A DNA stretch of 46,466 nucleotides from an uncultured Clostridia bacterium (GTDB lineage Bacteria; Cyanobacteriota; Vampirovibrionia; Gastranaerophilales; Gastranaerophilaceae). Positions 1 to 46,466 of the stretch are shown one piece after another; within the stretch, counting starts at the first letter, position 1; each line of letters starts with the position of its first letter. The notes under the pieces are model-generated. The model saw only the letters and a list, made by a program, of their open reading frames with translations, was not told the DNA's origin and made no database searches. The position numbers and the translations under genes were made by a program. The stretch spans positions 1 to 46,466 of the forward strand of contig CAMEWS010000012.1 in assembly GCA_945946765.1 (NCBI GenBank). The letters run 5' to 3'.

Positions 1-100
1 ACTTGGCGTCATTCGCACTCCGTTACACTTCTACAAGCGAAGCCGCCTCAAACAATCTTTACTGTGATTAAATAGTCGGAGTCTGTCGAGATATTAAAAT
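1..100. repeat. Interspersed repeat, partial copy 1 (module A inverted, plus right arm of module C)
   Basis: Bases 1-50 are the reverse complement of the 54-bp module A found at 16339-16392 and 39216-39269, in opposite orientation to those copies. Bases 73-83 then match the right end of the full element (AGTCGGAGTC), in the same orientation as the other copies. The central stem-loop part (module B) is missing. The window starts exactly at the module boundary, so the repeat may continue upstream. It lies 100-200 bp upstream of rpsF. Confidence 0.75.
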
Positions 101-197
101 GTTAACTAACTTGAAGTTTTTGATTGAATAATTTGTATTAGTTTTGTGTTTATGATACGTTTCTTTTACACGTATAACACCATAAAGGAGCAAAAAA

Positions 198-494
198 GTG
201 AAAAAATACGAATTACTTTCAATTATTAAACCTAATATGGATGCGGAAGAAGCCGATAAAGTTATAGCTAAAATCGAAGAAAGCGTTAAATCTTTGGGTG
301 GAAGCGTTTCTTCAGTTGACAAAATGGGCAGAAAAAAATTGGCTCACGATATCCAAAATTTCAGAGACGGTCATTATGTAGTACAAAAACTTGAATTGGA
401 TCCGTCTAAAGTTACTGAATTCAGAAGACAATTGAGCTTAAACGAAAACATCTTAAGAACAATGTTTATGGAAGAATCCAAAGTAAACGCTTAG
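198..494 (+). CDS. rpsF: 30S ribosomal protein S6
   Basis: 98 residues, the usual length for S6. The start MKKYELLSIIKPNM and the C-terminal stretch ending in 'NENILRTMF' are characteristic of the family. S6 binds the central domain of 16S rRNA as a heterodimer with S18. The start is GTG, preceded at a good distance by AAAGGAG. It is first in the classic order rpsF-ssb-rpsR, with 51 bp to ssb. No strong promoter is obvious in the AT-rich 100 bp upstream, which follow a repeat remnant. Confidence 0.97.
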   Translation: MKKYELLSIIKPNMDAEEADKVIAKIEESVKSLGGSVSSVDKMGRKKLAHDIQNFRDGHYVVQKLELDPSKVTEFRRQLSLNENILRTMFMEESKVNA

Positions 495-545
495 TTATTC
501 GGAATTCATAAAGTACAACAAAACATTTAAAATCAGGAGAATAAA

Positions 546-950
546 ATGAGCTTAGCAAAAGCAGTTATATCAGGAACAGTTTACAGAGCGCCGGAAAAAC
601 GCTTTACATCTAACAATATCCCTATATCGGCATTTGCTTTGAACATCTCCGAAACGGAAGAAACACTCGTAAGAGTTATTGCAAAAGGCAACCTTGCTCA
701 AACTGTTGAAGAAACAATTCAAAAAGGAGACAGAATTGTTGTGGAAGGCAGACTTCAAAACAATACCGTTAAAAATGAAGACGGCTCCGAAAAAAGGATT
801 GTTGAAATTGACGCTTTTGCAATGGAAAAATTGGCGGGAAGTTCGGCAAGTGCAGCACCTTCCGCTAAAAATTCGCCCGACACATTAGTACAATTCGGGC
901 AGACCGATTTCTCGGACGACTTAATCGGTGAAGATGAAATACCGTTTTAG
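546..950 (+). CDS. ssb: Single-stranded DNA-binding protein
   Basis: 134 residues. An N-terminal OB fold (about residues 1-100) is followed by a short Ser/Ala/Pro linker and the acidic tip DDLIGEDEIPF. That tip matches the conserved SSB C-terminus that binds replication and repair partners. It should coat single-stranded DNA as a tetramer. RBS CAGGAG lies 6 nt before ATG. It sits between rpsF and rpsR, the usual conserved operon. The protein is shorter than many SSBs because the linker is compact. Confidence 0.96.
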   Translation: MSLAKAVISGTVYRAPEKRFTSNNIPISAFALNISETEETLVRVIAKGNLAQTVEETIQKGDRIVVEGRLQNNTVKNEDGSEKRIVEIDAFAMEKLAGSSASAAPSAKNSPDTLVQFGQTDFSDDLIGEDEIPF

Positions 951-962
951 CGGATTTTTTGC

Positions 963-1067
963 GGCTGTGGTGCCGAGCCTGAAAGACGAGCAAACAGCCA
1001 TGTGAACAAGGTTAATGAAGTAAAAAATTTTTAGAATAAAAATTTAAAACGGAATGCTAAACCTTGT
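963..1067 (+). promoter_or_regulatory. Candidate structured RNA between ssb and rpsR
   Basis: The 195-bp spacer can fold into two domains. Stem 1 pairs GGCTGT (963-968) with ACAGCC (994-999) and encloses GGTGCCGAGCCTGAAAGACG. Stem 2 pairs ACAAGGTT (1006-1013) with AACCTTGT (1060-1067) and contains an inner hairpin AAATTTTT (1025-1032)/AAAAATTT (1038-1045). S6:S18 complexes are known to autoregulate through an mRNA element with a CCG-containing loop, usually upstream of rpsF. The GCCGAG here makes an S18- or S6:S18-responsive leader conceivable, but that is inference. A TATAAT at 1119-1124 may give rpsR its own promoter. Confidence 0.4.
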
Positions 1068-1145
1068 GAACGCCAATAATCCAAGAAATTAAGTTAGTTC
1101 GAGCTTACAGCTATTAGTTATAATAAAACAGAAAAGGAAAAAACA

Positions 1146-1376
1146 ATGGCAAGACCACAAATCGACAAAAACAAAAGAAAAAGCTGCAACTTCTGTGCAG
1201 ATAAAGTAGAAGTAATTGATTACAAAGATGCTCAAAAAATCAGAAGATATTTAACGGAAGCAGGTAAAATTCTTCCAAGAAGAATCACCGGTACTTGCGC
1301 AAAACACCAAAGAATGTTGGCAAAAGCCGTTAAAAAAGCAAGAGAAGCTGCTTTAATCAACTACGTTTACGACTAA
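1146..1376 (+). CDS. rpsR: 30S ribosomal protein S18
   Basis: 76 residues, typical of S18. The CNFC pair near the N-terminus and the core 'IDYKDAQKIRRYLTEAGKILPRR..G.C..HQR' are diagnostic. It partners S6 on 16S rRNA. RBS AAAAGGAAAAAAC precedes ATG. It ends the rpsF-ssb-rpsR unit, closed by a strong hairpin terminator at 1391-1429. The long structured spacer upstream suggests expression is tuned separately from ssb. Confidence 0.97.
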   Translation: MARPQIDKNKRKSCNFCADKVEVIDYKDAQKIRRYLTEAGKILPRRITGTCAKHQRMLAKAVKKAREAALINYVYD

Positions 1377-1390
1377 TAAGTAAATTATAT

Positions 1391-1429
1391 AAAAAGAACT
1401 CTCTTTGTAATATAAGGGAGTTCTTTTTT
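1391..1429 (+). terminator. Rho-independent terminator after rpsR
   Basis: The arms AGAACTC and GAGTTCT form a hairpin followed by a T run, 14 bp after the rpsR stop. Confidence 0.9.
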
Positions 1430-1484
1430 GTTGTGCATTGTTAGGTCGTGGCATTTACACTAATATAACTTAACCTTTTACAAT

Positions 1485-1513
1485 TTGGCAAAGATGTGTT
1501 TTTTAACTATAAT
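1485..1513 (+). promoter_or_regulatory. Sigma-70-type promoter of leuS
   Basis: TTGGCA (1485-1490) and a perfect TATAAT (1508-1513) are separated by 17 bp, 38 bp before the leuS start. It lies just after the rpsR terminator, so leuS is an independent transcription unit. Confidence 0.75.
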
Positions 1514-1551
1514 AAAACAAGTAATTATCAAGAATTATAGGTGGAGAAAAA

Positions 1552-4041
1552 GTGATTAAAGAACAATATTTTCCTCAGGAAATTGAAAAACATTGGCAAA
1601 AAGAATGGGAAGAAAACAAATTCGGAAAAACTTATGAGGATTCCGACAAACCCAAATATTATGCTCTTTCAATGCTTCCTTACCCTTCAGGCAAACTGCA
1701 TATGGGGCATGTCCGCAATTATACAATTACGGATGTAATTGCACGTTTTAAGAAAATGCACGGTTTTAACGTACTTCATCCGATGGGATGGGACAGCTTT
1801 GGGCTTCCTGCGGAAAATGCCGCAATCCAACATGGTGAAAGCCCCGAAAAATGGACTGATGAAAATATTTCTTATATGAAAATGCAGTTGAAAAAACTCG
1901 GTCTTATGTACGATTGGGACAGAGAAGTTGCAACCTGCAAACCCGACTATTACAAATGGACACAATGGTTATTTTTACAACTTTATAAAAAAGGACTTGC
2001 GTATAAAAAAGAAGCTGCCGTTAACTGGTGTGATAAATGTGCTACGGTATTGGCAAACGAACAGGTTATTGACGGAAAATGCTGGAGATGTGACAGCGTT
2101 GTTGAAAAAAAATACTTGTCACAATGGTTCTTAAAAATTACGGATTATGCGGAAGTATTATTGCAGGATATTGATAAACTTGAAGGTTGGCCCGACAGCG
2201 TAAAAACAATGCAACGCAACTGGATAGGTAAATCTCAAGGCGCAATACTTAAATTTAAAGTCAAAGAAATTGACGGCTTGGAAATTCCTGTATACACTAC
2301 AAGACCTGATACGGTTTACGGTATTACTTATCTTGTTGTTGCACCTGAATACAAAGACATTGAAAAACTTACAACACCCGAACAAAAGCAGGCTGTTGAA
2401 GAATATCGTGCAAATGCCCGCAAGATGACGGAAATAGAAAGACTTTCCACAGAGCGTGTAAAAACAGGTGTGCCTTTGGGTACTCATGCCATAAATCCGT
2501 TTAACGGCGAAGAATTCCCGCTTTGGACAGCGGATTATGCTCTTGTTGAATACGGAACAGGGGCTGTAATGGCAGTACCTACACACGATGAAAGGGATTT
2601 TGATTTTGCAAAAAAATACAATCTACCTATGAAGGTTGTAATTGAAAATCCTGAAAACCCTTCAAAATGCGAAAACGAAGCTTATACCGACCCCGGAGTC
2701 CTCGTAAATTCGGAAGAATTTAACGGAATGCAAAACGACAAAGCAAAAAAAGCAATTACACAAAAAGCTGTTGACGGTGGTTTTGGTGAATTTAAAACAC
2801 AGTACAGATTACGTGACTGGTTGATTTCTCGTCAAAGATACTGGGGCGCACCGATTCCGATTGTATATTGTGAACACTGCGGAATGCAACCTGTACCGGA
2901 AGACCAATTGCCTTTAAAACTTCCTGAAGATGTTGATTTCTCAGTAACCGGAAAATCCCCTATACTAACATCAAAAACCTTCCTCGAAACAACTTGTCCC
3001 GTTTGCGGCGGCAAAGCTACCCGAGAAACAGACACAATGGACACATTCATTTGTTCAAGCTGGTATTATATGCGTTATACGGATGCAAAAAATACCGATG
3101 CACCGTTTGATAAAAATATTGTTAACAAATGGATGCCCGTTGATCAGTATGTTGGCGGTATTGAACACGCTATTTTACACCTTTTGTATTCCAGATTCTT
3201 TACAAAAGCGTTAAAAGATTTGGGACTCGTTGATTTTGACGAACCGTTTAAAAACCTTTTAACGCAAGGTATGGTGTTAAAAGACGGCTCAAAAATGTCT
3301 AAGTCAAAAGGCAATACGGTTGACCCTGACGAAATCTTTGAAAATTACGGTGCGGATACCGCAAGACTTTTCATTCTTTCCGACTCACCGCCGGCAAGAG
3401 ATTTTGACTGGTCAGATGCAGGTGTTGAAGGCTGCTACAAATTCTTAAATCGTGTATGGAGATTGTATGCTTCTCAACAGGAAAATATTGTTTTGGATTA
3501 CAAACTGCCTGATGATGTTTCAACTCTGTCAAAAGAAAATAACGACCTTGTAAGAACAACTCATATCTATATCAAGGGAATTACGCAAGATATTTCTAAT
3601 GAGTTTCAATTCAATACCGTTATTTCAAAATACCGTGAATTTGTTAACGCAATCTATGATTATGCAAGTAAAAAAACAAGCTTTAACGATGAAGATAAAA
3701 ATGTATTGAGCTTTGCTCTTATTTCATTGTTAAAATTGCTTGCGCCTACTACTGTTCACCTGACTGAAGAAATTTACCACGCTATTGGTGGTAAAAATTC
3801 TATCCATGAAACGGATTGGCCTAAATATGATGACAAGCTTGCCAAAACCTCGGCAATTACGCTTGTTGTACAGGTAAACGGTAAAGTTAAAGACAAAATT
3901 GAAGTTGACTCCGAATCTTCTAAAGAAGAATTGGAAAAAGCTGCAATGGCAAGCGTTAAAATACAATCTGCCATCAATGGTAAAACAGTTGTAAAAACAA
4001 TTGTTGTCCCCGGCAGGTTGGTAAATATTGTAGTTAAATAA
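1552..4041 (+). CDS. leuS: Leucine--tRNA ligase
   Basis: 829 residues, a full-length bacterial class I LeuRS that charges tRNA-Leu in the cytoplasm. The HIGH motif appears as HMGH at residues 50-53 within PYPSGKLHMGHVRNY. The CP1 editing domain carries TTRPDT near residue 250, and KMSKS is at residues 581-585. Cysteine pairs 'CDKC...CWRC' and 'CEHC...CPVC' suggest zinc binding in the ZN-1 insertion and a second insertion. The C-terminal tRNA-binding domain is complete. Start is GTG with RBS AGGTGGAG. It is monocistronic between its own promoter and a terminator. Confidence 0.98.
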   Translation: MIKEQYFPQEIEKHWQKEWEENKFGKTYEDSDKPKYYALSMLPYPSGKLHMGHVRNYTITDVIARFKKMHGFNVLHPMGWDSFGLPAENAAIQHGESPEKWTDENISYMKMQLKKLGLMYDWDREVATCKPDYYKWTQWLFLQLYKKGLAYKKEAAVNWCDKCATVLANEQVIDGKCWRCDSVVEKKYLSQWFLKITDYAEVLLQDIDKLEGWPDSVKTMQRNWIGKSQGAILKFKVKEIDGLEIPVYTTRPDTVYGITYLVVAPEYKDIEKLTTPEQKQAVEEYRANARKMTEIERLSTERVKTGVPLGTHAINPFNGEEFPLWTADYALVEYGTGAVMAVPTHDERDFDFAKKYNLPMKVVIENPENPSKCENEAYTDPGVLVNSEEFNGMQNDKAKKAITQKAVDGGFGEFKTQYRLRDWLISRQRYWGAPIPIVYCEHCGMQPVPEDQLPLKLPEDVDFSVTGKSPILTSKTFLETTCPVCGGKATRETDTMDTFICSSWYYMRYTDAKNTDAPFDKNIVNKWMPVDQYVGGIEHAILHLLYSRFFTKALKDLGLVDFDEPFKNLLTQGMVLKDGSKMSKSKGNTVDPDEIFENYGADTARLFILSDSPPARDFDWSDAGVEGCYKFLNRVWRLYASQQENIVLDYKLPDDVSTLSKENNDLVRTTHIYIKGITQDISNEFQFNTVISKYREFVNAIYDYASKKTSFNDEDKNVLSFALISLLKLLAPTTVHLTEEIYHAIGGKNSIHETDWPKYDDKLAKTSAITLVVQVNGKVKDKIEVDSESSKEELEKAAMASVKIQSAINGKTVVKTIVVPGRLVNIVVK

Positions 4042-4060
4042 TTAATTGATAAAACCAACA

Positions 4061-4093
4061 AAAAAGCTCAGAACATTCGTTTTGAGCTTTTTT
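4061..4093 (+). terminator. Rho-independent terminator after leuS
   Basis: Arms AAAGCTCA and TGAGCTTT with a following T run, 20 bp after the leuS stop. Confidence 0.9.
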
Positions 4094-4230
4094 ATTGAAT
4101 TATCACGATTTTCATCTAAATCGTGATTTTGTAACAAATTTATCAAAAAATGTAAAATTTTAATGAAATTATGAAACAAAATTAAATTAACTGTGTTTAT
4201 ATACATGTTAGAAAAGTGAAGGGTTATTCT

Positions 4231-4392
4231 ATGTATAGTATGGAATTTATGAAAATTTTAATTGGTCAAGATTCAAATAAACAAACCTCTGCAACAAAAG
4301 AAGAAAAAGAGACCAAAAGAGAAAATCCGTTATATCGTTATTCAAGATATGCAACGGTTCCGATTGAAATAAAAAATAATCCGAGTATTTAA
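4231..4392 (+). CDS. Small protein of unknown function (53 aa)
   Basis: A 53-residue ORF starting MYSMEFMKILIGQD and ending in a basic/aromatic stretch (ENPLYRYSRYATVPIEI). The middle is charged and probably disordered (KEEKETKR). No family is recognised. It appears real: a GAAGGG ribosome site lies about 7 nt before ATG, a promoter-like GTTTATATAC lies at 4195, and a dedicated hairpin terminator begins at the stop codon. The same promoter-like element precedes the lineage-specific genes at 4538 and 24020. There are no membrane segments and no cysteines. Confidence 0.6.
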   Translation: MYSMEFMKILIGQDSNKQTSATKEEKETKRENPLYRYSRYATVPIEIKNNPSI

Positions 4393-4419
4393 AAGTCGCT
4401 TAAAAAGCGGCTTTTTTAT
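4391..4419 (+). terminator. Rho-independent terminator after the 53-aa ORF
   Basis: AGTCGCTT and AAGCGGCT arms (one G-U pair) are followed by T6. The hairpin begins immediately at the small-ORF stop codon. Confidence 0.85.
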
Positions 4420-4537
4420 TTAACAACAAAAGGCACAGAAATTTGTAAACAATTGTAAAGCGTTTAAAACAAATTTGGCAATATTTTGAAGGCGACAATG
4501 TTTATATAAGTAAGTAAGTTAAAAGGAGATTAGTGTA

Positions 4538-5233
4538 ATGACAGTAAATTTTAATAGCAATGTTGGTTATGTGCCATCCAAAAGTTATTCAAACGTAAAT
4601 TTTGCTCAACGCAATGAAAATATGGAAGCTCCCAAAAAGAGTAATACAAAAAAATATGTAGCAGCCGGTGTTGGCTTGGCTGCCATTGCCGCAGCTATAG
4701 TATTTAGAAAACCAATAGGACAAGCTGCAAAAAATCTTTTAGGTAAAATTAAATTATTTGATTTTTCATCAATGGCTAAAAAAGTTGGCATTGGTGCTAG
4801 AAACATTGCAAACAAAGCAAAAGTAAAAGCAGGTGAAATCTTTGCATCTGCAAAAACTGTAGCAAAAGATTTAGTAAGTAACATTAAAGGAAAAATAAAA
4901 ATGCCTGATTTTTCATCAATGGCTAAAAAAGTTGGCATTGGTGCTAGAAACATTGCAAACAAAGCAAAAGTAAAAGCAGGTGAATTTTATAATACGGCAA
5001 AAACAACAGTAAAAGATGCACTAGGTAAAATTACAGCAAAATTTACAAGTCCAATGAGTAGCATTAGTGCAAGTACTATTACCGACAAGTTCAAAAATAT
5101 TTGGCAAGGTGCCAAAAACTATGCAGTTAAAGGCTGGGAATTTGCTAAACAATACGGTCAAAAAGCAATCGAATGGGTTAAAAATATTTTTCATAAACTT
5201 TTCCACAAACCTGTAACTCCAACTGCTCCTTAA
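4538..5233 (+). CDS. Lineage-specific membrane-anchored protein with internal duplication
   Basis: 231 residues, no recognised family. A short N-terminal region with NF motifs (MTVNFNSN; SNVNFAQRN) is followed by a hydrophobic segment at about residues 39-57 (KYVAAGVGLAAIAAAIVF). The rest is Lys/Ala-rich and looks like amphipathic helices. Two 26-residue repeats (about 75-100 and 124-149) are identical and encoded by identical 78-bp DNA. The C-terminus has aromatic amphipathic helices (WQGAKNYAVKGWEFAKQYG) and ends HKPVTPTAP. RBS AAAAGGAG precedes ATG. It is monocistronic with its own terminator. An envelope or membrane-surface role is inference from sequence style only. Confidence 0.85.
   Translation: MTVNFNSNVGYVPSKSYSNVNFAQRNENMEAPKKSNTKKYVAAGVGLAAIAAAIVFRKPIGQAAKNLLGKIKLFDFSSMAKKVGIGARNIANKAKVKAGEIFASAKTVAKDLVSNIKGKIKMPDFSSMAKKVGIGARNIANKAKVKAGEFYNTAKTTVKDALGKITAKFTSPMSSISASTITDKFKNIWQGAKNYAVKGWEFAKQYGQKAIEWVKNIFHKLFHKPVTPTAP
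4760..4837 (+). repeat. 78-bp direct repeat, copy 1
   Basis: Identical over 78 bp to 4907-4984 and in frame inside the 231-aa protein. The period is 147 bp, or 49 codons. Confidence 0.97.
4907..4984 (+). repeat. 78-bp direct repeat, copy 2
   Basis: Identical to 4760-4837 including all synonymous positions, which points to a recent duplication or gene conversion. Confidence 0.97.
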
Positions 5234-5277
5234 TTTATATTAAATAAACATAAGAACAAGCTAATCTTCTAAAACAT

Positions 5278-5312
5278 AACAGCGGACTTTATTTTAAAAG
5301 TCCGCTGTTTGT
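5278..5312 (+). terminator. Rho-independent terminator
   Basis: AACAGCGGACTTT pairs with AAAGTCCGCTGTT across a short loop. It follows the 231-aa gene and precedes bioB. Confidence 0.85.
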
Positions 5313-5344
5313 TATATATTTGTGTTGTACGGAATTAAAATTAA

Positions 5345-6280
5345 ATGAGGAGTGTTGGCAAGTTGAAAGGAATTACAAATACAGCAGAACTTCTTAATTT
5401 ATATAATTTAGAACTCGACAAACTTTTAGAAATATCTTCAAAATATATAAAAAATACGGTTGAGTTTTGTTCGCTAATAAATGCCCGCAACGGCAAATGT
5501 TCCCAAAATTGTAAATACTGTGCGCAAAGTTCTCATTATAATACTGAAATTGAATCGTTTCCCCTTGTTGAAACACAAAAAGTGCGTGAGTGTGCTATAG
5601 ATGCATTAAAAAACAAGGTTTCTCGTTTTGCGATAGTAACCTCGGGCAAAACCCCCGACGAAAGCGACTTTGACAAAATGTTGGAAATGATTGGAGAAAT
5701 CAACAAAGTTGACGGGCTTAGCAGTTGTGCCTCAATCGGTATATTGAATGAAGAACAGGCAAAAAGATTGGCTGAAGCAGGTTTAAAACGTTTTCACCAC
5801 AATATTAACACTGCACCTTCTTACTATCCGTCAATTTGCACAACTCACACGATAGAAGAAAGAATAAACACCTGTAAACTTGTAAAAAAATATGGTATGG
5901 AGCTGTGTTGCGGTGTAATTTTGGGTATGGGCGAAACCATAGAACAACGCATAGAAATGGCTGTGACTTTGGCGGAAATAGAGCCTGACTCAATACCGAT
6001 AAACATTCTTATGCCAATCCCAAACACTCCGTTTGAATCATACATTGATAAAATTGATGAAGAAAATGTTCTAAGAACTCTTGCCGTATTTAAAATAGCA
6101 AATCCAAATTCTGTTTTACGTTTTTGCGGAGGCAGAATGAGATTGAGTTTAGAAAACCAAAAGAAAGCACTAAAAACTTGCGTTGAAGGTTTAATGGTGG
6201 GCAACTACCTTACAACACTGGGAAGAAACCCCGAAGAAGATATTGTTACAATAAAAGAAATTGGAAAAGAAATTATATGA
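5345..6280 (+). CDS. bioB: Biotin synthase (radical SAM)
   Basis: Up to 311 residues. BioB inserts sulfur into dethiobiotin using S-adenosylmethionine and two Fe-S clusters. The radical-SAM CxxxCxxC motif is CSQNCKYC, cysteines 52, 56 and 59, preceded by the typical 'NARNGKCSQ'. Other family features are 'CASIGIL', 'HHNINTAPSYYPSICTTHT' and 'GVILGMGET'. The ATG at 5345 has no RBS in front. An in-frame TTG at 5363 has GAGGAG 10 nt upstream and may be the true start, giving 305 residues. It overlaps ruvA by 4 nt (ATGA). bioD is about 19 kb away, so biotin genes are dispersed here. Confidence 0.94.
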   Translation: MRSVGKLKGITNTAELLNLYNLELDKLLEISSKYIKNTVEFCSLINARNGKCSQNCKYCAQSSHYNTEIESFPLVETQKVRECAIDALKNKVSRFAIVTSGKTPDESDFDKMLEMIGEINKVDGLSSCASIGILNEEQAKRLAEAGLKRFHHNINTAPSYYPSICTTHTIEERINTCKLVKKYGMELCCGVILGMGETIEQRIEMAVTLAEIEPDSIPINILMPIPNTPFESYIDKIDEENVLRTLAVFKIANPNSVLRFCGGRMRLSLENQKKALKTCVEGLMVGNYLTTLGRNPEEDIVTIKEIGKEII

Positions 6281-6909
6281 TAGATTACATAAAAGGCAAA
6301 CTCGTTGCAAAACAGGCACAAAGCGTAAAAGGGGCTCAATTTATTGTTGAAAACAATAATATGGGCTATTTAATCAACACCACAAACAGAAATATCTCTC
6401 TCGCAGGAGAAGAAAATTCCGAAATAAAAGTGTATACAAGCCTTATCCACAGAGAAGACGCAATGATGCTTTGCGGATTTTTGAACAAAGAAGACAGAGA
6501 TATTTTTAACATACTTTTAACCGTATCCGGTGTAGGGATGAAGGTTGCACTTATTTTGCTTGATGAATTTTCAGGCTGCGACTTGATTTCGGCTGTAATC
6601 ACAGGTGATTACAAAGAATTGTCAAAAGCAAAAGGAGTCGGGCCAAAACTTGCTCAAAAAATTATACTTGAATTAAAAGACAAGTTAATCAACAGACAAA
6701 AAGATTCCCCGATTGATATTTCCGAAATCACGAACAAATCAAAAACTCTTGCTGATGATGTATTGAGTGAAACACAAGCCGTACTTGTTTCTTTGGGCTA
6801 TTCCGTACAAGAAGCGCAAAAAGCCATAAAAGTGGCTTGTTCAACAGCGGCAAAAGAAACCTCCGAAGAAATTTTAAAAGAAGCGTTGCATTACCTCGCA
6901 CAGGAATAA
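6277..6909 (+). CDS. ruvA: Holliday junction DNA helicase subunit RuvA
   Basis: 210 residues, the expected length. RuvA tetramers bind Holliday junctions and load the RuvB motor for branch migration. The N-terminal OB-like domain starts MIDYIKGKLV. The paired helix-hairpin-helix motifs are visible as 'LLTVSGVGMKVALILLDEF' and 'LSKAKGVGPKLAQKIILEL'. The C-terminal RuvB-interacting domain contains 'AVLVSLGYSVQEAQKAI'. The start overlaps the bioB stop (ATGA), indicating translational coupling. ruvB and ruvC are not in the window. Confidence 0.96.
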   Translation: MIDYIKGKLVAKQAQSVKGAQFIVENNNMGYLINTTNRNISLAGEENSEIKVYTSLIHREDAMMLCGFLNKEDRDIFNILLTVSGVGMKVALILLDEFSGCDLISAVITGDYKELSKAKGVGPKLAQKIILELKDKLINRQKDSPIDISEITNKSKTLADDVLSETQAVLVSLGYSVQEAQKAIKVACSTAAKETSEEILKEALHYLAQE

Positions 6910-6986
6910 CTTGTTTATTATTATGTTTTAGAATCACTTTTTTTGTTATAAAATCTAACTATAAGTTATTATAAAAGGAATGAATT

Positions 6987-9692
6987 ATGTCAGAATTACA
7001 ACATAAGCCTCTTACGGGCGCACAAATAAGAGAAGCTTTTTTAAAGTTTTTTGCGGAAAAACACCAATCTACTATCGTTAAAAGTTCGTCACTTGTACCT
7101 GATAATCCGACCGTACTTTTGACAACTGCAGGTATGTTGCAGTTTGTACCGTACTTTTTGGGATATGAAGAATGTCCTTATGAGCCAAAACGTATCACTA
7201 CCTGTCAAAAATGTGCACGTGCCGGCGGAAAAGATTCAGACATAGAAAACGTTGGCAGAACTCCCCGTCACCATACCTTCTTTGAAATGCTCGGAAACTT
7301 TTCTTTCGGTGACTATTACAAAGAAGAAGTTATTCCTTGGGCGTGGGATTTTGTTACAAACTACCTTCATTTAGACCCAAACAGACTTTACATCACAATC
7401 TATACTGATGACGATGAAGCTTTTGATATTTGGCACAACAAAGTTGGAATCCCCGAAGAAAAAATCTTCAGAAAAGGTAAAAAAGACAATTTCTGGGGAC
7501 CGGTTTCCGATGTCGGTTCTTGCGGACCTTGTTCGGAAATTCACTACGATCTTGGTGAAGAATTAAAATGTTGTGACGATTGCTCTGTTGCAACTTGCGA
7601 ATGTGACAGATGGGTTGAAATTTGGAACCTGGTATTTACGGAACTCTTTAAAGACAAAGAAGGCAACTATCTTCCTTTAGAAAAGAAAAACGTTGATACA
7701 GGCATGGGGCTTGAAAGAATAGCAATGGTTGTTCAAGGCAAGACTTCAACATTTGAAACAGACCTTTTGACACCGATTTTAAATAAAGTCTGTGAAATGA
7801 CAGGCAAAGAATACAAAAAAGACAACAAAACCGATATTTCATTAAGAATCATAACCGACCACGCTCGTTGCGTTTCGTTTATGATTTCCGATGGTATTGT
7901 GCCCGGAAACGAAGGAAGAAATTATGTTCTTCGTATGATTATGCGCCGTGCATTGCGTCACGGAAAAATGTTGGGCTTGGAACTTCCATTCCTTTATAAC
8001 ATTGTTGATACTGTTGTTGACAACTACAAAGAGGCATATCCCGAACTTGATGAAAATCGTCAAAAAATTAAAGACGTTATCAAAAAAGAAGAAGAAAAAT
8101 TTAAACAAACTTTGGATAGAGGGCAAAAACTTCTTGATGACTTGTTGGGTGCAGCTTCGGCGGGCAGCACAGGCGAAACCGCTGCAGCCGTTAAGATTAT
8201 CAGCGGGGAAGATGCATTCAAACTCTATGATACATACGGATTCCCTCTTGAATTGACAGTGGAAATTGCACAAGAAAAAGGCATTTCCGTTGATGAAGAA
8301 GGCTTTAAAATCTGCATGAAGGAACAAAAAGAACGTGCAAAAGCCGCTGCTCAAAAAATTATTTTAACGGACGACCTTATTTATATCGACATTGAAAAAG
8401 AAAAAGGCGAAACCGTATTTACGGGTTACGAAAAAACTTGCGGTGAAGCAAAAGTAGTTGCCCTTGTTAAAGAAGCACAAAAAGTCGACTTTGCCGATGA
8501 AGGCGAAATTGTTGATATTGTTTTAGACACAACACCTTTCTATGCCGAATGCGGCGGTCAGGTAGGTGATAGCGGTGTTATCGAAGGCAAAAACTTTAAA
8601 GCAAAAGTTTTAAACACGTTTAAAGTTGACAATCTGTATGCACACAGAGCAGAAATCACAGAAGGAACAGTTAAATCTGAAGATACTGTTTGTGCGGCGA
8701 TTGACGTATACAGAAGAAAACAAATTACCGCTCATCACACAACTGCTCACCTTTTGCAAGCTGCATTGCAAAAAGTTCTTGGTGATAGTGTAAAACAAGC
8801 AGGTTCTCAAGTTGAACCCGATAAAACACGTTTTGACTTTTCTTTTGACAGAGCAATGACAGCATCAGAAATTGCTCAAGTTGAAGAAATAATGAATGAG
8901 TGGATTTCACAAGGTTTAGAACAACATACAGATATTATGGATGCCGAAGAAGCAAAAAAATGCGGTGCGATGGCACTGTTCGGTGAAAAGTACGGTGATA
9001 CCGTAAGAGTTGTCGGTGTTAAAAATGCCAAAGGCGAGTTTATATCACGAGAACTTTGCGGTGGTACGCACGTAAACAATACGTCAGAAATCCGACTTGC
9101 AAAGGTTGTTCAAGAATCAGCCATTTCTGCAGGTTCAAGACGTATTGAAGTTGTTGTTGCCGATGCAGCGTTTAATTTCTTAAACAACAGGGCAAAAGAG
9201 GCAGAAAAGTTGGCACATCTGTTTAAATCACAGGTTTCGGAAATCGGCGAACGTGTTGACAAATTGATTGAAACCAACAAAACTTTAACAAAACGCACGG
9301 TTGAACTTCAAAAAGAAATAGCCAATGCCAAATTTTCTACATTCTTGAGCAAAACTCAAGAAATTAAAGACGGCAAATTGTTTATCTCTAAAATCGAAGA
9401 CTTTGAACCTGCTATGGTTAAAGAGTTTGTGGAAAAATTATCCGATAAACTTGGCAACAGCATCATTGTAATTGGCTCGCTCAAAAAAGACGGCGGTGTC
9501 TTTATAATGGTAAAAGTTTCCGACAACTTTGTACAAAAAGGTGTAAATGCAGGTAAAATCGTTGGTGAAATTGCAGCCGCAACGGAAGGTAAAGGCGGTG
9601 GCAGACCAAACTTTGCACAAGGTGCCGGTTCTAATGCCGCAAACCTTGATAAAGTCCTTGCAGATATAGAAAAAGATTTAAAAACAATTTAA
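6987..9692 (+). CDS. alaS: Alanine--tRNA ligase
   Basis: 901 residues, full-length class II AlaRS. The catalytic domain has motif 2 (RHHTFFEMLGNFSFGDYYKEE) and motif 3 (DTGMGLERIAMV). The editing domain carries the zinc-binding HHTTAHLLQAAL and CGGTH motifs. The C-Ala domain ends with the glycine-rich GKGGGRPNFAQGAG. It charges tRNA-Ala and clears Ser/Gly mischarging. RBS AAAGGAATGAATT precedes ATG; a TATAAA at 6947-6952 is a possible -10 box. A terminator follows. Confidence 0.98.
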   Translation: MSELQHKPLTGAQIREAFLKFFAEKHQSTIVKSSSLVPDNPTVLLTTAGMLQFVPYFLGYEECPYEPKRITTCQKCARAGGKDSDIENVGRTPRHHTFFEMLGNFSFGDYYKEEVIPWAWDFVTNYLHLDPNRLYITIYTDDDEAFDIWHNKVGIPEEKIFRKGKKDNFWGPVSDVGSCGPCSEIHYDLGEELKCCDDCSVATCECDRWVEIWNLVFTELFKDKEGNYLPLEKKNVDTGMGLERIAMVVQGKTSTFETDLLTPILNKVCEMTGKEYKKDNKTDISLRIITDHARCVSFMISDGIVPGNEGRNYVLRMIMRRALRHGKMLGLELPFLYNIVDTVVDNYKEAYPELDENRQKIKDVIKKEEEKFKQTLDRGQKLLDDLLGAASAGSTGETAAAVKIISGEDAFKLYDTYGFPLELTVEIAQEKGISVDEEGFKICMKEQKERAKAAAQKIILTDDLIYIDIEKEKGETVFTGYEKTCGEAKVVALVKEAQKVDFADEGEIVDIVLDTTPFYAECGGQVGDSGVIEGKNFKAKVLNTFKVDNLYAHRAEITEGTVKSEDTVCAAIDVYRRKQITAHHTTAHLLQAALQKVLGDSVKQAGSQVEPDKTRFDFSFDRAMTASEIAQVEEIMNEWISQGLEQHTDIMDAEEAKKCGAMALFGEKYGDTVRVVGVKNAKGEFISRELCGGTHVNNTSEIRLAKVVQESAISAGSRRIEVVVADAAFNFLNNRAKEAEKLAHLFKSQVSEIGERVDKLIETNKTLTKRTVELQKEIANAKFSTFLSKTQEIKDGKLFISKIEDFEPAMVKEFVEKLSDKLGNSIIVIGSLKKDGGVFIMVKVSDNFVQKGVNAGKIVGEIAAATEGKGGGRPNFAQGAGSNAANLDKVLADIEKDLKTI

Positions 9693-9711
9693 GATTGATT
9701 TTAAAATAATG

Positions 9712-9750
9712 CAAAAGCCACCTGATTTTTTCGGTGGCTTTTCTTTTTTA
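9712..9750. terminator. Terminator between convergent alaS and ribD
   Basis: AAAAGCCACC and GGTGGCTTTT arms with a T-rich run on the plus strand. The A-rich left side means it may also serve the minus-strand unit ending at ribD. Confidence 0.9.
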
Positions 9751-9771
9751 TTTCTTTATTTGTCAGTTTTA

Positions 9772-10872
9772 TCAAGTCGACAGCCTTGCTTCTATTAAAA
9801 TATCGGGCTTGAGATTGCAAATATTTGTAATTTCATATTTTAATGCTTGATTAATGTCTGTCACATTATAACCTTCCGCAAACTTTTTTCCGGTAGAATC
9901 TGCAAGTAATTTGGGTGCAATAAAATGGTACAACCTGTCAACTAATTCCGCCTTTATAAATGCACCATTGAGTTTCCCGCCTGCCTCGACAAGAATACTT
10001 CTTATCCCTTTTTCGTATAGTTTTTGCGTTAAAACTTCAAGGTCAATTTTATTTTCATCGTTTTTAGGGCATTTAATTATTATAACATTGTCAGGGTATT
10101 TTTGAGTATTTGTGTTTTCAAATACAGCAAGATAAACTTTTGTACCGTCATTATTAAAAACTTTGGCATCAGCAGGTGTAATACCTTTTGAGTCAATAAT
10201 TACACGTATCGGATTACGCCCGTTTTTTATCCGACAGGTCAAAGAGGGATTGTCTGCAATTATTGTCCCCGAGCCTGTTAATATCGCATCATATTTGTTT
10301 CGTAATTTTTGAACGTAATTTCTTGATTTTTCGGAAGTAATCCATTTTGAAGAGCCTGTTGAAGTTGCAATATATCCGTCTTGTGTGGTTGCGGTTTTTA
10401 TTGCAACAAAAGGTCTTTGTTCGGTTTGGTTTTTTATGAAAATTTCGTTCAATGCTTTACATTCGTTTTCAAGAACACCTGTAACAACCTCAATACCAGC
10501 ATTTTTTAGCTTTTTGATTCCGTTGCCTGATACAACAGGATTCGGATCAACACATCCGATTACAACTTTTTTAAACCCTTCTTTAATTATCATATCGGCG
10601 CAAGGCGGTGTTTTTCCTTGATGCGAGCAAGGTTCAAGGCTAACATAAATAGTCCCGCCTTTAATATCGACATTATTTTCTTTTGCCATATTAACAGCGT
10701 TTACTTCTGCGTGGGCTTCTCCGTATTTTTTATGCCAACCGTACCCTGCAACAACTCCGTTTTTATCTGTTACAATAGCTCCGACTAAAGGATTTGGCGA
10801 AACTTTGCCCTCGCCTTTTTTGGCAAGAGTGATACATTTTTTTATAAATTTTTCGTTATTTTTTTGAGTCAT
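9772..10872 (-). CDS. ribD: Bifunctional riboflavin deaminase/reductase
   Basis: 366 residues. Two domains catalyse steps of riboflavin synthesis from GTP-derived pyrimidine. The N-terminal cytidine-deaminase-like domain (about 1-145) has H54-A-E56 and the zinc cysteines C82 and C91 in 'PCSHQGKTPPCAD'. The C-terminal NADPH-dependent reductase domain (about 150-366) begins 'PFVAIKTATTQDGYIA' and includes 'ILVEAGGKLNGAF'. The start overlaps the upstream membrane-anchored unknown by 17 nt, with a weak RBS, so coupling is likely. No other rib genes are nearby. Confidence 0.96.
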   Translation of the reverse strand: MTQKNNEKFIKKCITLAKKGEGKVSPNPLVGAIVTDKNGVVAGYGWHKKYGEAHAEVNAVNMAKENNVDIKGGTIYVSLEPCSHQGKTPPCADMIIKEGFKKVVIGCVDPNPVVSGNGIKKLKNAGIEVVTGVLENECKALNEIFIKNQTEQRPFVAIKTATTQDGYIATSTGSSKWITSEKSRNYVQKLRNKYDAILTGSGTIIADNPSLTCRIKNGRNPIRVIIDSKGITPADAKVFNNDGTKVYLAVFENTNTQKYPDNVIIIKCPKNDENKIDLEVLTQKLYEKGIRSILVEAGGKLNGAFIKAELVDRLYHFIAPKLLADSTGKKFAEGYNVTDINQALKYEITNICNLKPDILIEARLST

Positions 10873-11479
10873 TTTGTGAAAATTTTACATTTTTAAAAAA
10901 CTGTTCGGCAATGATTTGAGAATATTTTCCTCCGTCATTTGCCGAAACTATAATCTTGTTTTTTCCGTCTTTATCCGTTGCCACCGAAATCATTCCTTTT
11001 ATTTTCTTTATGGGCAAGTTGGTTACCTCTGCTTCAAATTGTGCGTAAGGTACGGTTTGCCCCATAGATTTCATTGTGCCTTGACTGATGATTTTAAAAT
11101 TTTCTACGTGTATATATTGGTATTGTAATTTTTCGTTTATATTATCAATCTTTTTTTTTAATTGTCCGTTTTTAAAATCATCTTTTGTGAGGTTTATACC
11201 TTTGTTTTCGTTTACAACCGCAAGTTTTTGCCCCGTTGCATTGTGTTCTGCAATTACAGCCCTGTAACCGAGTATGTTTGCTGATTTTGAAATTTCGTAT
11301 TCTTCTGGAATTTTAGAAAAATCCGCAACATCTTTACTTTTTTCAATCATAGACTCCTGAGTAGGTTTTTCTCCTATATGAAAAGTTTTTACGCACCATT
11401 CCCAGCCGCCTATGGTTTTGAAACCAATTATAGCCAGAACAACTATTGCTACTTTTATTATAAATTTTAAACAACCCAT
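10856..11479 (-). CDS. Membrane-anchored protein of unknown function
   Basis: 207 residues, no recognised family. A hydrophobic N-terminal anchor spans about residues 4-22 (LKFIIKVAIVVLAIIGF), so the remaining ~185 residues are probably outside the membrane. The globular part alternates short beta-like strands ('KLAVVNENKGINL', 'ILGYRAVIAEH') with a charged helix, ending 'AEQFFKNVKFSQNDSKK'. RBS AAGAGGAAAACAA precedes ATG. It lies between purB and ribD on the same strand, overlapping ribD by 17 nt. Function cannot be assigned from the sequence. Confidence 0.85.
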   Translation of the reverse strand: MGCLKFIIKVAIVVLAIIGFKTIGGWEWCVKTFHIGEKPTQESMIEKSKDVADFSKIPEEYEISKSANILGYRAVIAEHNATGQKLAVVNENKGINLTKDDFKNGQLKKKIDNINEKLQYQYIHVENFKIISQGTMKSMGQTVPYAQFEAEVTNLPIKKIKGMISVATDKDGKNKIIVSANDGGKYSQIIAEQFFKNVKFSQNDSKK

Positions 11480-11538
11480 TTGTTTTCCTCTTTTTTGATA
11501 AATTTATACCAAAGATTTTTAAAAAGTTTAAAATTACG

Positions 11539-12834
11539 CTAAATTCCAAACCTAGCATAAATTTCGTCAATGTTTCTCAAATAATAACTTGAATCAAAAC
11601 AGTTTTCAATTTCTTCTTGTGTTAAAATTTTAGAAACTTCATCATCAGACAAAAGATTTTTCTTAAAATCACCGTCTTGTTTGTTAAACGCTTCCAGTGC
11701 ATTTTTTTGTACGAGCCTATATGCGTTTTCTCTGGACAAACCTTTGTTTGTTAATTCCAAAAGAACTCTTTGCGAATACACAATTCCTCCAAACAGTGAT
11801 GTGTTTTTTAACATATTTTCCTTGTGCACAACAAGACCTTCAACCAGTTTGTTAAAACGATTGAGCATATAATCTATGAGAATTGTTGAATCAGGAAAAA
11901 TTATACGTTCTACTGAACTGTGAGAAATATCCCTTTCATGCCAAAGAGCAATATTTTCCATAGCCGCCTGAGCATTGCTTTTTACAACACGGGCAAGACC
12001 CGAGAGATTTTCCGAAGAAATAGGGTTCTTTTTGTGCGGCATTGCGGAACTTCCTTTTTGCCCTTTTTTAAAAGCTTCTTCCGCTTCCAAAATTTCCGTT
12101 TTTTGCAAATGTCTTACTTCAATCACACATTGTTCAATTGCAGACGCAATCAATGCAAGTGATTGCAGGTAATAAGCATGATTGTCCCGTGCAATTACCT
12201 GTGTGGAAATCTTTGCAGGGGTAAGTTCAAGATTTTTGCATACAATTTTTTCTATTTCAGGAGAAATATTACTGTATGTACCGACAGGGCCGGAAATTTG
12301 CCCTTGAGCGATTTCTTCTTTTGCGTTTAAAAATCTTTTTTTTGCTCTTTCAAAATGGTCAAGCCAACTTAAAAGTTTAACACCGAAAGTCATCGGTTCT
12401 GCATGAATACCGTGTGAACGCCCGATACACACAGTGTTTTTGTGTTCTTTTGCCTTATTTTTTATGGTTTCAATAACTAAATTGATATCCTTTTCAATAA
12501 TATCGGAGGCTTTTTTAATTTGCAGCGCAAAAGCCGTATCTATTACATCGGAGCTTGTCATTCCCATATGAATAAAACGTGAAGCCTCGCCTACATTTTC
12601 GTTTACGTTTGTTAAAAACGCAATTACGTCATGCCCTACTTCTTTTTCGATTTCGTCAATACGTTCAACACTGAATTTTGCTCGTTCTTTTATTATTTTT
12701 AAATCATCATCGCTGATTTTGCCAAGTTTATTGTAGGCTTCACAAACCGCAATTTCGACATCAAGATAAAATTGAAATTTCGATTCCAATTCCCAAATAT
12801 CTTTCATTTCTTTTAAACTGTAGCGTTCTATCAT
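11539..12834 (-). CDS. purB: Adenylosuccinate lyase
   Basis: 431 residues from the chosen start MIERYSLKEMKDIWE, which has AAAAAGGAAACCT in front. A longer reading to 12885 lacks an RBS. PurB cleaves SAICAR and adenylosuccinate in purine synthesis. The fumarase/lyase signature GSSAMPHKKNP is present, as are 'HMGMTSSDVIDTA' and 'GRSHGIHAEP'. Length and N-terminus match the short bacterial type. It lies 69 bp downstream of the phosphatase gene in one minus-strand unit. Confidence 0.97.
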   Translation of the reverse strand: MIERYSLKEMKDIWELESKFQFYLDVEIAVCEAYNKLGKISDDDLKIIKERAKFSVERIDEIEKEVGHDVIAFLTNVNENVGEASRFIHMGMTSSDVIDTAFALQIKKASDIIEKDINLVIETIKNKAKEHKNTVCIGRSHGIHAEPMTFGVKLLSWLDHFERAKKRFLNAKEEIAQGQISGPVGTYSNISPEIEKIVCKNLELTPAKISTQVIARDNHAYYLQSLALIASAIEQCVIEVRHLQKTEILEAEEAFKKGQKGSSAMPHKKNPISSENLSGLARVVKSNAQAAMENIALWHERDISHSSVERIIFPDSTILIDYMLNRFNKLVEGLVVHKENMLKNTSLFGGIVYSQRVLLELTNKGLSRENAYRLVQKNALEAFNKQDGDFKKNLLSDDEVSKILTQEEIENCFDSSYYLRNIDEIYARFGI

Positions 12835-12903
12835 ATAGGTTTCCTTTTTACTGTGTTTTGAAGAAATCAAGTCGAGAAAAAACAATTACTCTTTATTTTG
12901 TTT

Positions 12904-13650
12904 TTACTGAGGGTATCGGCTTGTTGCACTTATCAGCATTGCCGCAAGTTTGTCTGCTCCGTCAAATCCTCTTTCTTGCAAGATTGACGAGGCTGTTTTA
13001 ACATCATAATCTACAAGGTTGTGTTTTATGGAAAATTCGTTGTTTTTAACTTCCAGTATTGCATAACAGGATTTTGGTTTTTCGCTGAACGGTCTGCCGA
13101 CACTGCCGACATTTACTACCGTTTGTTTTGTATTTGTCTGGTATCCGCAAGGTACGTGAGTGTGACCGCAAAAAATAACATTTGCATCAACGCCTTTTAT
13201 TATTTCTTCAACTTCTTCAATTTTTAAATCGTTGAATATATTTTCGTTGTTCTTTCTCGGACTGCCGTGAACAAGAAGTATTTTTATTCCTTCAATTTCA
13301 ATTTCTTTTTGTGCGGGAAGTTTTCTTAAAAAGTCTTTTTGTTCTTCGCTGATGACGGTAACATCATTTTCCAAAGCGTTTGCCATAATCGGATTGTTTT
13401 CTTTTAAAAGATGAATCATTTGGTTATCGCAATTTGCAATCATTTCATCCGTATTCCCCTGAATACAAGTAAAGTCCGTTGATTCTAACAGTTGTTGTAT
13501 TTTTTCTATTGTTTTGGAAGGTTCAGGGCCTGCCATTGCAAGATCGCCAAGACAGAAAATTTTATCGCATTTTTCAGCTTTTATGTTATCCAATACCGCA
13601 TTAAGCGCTTGCATATTTCCGTGAATATCCGATATAACAGCTATTTTCAT
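12904..13650 (-). CDS. YfcE/MJ0936-type metallophosphoesterase
   Basis: 248 residues from MKIAVISDIHGN, preceded by AAGAGGTG 6 nt before ATG. An upstream extension to 13731 would run through noncoding sequence and lacks an RBS. The calcineurin-like motifs are in order: D8-x-H10, GDLAMAG, GNTDE, HGSPR and GHTHVP. These form a dinuclear metal site for phosphodiester or phosphomonoester hydrolysis. Substrate is unknown for most members. It is first of the phosphatase-purB-unknown-ribD row and lies 87 bp downstream of the candidate hydrophobic peptide ORF. Confidence 0.9.
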   Translation of the reverse strand: MKIAVISDIHGNMQALNAVLDNIKAEKCDKIFCLGDLAMAGPEPSKTIEKIQQLLESTDFTCIQGNTDEMIANCDNQMIHLLKENNPIMANALENDVTVISEEQKDFLRKLPAQKEIEIEGIKILLVHGSPRKNNENIFNDLKIEEVEEIIKGVDANVIFCGHTHVPCGYQTNTKQTVVNVGSVGRPFSEKPKSCYAILEVKNNEFSIKHNLVDYDVKTASSILQERGFDGADKLAAMLISATSRYPQ

Positions 13651-13737
13651 AATATAATTTGCACCTCTTGAAAAGTCCGTTAAATAGTTTATTATATATT
13701 TAGGGCGAGGATGCGCTAACATTCTCTTCAAAAGCCC

Positions 13738-13806
13738 TTATGTGATTAATTTGAGCGCTATGATTATCAACAAGATAAGCCATAGTGCTCTTTCAGTTAT
13801 AATCAC
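13738..13806 (-). CDS. Candidate 22-residue hydrophobic peptide (type I toxin-like or leader peptide)
   Basis: A GTG-started 22-codon ORF. After a short polar start (residues 1-6) it reads ALWLILLIIIALKLIT and then stops, enough for one membrane helix. An exceptionally strong Shine-Dalgarno, AAAGGGGGTGAT, lies about 7-9 nt upstream. A TATAAT on the minus strand (13891-13896) would start a leader with a 5' hairpin ACGGG-TAAG-CCCGT (13872-13885). A second hairpin follows the ORF (13701-13738, AGGGC/GCCCT enclosing GAGAATG/CATCCTC). Very short hydrophobic ORF, strong SD and 5' stem are known features of type I toxin mRNAs. No antisense RNA can be proved, and a leader peptide for the downstream phosphatase is the main alternative. 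Confidence 0.4.
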   Translation of the reverse strand: MIITERALWLILLIIIALKLIT

Positions 13807-13903
13807 TTGTTATCACCCCCTTTCTCAAACTTCATCCTGCAGTAATGTTGTTTTGAGTCGGAAAGCTGATAACGGGCTTACCCGTAAATAATTATACACT
13901 GAA

Positions 13904-13932
13904 TTGTGTTATTTTGTTTGTTTTGATATAAA
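13904..13932 (+). promoter_or_regulatory. Promoter of alr
   Basis: TTGTGT (13904-13909) and TATAAA (13927-13932) are 17 bp apart, 30 bp before the alr start. It overlaps the region of a divergent minus-strand TATAAT at 13891-13896. Confidence 0.6.
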
Positions 13933-13962
13933 ATTAATACGTAAAACAATAGCGGGTATAAA

Positions 13963-15093
13963 ATGAAATTTAACAGAACATCTTTCTTAAACACCCATCG
14001 TGATGCTTGGGTTGAAGTTAATTTGGATTGCATTGAGCATAACATATTAGAGTTTAAAAAGTATCTTAAAAAAGGTGCAAAACTTTTTGCTGTTGTAAAA
14101 GCCGATGCATACGGACACGGTGCTGTGATGATTGCGCCCGTGTTATTGGCTTCAGGTGTGGATTTTTTAGGTGTGTCTTCGATTGATGAAGGTTTACAGC
14201 TTCGAGAAAACGACATTGACGCACCAATACTTGTTTTGGGAGCAGTACCTGTTTGGTCGTTTGACAGAGCGGCACAAAACAACATTTCGGTTTCCGTTTT
14301 TTCCGATGAACACATTGAGGCGTGCCGTCAAACTTATGAAAAATTAAAAATAAAGACAAAAGTTCATGTAAAAATAGATACAGGCATGAACCGCATAGGC
14401 GTGCGTCCTGACAAAGCAGTTGAATTTATAAAAAAGATACAAGCCTGTGATTTTATCGAATTAGAAGGTATTTTTACACACTTTGCAACAGCTGAAACAG
14501 AATCTTATGCACTTGAACAATACAAAAAATTCCGTAACGTTGTTGATAACATTGATACAAGCGGGCTGATTGTACATTGCTGCAATACGGCAGCAGTCGT
14601 TTGTTATGGCAATTTCGAATATACAGGGGCTCGTGTCGGTATCGGTATTTACGGTTTACAGCCTGATTTCCCTAAAGGAACAAAACAACCCGACTTAAAA
14701 CCGGCCATGTCTTTAAAAGGCAGAATTACCAATATTCATACGGCGCAAAAAGATGAAGGAGTCAGCTATTCACATACTTTCGAAACAACAAAACCGACTA
14801 AAATAGCAACAATACCTATCGGCTATGCAGATGGTGTTTCACGCTTGCTTTCCAATAAAATTTACGGAATTATTAACGGCAAAAAAATTAAGCAAATCGG
14901 TAACATTACAATGGACCAAATGATGTTTGATATTACTGATTGCGATGCTCAAGAAGGCGATGTTATTACACTTTTGGGACAAGACGGCAATGAATGTATA
15001 AAAATTGACGAATGGGCAAACATTCTCGGCACTATTCATTACGAACTTACCTGTGCATTAAGAGTGCGTTTGCCAAGGGTTTATACAAGATAA
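13963..15093 (+). CDS. alr: Alanine racemase
   Basis: 376 residues. Alr interconverts L- and D-alanine with pyridoxal phosphate for peptidoglycan synthesis. The PLP lysine is K46 in AVVKADAYGHGA. The catalytic tyrosine is Y269 in VSYSHTF. 'KIDTGMNRIGV' and 'IGYADGVSR' are also conserved. The ribosome site before ATG is weak (AGCGGGTATAAA). It is monocistronic, with its own promoter and a shared terminator with the convergent rpsO. Confidence 0.97.
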   Translation: MKFNRTSFLNTHRDAWVEVNLDCIEHNILEFKKYLKKGAKLFAVVKADAYGHGAVMIAPVLLASGVDFLGVSSIDEGLQLRENDIDAPILVLGAVPVWSFDRAAQNNISVSVFSDEHIEACRQTYEKLKIKTKVHVKIDTGMNRIGVRPDKAVEFIKKIQACDFIELEGIFTHFATAETESYALEQYKKFRNVVDNIDTSGLIVHCCNTAAVVCYGNFEYTGARVGIGIYGLQPDFPKGTKQPDLKPAMSLKGRITNIHTAQKDEGVSYSHTFETTKPTKIATIPIGYADGVSRLLSNKIYGIINGKKIKQIGNITMDQMMFDITDCDAQEGDVITLLGQDGNECIKIDEWANILGTIHYELTCALRVRLPRVYTR

Positions 15094-15110
15094 ATTTATA
15101 TAAGAACAAT

Positions 15111-15143
15111 AAAAAAGGTTCGACACTGATATCGAACCTTTTT
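15111..15143. terminator. Bidirectional terminator between alr and rpsO
   Basis: AAAAAGGTTCGA pairs with TCGAACCTTTTT. A-run and T-run flanks on both sides let it serve both convergent genes. Confidence 0.92.
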
Positions 15144-15162
15144 AAATTTGTTAAATACGAGA

Positions 15163-15438
15163 TTAACCTCTGATACCTAAAGTTTTGATTAAATCTCTGT
15201 ATTTTTGAAGATCTTGTTTTTTTACATAAGCAAGAAGTCTTTTTCTTTGACCTACCATCATCAAAAGACCGCGTCTGCCTTGGAAATCTTTTTTGTTGAT
15301 TTTCAAGTGTTCGGTAAGTTCAGAAATTTTTTGGGTTAATAAAGCGATTTGAACTTCTGCTGAGCCTGAATCTTTAGCATCTTTGCCAAATTTTTTGATG
15401 ATTTCTGCTTTTTCTTCTTTAGCTAAATTTATTGCCAT
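15163..15438 (-). CDS. rpsO: 30S ribosomal protein S15
   Basis: 91 residues, typical length. The sequence has the family hallmarks '[22 protein letters not shown]' and '[21 protein letters not shown]'. S15 binds the central domain of 16S rRNA early in assembly. RBS AAAAGGAAAACAAA precedes ATG. A strong promoter at 15512-15539 gives a ~70-nt leader that contains a hairpin at 15464-15486. Confidence 0.97.
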
Positions 15439-15463
15439 TTTGTTTTCCTTTTCTATTTTAATC

Positions 15464-15486
15464 AGTTTAAGTTGGTGGCGTAAACT
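15464..15486 (-). promoter_or_regulatory. Hairpin in the rpsO leader
   Basis: On the minus strand AGTTTA and TAAACT pair around an 11-nt loop (CGCCACCAACT), 25 nt before the start codon. S15 autoregulates through varied leader structures in several bacteria. Whether this small hairpin does so is inference. Confidence 0.3.
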
Positions 15487-15511
15487 AAATAAAATATATT
15501 ATCGTTACTAA

Positions 15512-15539
15512 ATCATAACATTTCAAACGGTATCGTCAA
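15512..15539 (-). promoter_or_regulatory. Promoter of rpsO
   Basis: On the minus strand TTGACG (15534-15539) and TATGAT (15512-15517) are 16 bp apart, a good sigma-70 promoter. Confidence 0.7.
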
Positions 15540-15565
15540 GCGTGTATTGATTTTTTATTACAAAT

Positions 15566-15595
15566 TTGTACAAATAATTTTTCAAATGTTATTAT
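15566..15595 (+). promoter_or_regulatory. Promoter of thyX
   Basis: TTGTAC (15566-15571) and TATTAT (15590-15595) are 18 bp apart, 27 bp before the thyX start. Confidence 0.5.
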
Positions 15596-15622
15596 ATTAG
15601 TTGAAAAGAATAGGGGAGAATT

Positions 15623-16327
15623 ATGGAAAACAATAAACCGATAGTAAAACTTATATCAAAACCGGAAAATATGCTCAAGACAATTTATACAGCTTGCAGA
15701 ACCTGTTACAGTGCTGATTCTCCCGTAAATATTTACGATAATGCGGCTGATGAAGAAAAAATGTTAAAGCTTATAGAACGTGTTATTTCATCGGGTCATT
15801 ATTCCACTATCGAACACATTCAGGTTTCTTTTGCTATTTCCAATGTTTCTCGTGCTTGCACTCACCAGTTTGTAAGACACAGACATGTTTCTTTTTCTCA
15901 GAAATCTCAAAGATATGTAAAAGAAAAAGGACAATTTGACTATATAGTACCGCCAACTGTTGCTAAAAACCCACAATTACTTGAAAAATATAACAAATTT
16001 ATGGAAAATGTCGCTCAATTTTACACAGAAATGACAGAAGCTGAAATCCCTGCAGAAGATGCAAGATTTATTCTGCCAAACGCAGCTGCAAGCTCTATTG
16101 TTGCATCATTAAATTTAAGAGAACTTATACACATTGCTAACATCAGATTATGTTCACGTGCTCAATATGAAATCCGAGTTATGGTAAAAATGATGTGTGA
16201 AGAACTTTTAAAAGAAGAACCGTGGCTAAAACCTTATCTTGTTCCAAAATGTGAACGCTTAGGATATTGTGACGAAGACAAATGCTGCGGAAGAAAAATA
16301 AGAAAAGAAGAATTTCTGACAAAATAA
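15623..16327 (+). CDS. thyX: FAD-dependent thymidylate synthase
   Basis: 234 residues. ThyX methylates dUMP to dTMP using methylenetetrahydrofolate and reduced FAD, independently of ThyA. The signature RHRX7S is present as RHRHVSFSQKS (R85 to S95). 'HYSTIEHIQVSFAISNVSRA' and 'FILPNAAAS' are also conserved. The C-terminus is unusually cysteine-rich (CERLGYCDEDKCCG). RBS AGGGGAG precedes ATG. The interspersed structured element begins 11 bp after the stop. Confidence 0.97.
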   Translation: MENNKPIVKLISKPENMLKTIYTACRTCYSADSPVNIYDNAADEEKMLKLIERVISSGHYSTIEHIQVSFAISNVSRACTHQFVRHRHVSFSQKSQRYVKEKGQFDYIVPPTVAKNPQLLEKYNKFMENVAQFYTEMTEAEIPAEDARFILPNAAASSIVASLNLRELIHIANIRLCSRAQYEIRVMVKMMCEELLKEEPWLKPYLVPKCERLGYCDEDKCCGRKIRKEEFLTK

Positions 16328-16338
16328 AGAATAAAAAA

Positions 16339-16510
16339 TGTCTGAGGCGGCTTCGCTTGTAGAAGTGTAACGGAGTGCGAATGACGCCAAGTCTAGCATT
16401 TTGCGGAAGTGACCCCATGCACTTGTTGCCTGTGCCGAACTTGTTAATAAGAATGAACTTGTTTTTTGCACAGGTTCAACAAGTAGTCGGAGTCAGTTGA
16501 CAATATGAAA
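16339..16510 (+). repeat. Interspersed structured element, full copy 2 (modules A-B-C)
   Basis: Module A (16339-16392) is a quasi-palindrome: GGCG/CGCC and GCGAA/TTCGC arms. Module B/C folds as nested stems: GACCCC (16411-16416) with GGAGTC (16489-16494, one mismatch), CTTGTTG (16422-16428) with CAACAAG (16477-16483), and CCTGTGC (16429-16435) with GCACAGG (16468-16474). The end is GTCAGTTGACAATATGAAA. It is nearly identical in modules A and C to 39216-39425. It lies between thyX and a terminator at 16513. Confidence 0.85.
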
Positions 16511-16512
16511 TA

Positions 16513-16540
16513 TAGCCTTTAAAGAAAAGGCTCTTTTTTA
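16513..16540 (+). terminator. Rho-independent terminator after the thyX-linked repeat
   Basis: AGCCTTT and AAAGGCT arms are followed by a T6 run, directly behind the interspersed element. It is the first terminator after thyX, so the element is probably transcribed. Confidence 0.85.
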
Positions 16541-16672
16541 TATCGGAAGACATGTGTAAAATTTACATTTTTTAGAGGATAGAGTAAACAAACCTCATGT
16601 AGTACCCTGTTAATATATAATTTGTCGAAAATTATATGTTTTTAGACTTGGATAAAATTTAAGAGGTTAGTT

Positions 16673-17119
16673 TTGAAAAAATTTCAGTTTAGACTGCAAG
16701 TTGTATTGGATATAAAAGAAAAGCTTCTCGAGCAGAAGTTAATTGAGTTGTCAAAAGTTCAAAAAGGTTTGCAAGAAGCTATCCAAAAGCAAAAAACACT
16801 GGAAAATTATCAAGTTGAAATAAACCAAGCCTTGTTAAAAGTTTTTCAAAGCGGAAATGATTTAGATTTAATAGAGGTTCAAAGGTATAAAGACTTTATC
16901 AATAAACTTCTTGTCGACATTTCAAGTCAAAAAGTTGTTGTTCAAAACATTACAAAACTTTTGGAAATAAAAAGAAGAGAAGTTAACGAAGTTTTAAAAG
17001 AAAAGAAAGTTCTTGAAAAATTAAAAGAAAATCAGAAGAAAAAATATTATCAGGAATTTGAACAATATCAAAGAAATGAACTGGATGACATATCATCATC
17101 ACGCTATATGAGAGCATAA
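16673..17119 (+). CDS. fliJ: Flagellar export protein FliJ
   Basis: 148 residues, almost entirely coiled coil. The N-terminus MKKFQFRLQVVLDIKEKLLEQK is the family hallmark (KFxFRLQxVLxxKE). FliJ is a soluble component of the flagellar export apparatus that links the ATPase to the export gate and chaperone cycle. Start is TTG with AAGAGG 6 nt before. It heads the order fliJ-fliK-flgD-flgE. Sequence similarity is low as usual in this family, so the assignment leans on the N-terminus, length and context. Confidence 0.88.
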   Translation: MKKFQFRLQVVLDIKEKLLEQKLIELSKVQKGLQEAIQKQKTLENYQVEINQALLKVFQSGNDLDLIEVQRYKDFINKLLVDISSQKVVVQNITKLLEIKRREVNEVLKEKKVLEKLKENQKKKYYQEFEQYQRNELDDISSSRYMRA

Positions 17120-17148
17120 TTAAATTTTTGGGGAAGAGGTTTTTTAAG

Positions 17149-18960
17149 ATGACGGCACAATACACACAATCAAATAATATTTCACCATCTAATTTGATGG
17201 TTGATATTGCTGCATCTGCAAAAATATCATCATTGGATAGTGTTGACGGAACCGCATTTTCTTCAGCTTTGGATAATGCTTCGAAAAATTATGTCGATAA
17301 ATCAGAATTAAAAACTAACACTAGAGCAGATAACAATTACTCTAAAGAGACAAAAGGGTTTGAAACTCAAACACCTGAAAATAAAGATGTCGATGCAGAT
17401 AAAATTGAAGCAAATACAAAAGAAAACAATAACATAACTAAAAAAGAAAATACAAAACAAATTACAAAAGAAAAAAGGATGTCGGAAGAAGAAACTTCTT
17501 CTTGTGTTGATGTTGATGAAGTTCAAGAATCAGAAGAAATTGAGCAAAACGTAGTTTTTGATGAATCCAAATCCGTTGATGAATTGCTTGAACAAATTAA
17601 AAACAATGTTTGTATTATCTCAACAGACTCAGCAACAGACTCAATACTTACTGAAGAAGTAACAGAAAATGTTAATACTAATATCGAATCAGCATCAGTA
17701 AACAAAATTGTCAATGAAAAATTATTGTCAAATATCAAATATGAAACAAAATCTACTGATAATCTCACAATTGATTTATCTCAAACAGAAATAAAAAACA
17801 CTGATTCTTTAAAAATAAATTCAGATAGACAAGAAATCAATATTAGTCAAACTGCTCAATCAGAAAATTTAAAAACTGATGAATTATTAAATACTACAGA
17901 AACAGAAAAGAAAATAAACATAACCGTATCACAAAATAATAAATTAGAATCCCAAAACACAAATACGGAAACAACAATTAAAACAGCACAAGAAATCTTG
18001 GCAGCTGATACTTCTCGTTTAACCGCCAATATTGAACAAGAAATAGACAAAAAAGAAAATGTTATAGAATCCAAACCTATAACACCAAATGATACAAAAC
18101 AACAAGCGGATTTAGAAATTAAAGTTACTGATGAAGTCGCAACGCAAATCCGCCGCAATGATACAACAGGTATAGAAAACAAAGATTTAACATCAAAAGT
18201 GAAAGATAAAGCCGTTGAAACAATGACTGCTTTAAAAGATAAAGACACAACGGTTACAGACGTTAAAACGTCTGATTCCCAAAGCAATACAGAATCTTCT
18301 TTAAATCAAAACAATGCCAATGAAACAGCAGCTAAATTAAATGTACAAAACAATACAACGAATTTACACGTAGATTCGGCAGAAAGCTTTGTTAACAAAT
18401 TGGATACTCAACTTTCTATGACCCAATCTGTTCAAAAAGAGAGTGTGCAATTAAATCAAAATGACATTTTGTCTCAAATAAATGCAAAATTTGAACAATT
18501 ACAACAACAATCATCAAACAAAGTATCCATAGTTCTTCAACCTGAAAGCTTGGGTAAAGTTTCTGTTGAAATTATGAATACCAAAGAAGGTATCGTTGCC
18601 AAAATGACAGCTGAAAACCAACAAGTTAAAGAACTCTTTGACAAAAGTCTTGATTCCTTAAAAAGCAGTCTTGCTGCACAAGGTGTAAATGTTAACAGCA
18701 TAAAAGTTGAATCGACTCAAGAATCTTCTAACAACGCAATGGATTTTGAACGCAACCAATTTGAACAAGCTTTTAACAACCAACAAAACGGACAAAATCA
18801 TTCCAACAAATCACAACAAACAACACAAGAGCAAAACTCTTTATATTCTACTGAATCACAACAAGAATCTGAAGAAAAAGAAGAAATCACAATGGAATCA
18901 GGAATTGATTCAACAGAAAACATAAAAAATTATAATGGTAAGGTTGACTATATAGTCTAA
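17149..18960 (+). CDS. fliK: Flagellar hook-length control protein FliK
   Basis: 603 residues from the ATG preceded by GGGAAGAGG; a TTG at 17128 would add seven residues without a better RBS. Residues up to about 440 are low-complexity (Asn, Thr, Lys, Glu, Gln, Ser) and serve as the exported ruler. The conserved hook-length domain is at about 450-540, with 'VSIVLQPESLGKVSVEIM', 'GIVAKMTAENQQVKELF' and 'LKSSLAAQGVNVNSIKVE'. The tail is Gln/Asn-rich and acidic. FliK measures hook length and switches export specificity. 29 bp separate it from fliJ. Confidence 0.92.
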   Translation: MTAQYTQSNNISPSNLMVDIAASAKISSLDSVDGTAFSSALDNASKNYVDKSELKTNTRADNNYSKETKGFETQTPENKDVDADKIEANTKENNNITKKENTKQITKEKRMSEEETSSCVDVDEVQESEEIEQNVVFDESKSVDELLEQIKNNVCIISTDSATDSILTEEVTENVNTNIESASVNKIVNEKLLSNIKYETKSTDNLTIDLSQTEIKNTDSLKINSDRQEINISQTAQSENLKTDELLNTTETEKKINITVSQNNKLESQNTNTETTIKTAQEILAADTSRLTANIEQEIDKKENVIESKPITPNDTKQQADLEIKVTDEVATQIRRNDTTGIENKDLTSKVKDKAVETMTALKDKDTTVTDVKTSDSQSNTESSLNQNNANETAAKLNVQNNTTNLHVDSAESFVNKLDTQLSMTQSVQKESVQLNQNDILSQINAKFEQLQQQSSNKVSIVLQPESLGKVSVEIMNTKEGIVAKMTAENQQVKELFDKSLDSLKSSLAAQGVNVNSIKVESTQESSNNAMDFERNQFEQAFNNQQNGQNHSNKSQQTTQEQNSLYSTESQQESEEKEEITMESGIDSTENIKNYNGKVDYIV

Positions 18961-18979
18961 AAAGGGAGTAAAAAAGAAA

Positions 18980-19789
18980 ATGACAGCATCATCAATACGA
19001 CAGGAATTGGTAAACATGCAAAGCGCAACAGCAGTAAAGCAAGCGCAAGATAAACAAGTAAACGGTCCATCACAAGATTTGGACGGAGATGCCTTTCTTA
19101 TGCTAATGATGGAGCAATTAAAAAATCAAGATCCGCTCAACCCGATGGATAACTCAGAAATGTTGGCACAACAAGCTCAATTTACACAAATCCAAGAACT
19201 TCAAAAATTGAATTCTACAATATCAACTAACAATACTATTCAGCAAGCAAACAGCCTTGTCGGAAAATCTGTTCAGGTAGTTGACCCTAACAATCCAAAC
19301 AGACTCATTTCAGGAGTTGTTACAAGTGCAAACTTTGCAGGTGATACTGTTACGGTTACAGTCAACGGTAAAGAGTTCCCGCTCGGGCTTGTTTCCGCTA
19401 TCACAGATGGTGCTACTCCGTCTGAAAACAGTGTAATTGAAGATAAAAAACTAAGTGAATTAAACAATGCAACAGGCATTACATCAGGTTATATTACTCT
19501 AACAATGCAAGGTTCAGATTATAAACGCAAGAATGTAGAAATTGCAATTACAGAAAATATGACCGTAAAAGACTTTATGGAAAAGTTAAATGATGCCGGA
19601 GTAAAAGCAGAACTTTCTAACGGTGTATTAACTATAGAAAAAGGTTCTTATAAAAACATAAACTTGTCACAAGGCAAACCTGATAACGCAACGGCAAGTC
19701 CGTCCAATATATTAGAAAAAATGCAAATGTTCCAAAACGAAAACGGCGATATTGAAACATGTGTATTAGATTTCAACAGACAAAAATAA
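18980..19789 (+). CDS. flgD: Flagellar hook assembly (capping) protein FlgD
   Basis: 269 residues. The conserved N-terminal FlgD domain reads LDGDAFLMLMMEQLKNQDP, then PMDNSEMLAQQAQFTQIQEL. The middle carries a hook-cap beta domain ('SLVGKSVQVVD', 'GVVTSANFAGDTVTVTVNGKEF'). The C-terminal third is longer than usual and has a small alpha/beta unit ('NMTVKDFMEKLNDAGVKAELSNG'). Similar wording in FlgE ('NMTVNKLVEAINNANAGVKA') suggests a shared domain insertion. FlgD caps the growing hook. RBS AAAGGGAG precedes ATG. Confidence 0.93.
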   Translation: MTASSIRQELVNMQSATAVKQAQDKQVNGPSQDLDGDAFLMLMMEQLKNQDPLNPMDNSEMLAQQAQFTQIQELQKLNSTISTNNTIQQANSLVGKSVQVVDPNNPNRLISGVVTSANFAGDTVTVTVNGKEFPLGLVSAITDGATPSENSVIEDKKLSELNNATGITSGYITLTMQGSDYKRKNVEIAITENMTVKDFMEKLNDAGVKAELSNGVLTIEKGSYKNINLSQGKPDNATASPSNILEKMQMFQNENGDIETCVLDFNRQK

Positions 19790-19845
19790 TTACAACTAAA
19801 CAAGATAAAATATACAGTTAAAATAAATAAAAAACGGGAGGATTA

Positions 19846-21204
19846 ATGACACAGGCATTTTACACCGCAATCAGCGGTATGGCAGCAGGGCAAAACAAAG
19901 TTACGGTTGTAGCTGACAACATTGCCAACATGAACACTATCGGTTTTAAAGCATCAAGTGTAAATTTCTCTGACATTTACTATCGTACAGCTTCTACCGG
20001 TCAAGCTCCGACAGGAACACTTGGCGGTATCAACCCTAAACAAACAGGTATTGGTGTTCAAACAGCATCTATACAACGAGACTTTTCTTCAGGTACGACA
20101 TTAACAACAGGCTTGAACACTGACTTGTTCATCAACGGCAGCAGTTTCTTTACAGTTGCATCACCTACTGTTGAAATTCTCTACACAAGAGACGGTAACT
20201 TCTCTGTTGATGCAAACGGCAACCTTGTAACATCAGCAGGTTACAAAGTTCTAGGTACAGACCAATCACTTAACACAAAATCAAGTACTGTTCCTATTAA
20301 AATACCAACTTACATCAATACAGTCACTACTCCTTCAACCTCTGCACAAATGGGAAACAAAATGTTGAGTGACCTTAACGGTATTAAATCCGGCGGCATC
20401 ACAAACGGCGATTTTTCAATTGTTACAATTGCTGCTGACGGTTCAGAAGCTACCAAAAAAGTTACTGTTAATTCAAATATGACTGTAAACAAACTTGTTG
20501 AAGCTATAAACAATGCTAACGCAGGCGTAAAAGCAACAGTAAACGAAGACGGCACTATTAGTGTTGTAGCAAAAGACCCTACAGCAACACCAAACTTTAA
20601 GCTTGTAAACGGAACATCTAACGTAGTTACACAACTTAGTTTTGGCAAAATGGATGCCACTGGTACTATACAAACTGATGTAATTAACTATCACCAAACT
20701 ATCGGTGAAGGTACTCCCGGTAGTAGTGCCGCTCAAAACTATACATCTATTGCCATTAACGAAAATGGTATTATTGAAGTAAAATACGGCAACAACGATT
20801 CAATGAGCGTAATGCAAGATCCTGATGACCCTGAAAGTGTAATATTCAAATATACATTGAATGACGGTACTATCATTATAGGTAAAGACCTTACTATCAA
20901 TGATAGCCTTGTTGACCCTGCTAACTTCCAACTTCAAATGGTTAGCTTTGTTAACCCACAAGGTTTAACGGCCGCAGGAAGTAATACTTATTCTTCCGGT
21001 CCTAACTGCGGTATGGCACTTTACGGATGTATCAACTCTGCCGCGTTTGGTAATATCAAATCAGGTATCCTAGAAGGTTCTAACGTTGATTTGGCTTCCG
21101 AATTTGCAGATATGGTAACATCTCAAAGACTTATTGAAGCAAACAGCCGTGTGTTTGATACAACAAACCAAATACTTCAAACATTATCTCAACTCGGTAG
21201 ATAA
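19846..21204 (+). CDS. flgE: Flagellar hook protein FlgE
   Basis: 452 residues. The N-terminal rod/hook signature is 'AISGMAAGQNKVTVVADNIANMNTIGFK'. The C-terminal helix is 'LEGSNVDLASEFADMVTSQRLIEANSRVFDTTNQILQTL'. Both ends form the coiled-coil core shared by axial flagellar proteins. The middle contains hook surface domains. RBS CGGGAGG precedes ATG. It is the last gene of the fliJ-fliK-flgD-flgE row and is followed by a terminator. Confidence 0.94.
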   Translation: MTQAFYTAISGMAAGQNKVTVVADNIANMNTIGFKASSVNFSDIYYRTASTGQAPTGTLGGINPKQTGIGVQTASIQRDFSSGTTLTTGLNTDLFINGSSFFTVASPTVEILYTRDGNFSVDANGNLVTSAGYKVLGTDQSLNTKSSTVPIKIPTYINTVTTPSTSAQMGNKMLSDLNGIKSGGITNGDFSIVTIAADGSEATKKVTVNSNMTVNKLVEAINNANAGVKATVNEDGTISVVAKDPTATPNFKLVNGTSNVVTQLSFGKMDATGTIQTDVINYHQTIGEGTPGSSAAQNYTSIAINENGIIEVKYGNNDSMSVMQDPDDPESVIFKYTLNDGTIIIGKDLTINDSLVDPANFQLQMVSFVNPQGLTAAGSNTYSSGPNCGMALYGCINSAAFGNIKSGILEGSNVDLASEFADMVTSQRLIEANSRVFDTTNQILQTLSQLGR

Positions 21205-21238
21205 TTAAAATAATCCAAAAACATATTTTAACTGTATA

Positions 21239-21278
21239 GAAAATCCGAAATCTGTTTATTATAGATTTCGGATTTTTA
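21239..21278. terminator. Terminator between convergent flgE and prs
   Basis: AAAATCCGAAATCT pairs with AGATTTCGGATTTT, followed by T residues. A/T flanks on both sides suggest bidirectional use. Confidence 0.92.
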
Positions 21279-21346
21279 TTCTCTCTCTCTTAAATTTTTT
21301 AAATTCTAATTGATTAAAAATTGCGGTTTTTCGCAAAATTTTCAAT

Positions 21347-22357
21347 TTAGTATGATTTATACTCTTTTTCAAATCCAAACAACGAACTTACCGATTCATT
21401 GTCATGGATTCTTGAAATTGCCTCACCTAAAATCGGAGCAATACTCAATTGAGTAAACTTAGATGATACCTCTCTGTCCAATGGAATAGAATTTGTAATG
21501 ATAACTTCTTCAACAGGTGCATCTTCAAGTCTTTGGATAGCAGGACCTGATAAAACACCGTGAGCAGCACATACATAAACTTTTTCCGCACCTTCTCTTA
21601 CAAGAAGTTTTGATGCTTCACAAATCGTACCTGCGGTATCAATCATGTCATCGACAAGTACACAAATTTTCCCTTTAACTTCACCAATTACATGGTCAGC
21701 AATAGCTTCATTATGTTTGTCACGTCTTTTATCAATAATTGCAAGCGGGCATTGAAGATTTTTGGCAAATACTCTTGTTCTTTGTACACCGCCGGTATCA
21801 GGGCTTACGGCAACAAGTTTATCTGCAGGAATATTTAAATTTTTAATATAATCTGTTAAAACAGGAGTTGCATAAATGTGGTCAACCAGAATATTAAAAA
21901 ATCCCTGAATTTGACCTGTATGAAGGTCCATAGCAAGGATTCTGTCAGCACCAGCCGTTGTAAGTAAATCTGCAACCAATTTTGCAGTAATTGCTTCTCT
22001 GCCTGATGTTTTTCTGTCTTGTCTTGCATATCCGTAATAAGGAATAACTGCAGTGATTGATTTTGCACTGGCTCTTTTAAATGCATCAATCATAATCAAC
22101 AATTCCATAAGATTTTCGTTAACAGGATTTGATAAAGGTTGGATTAAAAATACATCATCGCCACGAATACTTTGTTGGACTTGTACATAAATTTCACCGT
22201 CCGCAAAATTCTTGATAATCATCGGTCCAACACTTGTTCCTAAATAGCTTGCAATTTCTTCCGCCAGTTCTTTATGACCTCGTCCAGCAAAAAGTTTGAT
22301 ATCATGAGTCGGGCTGATTGTTCTTTCACGTTGGGGAAATTCCATAGACAATTCCAT
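21347..22357 (-). CDS. prs: Ribose-phosphate pyrophosphokinase
   Basis: 336 residues. It makes PRPP from ribose 5-phosphate and ATP for purine, pyrimidine, His and Trp synthesis. The family features are 'KLFAGRGHKELAEEIA', 'YGYARQDRK', the metal/PRPP site 'DLHTGQIQGFF' and the PRPP loop 'VDDMIDTAGT'. The start has GGAAGGAATAAAAT in front. It has its own extended -10 promoter and a terminator shared with flgE. Confidence 0.97.
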   Translation of the reverse strand: MELSMEFPQRERTISPTHDIKLFAGRGHKELAEEIASYLGTSVGPMIIKNFADGEIYVQVQQSIRGDDVFLIQPLSNPVNENLMELLIMIDAFKRASAKSITAVIPYYGYARQDRKTSGREAITAKLVADLLTTAGADRILAMDLHTGQIQGFFNILVDHIYATPVLTDYIKNLNIPADKLVAVSPDTGGVQRTRVFAKNLQCPLAIIDKRRDKHNEAIADHVIGEVKGKICVLVDDMIDTAGTICEASKLLVREGAEKVYVCAAHGVLSGPAIQRLEDAPVEEVIITNSIPLDREVSSKFTQLSIAPILGEAISRIHDNESVSSLFGFEKEYKSY

Positions 22358-22391
22358 ATTTTATTCCTTCCTTATTCTTGGAGACATATCA

Positions 22392-22400
22392 ATTATAGCA
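22392..22400 (-). promoter_or_regulatory. Extended -10 promoter of prs
   Basis: On the minus strand TGCTATAAT, an extended -10, lies 34 bp before the prs start. No good -35 is visible at the usual distance. Confidence 0.5.
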
Positions 22401-22518
22401 GTAAACAATTTTTATTTACACATAAAATTGCAAAATATTAACTTTTGCATGTACATATTTTAAAAACCGTAAAAATTTTTTTTGCCCTAAAAAATAATTT
22501 GTATCAAAATGCGATTTT

Positions 22519-23178
22519 TTAATCCAATTTCCCCGTTAACAAAAGTTTCTCAACATGTTCAATCATTTTATTGTGAATATCTTCTCTTGGTAAAGTTCCG
22601 TCTATACTTACAAAATTGTATTCATCCTTCATTTTGTTGTATTCTTCAAGACATTTTGTTTGATAAATCTTAAAGCTTTCATAAAAATCCGTACTCAATC
22701 CGATATCCCTGCCGGATTCCCAGTAATCCAACCCTGTTGTACCGATAACTCTTTTTAATAAAACATCAATAGGCATATCAAGATAAAATACTAAATCAGG
22801 TTTTGGCGCATAATCGTATAATTTTTTTACCCAATCCATATCAAGCCCTCTTACAACATCTCGGGCAAATGCTGTATAGGTATATCTATCCAAAAGAACA
22901 ACGAATCCTGATTCCAATGCAGGAATAATTGTATTTTCAAGCCTGTCTGCAAAATCAGCCGCATATAAAAGGCTGAAAGTTGTAGCATTTAAAAGGTTTC
23001 TGTCTTTGGCATCATCAATTACATTAGCAATAAGACGAGATGTCTTCCATTCAGACACCATACAGCCGTAGCTTTTATCTTCTATCCAACGGCGAAGTTT
23101 TTCAATTTGTGTGGATTTTCCCGAGCCGTCAGTACCTTCTATTACTATTAATAGTCCTTTGTGTTCTTTATCCGCCAT
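22519..23178 (-). CDS. Thymidylate kinase-like protein, paralogue 2
   Basis: 219 residues. The P-loop is EGTDGSGKST (about residues 14-23). 'DRYTYTAFARDVVRG' stands where canonical dTMP kinases have DRYxxSxxAYQG, and 'PDLVFYLDMPIDVLLKRV' matches the core. It is a paralogue of the preceding gene, with the same DRY-YTAFARDV signature. The start overlaps the upstream stop by 1 nt (TAATG), so the two are co-translated. Whether the substrate is dTMP is not settled by the sequence. Confidence 0.85.
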   Translation of the reverse strand: MADKEHKGLLIVIEGTDGSGKSTQIEKLRRWIEDKSYGCMVSEWKTSRLIANVIDDAKDRNLLNATTFSLLYAADFADRLENTIIPALESGFVVLLDRYTYTAFARDVVRGLDMDWVKKLYDYAPKPDLVFYLDMPIDVLLKRVIGTTGLDYWESGRDIGLSTDFYESFKIYQTKCLEEYNKMKDEYNFVSIDGTLPREDIHNKMIEHVEKLLLTGKLD

Positions 23179-23849
23179 TATAAATTAATTCCTTTTTCGC
23201 TTAAAAGTTGTGTTACATATTCTCTCAGTTTGACTTGTTTTGAATGAATTGAATCGTTTGCATCAATTTTAACCAACCCGAACTCATCAACCATATTTGA
23301 ATATTCTTCATTTACTCTGTTTTGAAAAATCACATAACTTTTGTAAGGATTATTGCTTAGTTTTAAATCCATGCCTGCTTCATAAAAAGAAGGTGTCCTG
23401 TTTGCACATATCCTTTCTAATGAAGCTTCTGCAGATATGTCGTAATAAAGAGTGAGATCGGGTTTTATCGCAAAACCGTACATGTTCCTTACCCAGTCTT
23501 TGTCAACCCCTCTGGCAACATCACGGGCAAATGCCGTATATACATATCTGTCTGCCAAAACTATAAACCCCGCTTTCATTGCGGGAATAATTATTTGCTC
23601 TAATCTGTCAGCAAAATCTACGGCATGCAAAAGACTAAAAGTTCTGGGACTTAAAAGATTTTTCTTTTTTGCCTTTTTTGTTGTTTGTGAAATTAAATCG
23701 GAAGAATTCCATTCCGTAAAAATCACATCAAGATTTTTCGATTTTAGCCAATCTCTTAAAATCGCAAGTTGTGTTGATTTTCCCGAACCGTCTATTCCTT
23801 CAACACAGATAAGAGTTCCCGATAAATTGTGCGGATTTGATAATCTCAT
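23178..23849 (-). CDS. Thymidylate kinase-like protein, paralogue 1
   Basis: 223 residues with P-loop EGIDGSGKST (about 17-26). The motif 'DRYVYTAFARDVARG' is followed by 'WVRNMYGFAIKPDLTLYYDI'. The pair is a tandem duplication, so both may act together as a heterodimer, or one may have diverged. dTMP kinase would fit thyX nearby; no other tmk is present in this window. The N-terminus is about seven residues longer than paralogue 2. No strong promoter is seen in the 170-bp divergent spacer to 24020. Confidence 0.85.
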   Translation of the reverse strand: MRLSNPHNLSGTLICVEGIDGSGKSTQLAILRDWLKSKNLDVIFTEWNSSDLISQTTKKAKKKNLLSPRTFSLLHAVDFADRLEQIIIPAMKAGFIVLADRYVYTAFARDVARGVDKDWVRNMYGFAIKPDLTLYYDISAEASLERICANRTPSFYEAGMDLKLSNNPYKSYVIFQNRVNEEYSNMVDEFGLVKIDANDSIHSKQVKLREYVTQLLSEKGINL

Positions 23850-24019
23850 TTTAATTACCTTTTGTAATATTTTTTATTTTTATAATCATATCATGTTTTT
23901 GATGTTGATTGTAACAAAATCTTCAAAATTAAATAATTTTTCATCAAATTAATCAATATTCTTAAAACAAAAGACTTTATATATATAAGTGTAAGTAAAA
24001 TTTTACGGAAGGTTTAGTA

Positions 24020-24388
24020 ATGACGTTAAGCAGTAATTTAGGAAACGGAGTTATTTTAGCAGGAACAACAGCTGCAGGTGTTTATGCAGGTAAACATATG
24101 GGGAACAAATGCGTAAATGAAGCAATGGTAAAATTAGGCTCACAAGGCGATTATGTAATGAGCAGAATAGCACATCATTTTGATAATTTACAAGGAATTA
24201 AATCTAAACGTATAAAAACAAAAATGTATAAATCCGTAGGTGATAAAGCAATAGAAGATTTTAAAAAACTTCAAGAAAGAGTTTTAAAAGAAGCTAACAA
24301 AACAAAAAACAAATGGATGTTGGGTTTGGGTGTTGCAGGTTTAGCGCTAGGTGCGTTAATTGTAAAACTTAAAAACGGCAATAATTAA
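24020..24388 (+). CDS. Small membrane protein of unknown function
   Basis: 122 residues, no recognised family. There are two hydrophobic segments: about 8-24 (GNGVILAGTTAAGVYAG) and about 98-114 (WMLGLGVAGLALGALIV), with a basic, probably helical middle (SKRIKTKMYKSVG, FKKLQERVLKEANKTK). A CTTTATATAT promoter-like element at 23975 resembles that before the 4538 gene. RBS is GGAAGGTTTAGTA. It precedes the pseudouridine synthase but has a likely separate promoter. Confidence 0.8.
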   Translation: MTLSSNLGNGVILAGTTAAGVYAGKHMGNKCVNEAMVKLGSQGDYVMSRIAHHFDNLQGIKSKRIKTKMYKSVGDKAIEDFKKLQERVLKEANKTKNKWMLGLGVAGLALGALIVKLKNGNN

Positions 24389-24478
24389 ATTTTAATTTAC
24401 TTGCTTTTAGTTGATATCTGACTATTTTACTTGCAATTTTACAGATTTTTATTCATGATGACATCAGGAATAGAAATT

Positions 24479-25249
24479 ATGTTTAACCCCAAAAACAAAA
24501 AAATTGAAAAAGTCAGATTGAACAAATTTATTGCTTCTTCAGGTCTGTGTTCACGCCGCAAGGCTGATGAACTCATCGAACAAGGCGTTGTAAAAGTTAA
24601 CGGTGTTGTTGTACAAGAACTCGGATTTAGTGTTTCGGCTAAAGACAAAGTTACCGTCAACGGTCAACCATTAAAAAAGAAAACTTTTGTTTATATAAAA
24701 TATTACAAACCCGCAGGCTATATCACTACTATGAGTGACGAAAAAGGCAGAAAAACAATATACGATATTTTGCCTGACGAGGTTAAAGACTTAAAACCGG
24801 TAGGTCGCTTGGATAAAGACTCGACAGGCTTGTTGATACTGACGAATGATGGTGATTTCATAAACAAAATGACACACCCTTCAATTAAAATCCCTAAAGT
24901 ATACAGAGTTTGTGCTCAGGGTAAAATGAATATGAATCATCTTTTACAGCTTGCTAAAGGGATTGAAATTGAAAAAGGTAAAATCGCTTATGCAGATGCG
25001 GCAATTCTGGATTATGAAGATAAAAACACTGTTTTACAAATAATTCTTTATCAGGGAATGAACAGACAAATCAGAAAAATGTTGGATTCGCTGGGCTTTC
25101 CTGTTGTATCATTAAAACGCATTTCGCATGGGACAATTAATATACAAGGGTTGAAAAAAGGACAATTTAAATATTTAAAACCTCGAGAAATCAATGACTT
25201 GTTAAAACAAATAAAAAAACTTGAAAAAAACGCATCAAAGGAAGCCTAA
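24479..25249 (+). CDS. rluB: Pseudouridine synthase, RsuA/RluB family
   Basis: 256 residues from the ATG with CAGGAA 8 nt upstream. An earlier TTG at 24431 has no RBS. An N-terminal S4 RNA-binding domain (about 10-70, 'LNKFIASSGLCSRRKADELI') precedes the catalytic domain with D112 in GRLDKDSTGLL, the conserved nucleophile motif. 'VYRVCAQGKM' and 'GMNRQIRKMLDSLG' are also typical. Length and S4 domain fit RluB (23S rRNA) but RluE/RsuA-type specificity cannot be excluded. The stop is immediately followed by the bioD ATG. Confidence 0.9.
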   Translation: MFNPKNKKIEKVRLNKFIASSGLCSRRKADELIEQGVVKVNGVVVQELGFSVSAKDKVTVNGQPLKKKTFVYIKYYKPAGYITTMSDEKGRKTIYDILPDEVKDLKPVGRLDKDSTGLLILTNDGDFINKMTHPSIKIPKVYRVCAQGKMNMNHLLQLAKGIEIEKGKIAYADAAILDYEDKNTVLQIILYQGMNRQIRKMLDSLGFPVVSLKRISHGTINIQGLKKGQFKYLKPREINDLLKQIKKLEKNASKEA

Positions 25250-25969
25250 ATGCAAATCTTTGTTACTGGGACAGACACAGATATAGGGAAAACGGTTGTT
25301 ACTGGCGGCTTAGCAGCAGTAATGCAATCTTTGGGATACAAAGCAGGGGTCTACAAACCTTTTCAAAGCGGTGCAATTGTTCAAAACGGATTCCTAGCTT
25401 CGCCTGATTTAGCTTATGTTAAAAAATTGGATTTATATGTTGAAACAGCTTGTACATATCTTTTAAAAGCACCGACTGCGCCATTTGTTGCCGCAGTGTT
25501 GGAAAATACAGAAATGAATCTTGGTGCTGTTAAAAGAGATTATGAAGTTCTAAAAAACAAATGTGAAGTTACTCTTGTAGAAGGTGCTGGCGGATTAATG
25601 GTGCCTGCAACAGAAAATACATTTATGGTTGATATTGCTAAAATGCTTGATATACCTATCTTAATTGTTGCAAGAGCAGATTTGGGCACGATTAATCATA
25701 CGTTGCTTACAATTAATGAAGCAAAATCAAGAGGGCTGGATATTGCGGGTGTTATAATAAATCGCTACCCCAAAGGAACAAATGATGTCGCAATAAAAAC
25801 TGCTCCTAAATTGATTCAAGAATATTCAGATGTAGACATAGTTGGAGTAATTCCCGATATATCCGATTTTGCTACAATAACACCAGGAACATTAATTAAC
25901 ATACTTATAAACAACGTCAACATTGAAAAAATTTTTAGAATAAAAATTCCCAAACTAAATTTTACATAG
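25250..25969 (+). CDS. bioD: Dethiobiotin synthetase
   Basis: 239 residues. BioD makes dethiobiotin from 7,8-diaminopelargonate, CO2 and ATP. The P-loop is VTGTDTDIGKT (residues 5-15), with 'VYKPFQSGA' and 'LVEGAGGLMVP' as further family motifs. The ATG follows the rluB stop directly (TAAATG), with AAGGAAG as RBS. It is separated from bioB, an unusual arrangement compared with single bio operons. A hairpin terminator lies downstream. Confidence 0.95.
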   Translation: MQIFVTGTDTDIGKTVVTGGLAAVMQSLGYKAGVYKPFQSGAIVQNGFLASPDLAYVKKLDLYVETACTYLLKAPTAPFVAAVLENTEMNLGAVKRDYEVLKNKCEVTLVEGAGGLMVPATENTFMVDIAKMLDIPILIVARADLGTINHTLLTINEAKSRGLDIAGVIINRYPKGTNDVAIKTAPKLIQEYSDVDIVGVIPDISDFATITPGTLINILINNVNIEKIFRIKIPKLNFT

Positions 25970-26032
25970 TAAAGGGTTTTGTTTTATGTTTTATAAAGAA
26001 ATAAATATGTTTATTTCTGATGCACTTTTAAT

Positions 26033-26066
26033 AAAAAAGAGTTATCTGTATAGATAACTCTTTTTG
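26033..26066. terminator. Terminator between convergent bioD and PBP1A
   Basis: AAAAAGAGTTATC and GATAACTCTTTTT arms around TGTATA. Flanking A and T runs fit use in both directions. Confidence 0.92.
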
Positions 26067-26076
26067 TTCAATAATT

Positions 26077-28146
26077 TTATCTACCCGGCATTGGTGGAAT
26101 AGGCGGAGCCGGAGGTGCTGCAGGCTGTGCCGCAGGGAGTTGCTGTGACTTCGGCTCTAAAAACGTGTTGTTAAATGACACAGGATTTTGTGAAGCCTGT
26201 TGAGGATTTTTTGAAGGTATCATATCGCCTGTAATATCTTTTGATTCAGCAGGCTGTTGAGTTTCACCTTGTTCTTCTTCCCCATCTTCTATTGTTTTTG
26301 CGGTTGTTACTGAACGTTTTAACTCTATTGCAGGGTAGTCAAAGTCAGAGTTTCCGTATTTTGACGTTGCAACTTTCATAGCTGCTTTCCAGATTGCAGC
26401 AGGAATTGTACTACCGTATACACTTCCCATTTTCGAGTTGTCGTCATTACCAACCCATACACCTGTAACAACATCGGGAGTATAACCATAGAAAGAAGCA
26501 TCTTTACTATCATCGGTTGTACCTGTTTTACCTGCCGCAGGTTTGCCTATGTTTGCCGAACGAGCCGTACCGTTTTCAACTACTGTTTTTAACATTGCCG
26601 TTACAACAGCGGCTGTGTTAAGGTTAAGAACTTTCATTGCTCTTGTTTTTGGTGCTTGATAAATTATTTTACCTCGTGAGGTTTCTACTCTTTCAATTGC
26701 ATAAGGTTTAACTTTAAAACCGCCGTTTGCAAATGCTCCGTATGCAATTGTCATTTCGTACAATTTAACACCGTTTGAACCGAGAGCAATAGTCATATCG
26801 TATTCCATAGGTGTTGTAATACCCATAGAACGGGCAATACCTATTACGGAACGTACACCGACATCTTTAATTAATCTTGCCGCCATAACATTGGAAGAAA
26901 GAGTTAACCCCATATACAACGGCAACTTACCTCTGTATTTGTTGTTGTAGTTATGAGGCTTCCAACCTCCTATATCCACAGGTGTATCATCCAATATATC
27001 GTTTGGACCCCAGCCTTTTTCTATTGCTGCGGCATACACAAATGGCTTAAATGATGATCCCGGAGGTCTTACAGCCTGTGTTACACGGTCATATTGGCTT
27101 TTAAAATAATCTTTTCCGCCTATATAAACATAAATTTCACCTGTAATCGGAGAAAATGAGAATACTGCTGCCTGACGATTCCCCACTTGAGCATTTATTG
27201 CATCTTCAGCGGCTTTTTGAGCGGCATAATTTAATGTTGTAACAACTTTGTATCCGCCTTGTGAAATTTCTGTTTCGTCAAACCCGAGTTCCTCAAGCTC
27301 TTTCATTGCATAATCCACAAAATATGGAGCACGATTTAGAGAATAAATACTCGGATTCGGGTTCAATTTTAAATCTTCTTGAATAGCCTGTTTATACTGT
27401 TCTTTAGTAATGTATCTTGTCTTAAGCATTCTGCCCAAAACCTGATTACGTCTTTCTATCGCCAGTTTTTTGTTGTTGTACGGAGAATAAACAGAAGGTG
27501 CCTGAGGCAAGCCTGCAATTAAAGCACATTCTGCAAGCGTAAGGCTCTTTAACGGTTTGTTAAAATAAATTTGTGCCGCTCCGGCAACACCATAAGCGCC
27601 TGAACCCAAATAAACGTTGTTCAAATACATTTCTAAAATTTTATCTTTAGAAATTGTTTTTTCGATTCTTGCCGCTACAATAAATTCTTTTATCTTTCTG
27701 TCAAAAGTTTTTTCGTTACTCAAAAACAATACTCTTGCAAGCTGTTGCGTAATTGTACTTGCACCCTGCGTAAGCCCGCCTGTAGCAAGGTTTACAACCA
27801 TAGAACGTGCAACACCTACAGGGTCATACCCGTGGTGGTGATAAAAGTTTTTGTCTTCCGTTGCTATAATTGCATTTTTTAAATCATCAGGAACCTGTGC
27901 AATATCAACTTTTTCAAATTTATATGCAGTAAACGTTTTTATAACTTCATCATCGCTTGAATAAAATTTTGTAACAACATTGGGTTTAAAATCTTCAAGA
28001 TGCTGTATCGGCGGCTGTGAAGTCAAATACAAATTTACTCCGATAAAACCTGCAAGCATGAAAGAAAATGCCATTATAAAAAACTGTTTTATCGGGCCTA
28101 ATTTTTTTGGATTTTTAACTCTTTTGGGTAATTCAAAGTCTGACAT
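26077..28146 (-). CDS. Class A penicillin-binding protein (PBP1A type)
   Basis: 689 residues. An N-terminal transmembrane anchor (about 22-41) is followed by the GT51 transglycosylase domain with catalytic E97 in ATEDKNFYHHHG and 'GASTITQQLARVLFL'. The transpeptidase domain has the SxxK serine S364 in PPGSSFKPF, an SSN motif (LTLSSNVMAARL) and KTGTTDDS near residue 542. The last ~80 residues are Gln/Pro/Ala-rich and end PPAPPIPPMPGR. It polymerises and cross-links peptidoglycan outside the inner membrane. It is divergent from the DUF177 gene. Confidence 0.95.
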   Translation of the reverse strand: MSDFELPKRVKNPKKLGPIKQFFIMAFSFMLAGFIGVNLYLTSQPPIQHLEDFKPNVVTKFYSSDDEVIKTFTAYKFEKVDIAQVPDDLKNAIIATEDKNFYHHHGYDPVGVARSMVVNLATGGLTQGASTITQQLARVLFLSNEKTFDRKIKEFIVAARIEKTISKDKILEMYLNNVYLGSGAYGVAGAAQIYFNKPLKSLTLAECALIAGLPQAPSVYSPYNNKKLAIERRNQVLGRMLKTRYITKEQYKQAIQEDLKLNPNPSIYSLNRAPYFVDYAMKELEELGFDETEISQGGYKVVTTLNYAAQKAAEDAINAQVGNRQAAVFSFSPITGEIYVYIGGKDYFKSQYDRVTQAVRPPGSSFKPFVYAAAIEKGWGPNDILDDTPVDIGGWKPHNYNNKYRGKLPLYMGLTLSSNVMAARLIKDVGVRSVIGIARSMGITTPMEYDMTIALGSNGVKLYEMTIAYGAFANGGFKVKPYAIERVETSRGKIIYQAPKTRAMKVLNLNTAAVVTAMLKTVVENGTARSANIGKPAAGKTGTTDDSKDASFYGYTPDVVTGVWVGNDDNSKMGSVYGSTIPAAIWKAAMKVATSKYGNSDFDYPAIELKRSVTTAKTIEDGEEEQGETQQPAESKDITGDMIPSKNPQQASQNPVSFNNTFLEPKSQQLPAAQPAAPPAPPIPPMPGR

Positions 28147-28284
28147 AATTTTAACATCCGTAATCTACATAGTAATAATAAACTGTATTTTAACAAATAA
28201 ATAATTATTTACCAATATAATTTAAAATACATGTAATAAAGCAAGTTTGACAATGTTTTTTTTCTAAAATAGAATGAGAAAACC

Positions 28285-28800
28285 ATGAAGATTTCTATAG
28301 ACGATATTAAAAATGCCATAGACCAATCTCTTAAAATCAGCTTTGACAATGAGGTTAAAGACCTTAATACACAAGGTAATGTTAAAGCGGATTTGGTTTT
28401 TAAGGCATACGGGAAATATATAAATGCAAAAGGAACAATTGTTGCAAATGTTAAGCTTGTTTGCGACAGATGTTTAAAAGATTTTGTAAAAAAAATTAAT
28501 GTGGATGTGGACGAAACATATTTACTCGGACGCTTAATATCCAATGAAGACGCACATTCCGGGCAAGAACTCGAACTTAAAGACGGTGATTTTGTAACCG
28601 AATTAACAGACACTGATGAAGTTGATGTAGATGATTTAATTTATCAATCTGTAACATTAAACATCCCAAATCCATGTGTTTGTGATATAAATTGTAATGG
28701 AGATGCTGAAATGGAAAAATATCTCAAAAAAGAAATTACAGATCCCCGTTTGGAAGTATTTAAAAACTTAAAGATTAATAAACTAGAAGAAGGAAAATAA
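28285..28800 (+). CDS. DUF177 (YceD-like) protein
   Basis: 171 residues. The cysteine pair CDRC in 'VKLVCDRCLKDF' and the C-terminal 'DVDDLIYQSVTLNIPNPCVCD' are typical of the DUF177 family that usually lies just upstream of rpmF. In plants and bacteria these proteins are linked to 23S rRNA accumulation. The ORF has no strong RBS (AATGAGAAAACC). It is 2 bp before rpmF, so co-translation is likely. Confidence 0.88.
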   Translation: MKISIDDIKNAIDQSLKISFDNEVKDLNTQGNVKADLVFKAYGKYINAKGTIVANVKLVCDRCLKDFVKKINVDVDETYLLGRLISNEDAHSGQELELKDGDFVTELTDTDEVDVDDLIYQSVTLNIPNPCVCDINCNGDAEMEKYLKKEITDPRLEVFKNLKINKLEEGK

Positions 28801-28802
28801 AA

Positions 28803-29192
28803 ATGGCAGTACCAAAGAAAAGAACAGGTGCATCAGCACAAGGACACAGAAGATCAAACTGGAAAGCAACAGTTCCCGAAACTACAACTTGCCCTAACTG
28901 TGGCGAATTAGTTTTGGCACACACTGTTTGTACAGCTTGCGGACAATATAAAGGTAAAGTAGTTTCCAGAAAAGCAGAAGGCTTTGTTGAAGAAGTTAAA
29001 GAAGAAGCTAAAACAGCTAAAAAAACGACTAAAGCTAAAAAAGCTCCGGCTAAAAAAACTAAAAAAGAAGAAGCTCCTGCTGTAGAAGAAGCTAAAACAG
29101 AAGAAACTGAAACAGTTGAAGCAACCGAAGAAGTTAAAACTGAAGAAGCTCCGGCTGAAGAAGCAAAAGAAGAAAAAACTTCTGAAGAATAA
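28803..29192 (+). CDS. rpmF: 50S ribosomal protein L32 with long C-terminal extension
   Basis: 129 residues, against about 55-60 in most L32. The first ~55 residues are a normal L32: MAVPKKRTG.. HRRSNWKA, then the zinc-ribbon cysteines C30, C33, C43 and C46. The following ~75 residues are low complexity: KKTTKAKKAPAKKTKKEEAP turning into Glu/Thr-rich 'AEEAKEEKTSEE'. The whole is in one uninterrupted frame ending in TAA before a terminator. The charged tail resembles disordered linkers; its role is unknown. Confidence 0.95.
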   Translation: MAVPKKRTGASAQGHRRSNWKATVPETTTCPNCGELVLAHTVCTACGQYKGKVVSRKAEGFVEEVKEEAKTAKKTTKAKKAPAKKTKKEEAPAVEEAKTEETETVEATEEVKTEEAPAEEAKEEKTSEE

Positions 29193-29197
29193 TTTTA

Positions 29198-29233
29198 AAG
29201 CGCCGGCTTTCTTATTTGTTACAGTCGGCGCTT
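29198..29233 (+). terminator. Probable terminator or attenuator between rpmF and plsX
   Basis: AAGCGCCG pairs with CGGCGCTT across a 20-nt spacer, followed by AATTTCTT. The T run is imperfect, so readthrough into plsX is likely. Confidence 0.55.
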
Positions 29234-29292
29234 AATTTCTTATTAAGGATAGTTGGTATTTATTATAAATTGGTAGGGAGAAGACAAAAAGT

Positions 29293-30345
29293 ATGACGAG
29301 GATAGCTATAGATGCAATGGGTGGAGATAATGCACCTCATGAGATAGTAAAAGGCGCATTGTGGGCTGCAGAAGAATACAATGTAGCTATTGAGCTTGTC
29401 GGTAAAGAAGACGAGATTCAAGCTGTTATTGATGACGTCAGAAAAAACGGTTTTAGAACAAACAACATCAATTCTCCCAAAAGCAAAATAAGAGTAGATG
29501 TTGATAAATTAGACATAAAAATAACTCCTGCATCAGAAGTTATTGAAATGGGCGAAGCTCCGGGCGCTGCAATAAGAAAGAAAAAAGATTCTTCAATTGT
29601 AGTTGCTGTTAAATCAGTTGCGACAAACAGCTCTCAAGCAGTTGTTGCAGCGGGTTCTACGGGTGCTGCAATGGCCTCAAGTTTATTCGGCTTGGGCAGA
29701 TTACCCGGAATTGAACGTCCTGCTATTGCAACAACTTTGCCAACAATGAAAAAGCCCGTTGTTTTAATCGATGCAGGTGCAAACAGCAATTGTACACCCA
29801 ACATGCTTTATCAATTTGCAATTATGGGTGCAGCGTTTTCTAAAAATGTTTTAGGCAATGAAAAACCAAGAATAGGCGTTTTAAACATCGGGGAAGAAGC
29901 AGGCAAAGGTAACGAACTCGCTCTTGCTGCATACAAACTTTTGGAAGACAACAAAGACGGTTTAAACTTTATTGGCAACGTCGAAGGTAAAGAAATTTTC
30001 CTTGGTGATTGCGATGTTGTAGTATGTGACGGATTTGTAGGCAACGTTGCATTAAAAAGTATTGAAGGCGCATCTTCAATGCTGTTTAAAATGATTATGC
30101 AGGAATTTAAACGTGACCCTATATCCATGATTATCGGATTACTTGCAAAATCCGCAATGAAAAGAATTTTTAAAAGAATTAACTATGAAGAATTTGGCGG
30201 TGCTTTACTTTTAGGTGTTAAAGGTATTACGGTAATTTCTCACGGCAGAAGCATGGCTTACGCAATTAAAAATGCCGTAAGAGTAGCCAAAGAAGCCGTT
30301 GAATCGGATGTTAACAAAAAAATATCAGAAATTTATGAAGGATAG
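29293..30345 (+). CDS. plsX: Phosphate acyltransferase PlsX
   Basis: 350 residues. PlsX converts acyl-ACP to acyl-phosphate, first step of membrane phospholipid synthesis. The N-terminal signature 'RIAIDAMGGDNAPHEIVKGA' and 'AGSTGAAMASSLFGLGRLPGIERPA' are family hallmarks. RBS GGTAGGGAG lies upstream. It is followed 6 bp later by fabH, the usual plsX-fabH-fabD-fabG order. Confidence 0.97.
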   Translation: MTRIAIDAMGGDNAPHEIVKGALWAAEEYNVAIELVGKEDEIQAVIDDVRKNGFRTNNINSPKSKIRVDVDKLDIKITPASEVIEMGEAPGAAIRKKKDSSIVVAVKSVATNSSQAVVAAGSTGAAMASSLFGLGRLPGIERPAIATTLPTMKKPVVLIDAGANSNCTPNMLYQFAIMGAAFSKNVLGNEKPRIGVLNIGEEAGKGNELALAAYKLLEDNKDGLNFIGNVEGKEIFLGDCDVVVCDGFVGNVALKSIEGASSMLFKMIMQEFKRDPISMIIGLLAKSAMKRIFKRINYEEFGGALLLGVKGITVISHGRSMAYAIKNAVRVAKEAVESDVNKKISEIYEG

Positions 30346-30351
30346 AACTAT

Positions 30352-31359
30352 ATGTCATTAAATTTAATCCCTGTAATGATTGCAGGCGTAGGTTACGGTG
30401 TACCACAAACAGTTATCACAAACGATGATTTAACAAAGCTTGTTGATACAAGTGACGAATGGATTACCACAAGAACAGGCATTAAAGAAAGAAGAGTTGT
30501 TTCAGGCGAAGAAAATGCTGTTACATTGGGTATCAAAGCAGCCCAAAACGCTCTTGAAAAAGCTAAAATGAAACCGGAAGACATTGATTTAATTATAGCT
30601 GCCGCTTCCGTGCCCGCTCATCCTTATCCGTCTACGGCATGCGAAATCCAAGCCGCAATAGGTGCCGATAAAGCTGCAGCATTCGATATTACTGCTGCTT
30701 GTACAGGCATGATTTACGCAATGAACATTGCAAAAGCTTTTATATCTTCAGGCATTTACAAAAATGTCTTGCTTGTTGCAACGGATGCTAACTCAAAATT
30801 TATTGATTGGTATGACAGAACAAGCTGTGTATTGTTTGGTGACGGAGCAGGCGCATTTGTTCTTAAAGAATCGGTTGACGGTGTAGACGACATTATTGCA
30901 ATGGATATGCACTCAAACGGCAAAGACGGGCACTTTATTACCATGCCGATTTCGGGAGAAAATTGCCCGCTTGTAGAACCTTGCGAAAAGAAAGAACAAA
31001 AAATTGTTATGAACGGCAGAGAAGTTTACAAATTTGTTGTTACAACAATGCCTGAATCTATCAGTAATTGCCTTGAAAAAGCCGGTTTAACACCCGATGA
31101 TGTTGATTACTTAATCCCGCATCAAGCCAACTACAGAATTATTGATGCAATGGCATCCAGACTTAATTACAGCGAAGATAAAATTATCGTAAATCTTCAA
31201 AAATACGGCAATACTTCTGCTGCATCAATTCCTCTTGCAATGGCGGAAGGTATTGAAGAAGGCAAAATAAAACTCCCTTGCAAAGCCATACTTAGCGGTT
31301 TTGGAGCAGGTTTGACATGGGGTACGGTAATTGTAAGACTCAGAGAAGGTATTGCTTAG
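30352..31359 (+). CDS. fabH: 3-oxoacyl-ACP synthase III (FabH)
   Basis: 335 residues. FabH condenses acetyl-CoA with malonyl-ACP to start fatty-acid synthesis. The catalytic triad is C117 in ITAACTGM, H257 in IPHQANYRI and N287 in KYGNTSAAS. 'SDEWITTRTGIKERR' is also typical. There are 6 bp between the plsX stop and its ATG. It is followed by a palindromic repeat in the gap to fabD. Confidence 0.97.
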   Translation: MSLNLIPVMIAGVGYGVPQTVITNDDLTKLVDTSDEWITTRTGIKERRVVSGEENAVTLGIKAAQNALEKAKMKPEDIDLIIAAASVPAHPYPSTACEIQAAIGADKAAAFDITAACTGMIYAMNIAKAFISSGIYKNVLLVATDANSKFIDWYDRTSCVLFGDGAGAFVLKESVDGVDDIIAMDMHSNGKDGHFITMPISGENCPLVEPCEKKEQKIVMNGREVYKFVVTTMPESISNCLEKAGLTPDDVDYLIPHQANYRIIDAMASRLNYSEDKIIVNLQKYGNTSAASIPLAMAEGIEEGKIKLPCKAILSGFGAGLTWGTVIVRLREGIA

Positions 31360-31367
31360 TTAATACT

Positions 31368-31444
31368 TTGTCATTCTGAACCCTGAAAGGGTGTAGAATC
31401 GTAACAACTATAAGATTCTTCGCTTTGCTAGGAATAACGTCAAA
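31368..31444. repeat. Imperfect palindromic repeat in the fabH-fabD gap
   Basis: The sequence starts TTGTCATTCTGAA and folds with AGAATC (31395-31400) pairing with GATTCT (31414-31419) and weaker outer arms. Elements of this wording (TCATTCTGAA ... GATTCTTCG) are common interspersed palindromes in many genomes. It lies 27 bp upstream of the fabD start and is probably in its mRNA leader. Confidence 0.7.
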
Positions 31445-31470
31445 AAGAAAATTTTTAAGGAGAAAATATA

Positions 31471-32415
31471 ATGGGAAAAGTTGCGTTTGTATTCCCCGGA
31501 CAAGGTTCACAATCTGTGGGCATGGGAAAATCTTTATATGAAACATCCGCTAAGGCAAAAGAAATTTTTGACAAAGCTGATGAAGTTTTAGGCAGAAGTA
31601 TTTCTAAAATTTGTTTTGAAGGTCCTGAAGAAGACTTGAAACAAACAATCAATACTCAACCTGCAATTCTTGTTACTTCAATAGCCGCACTTGAAGCATT
31701 GATGGAAAAAACTTCAATAAGCCCGGATTTTGTTGCAGGTCATTCACTTGGTGAATATGGTGCTTATTATGCTGCAGGTGTTGTTGATTTTTCAACTGCA
31801 ATGAAATTGATTGACAAACGAGCATTGGAAATGAATAATGCCGCAACCGCTACAAAAGGTGCTATGACCGCAGTTATCGGCATGTCCAAAGAAGATATTT
31901 TAAAGGTTATTGATAACATAGAAGGTGTATCCGTTGCCAACTACAATTCACCTGCACAAATCGTTATAACAGGTGAAGCAGATGCGGTTGCAAAAGCAAA
32001 CGAAGCTTTGAAAGAAGCCGGTGCAAAAAGAGTTATACCCCTTCCTGTTTCAGGCGGATTCCACTCTATGTTGATGAAAGAGGCAAGCGAAAAATTTGCT
32101 CAACTTTTACCCGAATGTCAAATAAATGAGGCAAAAATTCCCGTATATACTAATGTTGATGCTCAAGCCACAACAAAAGCAAGTGAGTTTGCCCCTAAAA
32201 TGGAAGCACAAATTTATTCTTCCGTAATGTGGACACAAACTGTTGAAAATATGGTACAACAAGGGGTAGATACCATTGTTGAAATCGGTCCGGGGAAAGT
32301 TCTTGCAGGGCTTGTTAAGAAGATTAATCCCGCTATTAATGTTTTGAACGTATTTGACGAAGATTCATTAAATGCGGCTGCAGAAGTTCTTAATCAACAA
32401 ATGATAAATATATAA
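31471..32415 (+). CDS. fabD: Malonyl-CoA:ACP transacylase
   Basis: 314 residues. FabD loads malonate onto ACP. The nucleophile is S92 in GHSLGEYGAYYA; H198 in GGFHSMLM completes the dyad. 'FPGQGSQSVGMG' is the N-terminal hallmark. RBS AAGGAG lies before ATG. It is 26 nt before fabG's start codon, with fabG's RBS in the gap. Confidence 0.97.
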   Translation: MGKVAFVFPGQGSQSVGMGKSLYETSAKAKEIFDKADEVLGRSISKICFEGPEEDLKQTINTQPAILVTSIAALEALMEKTSISPDFVAGHSLGEYGAYYAAGVVDFSTAMKLIDKRALEMNNAATATKGAMTAVIGMSKEDILKVIDNIEGVSVANYNSPAQIVITGEADAVAKANEALKEAGAKRVIPLPVSGGFHSMLMKEASEKFAQLLPECQINEAKIPVYTNVDAQATTKASEFAPKMEAQIYSSVMWTQTVENMVQQGVDTIVEIGPGKVLAGLVKKINPAINVLNVFDEDSLNAAAEVLNQQMINI

Positions 32416-32441
32416 AATTGCGAGATAAGGAGAAATTTATT

Positions 32442-33173
32442 ATGTCAGAAAGAAAAGTTGCATTGGTTACAGGCGGTTCCAGAGGTATTGGTTTAGCTTG
32501 TGCATTGGAATTGGCTAAAGCAGGATGTGATATCATAATTAATGATATTTGTGACGCAGAAAAAGCTCAACCGGCTATTGATGAAATTAAAGCTTTGGGC
32601 GCTAATGCTTATTTTTATCAATTTGATGTATCAAATGATGAACAAGTTCAAGCTGCTGTTGACAAAATGATAGCTGAACATGGCAAAATTGATATTCTAT
32701 TGAACAATGCAGGTATTACAAAAGACGGCTTGTTCCTAAGAATGGATATGGAACAATGGGAAAGAGTTATTAAAATCAACTTAACAAGTGCTTATTGCGT
32801 AACACATGCCGTTGTTAAGTACATGATGAAAGCTCGTCAAGGTTCTATCATCAATATGTCAAGTATCGTTGGTCGTCATGGTAATGCCGGTCAAGCTAAC
32901 TATTCTGCATCAAAAGCAGGTCTTATTGGCTTAACTCAAACATTGGCTAAAGAATTAGGATCAAGAAATATCAGAGTTAACGCAGTATGCCCCGGCTTTA
33001 TACAAACAGCAATGACTGCTGAATTGCCTAATATTGATGAGTACTTAAAAGCTATTCCTATGAGAAGACTCGGTACTCCCGAAGATATTGCTAAAGTTGT
33101 TAAATTCTTGGCACTTGATACAGACTATGTTACAGGTCAAGCTATTGAAGTTGCCGGCGGTTTAATGATATAA
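32442..33173 (+). CDS. fabG: 3-oxoacyl-ACP reductase FabG
   Basis: 243 residues from ATG with AAGGAG 8 nt upstream; a TTG at 32418 has no RBS. It is an SDR enzyme that reduces 3-oxoacyl-ACP with NADPH. The cofactor loop is GGSRGIG (residues 11-17), and the catalytic S141 (NMSSIVG), Y154 and K158 (YSASK) are visible. The C-terminus 'DYVTGQAIEVAGGLMI' is typical. It ends the first part of the fatty-acid cluster at a terminator. Confidence 0.97.
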   Translation: MSERKVALVTGGSRGIGLACALELAKAGCDIIINDICDAEKAQPAIDEIKALGANAYFYQFDVSNDEQVQAAVDKMIAEHGKIDILLNNAGITKDGLFLRMDMEQWERVIKINLTSAYCVTHAVVKYMMKARQGSIINMSSIVGRHGNAGQANYSASKAGLIGLTQTLAKELGSRNIRVNAVCPGFIQTAMTAELPNIDEYLKAIPMRRLGTPEDIAKVVKFLALDTDYVTGQAIEVAGGLMI

Positions 33174-33207
33174 GATAGTACAAATCTGTTAACAAAAATG
33201 CTATAAT

Positions 33208-33242
33208 AAACGGGAATTCTAAATCCGGAATTCCCGTTTTTA
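33208..33242 (+). terminator. Rho-independent terminator after fabG
   Basis: AAACGGGAATTC pairs with GGAATTCCCGTTT, followed by TT, a strong hairpin. It lies 35 bp after the fabG stop and just before the TPR gene. Confidence 0.88.
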
Positions 33243-33260
33243 GTTAACGAGGATAGAATT

Positions 33261-34265
33261 GTGAAGTATTCAAAAATATTGTGCGGCTGTGTTTTAAGTG
33301 CTGTTTTGTTTGCAGGTGGAATTGCAATGGCTGATGATGTGAAATTGCAATCTACTCCTGAGATGTTAGAAAAATATAAAAATACAAAAATTTATTATGC
33401 AATAGATATGCCTGGGGAAATTGAGGATTTTGAAAAAGCAATTAAGAAAAACCCGTTGGATCCTGAAAATTATGCACAAATCGGAGTAAGATATTCCAAT
33501 AAAGCTTATGAAGAAAAAAAACTTTTTGAAAAAGGAATGTTATTGGCTACTGCCGTTGATTATTATAGTAAAGCTATAGAGCTTAATCCTTATAACTACC
33601 GCTATTATGAGTTGAGAGCTTCTAATCTTGAAAGAGCCGGTGCAGATATTTTTGCATCTAAAGATTATGCAAAGGCAATAGAGTTAATCAACAATAGTTG
33701 TAATGATGACAGGGGCTGTATAAACCTGAAAACAATGTATTATCTGAATTTTGCTCGTTGTACTACAGGTTTGTATGATAAAAAGGAAGCATTGAATGCC
33801 GAAAAAGTTCTTTTAGAAGGAACAAAAATATTGAGTGACAATCCTGCAATTTGGGTTGCTATAGGTGATTTTTACAAAGGTAATCCGCATGTGGGCTATA
33901 AAAATTATAAAAAAGCAATTAAAGCATATAATCAAGCCCTAAGCTTAAATCCGAATTATGCAGCCGTATATTTTAACTTGGCTGACATTTATTATCGTCT
34001 TGAACAATATGATACATCAGTTACTTATTACTCAAAGGCTATTGAACATGCCGATGACATTGAAAAACCCTTTTATTACAAATATCGGGCAGATTGCTAT
34101 TTTAATGATTTAAAAGATTATGCAAAAGCAAAAGAAGATTATAAAAAAGCGGTTGAACTTTTTAAAACTAATGACAACAAATTTGGACTAAGCAACAGCT
34201 ATCCGTATTTTATTTTAGAGTGTGAAGATTATATTAAAGGATGCGATAACTACTTACATCAATAA
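33261..34265 (+). CDS. Secreted TPR-repeat protein
   Basis: 334 residues with an N-terminal signal peptide (about 1-24, ending GIAMADD). Several tetratricopeptide-like units follow, for example 'AVDYYSKAIELNPYNYRYYELRASNLERAG' and 'AIKAYNQALSLNPNYAAVYFNLADIYYRLEQY'. It should be a periplasmic or surface scaffold; partner unknown. Start is GTG with AACGAGGATAGAATT. It is inserted between fabG and acpP and overlaps the convergent next gene by 7 nt at the 3' end. Confidence 0.88.
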   Translation: MKYSKILCGCVLSAVLFAGGIAMADDVKLQSTPEMLEKYKNTKIYYAIDMPGEIEDFEKAIKKNPLDPENYAQIGVRYSNKAYEEKKLFEKGMLLATAVDYYSKAIELNPYNYRYYELRASNLERAGADIFASKDYAKAIELINNSCNDDRGCINLKTMYYLNFARCTTGLYDKKEALNAEKVLLEGTKILSDNPAIWVAIGDFYKGNPHVGYKNYKKAIKAYNQALSLNPNYAAVYFNLADIYYRLEQYDTSVTYYSKAIEHADDIEKPFYYKYRADCYFNDLKDYAKAKEDYKKAVELFKTNDNKFGLSNSYPYFILECEDYIKGCDNYLHQ

Positions 34266-34696
34266 TATCTGTTCAATCTGCTTTTAAGATCTCTACACAT
34301 AACGTCTTCTGCTTTTTTAAGTTCGGCCTTAACAGCGAGCACTTTTCTTTCAGAATCAAACATTGGTTCTTTAGTTAGTGCATTATTACTTTTGGCATAA
34401 TTTATAATTGCATTTTGAGCATTTATTCCACATTTCTTCTGCGCCGGAAATGTTCTACTTTCGTCAACTGCACCATTAATTTTTGTATAAACCTTGCCAT
34501 CTTTTTGAAAAAATTCCACTAAATCATGTTTACCGTCAAGATTAATTCCCTCAAGAGATTTAAGTGTATTGATACCACGCTGATAAGCTCCGCCGGAGGT
34601 AAGATCTTGCTGTGCTGATTTTATAGCTACACGATAATAATCATTTTCAATAATGTGAGATTTAAAATTGGGACTTGCTGAACGAATAACTGTCAT
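34259..34696 (-). CDS. Protein of unknown function with NF-type N-terminus
   Basis: 145 residues, no recognised family. It begins MTVIRSASPNFKSH, like the short N-terminal motif seen in other lineage-specific proteins here. The remainder is mixed alpha/beta with 'DGKVYTKINGAVDESRTF' and a C-terminal basic helix 'CRDLKSRLNRYY'. No membrane segment is visible. RBS AAAAGGAG precedes ATG. It is convergent with the TPR gene (7-nt overlap). Confidence 0.8.
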   Translation of the reverse strand: MTVIRSASPNFKSHIIENDYYRVAIKSAQQDLTSGGAYQRGINTLKSLEGINLDGKHDLVEFFQKDGKVYTKINGAVDESRTFPAQKKCGINAQNAIINYAKSNNALTKEPMFDSERKVLAVKAELKKAEDVMCRDLKSRLNRYY

Positions 34697-34833
34697 AATA
34701 TTCTCCTTTTTTAGCTTAAGTCTGAATATTTATAAATTTGCTATTAAAAATCCATTTATTTCATTAATGTTACATAAATTAATGAACATAGTTGTAAAAA
34801 ATCGTTAAATGTATTTATATTTGCTTTACAAAA

Positions 34834-34861
34834 TTGCATATTTATATTGAAATAGTATAAT
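34834..34861 (+). promoter_or_regulatory. Promoter of acpP
   Basis: TTGCAT (34834-34839) and TATAAT (34856-34861) with a 16-bp spacer, 45 bp before the acpP start. Confidence 0.6.
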
Positions 34862-34906
34862 GAATAGTGAAAAACACGTAGTTAATTAAAATGAGGATGA
34901 AAAAAC

Positions 34907-35140
34907 ATGAGTACAGTTCTTGAGAGAGTTAAAAAAGTAGTAGTTGAACAATTAAGCGTTGACGAAAATTTAGTTACTCCTGAAGCTAGCTTTACAGCTG
35001 ATTTAGGTGCTGATTCTTTGGATACAGTTGAATTGGTTATGGCTTTTGAAGAAGAATTCGGTTGCGAAATTCCTGATGAAGAAGCTGAAAAAATTGCTAC
35101 AGTTCAAGACGCAGTAAACTATATCGAATCTCATTCATAG
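34907..35140 (+). CDS. acpP: Acyl carrier protein
   Basis: 77 residues, acidic, the normal size. The phosphopantetheine serine is S37 in [14 protein letters not shown] carries growing acyl chains between Fab enzymes. RBS AATGAGGATGAAAAAAC precedes ATG. It has its own promoter and a strong terminator before fabF, so high independent expression is likely. Confidence 0.98.
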
Positions 35141-35161
35141 TTTATTGATTCAAGTATAATT

Positions 35162-35198
35162 TTAAGGGGAGCATGCTCAAATACTCCCCTTAATTTTT
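35162..35198 (+). terminator. Rho-independent terminator after acpP
   Basis: TTAAGGGGAG and CTCCCCTTAA arms with T5, 21 bp after the acpP stop. Confidence 0.92.
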
Positions 35199-35296
35199 AA
35201 AAGTTAAACATTTTAATTAATGTGTTAATTAAATCAGAATAATACAGTTTCGGAATTTAGTAATAGTTAATTCCGCAATAATGAAAAGGTTAGAAA

Positions 35297-36553
35297 ATGA
35301 GTAAAAGAAGAGTTGTTGTTACAGGTTTAGGGATTGTTTCTCCGTTTGGCGTTGGTATTGATAAATTTTGGAACAGTCTTCTCGAAGGGAAAAGCGGTAT
35401 TTCTACTATAGAAAATATTTCACTTGAAGGTCATACGGTTCATATTGCAGGTGAAGTTAAAAATTTTAAACCGGAAGAATATCTTGACCCCAAAGACGCA
35501 AGAAGAATGGATAGATATACCCAGTTTGCAATGGTTGCCGCAGATGAAGCAATTGCTGATTCGGGCATTGTTGCAGGAGAGAACGTAGACCCGTACAGAT
35601 ACGGTGTAATTGTTGGCTCTGCTGCAGGTGGTTTTGATACTTTTGAAAAACAACACGATATTATTACGGCAAAAGGTCCGACAAAATGTTCACCGTTTAC
35701 TGTGCCTATGATTATTGCTGATATGGGTGCAGGAAGAATTTCTATTAAGCATGGTGCAAAAGGTGTTAACAAATCAGTTGTTACAGCTTGTGCAACATCC
35801 GCTCACTCTGTTGGTGATGCATTCCGTTCTATTCAATGGGATGATGCAGATGTTATTGTCGCAGGCGGTGCTGAAGCAGTTATCACTAAATTGGGTATAG
35901 GTGCTTTCACAAGCGCAAGAACATTGTCAAAACACAATGATGAACCGCAAAAAGCTTCTCGTCCTTATGATAAAGACAGAGACGGTTTCATTATGGCAGA
36001 AGGCGCTGCTGTTCTCGTATTGGAAGAACTTGAGCATGCTAAAAAACGTGGCGCTAAAATATATGCAGAAATTGTCGGCTATGGTCAAACAGCTGATGCA
36101 TACGACATTGTTGCTCCGGCTGCTGATGGCGCAGGGGCTGCTATGGCAATGAAACTTGCTGTTAAAGATGCAGGTATTGAACCTAAAGAAGTTGATTATG
36201 TAAATGCTCACGGCACAAGTACAGGGCTTGGTGACAAAGCAGAATCTCAAGCAATAGCAAGAGTTTTTGGCGATTTATCTACAAACAAAAACTTAAAAGT
36301 AAGCTCAACAAAATCTATGCACGGACACATGCTCGGTGCTACGGGTGCTGCTGAATCTATTGTTTGTATTAAAGCAATCAACAACGGTATTATTCCTCCT
36401 ACAATCAACCTTGATAATCAGGATGAAGAAGTTGCTGATTTAAACTATGTTCCGCATAAAGCACAAAAAGCCGAAGTTAATTATGCTTTAACAAACTCAT
36501 TTGGCTTTGGCGGACACAATGCTTCAATACTATTTAAAAAATACAAAGCATAG
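35297..36553 (+). CDS. fabF: 3-oxoacyl-ACP synthase II (FabF)
   Basis: 418 residues. The condensing enzyme elongates acyl-ACP. The catalytic triad is C165 in VVTACATSAHS, H305 in NAHGTSTGLGD and H342 in SMHGHMLGATGA. The N-terminus RRVVVTGLGIVSPFG is typical. RBS is AAAAGG. It follows acpP, as in most bacteria, but across a terminator; no strong promoter is visible in the ~100 bp between. Confidence 0.98.
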   Translation: MSKRRVVVTGLGIVSPFGVGIDKFWNSLLEGKSGISTIENISLEGHTVHIAGEVKNFKPEEYLDPKDARRMDRYTQFAMVAADEAIADSGIVAGENVDPYRYGVIVGSAAGGFDTFEKQHDIITAKGPTKCSPFTVPMIIADMGAGRISIKHGAKGVNKSVVTACATSAHSVGDAFRSIQWDDADVIVAGGAEAVITKLGIGAFTSARTLSKHNDEPQKASRPYDKDRDGFIMAEGAAVLVLEELEHAKKRGAKIYAEIVGYGQTADAYDIVAPAADGAGAAMAMKLAVKDAGIEPKEVDYVNAHGTSTGLGDKAESQAIARVFGDLSTNKNLKVSSTKSMHGHMLGATGAAESIVCIKAINNGIIPPTINLDNQDEEVADLNYVPHKAQKAEVNYALTNSFGFGGHNASILFKKYKA

Positions 36554-36570
36554 AAAACAAATAAATAAAA

Positions 36571-36607
36571 CAAAAAGGAGTTATTTATATAAATAACTCC
36601 TTTTTTA
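36571..36607 (+). terminator. Rho-independent terminator after fabF
   Basis: AAAAAGGAGTTATTT pairs with AAATAACTCCTTTTT, with a T run. Confidence 0.92.
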
Positions 36608-36775
36608 TATTTACCTGCTTACTCACTAACTAAATAAGCTCCCCCCTAAAAAGCTTGAAAAACAATTTAAATTTATGCTATATTAGGTCTAACTTATTTT
36701 AAACACAAAATAGGAGTTTATTATCAGCTTATTAACTGTTTTAACATGATAGAAGCTAAGAATACAGGTGCACCA

Positions 36776-37363
36776 ATGACAGACGAAAATAATATTAAAA
36801 ATCAAGAGAATGCCTATTCAAACTTGAATATTCCAAATCTGGAAGAATTGTATAAAGCAGAAGCCCAAAGATTATTAAAATCTATTAATGAGCAAATGGA
36901 ATATTATTACAAAAAAAGTATTTTAAAAAATGTAGATGCACTTGAATTATATCAAGTAGCACAAAAAATAAACAAATTTGAATCAAATGTTCCGGGGATT
37001 GATATTTTAAAACAATCATTAAGTGATGATGTACTGGCCGCTGTTGCATACATAGAAAAAGAATACAGAAAAAAATGTGAATATAGAACTAGTCAAATTA
37101 TAACTATTCAAGATGAATTAAACAAACTCGAAAAACAAAACAGGGTCTATATCTTTTTAATTATTCTTTTCCAATGGTACTTATATCCAAAATACCAAAA
37201 TAACAATAACAGGATAAAAGAACTGGAATATGAACTAAAATCAATAGAAATAGAAGAATCGAAAGAAAAAAGAGCCTCGCTCAATACTGAACAACTTATC
37301 AAAATGTCCCAAATATTTAGAGAAAAATATTTAAATATTCCTATTCCTACATCTCAAAATTAA
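36776..37363 (+). CDS. Coiled-coil protein with one hydrophobic segment, unknown function
   Basis: 195 residues from MTDENN, chosen because AGGTG lies 5 nt before that ATG; the upstream ATG at 36746 has no close RBS. Charged helices occupy most of the protein, with a hydrophobic stretch at about residues 122-138 (RVYIFLIILFQWYLY) between two coiled-coil-like arms. A hairpin membrane anchor is possible. There is no signal peptide. It is monocistronic, followed by a hairpin terminator. Confidence 0.75.
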   Translation: MTDENNIKNQENAYSNLNIPNLEELYKAEAQRLLKSINEQMEYYYKKSILKNVDALELYQVAQKINKFESNVPGIDILKQSLSDDVLAAVAYIEKEYRKKCEYRTSQIITIQDELNKLEKQNRVYIFLIILFQWYLYPKYQNNNNRIKELEYELKSIEIEESKEKRASLNTEQLIKMSQIFREKYLNIPIPTSQN

Positions 37364-37385
37364 TTTTTCTTTTAAATATTTCTAC

Positions 37386-37427
37386 GAAAGGTAATACTTG
37401 AACTTTACTTGTATTACCTTTCTTTTA
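37386..37427 (+). terminator. Rho-independent terminator
   Basis: GAAAGGTAATAC pairs with GTATTACCTTTC, followed by TTTTAT. It closes the coiled-coil gene. Confidence 0.88.
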
Positions 37428-37486
37428 TATCTTTGTAGTATGATAGTTATTGAAAATTAGCAATATCAATGGAAAGGGAATATTAT

Positions 37487-37690
37487 ATGTTTCACGTTTA
37501 TACACAAAAACGAGGTTCATCTTTAACAAAAACATTGATAAATGACTTTAAAGACCTTGATGAAGCTTTTGAATGTGCAGAAAAATCAATTGAAGGTAAA
37601 TCAGATTTGAAATACATTATTGAAGAAACATCAGGACACTTTAACAGTTATGGCGAACAACTTGTTGATGTTGTAGCTGAGAGTGATTAA
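37487..37690 (+). CDS. Small acidic protein of unknown function
   Basis: 67 residues from the ATG preceded by GAAAGGGA; an ATG 18 nt earlier lacks an RBS. It begins MFHVYTQKRGSSLTKTL and includes 'DFKDLDEAFECAEKSIEGKSD', then ends acidic 'DVVAESD'. The fold looks like a small alpha/beta unit. No membrane segment is visible. It lies directly before structured element copy 3 and pgi. Confidence 0.7.
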   Translation: MFHVYTQKRGSSLTKTLINDFKDLDEAFECAEKSIEGKSDLKYIIEETSGHFNSYGEQLVDVVAESD

Positions 37691-37711
37691 GTATAGGCTT
37701 ATAAAAAACGA

Positions 37712-37814
37712 GGGGAGACCCCATGTGCTTGTTGCAGGTGCCCCTTAATATTTATTAAATATTTGGCTTGTTATATGCACCTGTTCAATAATTATACGGA
37801 GTCAGGTGACATAT
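37712..37814 (+). repeat. Interspersed structured element, copy 3 (modules B-C, in the pgi leader)
   Basis: The same nested stems as at 16411: GACCCC (37717-37722) with GGAGTC (37798-37803), TTGTTG with CAATAA (37786-37791, one G-U), and CAGGTGC (37735-37741) with GCACCTG (37777-37783). Compared with copies 2 and 4, two inner-stem pairs changed on both sides and keep pairing. Module A is absent. The end GTCAGGTGACATATGAAA lies 18 bp before the pgi start and overlaps its leader. Confidence 0.8.
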
Positions 37815-37832
37815 GAAAGAAAGGAGAGAAAA

Positions 37833-39134
37833 ATGTTAACAAAAAACTCTGATATTACAACAACTTTTAGCGGTGTAGATTTTTCAAAATACGCATCAAA
37901 AGTTTCAGAATTTGTAAATGAATTTGCATCAAGAGCAAACAAACAAGGTCAATTCTTAAATTGGGTAAATCTTCCGTCCGAACAATTAAAAAGAGTTGAT
38001 GAAATTTACGAATTAGCAGCAAAACTTAAAGCTCAAACAGGCGCTCAAAAACTCAGCGTAATGGGCATTGGTGGTTCTAAGCACACCGTAGAACACATGC
38101 TCTCAATAAATGGTTTAAATGTTAAAGGAGATGTCGTTGAATTTTATTCTGATGTTGATTCTGCAAGTTTAGAAAGATTTTTATACAGATTAGGTAACGA
38201 TGTTACAAAATCAAACTTTATGATTGCTTCAAAATCAGGCTCAACATTTGAAACAAAAGACGGATTTTTAAGAGTTTTGGCAATGTTAATTGACTCATAT
38301 AAAGCCCAAGGTCAAACTCAAGAAGAAGCTGAAAAATCAGCTAACAAGCATTTTATTGCCGTTACAGACGGTAATGCTGAAAAAAGTGAATTAAGACGCA
38401 CGTCAAACACAAACGGCTGGTTAGGAGATTTGTTCATTCACGATGACGTAGGCGGAAGATTCTCGGCTTTTGATGATCACGCTTTGTTTACACTTGCATT
38501 TGCAGGCATGAAAAAAGAAGACATGAAAGCAATGCTGGAATCAGCACAAAATATGTCAGAACTTTCATTATCAACTGATTTGGATGTTAATGATGCTTTA
38601 AAAGAAGGTATTTTCTGGGCTGATGCAAAATTAAACGGAACAGAAGCATCTGTACATCAATACATGGGCGCTATTTTTGAAAATACTGTTTATTGGCACG
38701 CTCAAATGCAAAACGAATCTGTTAAAGATACTTTAAAACAGGTTGCAAAAGTTCCTGACGCTATGCATCACAGTGCAGAAGCACACTTCAATCCTGCAAA
38801 CAAACTTGTGTTTGCTTTAACTGTTCCGTCAGATAACGGCGTATGCAAAGAAAACGCAGAAGCATATATTGGCGCTTTGTCAAAATCTTATGAAGTTACG
38901 GGTGCTACTTTTGTTGAAAATATTGCGACCAAAGGAATGGGCTTAACACCATCGGCAGCAGGTGCAATGACTCAATTGAGAGCATTTGCTACTGTGTATC
39001 AGGAAATTGTTGAAAAAATCATGACAAATACTTCCTTCCCTGAAGTTTTAGACAGCGTACTTCAACCGCACGTAGAATTCTACAAAAAGAATCTTAAAGG
39101 CGGAGTTGTAGTCCCTGGTCGAATTTCAAAATAA
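37833..39134 (+). CDS. pgi: Glucose-6-phosphate isomerase
   Basis: 433 residues, the short bacterial type. Pgi interconverts glucose 6-phosphate and fructose 6-phosphate. 'LSVMGIGGSKHTVEHM' and 'IASKSGSTFETKDGFLRVL' are the phosphosugar-binding SIS motifs. 'GRFSAFDDHALFTLAFAG' is also conserved. The ATG has AAGGAGAG 4-5 nt upstream; an earlier ATG at 37806 lies inside the structured element and is less likely. The structured element in the leader is the notable point. A terminator follows. Confidence 0.95.
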   Translation: MLTKNSDITTTFSGVDFSKYASKVSEFVNEFASRANKQGQFLNWVNLPSEQLKRVDEIYELAAKLKAQTGAQKLSVMGIGGSKHTVEHMLSINGLNVKGDVVEFYSDVDSASLERFLYRLGNDVTKSNFMIASKSGSTFETKDGFLRVLAMLIDSYKAQGQTQEEAEKSANKHFIAVTDGNAEKSELRRTSNTNGWLGDLFIHDDVGGRFSAFDDHALFTLAFAGMKKEDMKAMLESAQNMSELSLSTDLDVNDALKEGIFWADAKLNGTEASVHQYMGAIFENTVYWHAQMQNESVKDTLKQVAKVPDAMHHSAEAHFNPANKLVFALTVPSDNGVCKENAEAYIGALSKSYEVTGATFVENIATKGMGLTPSAAGAMTQLRAFATVYQEIVEKIMTNTSFPEVLDSVLQPHVEFYKKNLKGGVVVPGRISK

Positions 39135-39158
39135 AACTCATAAATAATTCTTAACAAT

Positions 39159-39195
39159 CCCAAAAGGCATCTGTTTAAACAGGTGCCTTTTGGGG
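39159..39195 (+). terminator. Strong hairpin after pgi
   Basis: CCCAAAAGGCA and TGCCTTTTGGG arms around CTGTTTAAACAG. There is no clear T tail after the stem, so it may also work as an RNA 3' stabiliser. Confidence 0.75.
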
Positions 39196-39215
39196 TATTA
39201 AGAAAATATAATGAA

Positions 39216-39425
39216 TGTCTGAGGCGGCTTCGCTTGTAGAAGTGTAACGAAGTGCGAATGACGCCAAGTCTAGCATTTTGCACTCTGCCGAAAAAATGAT
39301 TAAGTATCATTTTTGAGAGGGGTGACCCCATGCTCTTGTTGCCTGTGCCGAACTTGTTGATAAGAATGAACTTGTTTTTTTGCACAGGTTCAACAAGTAG
39401 TCGGAGTCAGTTGACAATATGAAAT
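39216..39425 (+). repeat. Interspersed structured element, full copy 4 (modules A-B-C)
   Basis: Module A (39216-39269) differs from copy 2 by one base in the shared part (AACGAAG vs AACGGAG). After a longer A-B spacer containing an extra ATGATTAAGTATCAT palindrome (39296-39310), the core stems are GACCCC (39324-39329)/GGAGTC (39403-39408), CTTGTTG (39335-39341)/CAACAAG (39391-39397) and CCTGTGC (39342-39348)/GCACAGG (39382-39388). It ends GTTGACAATATGAAAT like copy 2. It lies between the pgi hairpin and the next operon. Confidence 0.85.
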
Positions 39426-39492
39426 AAATGAACAATATTTAAAATAAATCGTTATAAATCATGCCTGCATTTACAACCAGAAGGAGTTAAAT

Positions 39493-40155
39493 ATGAAAAA
39501 ATTAATCATTACATTGTGTATATTGTCATTTGGTCTTAGTTGCAACGCTCTTGAATTGTTTCCTTATCAAGGAATGAGCAATATTCAAACAATAAACGGC
39601 ACCGTAAAAACCAACGGATGCACCGATATAATCACTATTCCTTCAAGTCAATCATTTAATATAATAGATGAATTTAGAACTCCTGTGTCAGGTGGTATTT
39701 TACCGGCGGTACTACTTGCTTCAGACCCTTATGTAGTTCCGATTGACGGAGTGAATTATGTAATGATAAAAGATAAAAAAACAACTGATTGGAATGAACA
39801 CGATTTGTTAGGGTTTGACGACCCTAAAAACAACATGTTTGTGTCTTTAAAAGGACTTGAATCTGACGGTGATTTTACCAAAATTACGGGAAAAGAACTA
39901 AAAGCCGCTGGTATAAGACTTGTACGTTTGGGTGATGATAATGTTTTGCTTGTTAATGACAGAAAACAAGATTATTCTTTAGATAAAATTGATTATATTG
40001 ATATGACTAACTTGAAAAAAACTGCCAACAGTAAAGCTACAGGCATATTTGGACATTTTAACGTTTATTTGAAGAACTCAGGTACTAATAAAAAAATGGT
40101 CATGGGTTATGTAACTTTTGATACTCATTCCAACTTAAAGATTTTATTTAAATAA
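39493..40155 (+). CDS. Secreted protein of unknown function
   Basis: 220 residues with an N-terminal signal peptide (about 1-19, MKKLIITLCILSFGLSCNA). The mature part has two repeated beta-rich stretches: 'DPYVVPIDGVNYVMIKDKK' and 'IRLVRLGDDNVLLVNDRKQDYSLDKIDYIDM'. It is probably periplasmic. RBS AGAAGGAG precedes ATG. It heads a tight four-gene operon (gaps 20, 5 and 12 bp) with envelope proteins. Confidence 0.82.
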   Translation: MKKLIITLCILSFGLSCNALELFPYQGMSNIQTINGTVKTNGCTDIITIPSSQSFNIIDEFRTPVSGGILPAVLLASDPYVVPIDGVNYVMIKDKKTTDWNEHDLLGFDDPKNNMFVSLKGLESDGDFTKITGKELKAAGIRLVRLGDDNVLLVNDRKQDYSLDKIDYIDMTNLKKTANSKATGIFGHFNVYLKNSGTNKKMVMGYVTFDTHSNLKILFK

Positions 40156-40175
40156 AAAGCGGTATAATAAGATAA

Positions 40176-41009
40176 ATGCAAAACATTAATTTGTTCAAAA
40201 AATTTATATGCATAAATCTAACTGCATTGATGTTCGCAATGCAGTTACTACCCGTTATGGCAAATGATACATTTTATGATTTTAGTGATGAAGCACAAGA
40301 ACGATTTAATTCTCAAAACTTAACTCCGATTCCACAAATGCCGACAAAAGAAACACCATCAAAAAAGCGTAATAAACAAACAGAAAATGAGACCGCCAAG
40401 ATAAATACAAATACTTCAATACCCCCACTACAACAAAATACAACGCTTAAAGGCGGTCTTGTCTACATATCGGAAGGAGCAACTTTTCAAGCGGTACTAC
40501 AATCATCAATCAGCTCCGAAAGTCTTGCCAAAGATGATACAATAGCTTCTGTTTTAAGCTCTGATTGGGTACACAATGGTGTTTTAATTGCACCACAAGG
40601 CAGCATTGTGTACGGTAAAGCTATTGATGCTCAAAAAACAGGTTTTTTCTACAAGAACGGTGAAATTTCTATTATGTTTAATGAATTAATAACCCCAACA
40701 GGGGACAAATTGGTTTTAGAATCCAATATTGTTACCGTTCGAGTTGATGGCGGACGTGGAAAAAAAATTGCAGCCAATGTTGCAGCCGGTGCGGCAATAG
40801 GCATGTTATCAGGTGTTCTAAGGGGATTACTTAGCGATGACAGTAATTGGAAAACAGTATTAATAGTAGGTGCAAGTCTGGGTGTCGCAGGAGGTTTGAT
40901 AAATGCAGGAGCACATAAGGGTGAAGCTGTTGAAATACCCGCAGGCACAGGAATAAACGTACGGCTTACAAAACCCATGCAAGCTGAACCGTACAAGCAA
41001 CAGGGATAA
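40176..41009 (+). CDS. Secreted VirB10/TrbI-like protein
   Basis: 277 residues. A signal sequence or anchor (about 12-29, TALMFAMQLLPVMA) is followed by a polar linker (30-85) and a beta-rich domain with 'ISEGATFQAVLQSSISSE', 'NGVLIAPQGSIVYGKAIDAQ' and 'ISIMFNELITPTGDKLVL'. This resembles the C-terminal beta barrel of VirB10/TrbI proteins. Two glycine-rich hydrophobic helices (about 197-219, 228-246) precede the end 'EIPAGTGINVRLTKPMQ'. No other type IV secretion genes are nearby, so conjugation is not implied. Second gene of the envelope operon. Confidence 0.7.
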   Translation: MQNINLFKKFICINLTALMFAMQLLPVMANDTFYDFSDEAQERFNSQNLTPIPQMPTKETPSKKRNKQTENETAKINTNTSIPPLQQNTTLKGGLVYISEGATFQAVLQSSISSESLAKDDTIASVLSSDWVHNGVLIAPQGSIVYGKAIDAQKTGFFYKNGEISIMFNELITPTGDKLVLESNIVTVRVDGGRGKKIAANVAAGAAIGMLSGVLRGLLSDDSNWKTVLIVGASLGVAGGLINAGAHKGEAVEIPAGTGINVRLTKPMQAEPYKQQG

Positions 41010-41014
41010 AATTT

Positions 41015-41923
41015 ATGCAAAACAAATTAGCGATAACTATATTATTAATAGTATTTATAACAACAATTATAGCCTTGTTTACACCCAAAATGCCAAAACA
41101 AATAATAATTACGGAAGGCAACTATATCTTTGTTGAAGAAAACAGTAATACCCCTCTCCCTGTTAAAACAACAGAGATAAGCACTAATTCTGCACCGATA
41201 ACCGTAAATAATAGCAGCAATATTAAACCTGTTCAAAATGTTACAACATCAAATGTTAATATTAATAATACCCCCATAAAAACAACGAATATTCCCGCTA
41301 AATTAAAAACGCAAACAGTAACCAAAACAACACCTGTTAAAGTTAATACTAAAACCGTTGCAAAGACTACACCTGCTAAACAACAGGTGAATACAACGCA
41401 AAAACCTACGGTTTCGCAAAATAATAAAGCTGAAGAAAACTGGAGAAAACAACAGGCTCAAAAAAAAGCGGCTCAAGAAAAAGAACAACAAGCAAAAGCT
41501 GCTCAACAGGCGAAAGAACAAGCTCAACAAAATTCGAATTATACAGCACAAAGAGTGTTAACGGAACATGAAGAAACCATTGTATGGAACAAATGGCGCA
41601 GCGACCTTCAAAATAAAGTTATGAAAGATACAAATATCGGTGCTCCAAGAGGTACAGGCTTCAGATTTTCTTTTACCGTTGACAAATACGGCAATATGTC
41701 TAACATAAAAGTCTGGTCAACAAACCCTGTCTATACAGATCTTGCTGTTCGTGTTATAAAACCTGTATTGCAAAGTTATCAACATCAGCCTATACTGAAA
41801 TTCCCGACAGGAACAAAAAGAACAATTACAAATGTTACAGGCGGATTTGTTATGTCTGACTATACCCAATACAGCAAGCCGTCAGACTACTCGGATGTTG
41901 AAAAAGTTAAGTTAAAATATTAG
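41015..41923 (+). CDS. TonB/TolA-like periplasm-spanning protein 1
   Basis: 302 residues. An N-terminal transmembrane helix (about 5-23) is followed by a Thr/Asn/Lys/Pro-rich linker, a Lys/Ala/Gln coiled coil (about 140-175) and a C-terminal TonB/TolA-type domain ('GFRFSFTVDKYGNMSNIKVWSTN', 'YTDLAVRVIKPVLQSYQHQPILKFP'). This is the usual design for proteins linking the inner membrane to outer-envelope partners. The gap to the VirB10-like gene is 5 bp. No ExbB/ExbD genes are nearby. Confidence 0.75.
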   Translation: MQNKLAITILLIVFITTIIALFTPKMPKQIIITEGNYIFVEENSNTPLPVKTTEISTNSAPITVNNSSNIKPVQNVTTSNVNINNTPIKTTNIPAKLKTQTVTKTTPVKVNTKTVAKTTPAKQQVNTTQKPTVSQNNKAEENWRKQQAQKKAAQEKEQQAKAAQQAKEQAQQNSNYTAQRVLTEHEETIVWNKWRSDLQNKVMKDTNIGAPRGTGFRFSFTVDKYGNMSNIKVWSTNPVYTDLAVRVIKPVLQSYQHQPILKFPTGTKRTITNVTGGFVMSDYTQYSKPSDYSDVEKVKLKY

Positions 41924-41935
41924 TTGAGGATAAAT

Positions 41936-42823
41936 ATGTATATATGTGATATGTGCGGAAAGAAATTTGAAACCAAGCCGGATTATTGCGATTGCGGCAA
42001 TGATACATTTCAAAATATTCAACCTGCTATTTCAAAAAAAACTTCTGACAACAAAATGATTCTTTGGCTTGCAGTAGGTTTTATTGTTTTTTTAACATTT
42101 ATTTTGTTAATTGTTGCACCTAAAGACAACAAAAAGATTCTTTCTGATACAACAAACAACCAACAACCATCTGTTACGAAAACACAAACCACTCCACAAC
42201 CTGAATTAACAACGCCCAATCAATTTACAACACCACAAACCAATAATGTTATTCCCCCCACCAAGCCGCAACCAATTGCCAAAACATCTGTAAAACCGCA
42301 AACAGCAAAGTCTGTTAATAAACCACAAACAACAAAAAAACAAGTTACTAAGATACAAGCACAACCTAAAGCAAAACAAACCAAAACGTTAACAGGTACT
42401 TCCACCAAAACAACTACTGCAGCTAAAGTTGTGCCTGTTACAAAATCCACAACTCAAACTGCTAAACCACAAACTCAACCGCAGACAAAACAAACTAACA
42501 CAACAACAAATAAACCTGCTATAAGCGAAGAATACTACAATTATAAGTTAACCTTAAGACAAGCTTTGTTTTCAAAATTATCCGTTGCCTCCGTACAAGG
42601 CAGCGGCTCCTGCGGAATAGAGTTCTCTATTGACAGTACGGGAAAACTTATTAATCGAGGTTTTACATTCCAATCTGACAACAAAAGTGTTAATGATGAG
42701 GTTTACAAAATGTTGATGCGTATGCCCAAATTTTATCCGCCACCTTCGGGGGTACAGTCAGAAAAAATAAAAATGGTATTTAAGTTTAACAACGGAAGTT
42801 ATTACGTTAATTATGTAAATTAA
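41936..42823 (+). CDS. TonB/TolA-like protein 2 with N-terminal zinc ribbon
   Basis: 295 residues from ATG preceded by TTGAGGATAAAT; a TTG at 41924 overlaps that ribosome site. Residues 1-25 are a cytoplasmic zinc ribbon with C4, C7, C18 and C20. A transmembrane helix (about 41-61, MILWLAVGFIVFLTFILLIVA) is followed by a long Thr/Lys/Gln/Pro linker (to about 200). The C-terminal TonB-like domain reads 'GSCGIEFSIDSTGKLINRG' and 'MPKFYPPPSG'. A metal-binding N-terminus on a TonB-like protein is unusual. Last gene of the operon. Confidence 0.72.
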   Translation: MYICDMCGKKFETKPDYCDCGNDTFQNIQPAISKKTSDNKMILWLAVGFIVFLTFILLIVAPKDNKKILSDTTNNQQPSVTKTQTTPQPELTTPNQFTTPQTNNVIPPTKPQPIAKTSVKPQTAKSVNKPQTTKKQVTKIQAQPKAKQTKTLTGTSTKTTTAAKVVPVTKSTTQTAKPQTQPQTKQTNTTTNKPAISEEYYNYKLTLRQALFSKLSVASVQGSGSCGIEFSIDSTGKLINRGFTFQSDNKSVNDEVYKMLMRMPKFYPPPSGVQSEKIKMVFKFNNGSYYVNYVN

Positions 42824-42838
42824 CCGTTTATTGATAAA

Positions 42839-45800
42839 TTACTTTTTCTTTTTTCTTTCGTATTTGTAAAAATATCTGTATTCTGCGCCTTGCAATTTTT
42901 GCAATTCTTTAATAGGTATATCACAGATAACATCTTCATTTCGTTTTTTATCAAAATATCTGAAACTAATGTTTTCAATCTTGCTAAATTTAGGTATTTT
43001 TTTGATTTTTTCAAAAGAATCAAGTATTAAATCAAAAACTTTATTTCTGTGTACCGAATCATTAAACAAATCCGTATTAATCCACATTGTTGTTTCATCT
43101 ACGTTATTACTGTCGTTATAATAAGTAAGATATAAATCCAACTCTATACCTAAATCCTGATTAACCATTTTTATTCCGTTAAAAATATTGTAAAACTCAT
43201 CACCGTACAACTTTTTAATATCTTGTGCTCGTTTATGCCAAGGATTGTTGTATGTTTCATTTTTGTCATCTATTGAACGAATAGATGTTATTTCTGCAGG
43301 ATTATTTGTATAGAAATTATATATTGCCTTAACTTCACTATCTGACCATTGGGATTTATGACATTGTAACGAAGAAAGTATTTCTTTTTTAAATTCTTTA
43401 ACGTCAACTTTTACGATGTCTTTAGAATCTATAGAAGCACCTTCTTCAACAAAATCAAAAGAATCGGAGTTTTCACTTAATGCATAATTATGCATAATCG
43501 ATGCAGTTTTATTTGTCAAAACAGGTTGATAAATTTCTATTTGCTTTTTATGCGTTGAGTTATACAAATTCATCGAATCAATAGCGGCTTTAGAAACAGC
43601 TTTATGGTCAGGATGCCCCGTATAACCATATGGAGAAAATGAAAATATAACATCAGGCTGTACTTTGTCTATTATACGATTTGCATAATCAGCCAATTCA
43701 TCTTTGTGTAAATGTAAAGAGTCATCTTCAATGGAAAGTTTTAGAGGATTTCTGTTAACTCCAAATTGTTTTAACGCACTACAAAGTTCATTTTCTCTGT
43801 ATTCTGCTAAATCATCCGGATTTGTGGGTGCAGAATCTTTATATGCTCCTTTATCCCCTTTTGCAAAATATACAAATTGAACAGATTTACCTTCTTTTAT
43901 ATATTTTAAAACAGGCGTAAAAAATATTTCATCATCAGGATGTGCAAGCATAACAAGAACATCTGCCTTTTTTAATGAATTTATATCATTAGATCTTAAA
44001 ATTTTTAAATTGTGTTTCTTTTCTTTGGGAAGCAAACTGTTAAGAGAAACGTTGTTTATTGGTTTATGCTCAATTGTTTTATCATAAACATTATTTAATT
44101 TTGCACATGAACTTTTGTAAGAACTATCATACATAATGCAATTTTTAACCATAGTTGTATACAATTTCGGATTTGTTTTATATGAAGAAATTGCATTTAA
44201 CAATGTAGATGCAAATATACTGTCAGCATTTTTATTGTCAAAGTTCTTAGGCGTTAAATATCCCGTTGCTTTTGTACGTGTTTCTTTAGGCTGTTTTACG
44301 ATTGTCGGCATAATTCCGACAGGCGTAGAGACAGGAACAGCGCCCATACGCATTGATTGAAAACCTATCAATCCGCAAGTTTCTGAGCGGCTTGTAACAA
44401 GTGAAAAATCAGCCCCGGCAAAATATTGATTTACGGGAACATAACTGTCTGTTAAGACAATTCTTCCGGCATATTTTGGATTGTTAACAACATTTTTTAC
44501 AAAATTATCCATTGTAGCGGAGTCAGCATTTCTAAATCCGGGCATTGCAATAACAGCACAAGCATTACTTTTGCTCAAAACTTTATCTATTGCTTTAAGA
44601 GCTATATCCTGTCCTTTTAATTGTGTATTATAGCGACTTATATTTACAATTAAAGGTTCATTAATGTATTTTTTATCAAGATATCCAAATACTTTTGAAT
44701 TATCTGCATATATTATTTTGGGGCTTACTTTATTATTTTCAATATTGGATTTTGAAAATTGTTCAAAAATAAATTCTTTATTTTTCTTTTTTCCTTCTGC
44801 ATAATTTAAAATATTATACGGAAATACAACCTGTACGGGATTATTGGGGTTGTATAAACTTAAATCAATTGCATTGGGAATACCACAACCATTATTTCTT
44901 CTCAACATTGCAATGGAACCAAACTCACCGGAACAATATGATTTTGAAGTTATAACTTTATTATAATAATCATCGGATGGAACAAACCAATTGTCACAGT
45001 TTCTTAAAGCGTTAATCATACTGCTGTAATCAATATTTGAATCGTAATATACACTTGATTTTGTAATTTGTCTAATCAAATTATTAATATTTTCAATAAT
45101 AAACTTATTCTTTAAATTTGCGCATAAAGTGCGATAATTATCGGCAGTTTTTTCTAAAACAAACGAATAAAAATTGGAATTTGAATCAAGTTTTCCTTTT
45201 ATTTGTTCAAAGTTGCCGGTATTTCCTGATTGATTAAAGATATTTTGGTTTTTTAAAACCAATTTTGCAATATTTTCCTTAAAAACATCGTTGTTTTTAA
45301 TTTCTTCAATTTGTTTTTTTGAAAAAACATTCAACATTGCTTCAAAAGGAGTAATATAAGAATCTGATTCTCTATGAGCATCAGTGCTTTCAAACAGACA
45401 AGGTCTTTCGGAATTTTGGGTTATTACGAAAGATGCTGCTGAATCAACCGCATGAAGTAATCCCGGATTAAATTTTTCATTAGAATTGTTCATTTTTTCG
45501 AACAATTCCAATAATGCTTTACAAAAAATATTGTATTTTTTCCAATGGGGACAATTTCTTTGATCATATTCCTTTAAAAAATCATCAAATTCAGGAGTAT
45601 AAACAAGATACAATGGCACTCCACCTGCCGGATTTTTTATTTTATATAATTCAGCCTTTGATTTTTTTACGCCATATTCAAATTCCGTTTCAATACCCGT
45701 TTTTTCTATGGGAAATGCCAGTTTTTCTTTAGTAAGAGGATTAGAAATAGCAGTAGATTTATATACATCTTTGTTTTGTGGGTTGTAAAACGGAAGAAAA

Positions 45801-46042
45801 ATTCTTACATCTTTATTAGGGTACATTTTTTTGAAAAAGGAACTTCTTTGCTCCATTACACTGCCTGCACCACCTGTAATTGCATACGGAGCGCATTCTG
45901 CTGTAACTATAGCAATATGATTTTTGTTACCGGAAGCCCGAAACGCAATAATTCCTGAATTGTTTAGCTTAAGATTGTTATTGTTTTCTTGTCTTTGAAC
46001 CTTAAAACAGGCTGTATTCGGATAAATTGATGAAATCTTCAT
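42839..46042 (-). CDS. Glycogen synthase-like glycosyltransferase fused to PIG-L/LmbE deacetylase
   Basis: 1067 residues. After an N-terminal lead with the 'GIIAFRASGN' motif, a GT5-type starch/glycogen synthase domain (about 40-640) starts KNHIAIVTAECAPYAITGGAGS. At the position of the nucleotide-sugar lysine (KTGG in GlgA), I55 stands instead. The GT-B C-terminal half keeps 'ISRYNTQLKGQD' and 'SRSETCGLIGFQSMRMGAVPV'. A PIG-L deacetylase domain (from about 690) has AHPDDE at about 699-704 and 'YTGHPDHKAVSKAA'. About 170 C-terminal residues are unassigned. RBS AGAGAGG precedes ATG. Substrate is unknown; N-acetylhexosamine glycan processing is an inference. Confidence 0.8.
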   Translation of the reverse strand: MKISSIYPNTACFKVQRQENNNNLKLNNSGIIAFRASGNKNHIAIVTAECAPYAITGGAGSVMEQRSSFFKKMYPNKDVRIFLPFYNPQNKDVYKSTAISNPLTKEKLAFPIEKTGIETEFEYGVKKSKAELYKIKNPAGGVPLYLVYTPEFDDFLKEYDQRNCPHWKKYNIFCKALLELFEKMNNSNEKFNPGLLHAVDSAASFVITQNSERPCLFESTDAHRESDSYITPFEAMLNVFSKKQIEEIKNNDVFKENIAKLVLKNQNIFNQSGNTGNFEQIKGKLDSNSNFYSFVLEKTADNYRTLCANLKNKFIIENINNLIRQITKSSVYYDSNIDYSSMINALRNCDNWFVPSDDYYNKVITSKSYCSGEFGSIAMLRRNNGCGIPNAIDLSLYNPNNPVQVVFPYNILNYAEGKKKNKEFIFEQFSKSNIENNKVSPKIIYADNSKVFGYLDKKYINEPLIVNISRYNTQLKGQDIALKAIDKVLSKSNACAVIAMPGFRNADSATMDNFVKNVVNNPKYAGRIVLTDSYVPVNQYFAGADFSLVTSRSETCGLIGFQSMRMGAVPVSTPVGIMPTIVKQPKETRTKATGYLTPKNFDNKNADSIFASTLLNAISSYKTNPKLYTTMVKNCIMYDSSYKSSCAKLNNVYDKTIEHKPINNVSLNSLLPKEKKHNLKILRSNDINSLKKADVLVMLAHPDDEIFFTPVLKYIKEGKSVQFVYFAKGDKGAYKDSAPTNPDDLAEYRENELCSALKQFGVNRNPLKLSIEDDSLHLHKDELADYANRIIDKVQPDVIFSFSPYGYTGHPDHKAVSKAAIDSMNLYNSTHKKQIEIYQPVLTNKTASIMHNYALSENSDSFDFVEEGASIDSKDIVKVDVKEFKKEILSSLQCHKSQWSDSEVKAIYNFYTNNPAEITSIRSIDDKNETYNNPWHKRAQDIKKLYGDEFYNIFNGIKMVNQDLGIELDLYLTYYNDSNNVDETTMWINTDLFNDSVHRNKVFDLILDSFEKIKKIPKFSKIENISFRYFDKKRNEDVICDIPIKELQKLQGAEYRYFYKYERKKKK

Positions 46043-46239
46043 AATTACCTCTCTTTGTTTGATACAAAGATTTAAACAAATTTTTTTGAATATCTTTTTA
46101 TAACTTTTTTACATTTTTTTACAAAAATCCCTTGCCGCCTCTTGGATTCTGAATTAAAATTCAAAATTTCTGGGGATTCAATTTTAGGTAAGCGTTGAGC
46201 CAGTTGTATAGCAAATTTTTCTACATATACAGGGTGTCT

Positions 46240-46422
46240 ATGGTATATAAAAGTTTTGTTGGTGGAATTTTTTATAATGTACTCAAAATAATTTGTTTCT
46301 TCGTTTGTTTTATAAAATTGATTAACAAATCTAAAGCAAGATTACTAGCTATAGAACTTTCAGAAGAACAAGTTGCCCAAATAGTAAGGGCTACTTATTT
46401 GAAAGTAAGTGTTTATAATTAG
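46240..46422 (+). CDS. Possible small membrane protein (60 aa), doubtful
   Basis: An ORF with ATG after AGGGTGTCT (spacing short) has one hydrophobic segment (FVGGIFYNVLKIICFFVCFIKL) and a tail LAIELSEEQVAQIVRATYLK. No family is recognised and no terminator is seen before the window ends. The ribosome site is poor, so it may be noncoding. The rest of 46043-46466 shows only AT-rich sequence upstream of the divergent 42839 gene. Confidence 0.25.
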   Translation: MVYKSFVGGIFYNVLKIICFFVCFIKLINKSKARLLAIELSEEQVAQIVRATYLKVSVYN

Positions 46423-46466
46423 AAGTATAGTTTTATAAATTTGTAATCTTAAGCAATCGGGAAAGT

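Follow-up and report, generated by a model that had tools for sequence, protein, structure and literature searches.

The movement of small bacterial repeats, such as BOX, ERIC and the CGTC-type REPs, is a long-standing open question. The repeat described here shares traits with several of the known systems. Like the REP/REPIN sequences with their RAYT, it is palindromic, present in high copy number, mostly extragenic and variable between species, and a single-stranded movement is proposed for both (PMC3733652, PMC8266576). With BOX of Streptococcus pneumoniae, whose terminal repeats have been described as IS-like, it shares a composite organization in which end modules enclose optional internal ones, a high degree of predicted folding and insertions of repeats within repeats (PMC3049150). 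It is small, non-autonomous and folded, as are ERIC, RUP, Correia and other bacterial MITEs, most of which, among those tabulated, have terminal inverted repeats and target-site duplications; as in the CIRs of Caulobacter and Brucella, which are noted for a GANTC methylation motif, there is no conventional terminal inverted repeat and there is more than one hairpin arm together with a linker (PMC2229807). Hairpins near the ends, insertion with no duplication and a flank similar to the right end are shared with IS200/IS605 elements (PMC8266576).

The window (the whole stretch of DNA that was analysed, 46,466 nucleotides of contig CAMEWS010000012.1) had been described in a first-pass annotation as carrying three copies of a structured element, one of them in the leader of pgi, that could be a mobile palindrome, a cis-regulatory RNA or an sRNA. 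The observation largely holds and was confirmed in part, and its interpretation is partly supported by the results presented here. In our estimate there is about an even chance that the element is a small, non-coding, non-autonomous mobile DNA element and that the sequence in the pgi spacer is a copy of it, moved as a folded single strand. The literature searched, which covered few of the subscription journals, held no account of such a repeat in Gastranaerophilales.

Results

A covariance model (R1) was built from 17 cores of other genomes, with the window sequences left out. It recovers three copies where that annotation had placed them, all on the plus strand, at 16409-16510, 37715-37818 and 39322-39424, each with an E value below 1e-15 (5e-28, 2.5e-25 and, for the pgi copy, 2.4e-16). 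The sole further plus-strand match in the window scores 10.3 bits (E 1.8), and on the opposite strand two of the three copies match weakly (26 and 18 bits). The core described earlier is real, but in two of the three copies it makes up only the 3' portion of a longer interspersed repeat, bounded by TGTCTGAG and ATATGAAAW; these two reach upstream into a second conserved module, and the pgi copy consists of the core alone. The full unit in its basic form measures about 172-178 nt (about 175 nt) and is longer with optional hairpin modules; with the last W excluded, the copy at 16339 is 172 nt and the copy at 39216 is 209 nt. This last base was counted as part of the element because it follows the subfamily, being A in 29 of 29 copies read in the G016 stretches and T in 14 of 15 G000 copies; a G016 copy outside that set (L083), belonging to another subtype, ends in T. 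The features of the window that concern the element are as follows.

1..54, minus strand: 5' module belonging to one more copy, which is truncated where the contig ends
16339..16511, plus strand: complete basic-form copy (TGTCTGAG...ATATGAAAT), core match 117 bits
37487..37690, plus strand: 67-codon ORF upstream of pgi, with a similar ORF at the same place in the 4 relatives read (by eye)
37715..37818, plus strand: core-only, diverged copy in the spacer between the 67-codon ORF and pgi (model R1, 72 bits, E 2.4e-16)
37833..39134, plus strand: pgi (glucose-6-phosphate isomerase), the downstream neighbour, matched by the NCBIfam models for this enzyme (best E 4e-20, each below its cut-off)
39216..39425, plus strand: complete long-form copy with one extra hairpin module, core match 107 bits
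39282..39321, plus strand: hairpin ACTCTGCCGA...GAGAGGG, an optional module that the long-form copy contains and the basic form (16339-16511) lacks, found at recurring scaffold positions in other copies

Pfam at 0.01 gave no match for either the pgi ORF or the 67-codon ORF. Elsewhere in the window, a tandem duplication of 147 nt (4741-5034, 84% identical) lies inside a 231-codon ORF, and two adjacent, similar kinase-like ORFs (219 aa and 223 aa), which share a DGSGKSTQ motif, lie on the minus strand at 22519-23849. This pair, which we take to be thymidylate-kinase-like, is apparently also a tandem duplication.

The inner stem does read CCTGTGC/GCACAGG in two window copies and CAGGTGC/GCACCTG in the pgi copy, and the change is a truly compensated one. 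However, because the CAGGTGCC/GCACCTG stem of the pgi copy also occurs in a G011 copy (L124), the double change may have been inherited from a subfamily rather than compensated in place. The G-U that the outer stem GACCCC/GGAGTC was said to tolerate had to be corrected, since on the plus strand it is a C.A mismatch in all three window copies; a G.T pair appears there solely in the minus-strand reading, and 14 of 47 distinct cores have a C-G pair (GGGGTC). The true plus-strand G.U sits in the CTTGTTG stem, where the pgi copy also has one mismatch (CAATAAT).

Selection for the fold across the family, which the first-pass annotation had claimed from three copies, is supported by covariation among the aligned sequences. 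In the 17 cores 94.7% of the cells are paired, with 5 doubly changed pairs and 11 further pair types, against 31-41% of cells, 0-1 doubly changed pairs and 2-8 further pair types in slid registers. The covariation score of the 17 cores is 0.169, compared with 0.067 for shuffled and at most 0.051 for slid alignments, and the inner pair 22-68 occurs among them as CG, GC, UA or AU. A larger set of 47 distinct cores (50 cores minus 3 with indels in the helix arms) has 921 of 1034 cells in Watson-Crick pairs, against 20-28% in slid registers. In this set the G.T and A.C cells are balanced on the plus strand (35 vs 38), a test that gave no preference for either strand, and therefore the cores do not say which strand folds. 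Coupling between the arms could in principle also be caused by protein dimers that bind inverted repeats. All three window copies fold better than shuffled sequences on either strand (z -2.1 to -4.8), the pgi copy being the weakest folder (z -2.8 on the plus and -2.1 on the minus strand). In the RNAalifold prediction for 17 full-length representatives, the 5' end pairs, whichever strand is folded, with bases immediately upstream of the 3' end; this predicted pairing, in a region where bases hardly vary, would join the ends of the element.

Copy numbers differ strongly between related Gastranaerophilales genomes, and copies are nearly identical within at least one genome. Searches of the window genome at E up to 10 gave 45 matches to the core and 42 to the 5' part, some of them split or weak and many at contig ends, which makes the number of separate copies uncertain. 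A 174-nt query was positive at E 0.001 in 18 of 23 same-genus genomes, with up to 197 first-look candidates in one genome and no match in five. A 104-nt query, for which no more than four candidates were scored in each genome, matched 14 of the 191 genomes of the family, spanning 6 of 41 genera; in three of these genera (one genome each) the match covered only 20-35 nt. A scan of GTDB species genomes for GGRGTCAGTTGACWATATGAAA gave at least 107 stretches; among the 80 loci listed, 75 are titled Candidatus Gastranaerophilales and 5 come from one MAG titled 'uncultured bacterium'. The viral contigs, phages and plasmids searched held no match to the element. Identity is 80-94% among seven representatives of seven genomes, and 26 of the 28 copies compared in G016, taken from the top of a score-ranked list, are identical.

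Insertion is precise, into A+T-rich sites mostly outside genes, and occurs without target duplication. A copy on contig C8 of G000, just downstream of a conserved TATAAT, occupies a site that is empty in 9 of 9 aligned orthologues (3 of 13 junctions were used, of which the third was informative and the matches of the other two did not span the junction). A G017 copy has a 95%-identical empty counterpart in G019; here 10 of 14 junctions were used, two in shortened form, together with one half (the left) of another; the first gave this clean pair, and the sole further junction inspected (L090) was not clear. A long inverted repeat on contig C41 of G000 has the element in only one of its arms, and its second arm reads exactly as the two flanks would if closed up. 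Both this pair and the G017/G019 pair agree with an element TGTCTGAG...GAAAW that is inserted without duplication, and at 139 strictly defined sites the agreement between flanks, for k of 1-8, was about that of shuffled pairs. The largest excess, at k 4 (6 sites vs 3.1 expected), was reached by 36 of 500 shuffles, and a looser-ended set of 135 sites had the same outcome. Among the 139 sites the target flank has A at -4 in 84%, with A/T around. Many copies, sharp ends and empty orthologous sites thus bear out the suggestion of a mobile palindromic element. One copy on contig C2 (L010/L049, 17658-17867), which starts with TTTCTGAG in place of TGTCTGAG, has a direct repeat of about 20 bp (TTGATCGTTGGGGTGGAGAA) on its two sides; this was rejected as a target duplication, since no other inspected site has one.

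The counts of placement, modules, end distances and flanks drew on every locus collected. Copies lie inside ORFs of at least 80 aa in 16 of 113 cases, whereas of 5940 positions drawn at random from these loci 4285 do. Among the intergenic copies, 90 are bordered by ORFs on either side; by orientation of the left and right ORF relative to the element, these are distributed as ++ 32, +- 31, -- 17 and -+ 10, the divergent gaps (10/90) being the rarest setting in a count made without control for gap-type frequency. Counted likewise without gap-type control, the left (5'-side) gene is co-oriented in 66 of 93 cases and the right (3'-side) gene in 44 of 94. If the element acted as a leader regulator, a preference for co-orientation would be expected on the right-hand side, and none was seen.

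For the pgi copy, the comparison covered 4 of 14 genomes with matches, those whose loci had been retrieved. In all four (G002, G001, G014 and G006) the pgi spacer is short and without the element, and R1 found nothing at E 1 in these pgi loci; on 16 loci of relatives, the four pgi loci included, its one match (E 0.33) was at a non-pgi locus. Because the orthologous sites are empty, with 4 of 4 spacers lacking it, the element does not look like a conserved pgi regulator. As RNA, the nested fold of the pgi copy has -24.0 against a minimum of -32.0 kcal/mol, a cost of about 8 kcal/mol, and the pair probability of the inner stem is about 2e-5. We read this copy as an old insertion that lacks its 5' part and sits immediately before the ribosome-binding site of pgi; it is probably a bystander, though from this position a local effect on pgi is possible.

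The element is modular. Alignment of 102 distinct elements to two scaffolds gave 109 inserted blocks of at least 18 nt, a figure that overstates the events since the aligner splits some. The blocks recur near scaffold positions 21-24, 34-42, 68-74, 85-94 and 140-150; 34 carry a CTCTGCCGA-like hairpin, 14 a TATGGCTC module and 5 a AAATCCAAG module, the same modules are common to different genomes, and the longest unit counted is 593 nt. With search patterns that differed in strictness, 9 of 99 3' ends lack a 5' end and 3 5' ends lack a 3' end, the isolated 3' ends being counted in 80 of the at least 107 GGRGTCAGTTGACWATATGAAA loci. The 3' end GGRGTCAGTTGAC is found by itself and also in a head-to-head arrangement. 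No autonomous copy with an ORF between both ends was found among 252 distinct 3' ends in the collected loci. For 4 of these 252 the nearest 5' end is more than 700 nt away, and three of the four stretches hold a second 3' end; their longest ORFs (small heat-shock-like, ribosomal protein S2, membrane protein and radical SAM) are presumably ordinary host genes.

Further palindromic and repeat structures were also observed. At about 1205-1267 of L319, head-to-head 3' ends (TTTCATATCGACAACTGACTC...GAGTCAGTTGACTATATGAAA) form a REPIN-like doublet of the right end only. The palindromic module CTCTGCCGA...GAGAGG recurs alone and nested inside the element (window 39282-39321; L342, L297, L073), and at the beginning of contig C8 two copies of it were seen by eye next to a tRNA-like sequence. 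Another mobile-looking family, with long inverted repeats (arms GGCAAATAAATATGTTTTTAAGTAGGCTT, interior 'CTCGATAACTCGGGCTAT'), is present in L011/L045 (contig C41 of the window genome), and similar stretches were seen by eye in L015, L040 and L282.

Candidate mobilising enzymes were searched for in the 23 same-genus genomes with PF01797 (Y1/RAYT), PF07282 (TnpB) and RVT_1, and with a RAYT protein query; the genomes are drafts of 20-180 contigs, MAGs where the record was visible, from which a multi-copy autonomous element or gene is easily lost. PF01797 is present in 8 of 23 genomes, those read being RAYT-like, and the G011 Y1 protein is a RAYT (NF047646, 143 bits) with the element on both flanks. 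Of the 11 draft genomes with more than 10 element matches, 7 gave no PF01797 match (G005, G006, G007, G010, G015, G016 and G022). The protein query gave nothing at E 1 in G006, G007, G010, G015, G019 and G022 and reached only E 0.001 in G016; all of these seven but G019 have more than 10 element matches, and the query agrees with the PF01797 absences save for a fragment in G005 and a remnant in G016. PF07282 was found in one genome (G007) and RVT_1 in three (G017, G019 and G022), so that each was missing from 10 of the 11 genomes with more than 10 element matches; RVT_1 was not found in G000, G010, G011, G013, G015 and G016. In the draft genomes of G006, G010, G015 and G016, the search gave no Y1, TnpB or RVT_1, the short RAYT remnant in G016 apart.

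The RAYT protein query pointed to 26 places, of which 16 were read. At 8 of these 16 loci a different palindrome lies directly upstream, GTAG-tagged in 6 and GTCG-tagged in 2, and the remaining eight comprise seven partial genes and one with its start 83 nt away from the edge of a contig. RAYT sequence is directly adjacent to the element at 2 of the 16 loci, in one case as a 24-aa remnant, and at two more loci the element lies about 700-800 nt away. RAYT-like genes with GTAG- or GTCG-tagged upstream palindromes (L217, L219-L224 and L232, in G013, G011, G004, G021, G014, G000 and G002) apparently represent several separate REP/RAYT systems in Gastranaerophilales.

Discussion

In the mechanism that we propose, a trans-acting enzyme would recognise a folded single strand of the element, probably while the DNA is single-stranded during replication, and a cut-and-join chemistry without target duplication would move it, as the HUH single-strand transposases do for IS200/IS605 and REP sequences. 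A single-strand transposition step is favoured by elimination and by analogy: there is no duplication, the ends do not match by eye, the putative substrate is folded, and the left flank AAWW resembles the right end AAAW of the element. In IS200/IS605-type elements the two cleavage sites are often alike. Taken in full, as a modular family of interchangeable hairpins around a covarying core that would spread as folded single-stranded DNA (or RNA) by an enzyme outside RAYT/Y1, TnpB, reverse transcriptase and the duplication-making DDE transposases, this proposal is tentative, and we hold it less likely than the more general account given above. Movement of the folded single strand by another recombinase, such as a serine recombinase or a tyrosine recombinase akin to integron integrases, is an unlikely alternative, consistent with precise, duplication-free insertion, with ends that do not match by eye and with a fold that has no strand bias. 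That the genus's own RAYT genes move the element as a REP/REPIN-type repeat appears improbable. RAYT-like genes do occur in several element-bearing genomes, the window genome included, the 3' end stands alone and head to head, and the element-flanked G011 RAYT made RAYT an attractive mover at first. However, 8 of the 16 RAYT loci read carry directly upstream a tagged palindrome of their own, as is usual for a cognate REP, and five genomes with more than 10 element matches gave no RAYT protein match at E 1, with only E 0.001 in a sixth (G016); on these grounds RAYT was dropped as the mover.

A retroposed RNA copied by a reverse transcriptase, in the manner of a bacterial SINE, would account for a structured sequence with an A-rich 3' end and for lone 3' ends that outnumber lone 5' ends, if the unequal strictness of the patterns is kept in mind, but RVT_1 in 3 of 23 genomes and the lack of target duplication leave this explanation with a small probability. 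A miniature IS605/TnpB element with an omega-RNA-like scaffold seems very improbable, because PF07282 occurs in 1 of 23 genomes, even though the absence of duplication, the structured right end and the flank preference would all agree with it. We give equally little credence to a conserved cis-regulatory RNA, be it a riboswitch or a leader, of pgi and other genes, a possibility that the first-pass annotation had raised for the pgi leader and that a conserved fold and a copy just before the ribosome-binding site might suggest. Relatives' pgi spacers are without the element, downstream genes are co-oriented in fewer than half of the cases, the pgi copy as RNA disfavours the fold, and there is no Rfam match at gathering score in the window; five weak sub-gathering matches fall in four element loci. 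This reading is largely refuted, although a copy-specific, recently co-opted effect is possible.

Compensatory changes in a leader can thus be the heritage of a mobile element, and gene regulation need not follow from them. The family, with its near-identical copies, empty sites and strong covariation, has signs of recent bursts, and a comparison of complete genomes between the five match-free and the element-rich genomes of the same genus could expose the enzyme directly.

Set against the described systems, the element departs from each in definite ways. REP palindromes are 20-40 bp with a GTAG/CGTC tetranucleotide tag at their foot (PMC3733652, PMC8266576), whereas the element is a multi-stem unit of about 175 nt with fixed ends and without a conserved GTAG: before CGGAGTC, GTAG stands in some lineages and GTTG or GTTA in G009, G011, G005 and G111 cores. 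It is not consistently linked to RAYT, and some element-rich genomes have no RAYT match. From ERIC, RUP, Correia and similar MITEs it differs in having neither a duplication, two empty sites agreeing with the flank comparison on this point, nor ends that match by eye (TGTCTGAG compared with the right-end complement WTTTCATAT). In contrast to IS200/IS605 elements, most element-rich genomes gave no TnpA (Y1) or TnpB partner, the Y1 matches read being RAYT-like, and the AAWW flank is loose, no more than an A at -4 with A/T around, rather than a fixed tetranucleotide. Unlike BOX, as far as BOX can be compared by description, the element has another sequence, belongs to another phylum, carries several modules at 5 or more positions and has no terminal inverted repeat by eye (PMC3049150), while its build of end modules plus optional internal modules is of the BOX type; the likeness to CIR is likewise one of description (PMC2229807). 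In its behaviour the element is like REP/REPIN and BOX-type repeats, yet it belongs neither with REP/RAYT nor with the duplication-making MITEs. We file it as a new family, a variant of the small, non-autonomous, folded repeats.
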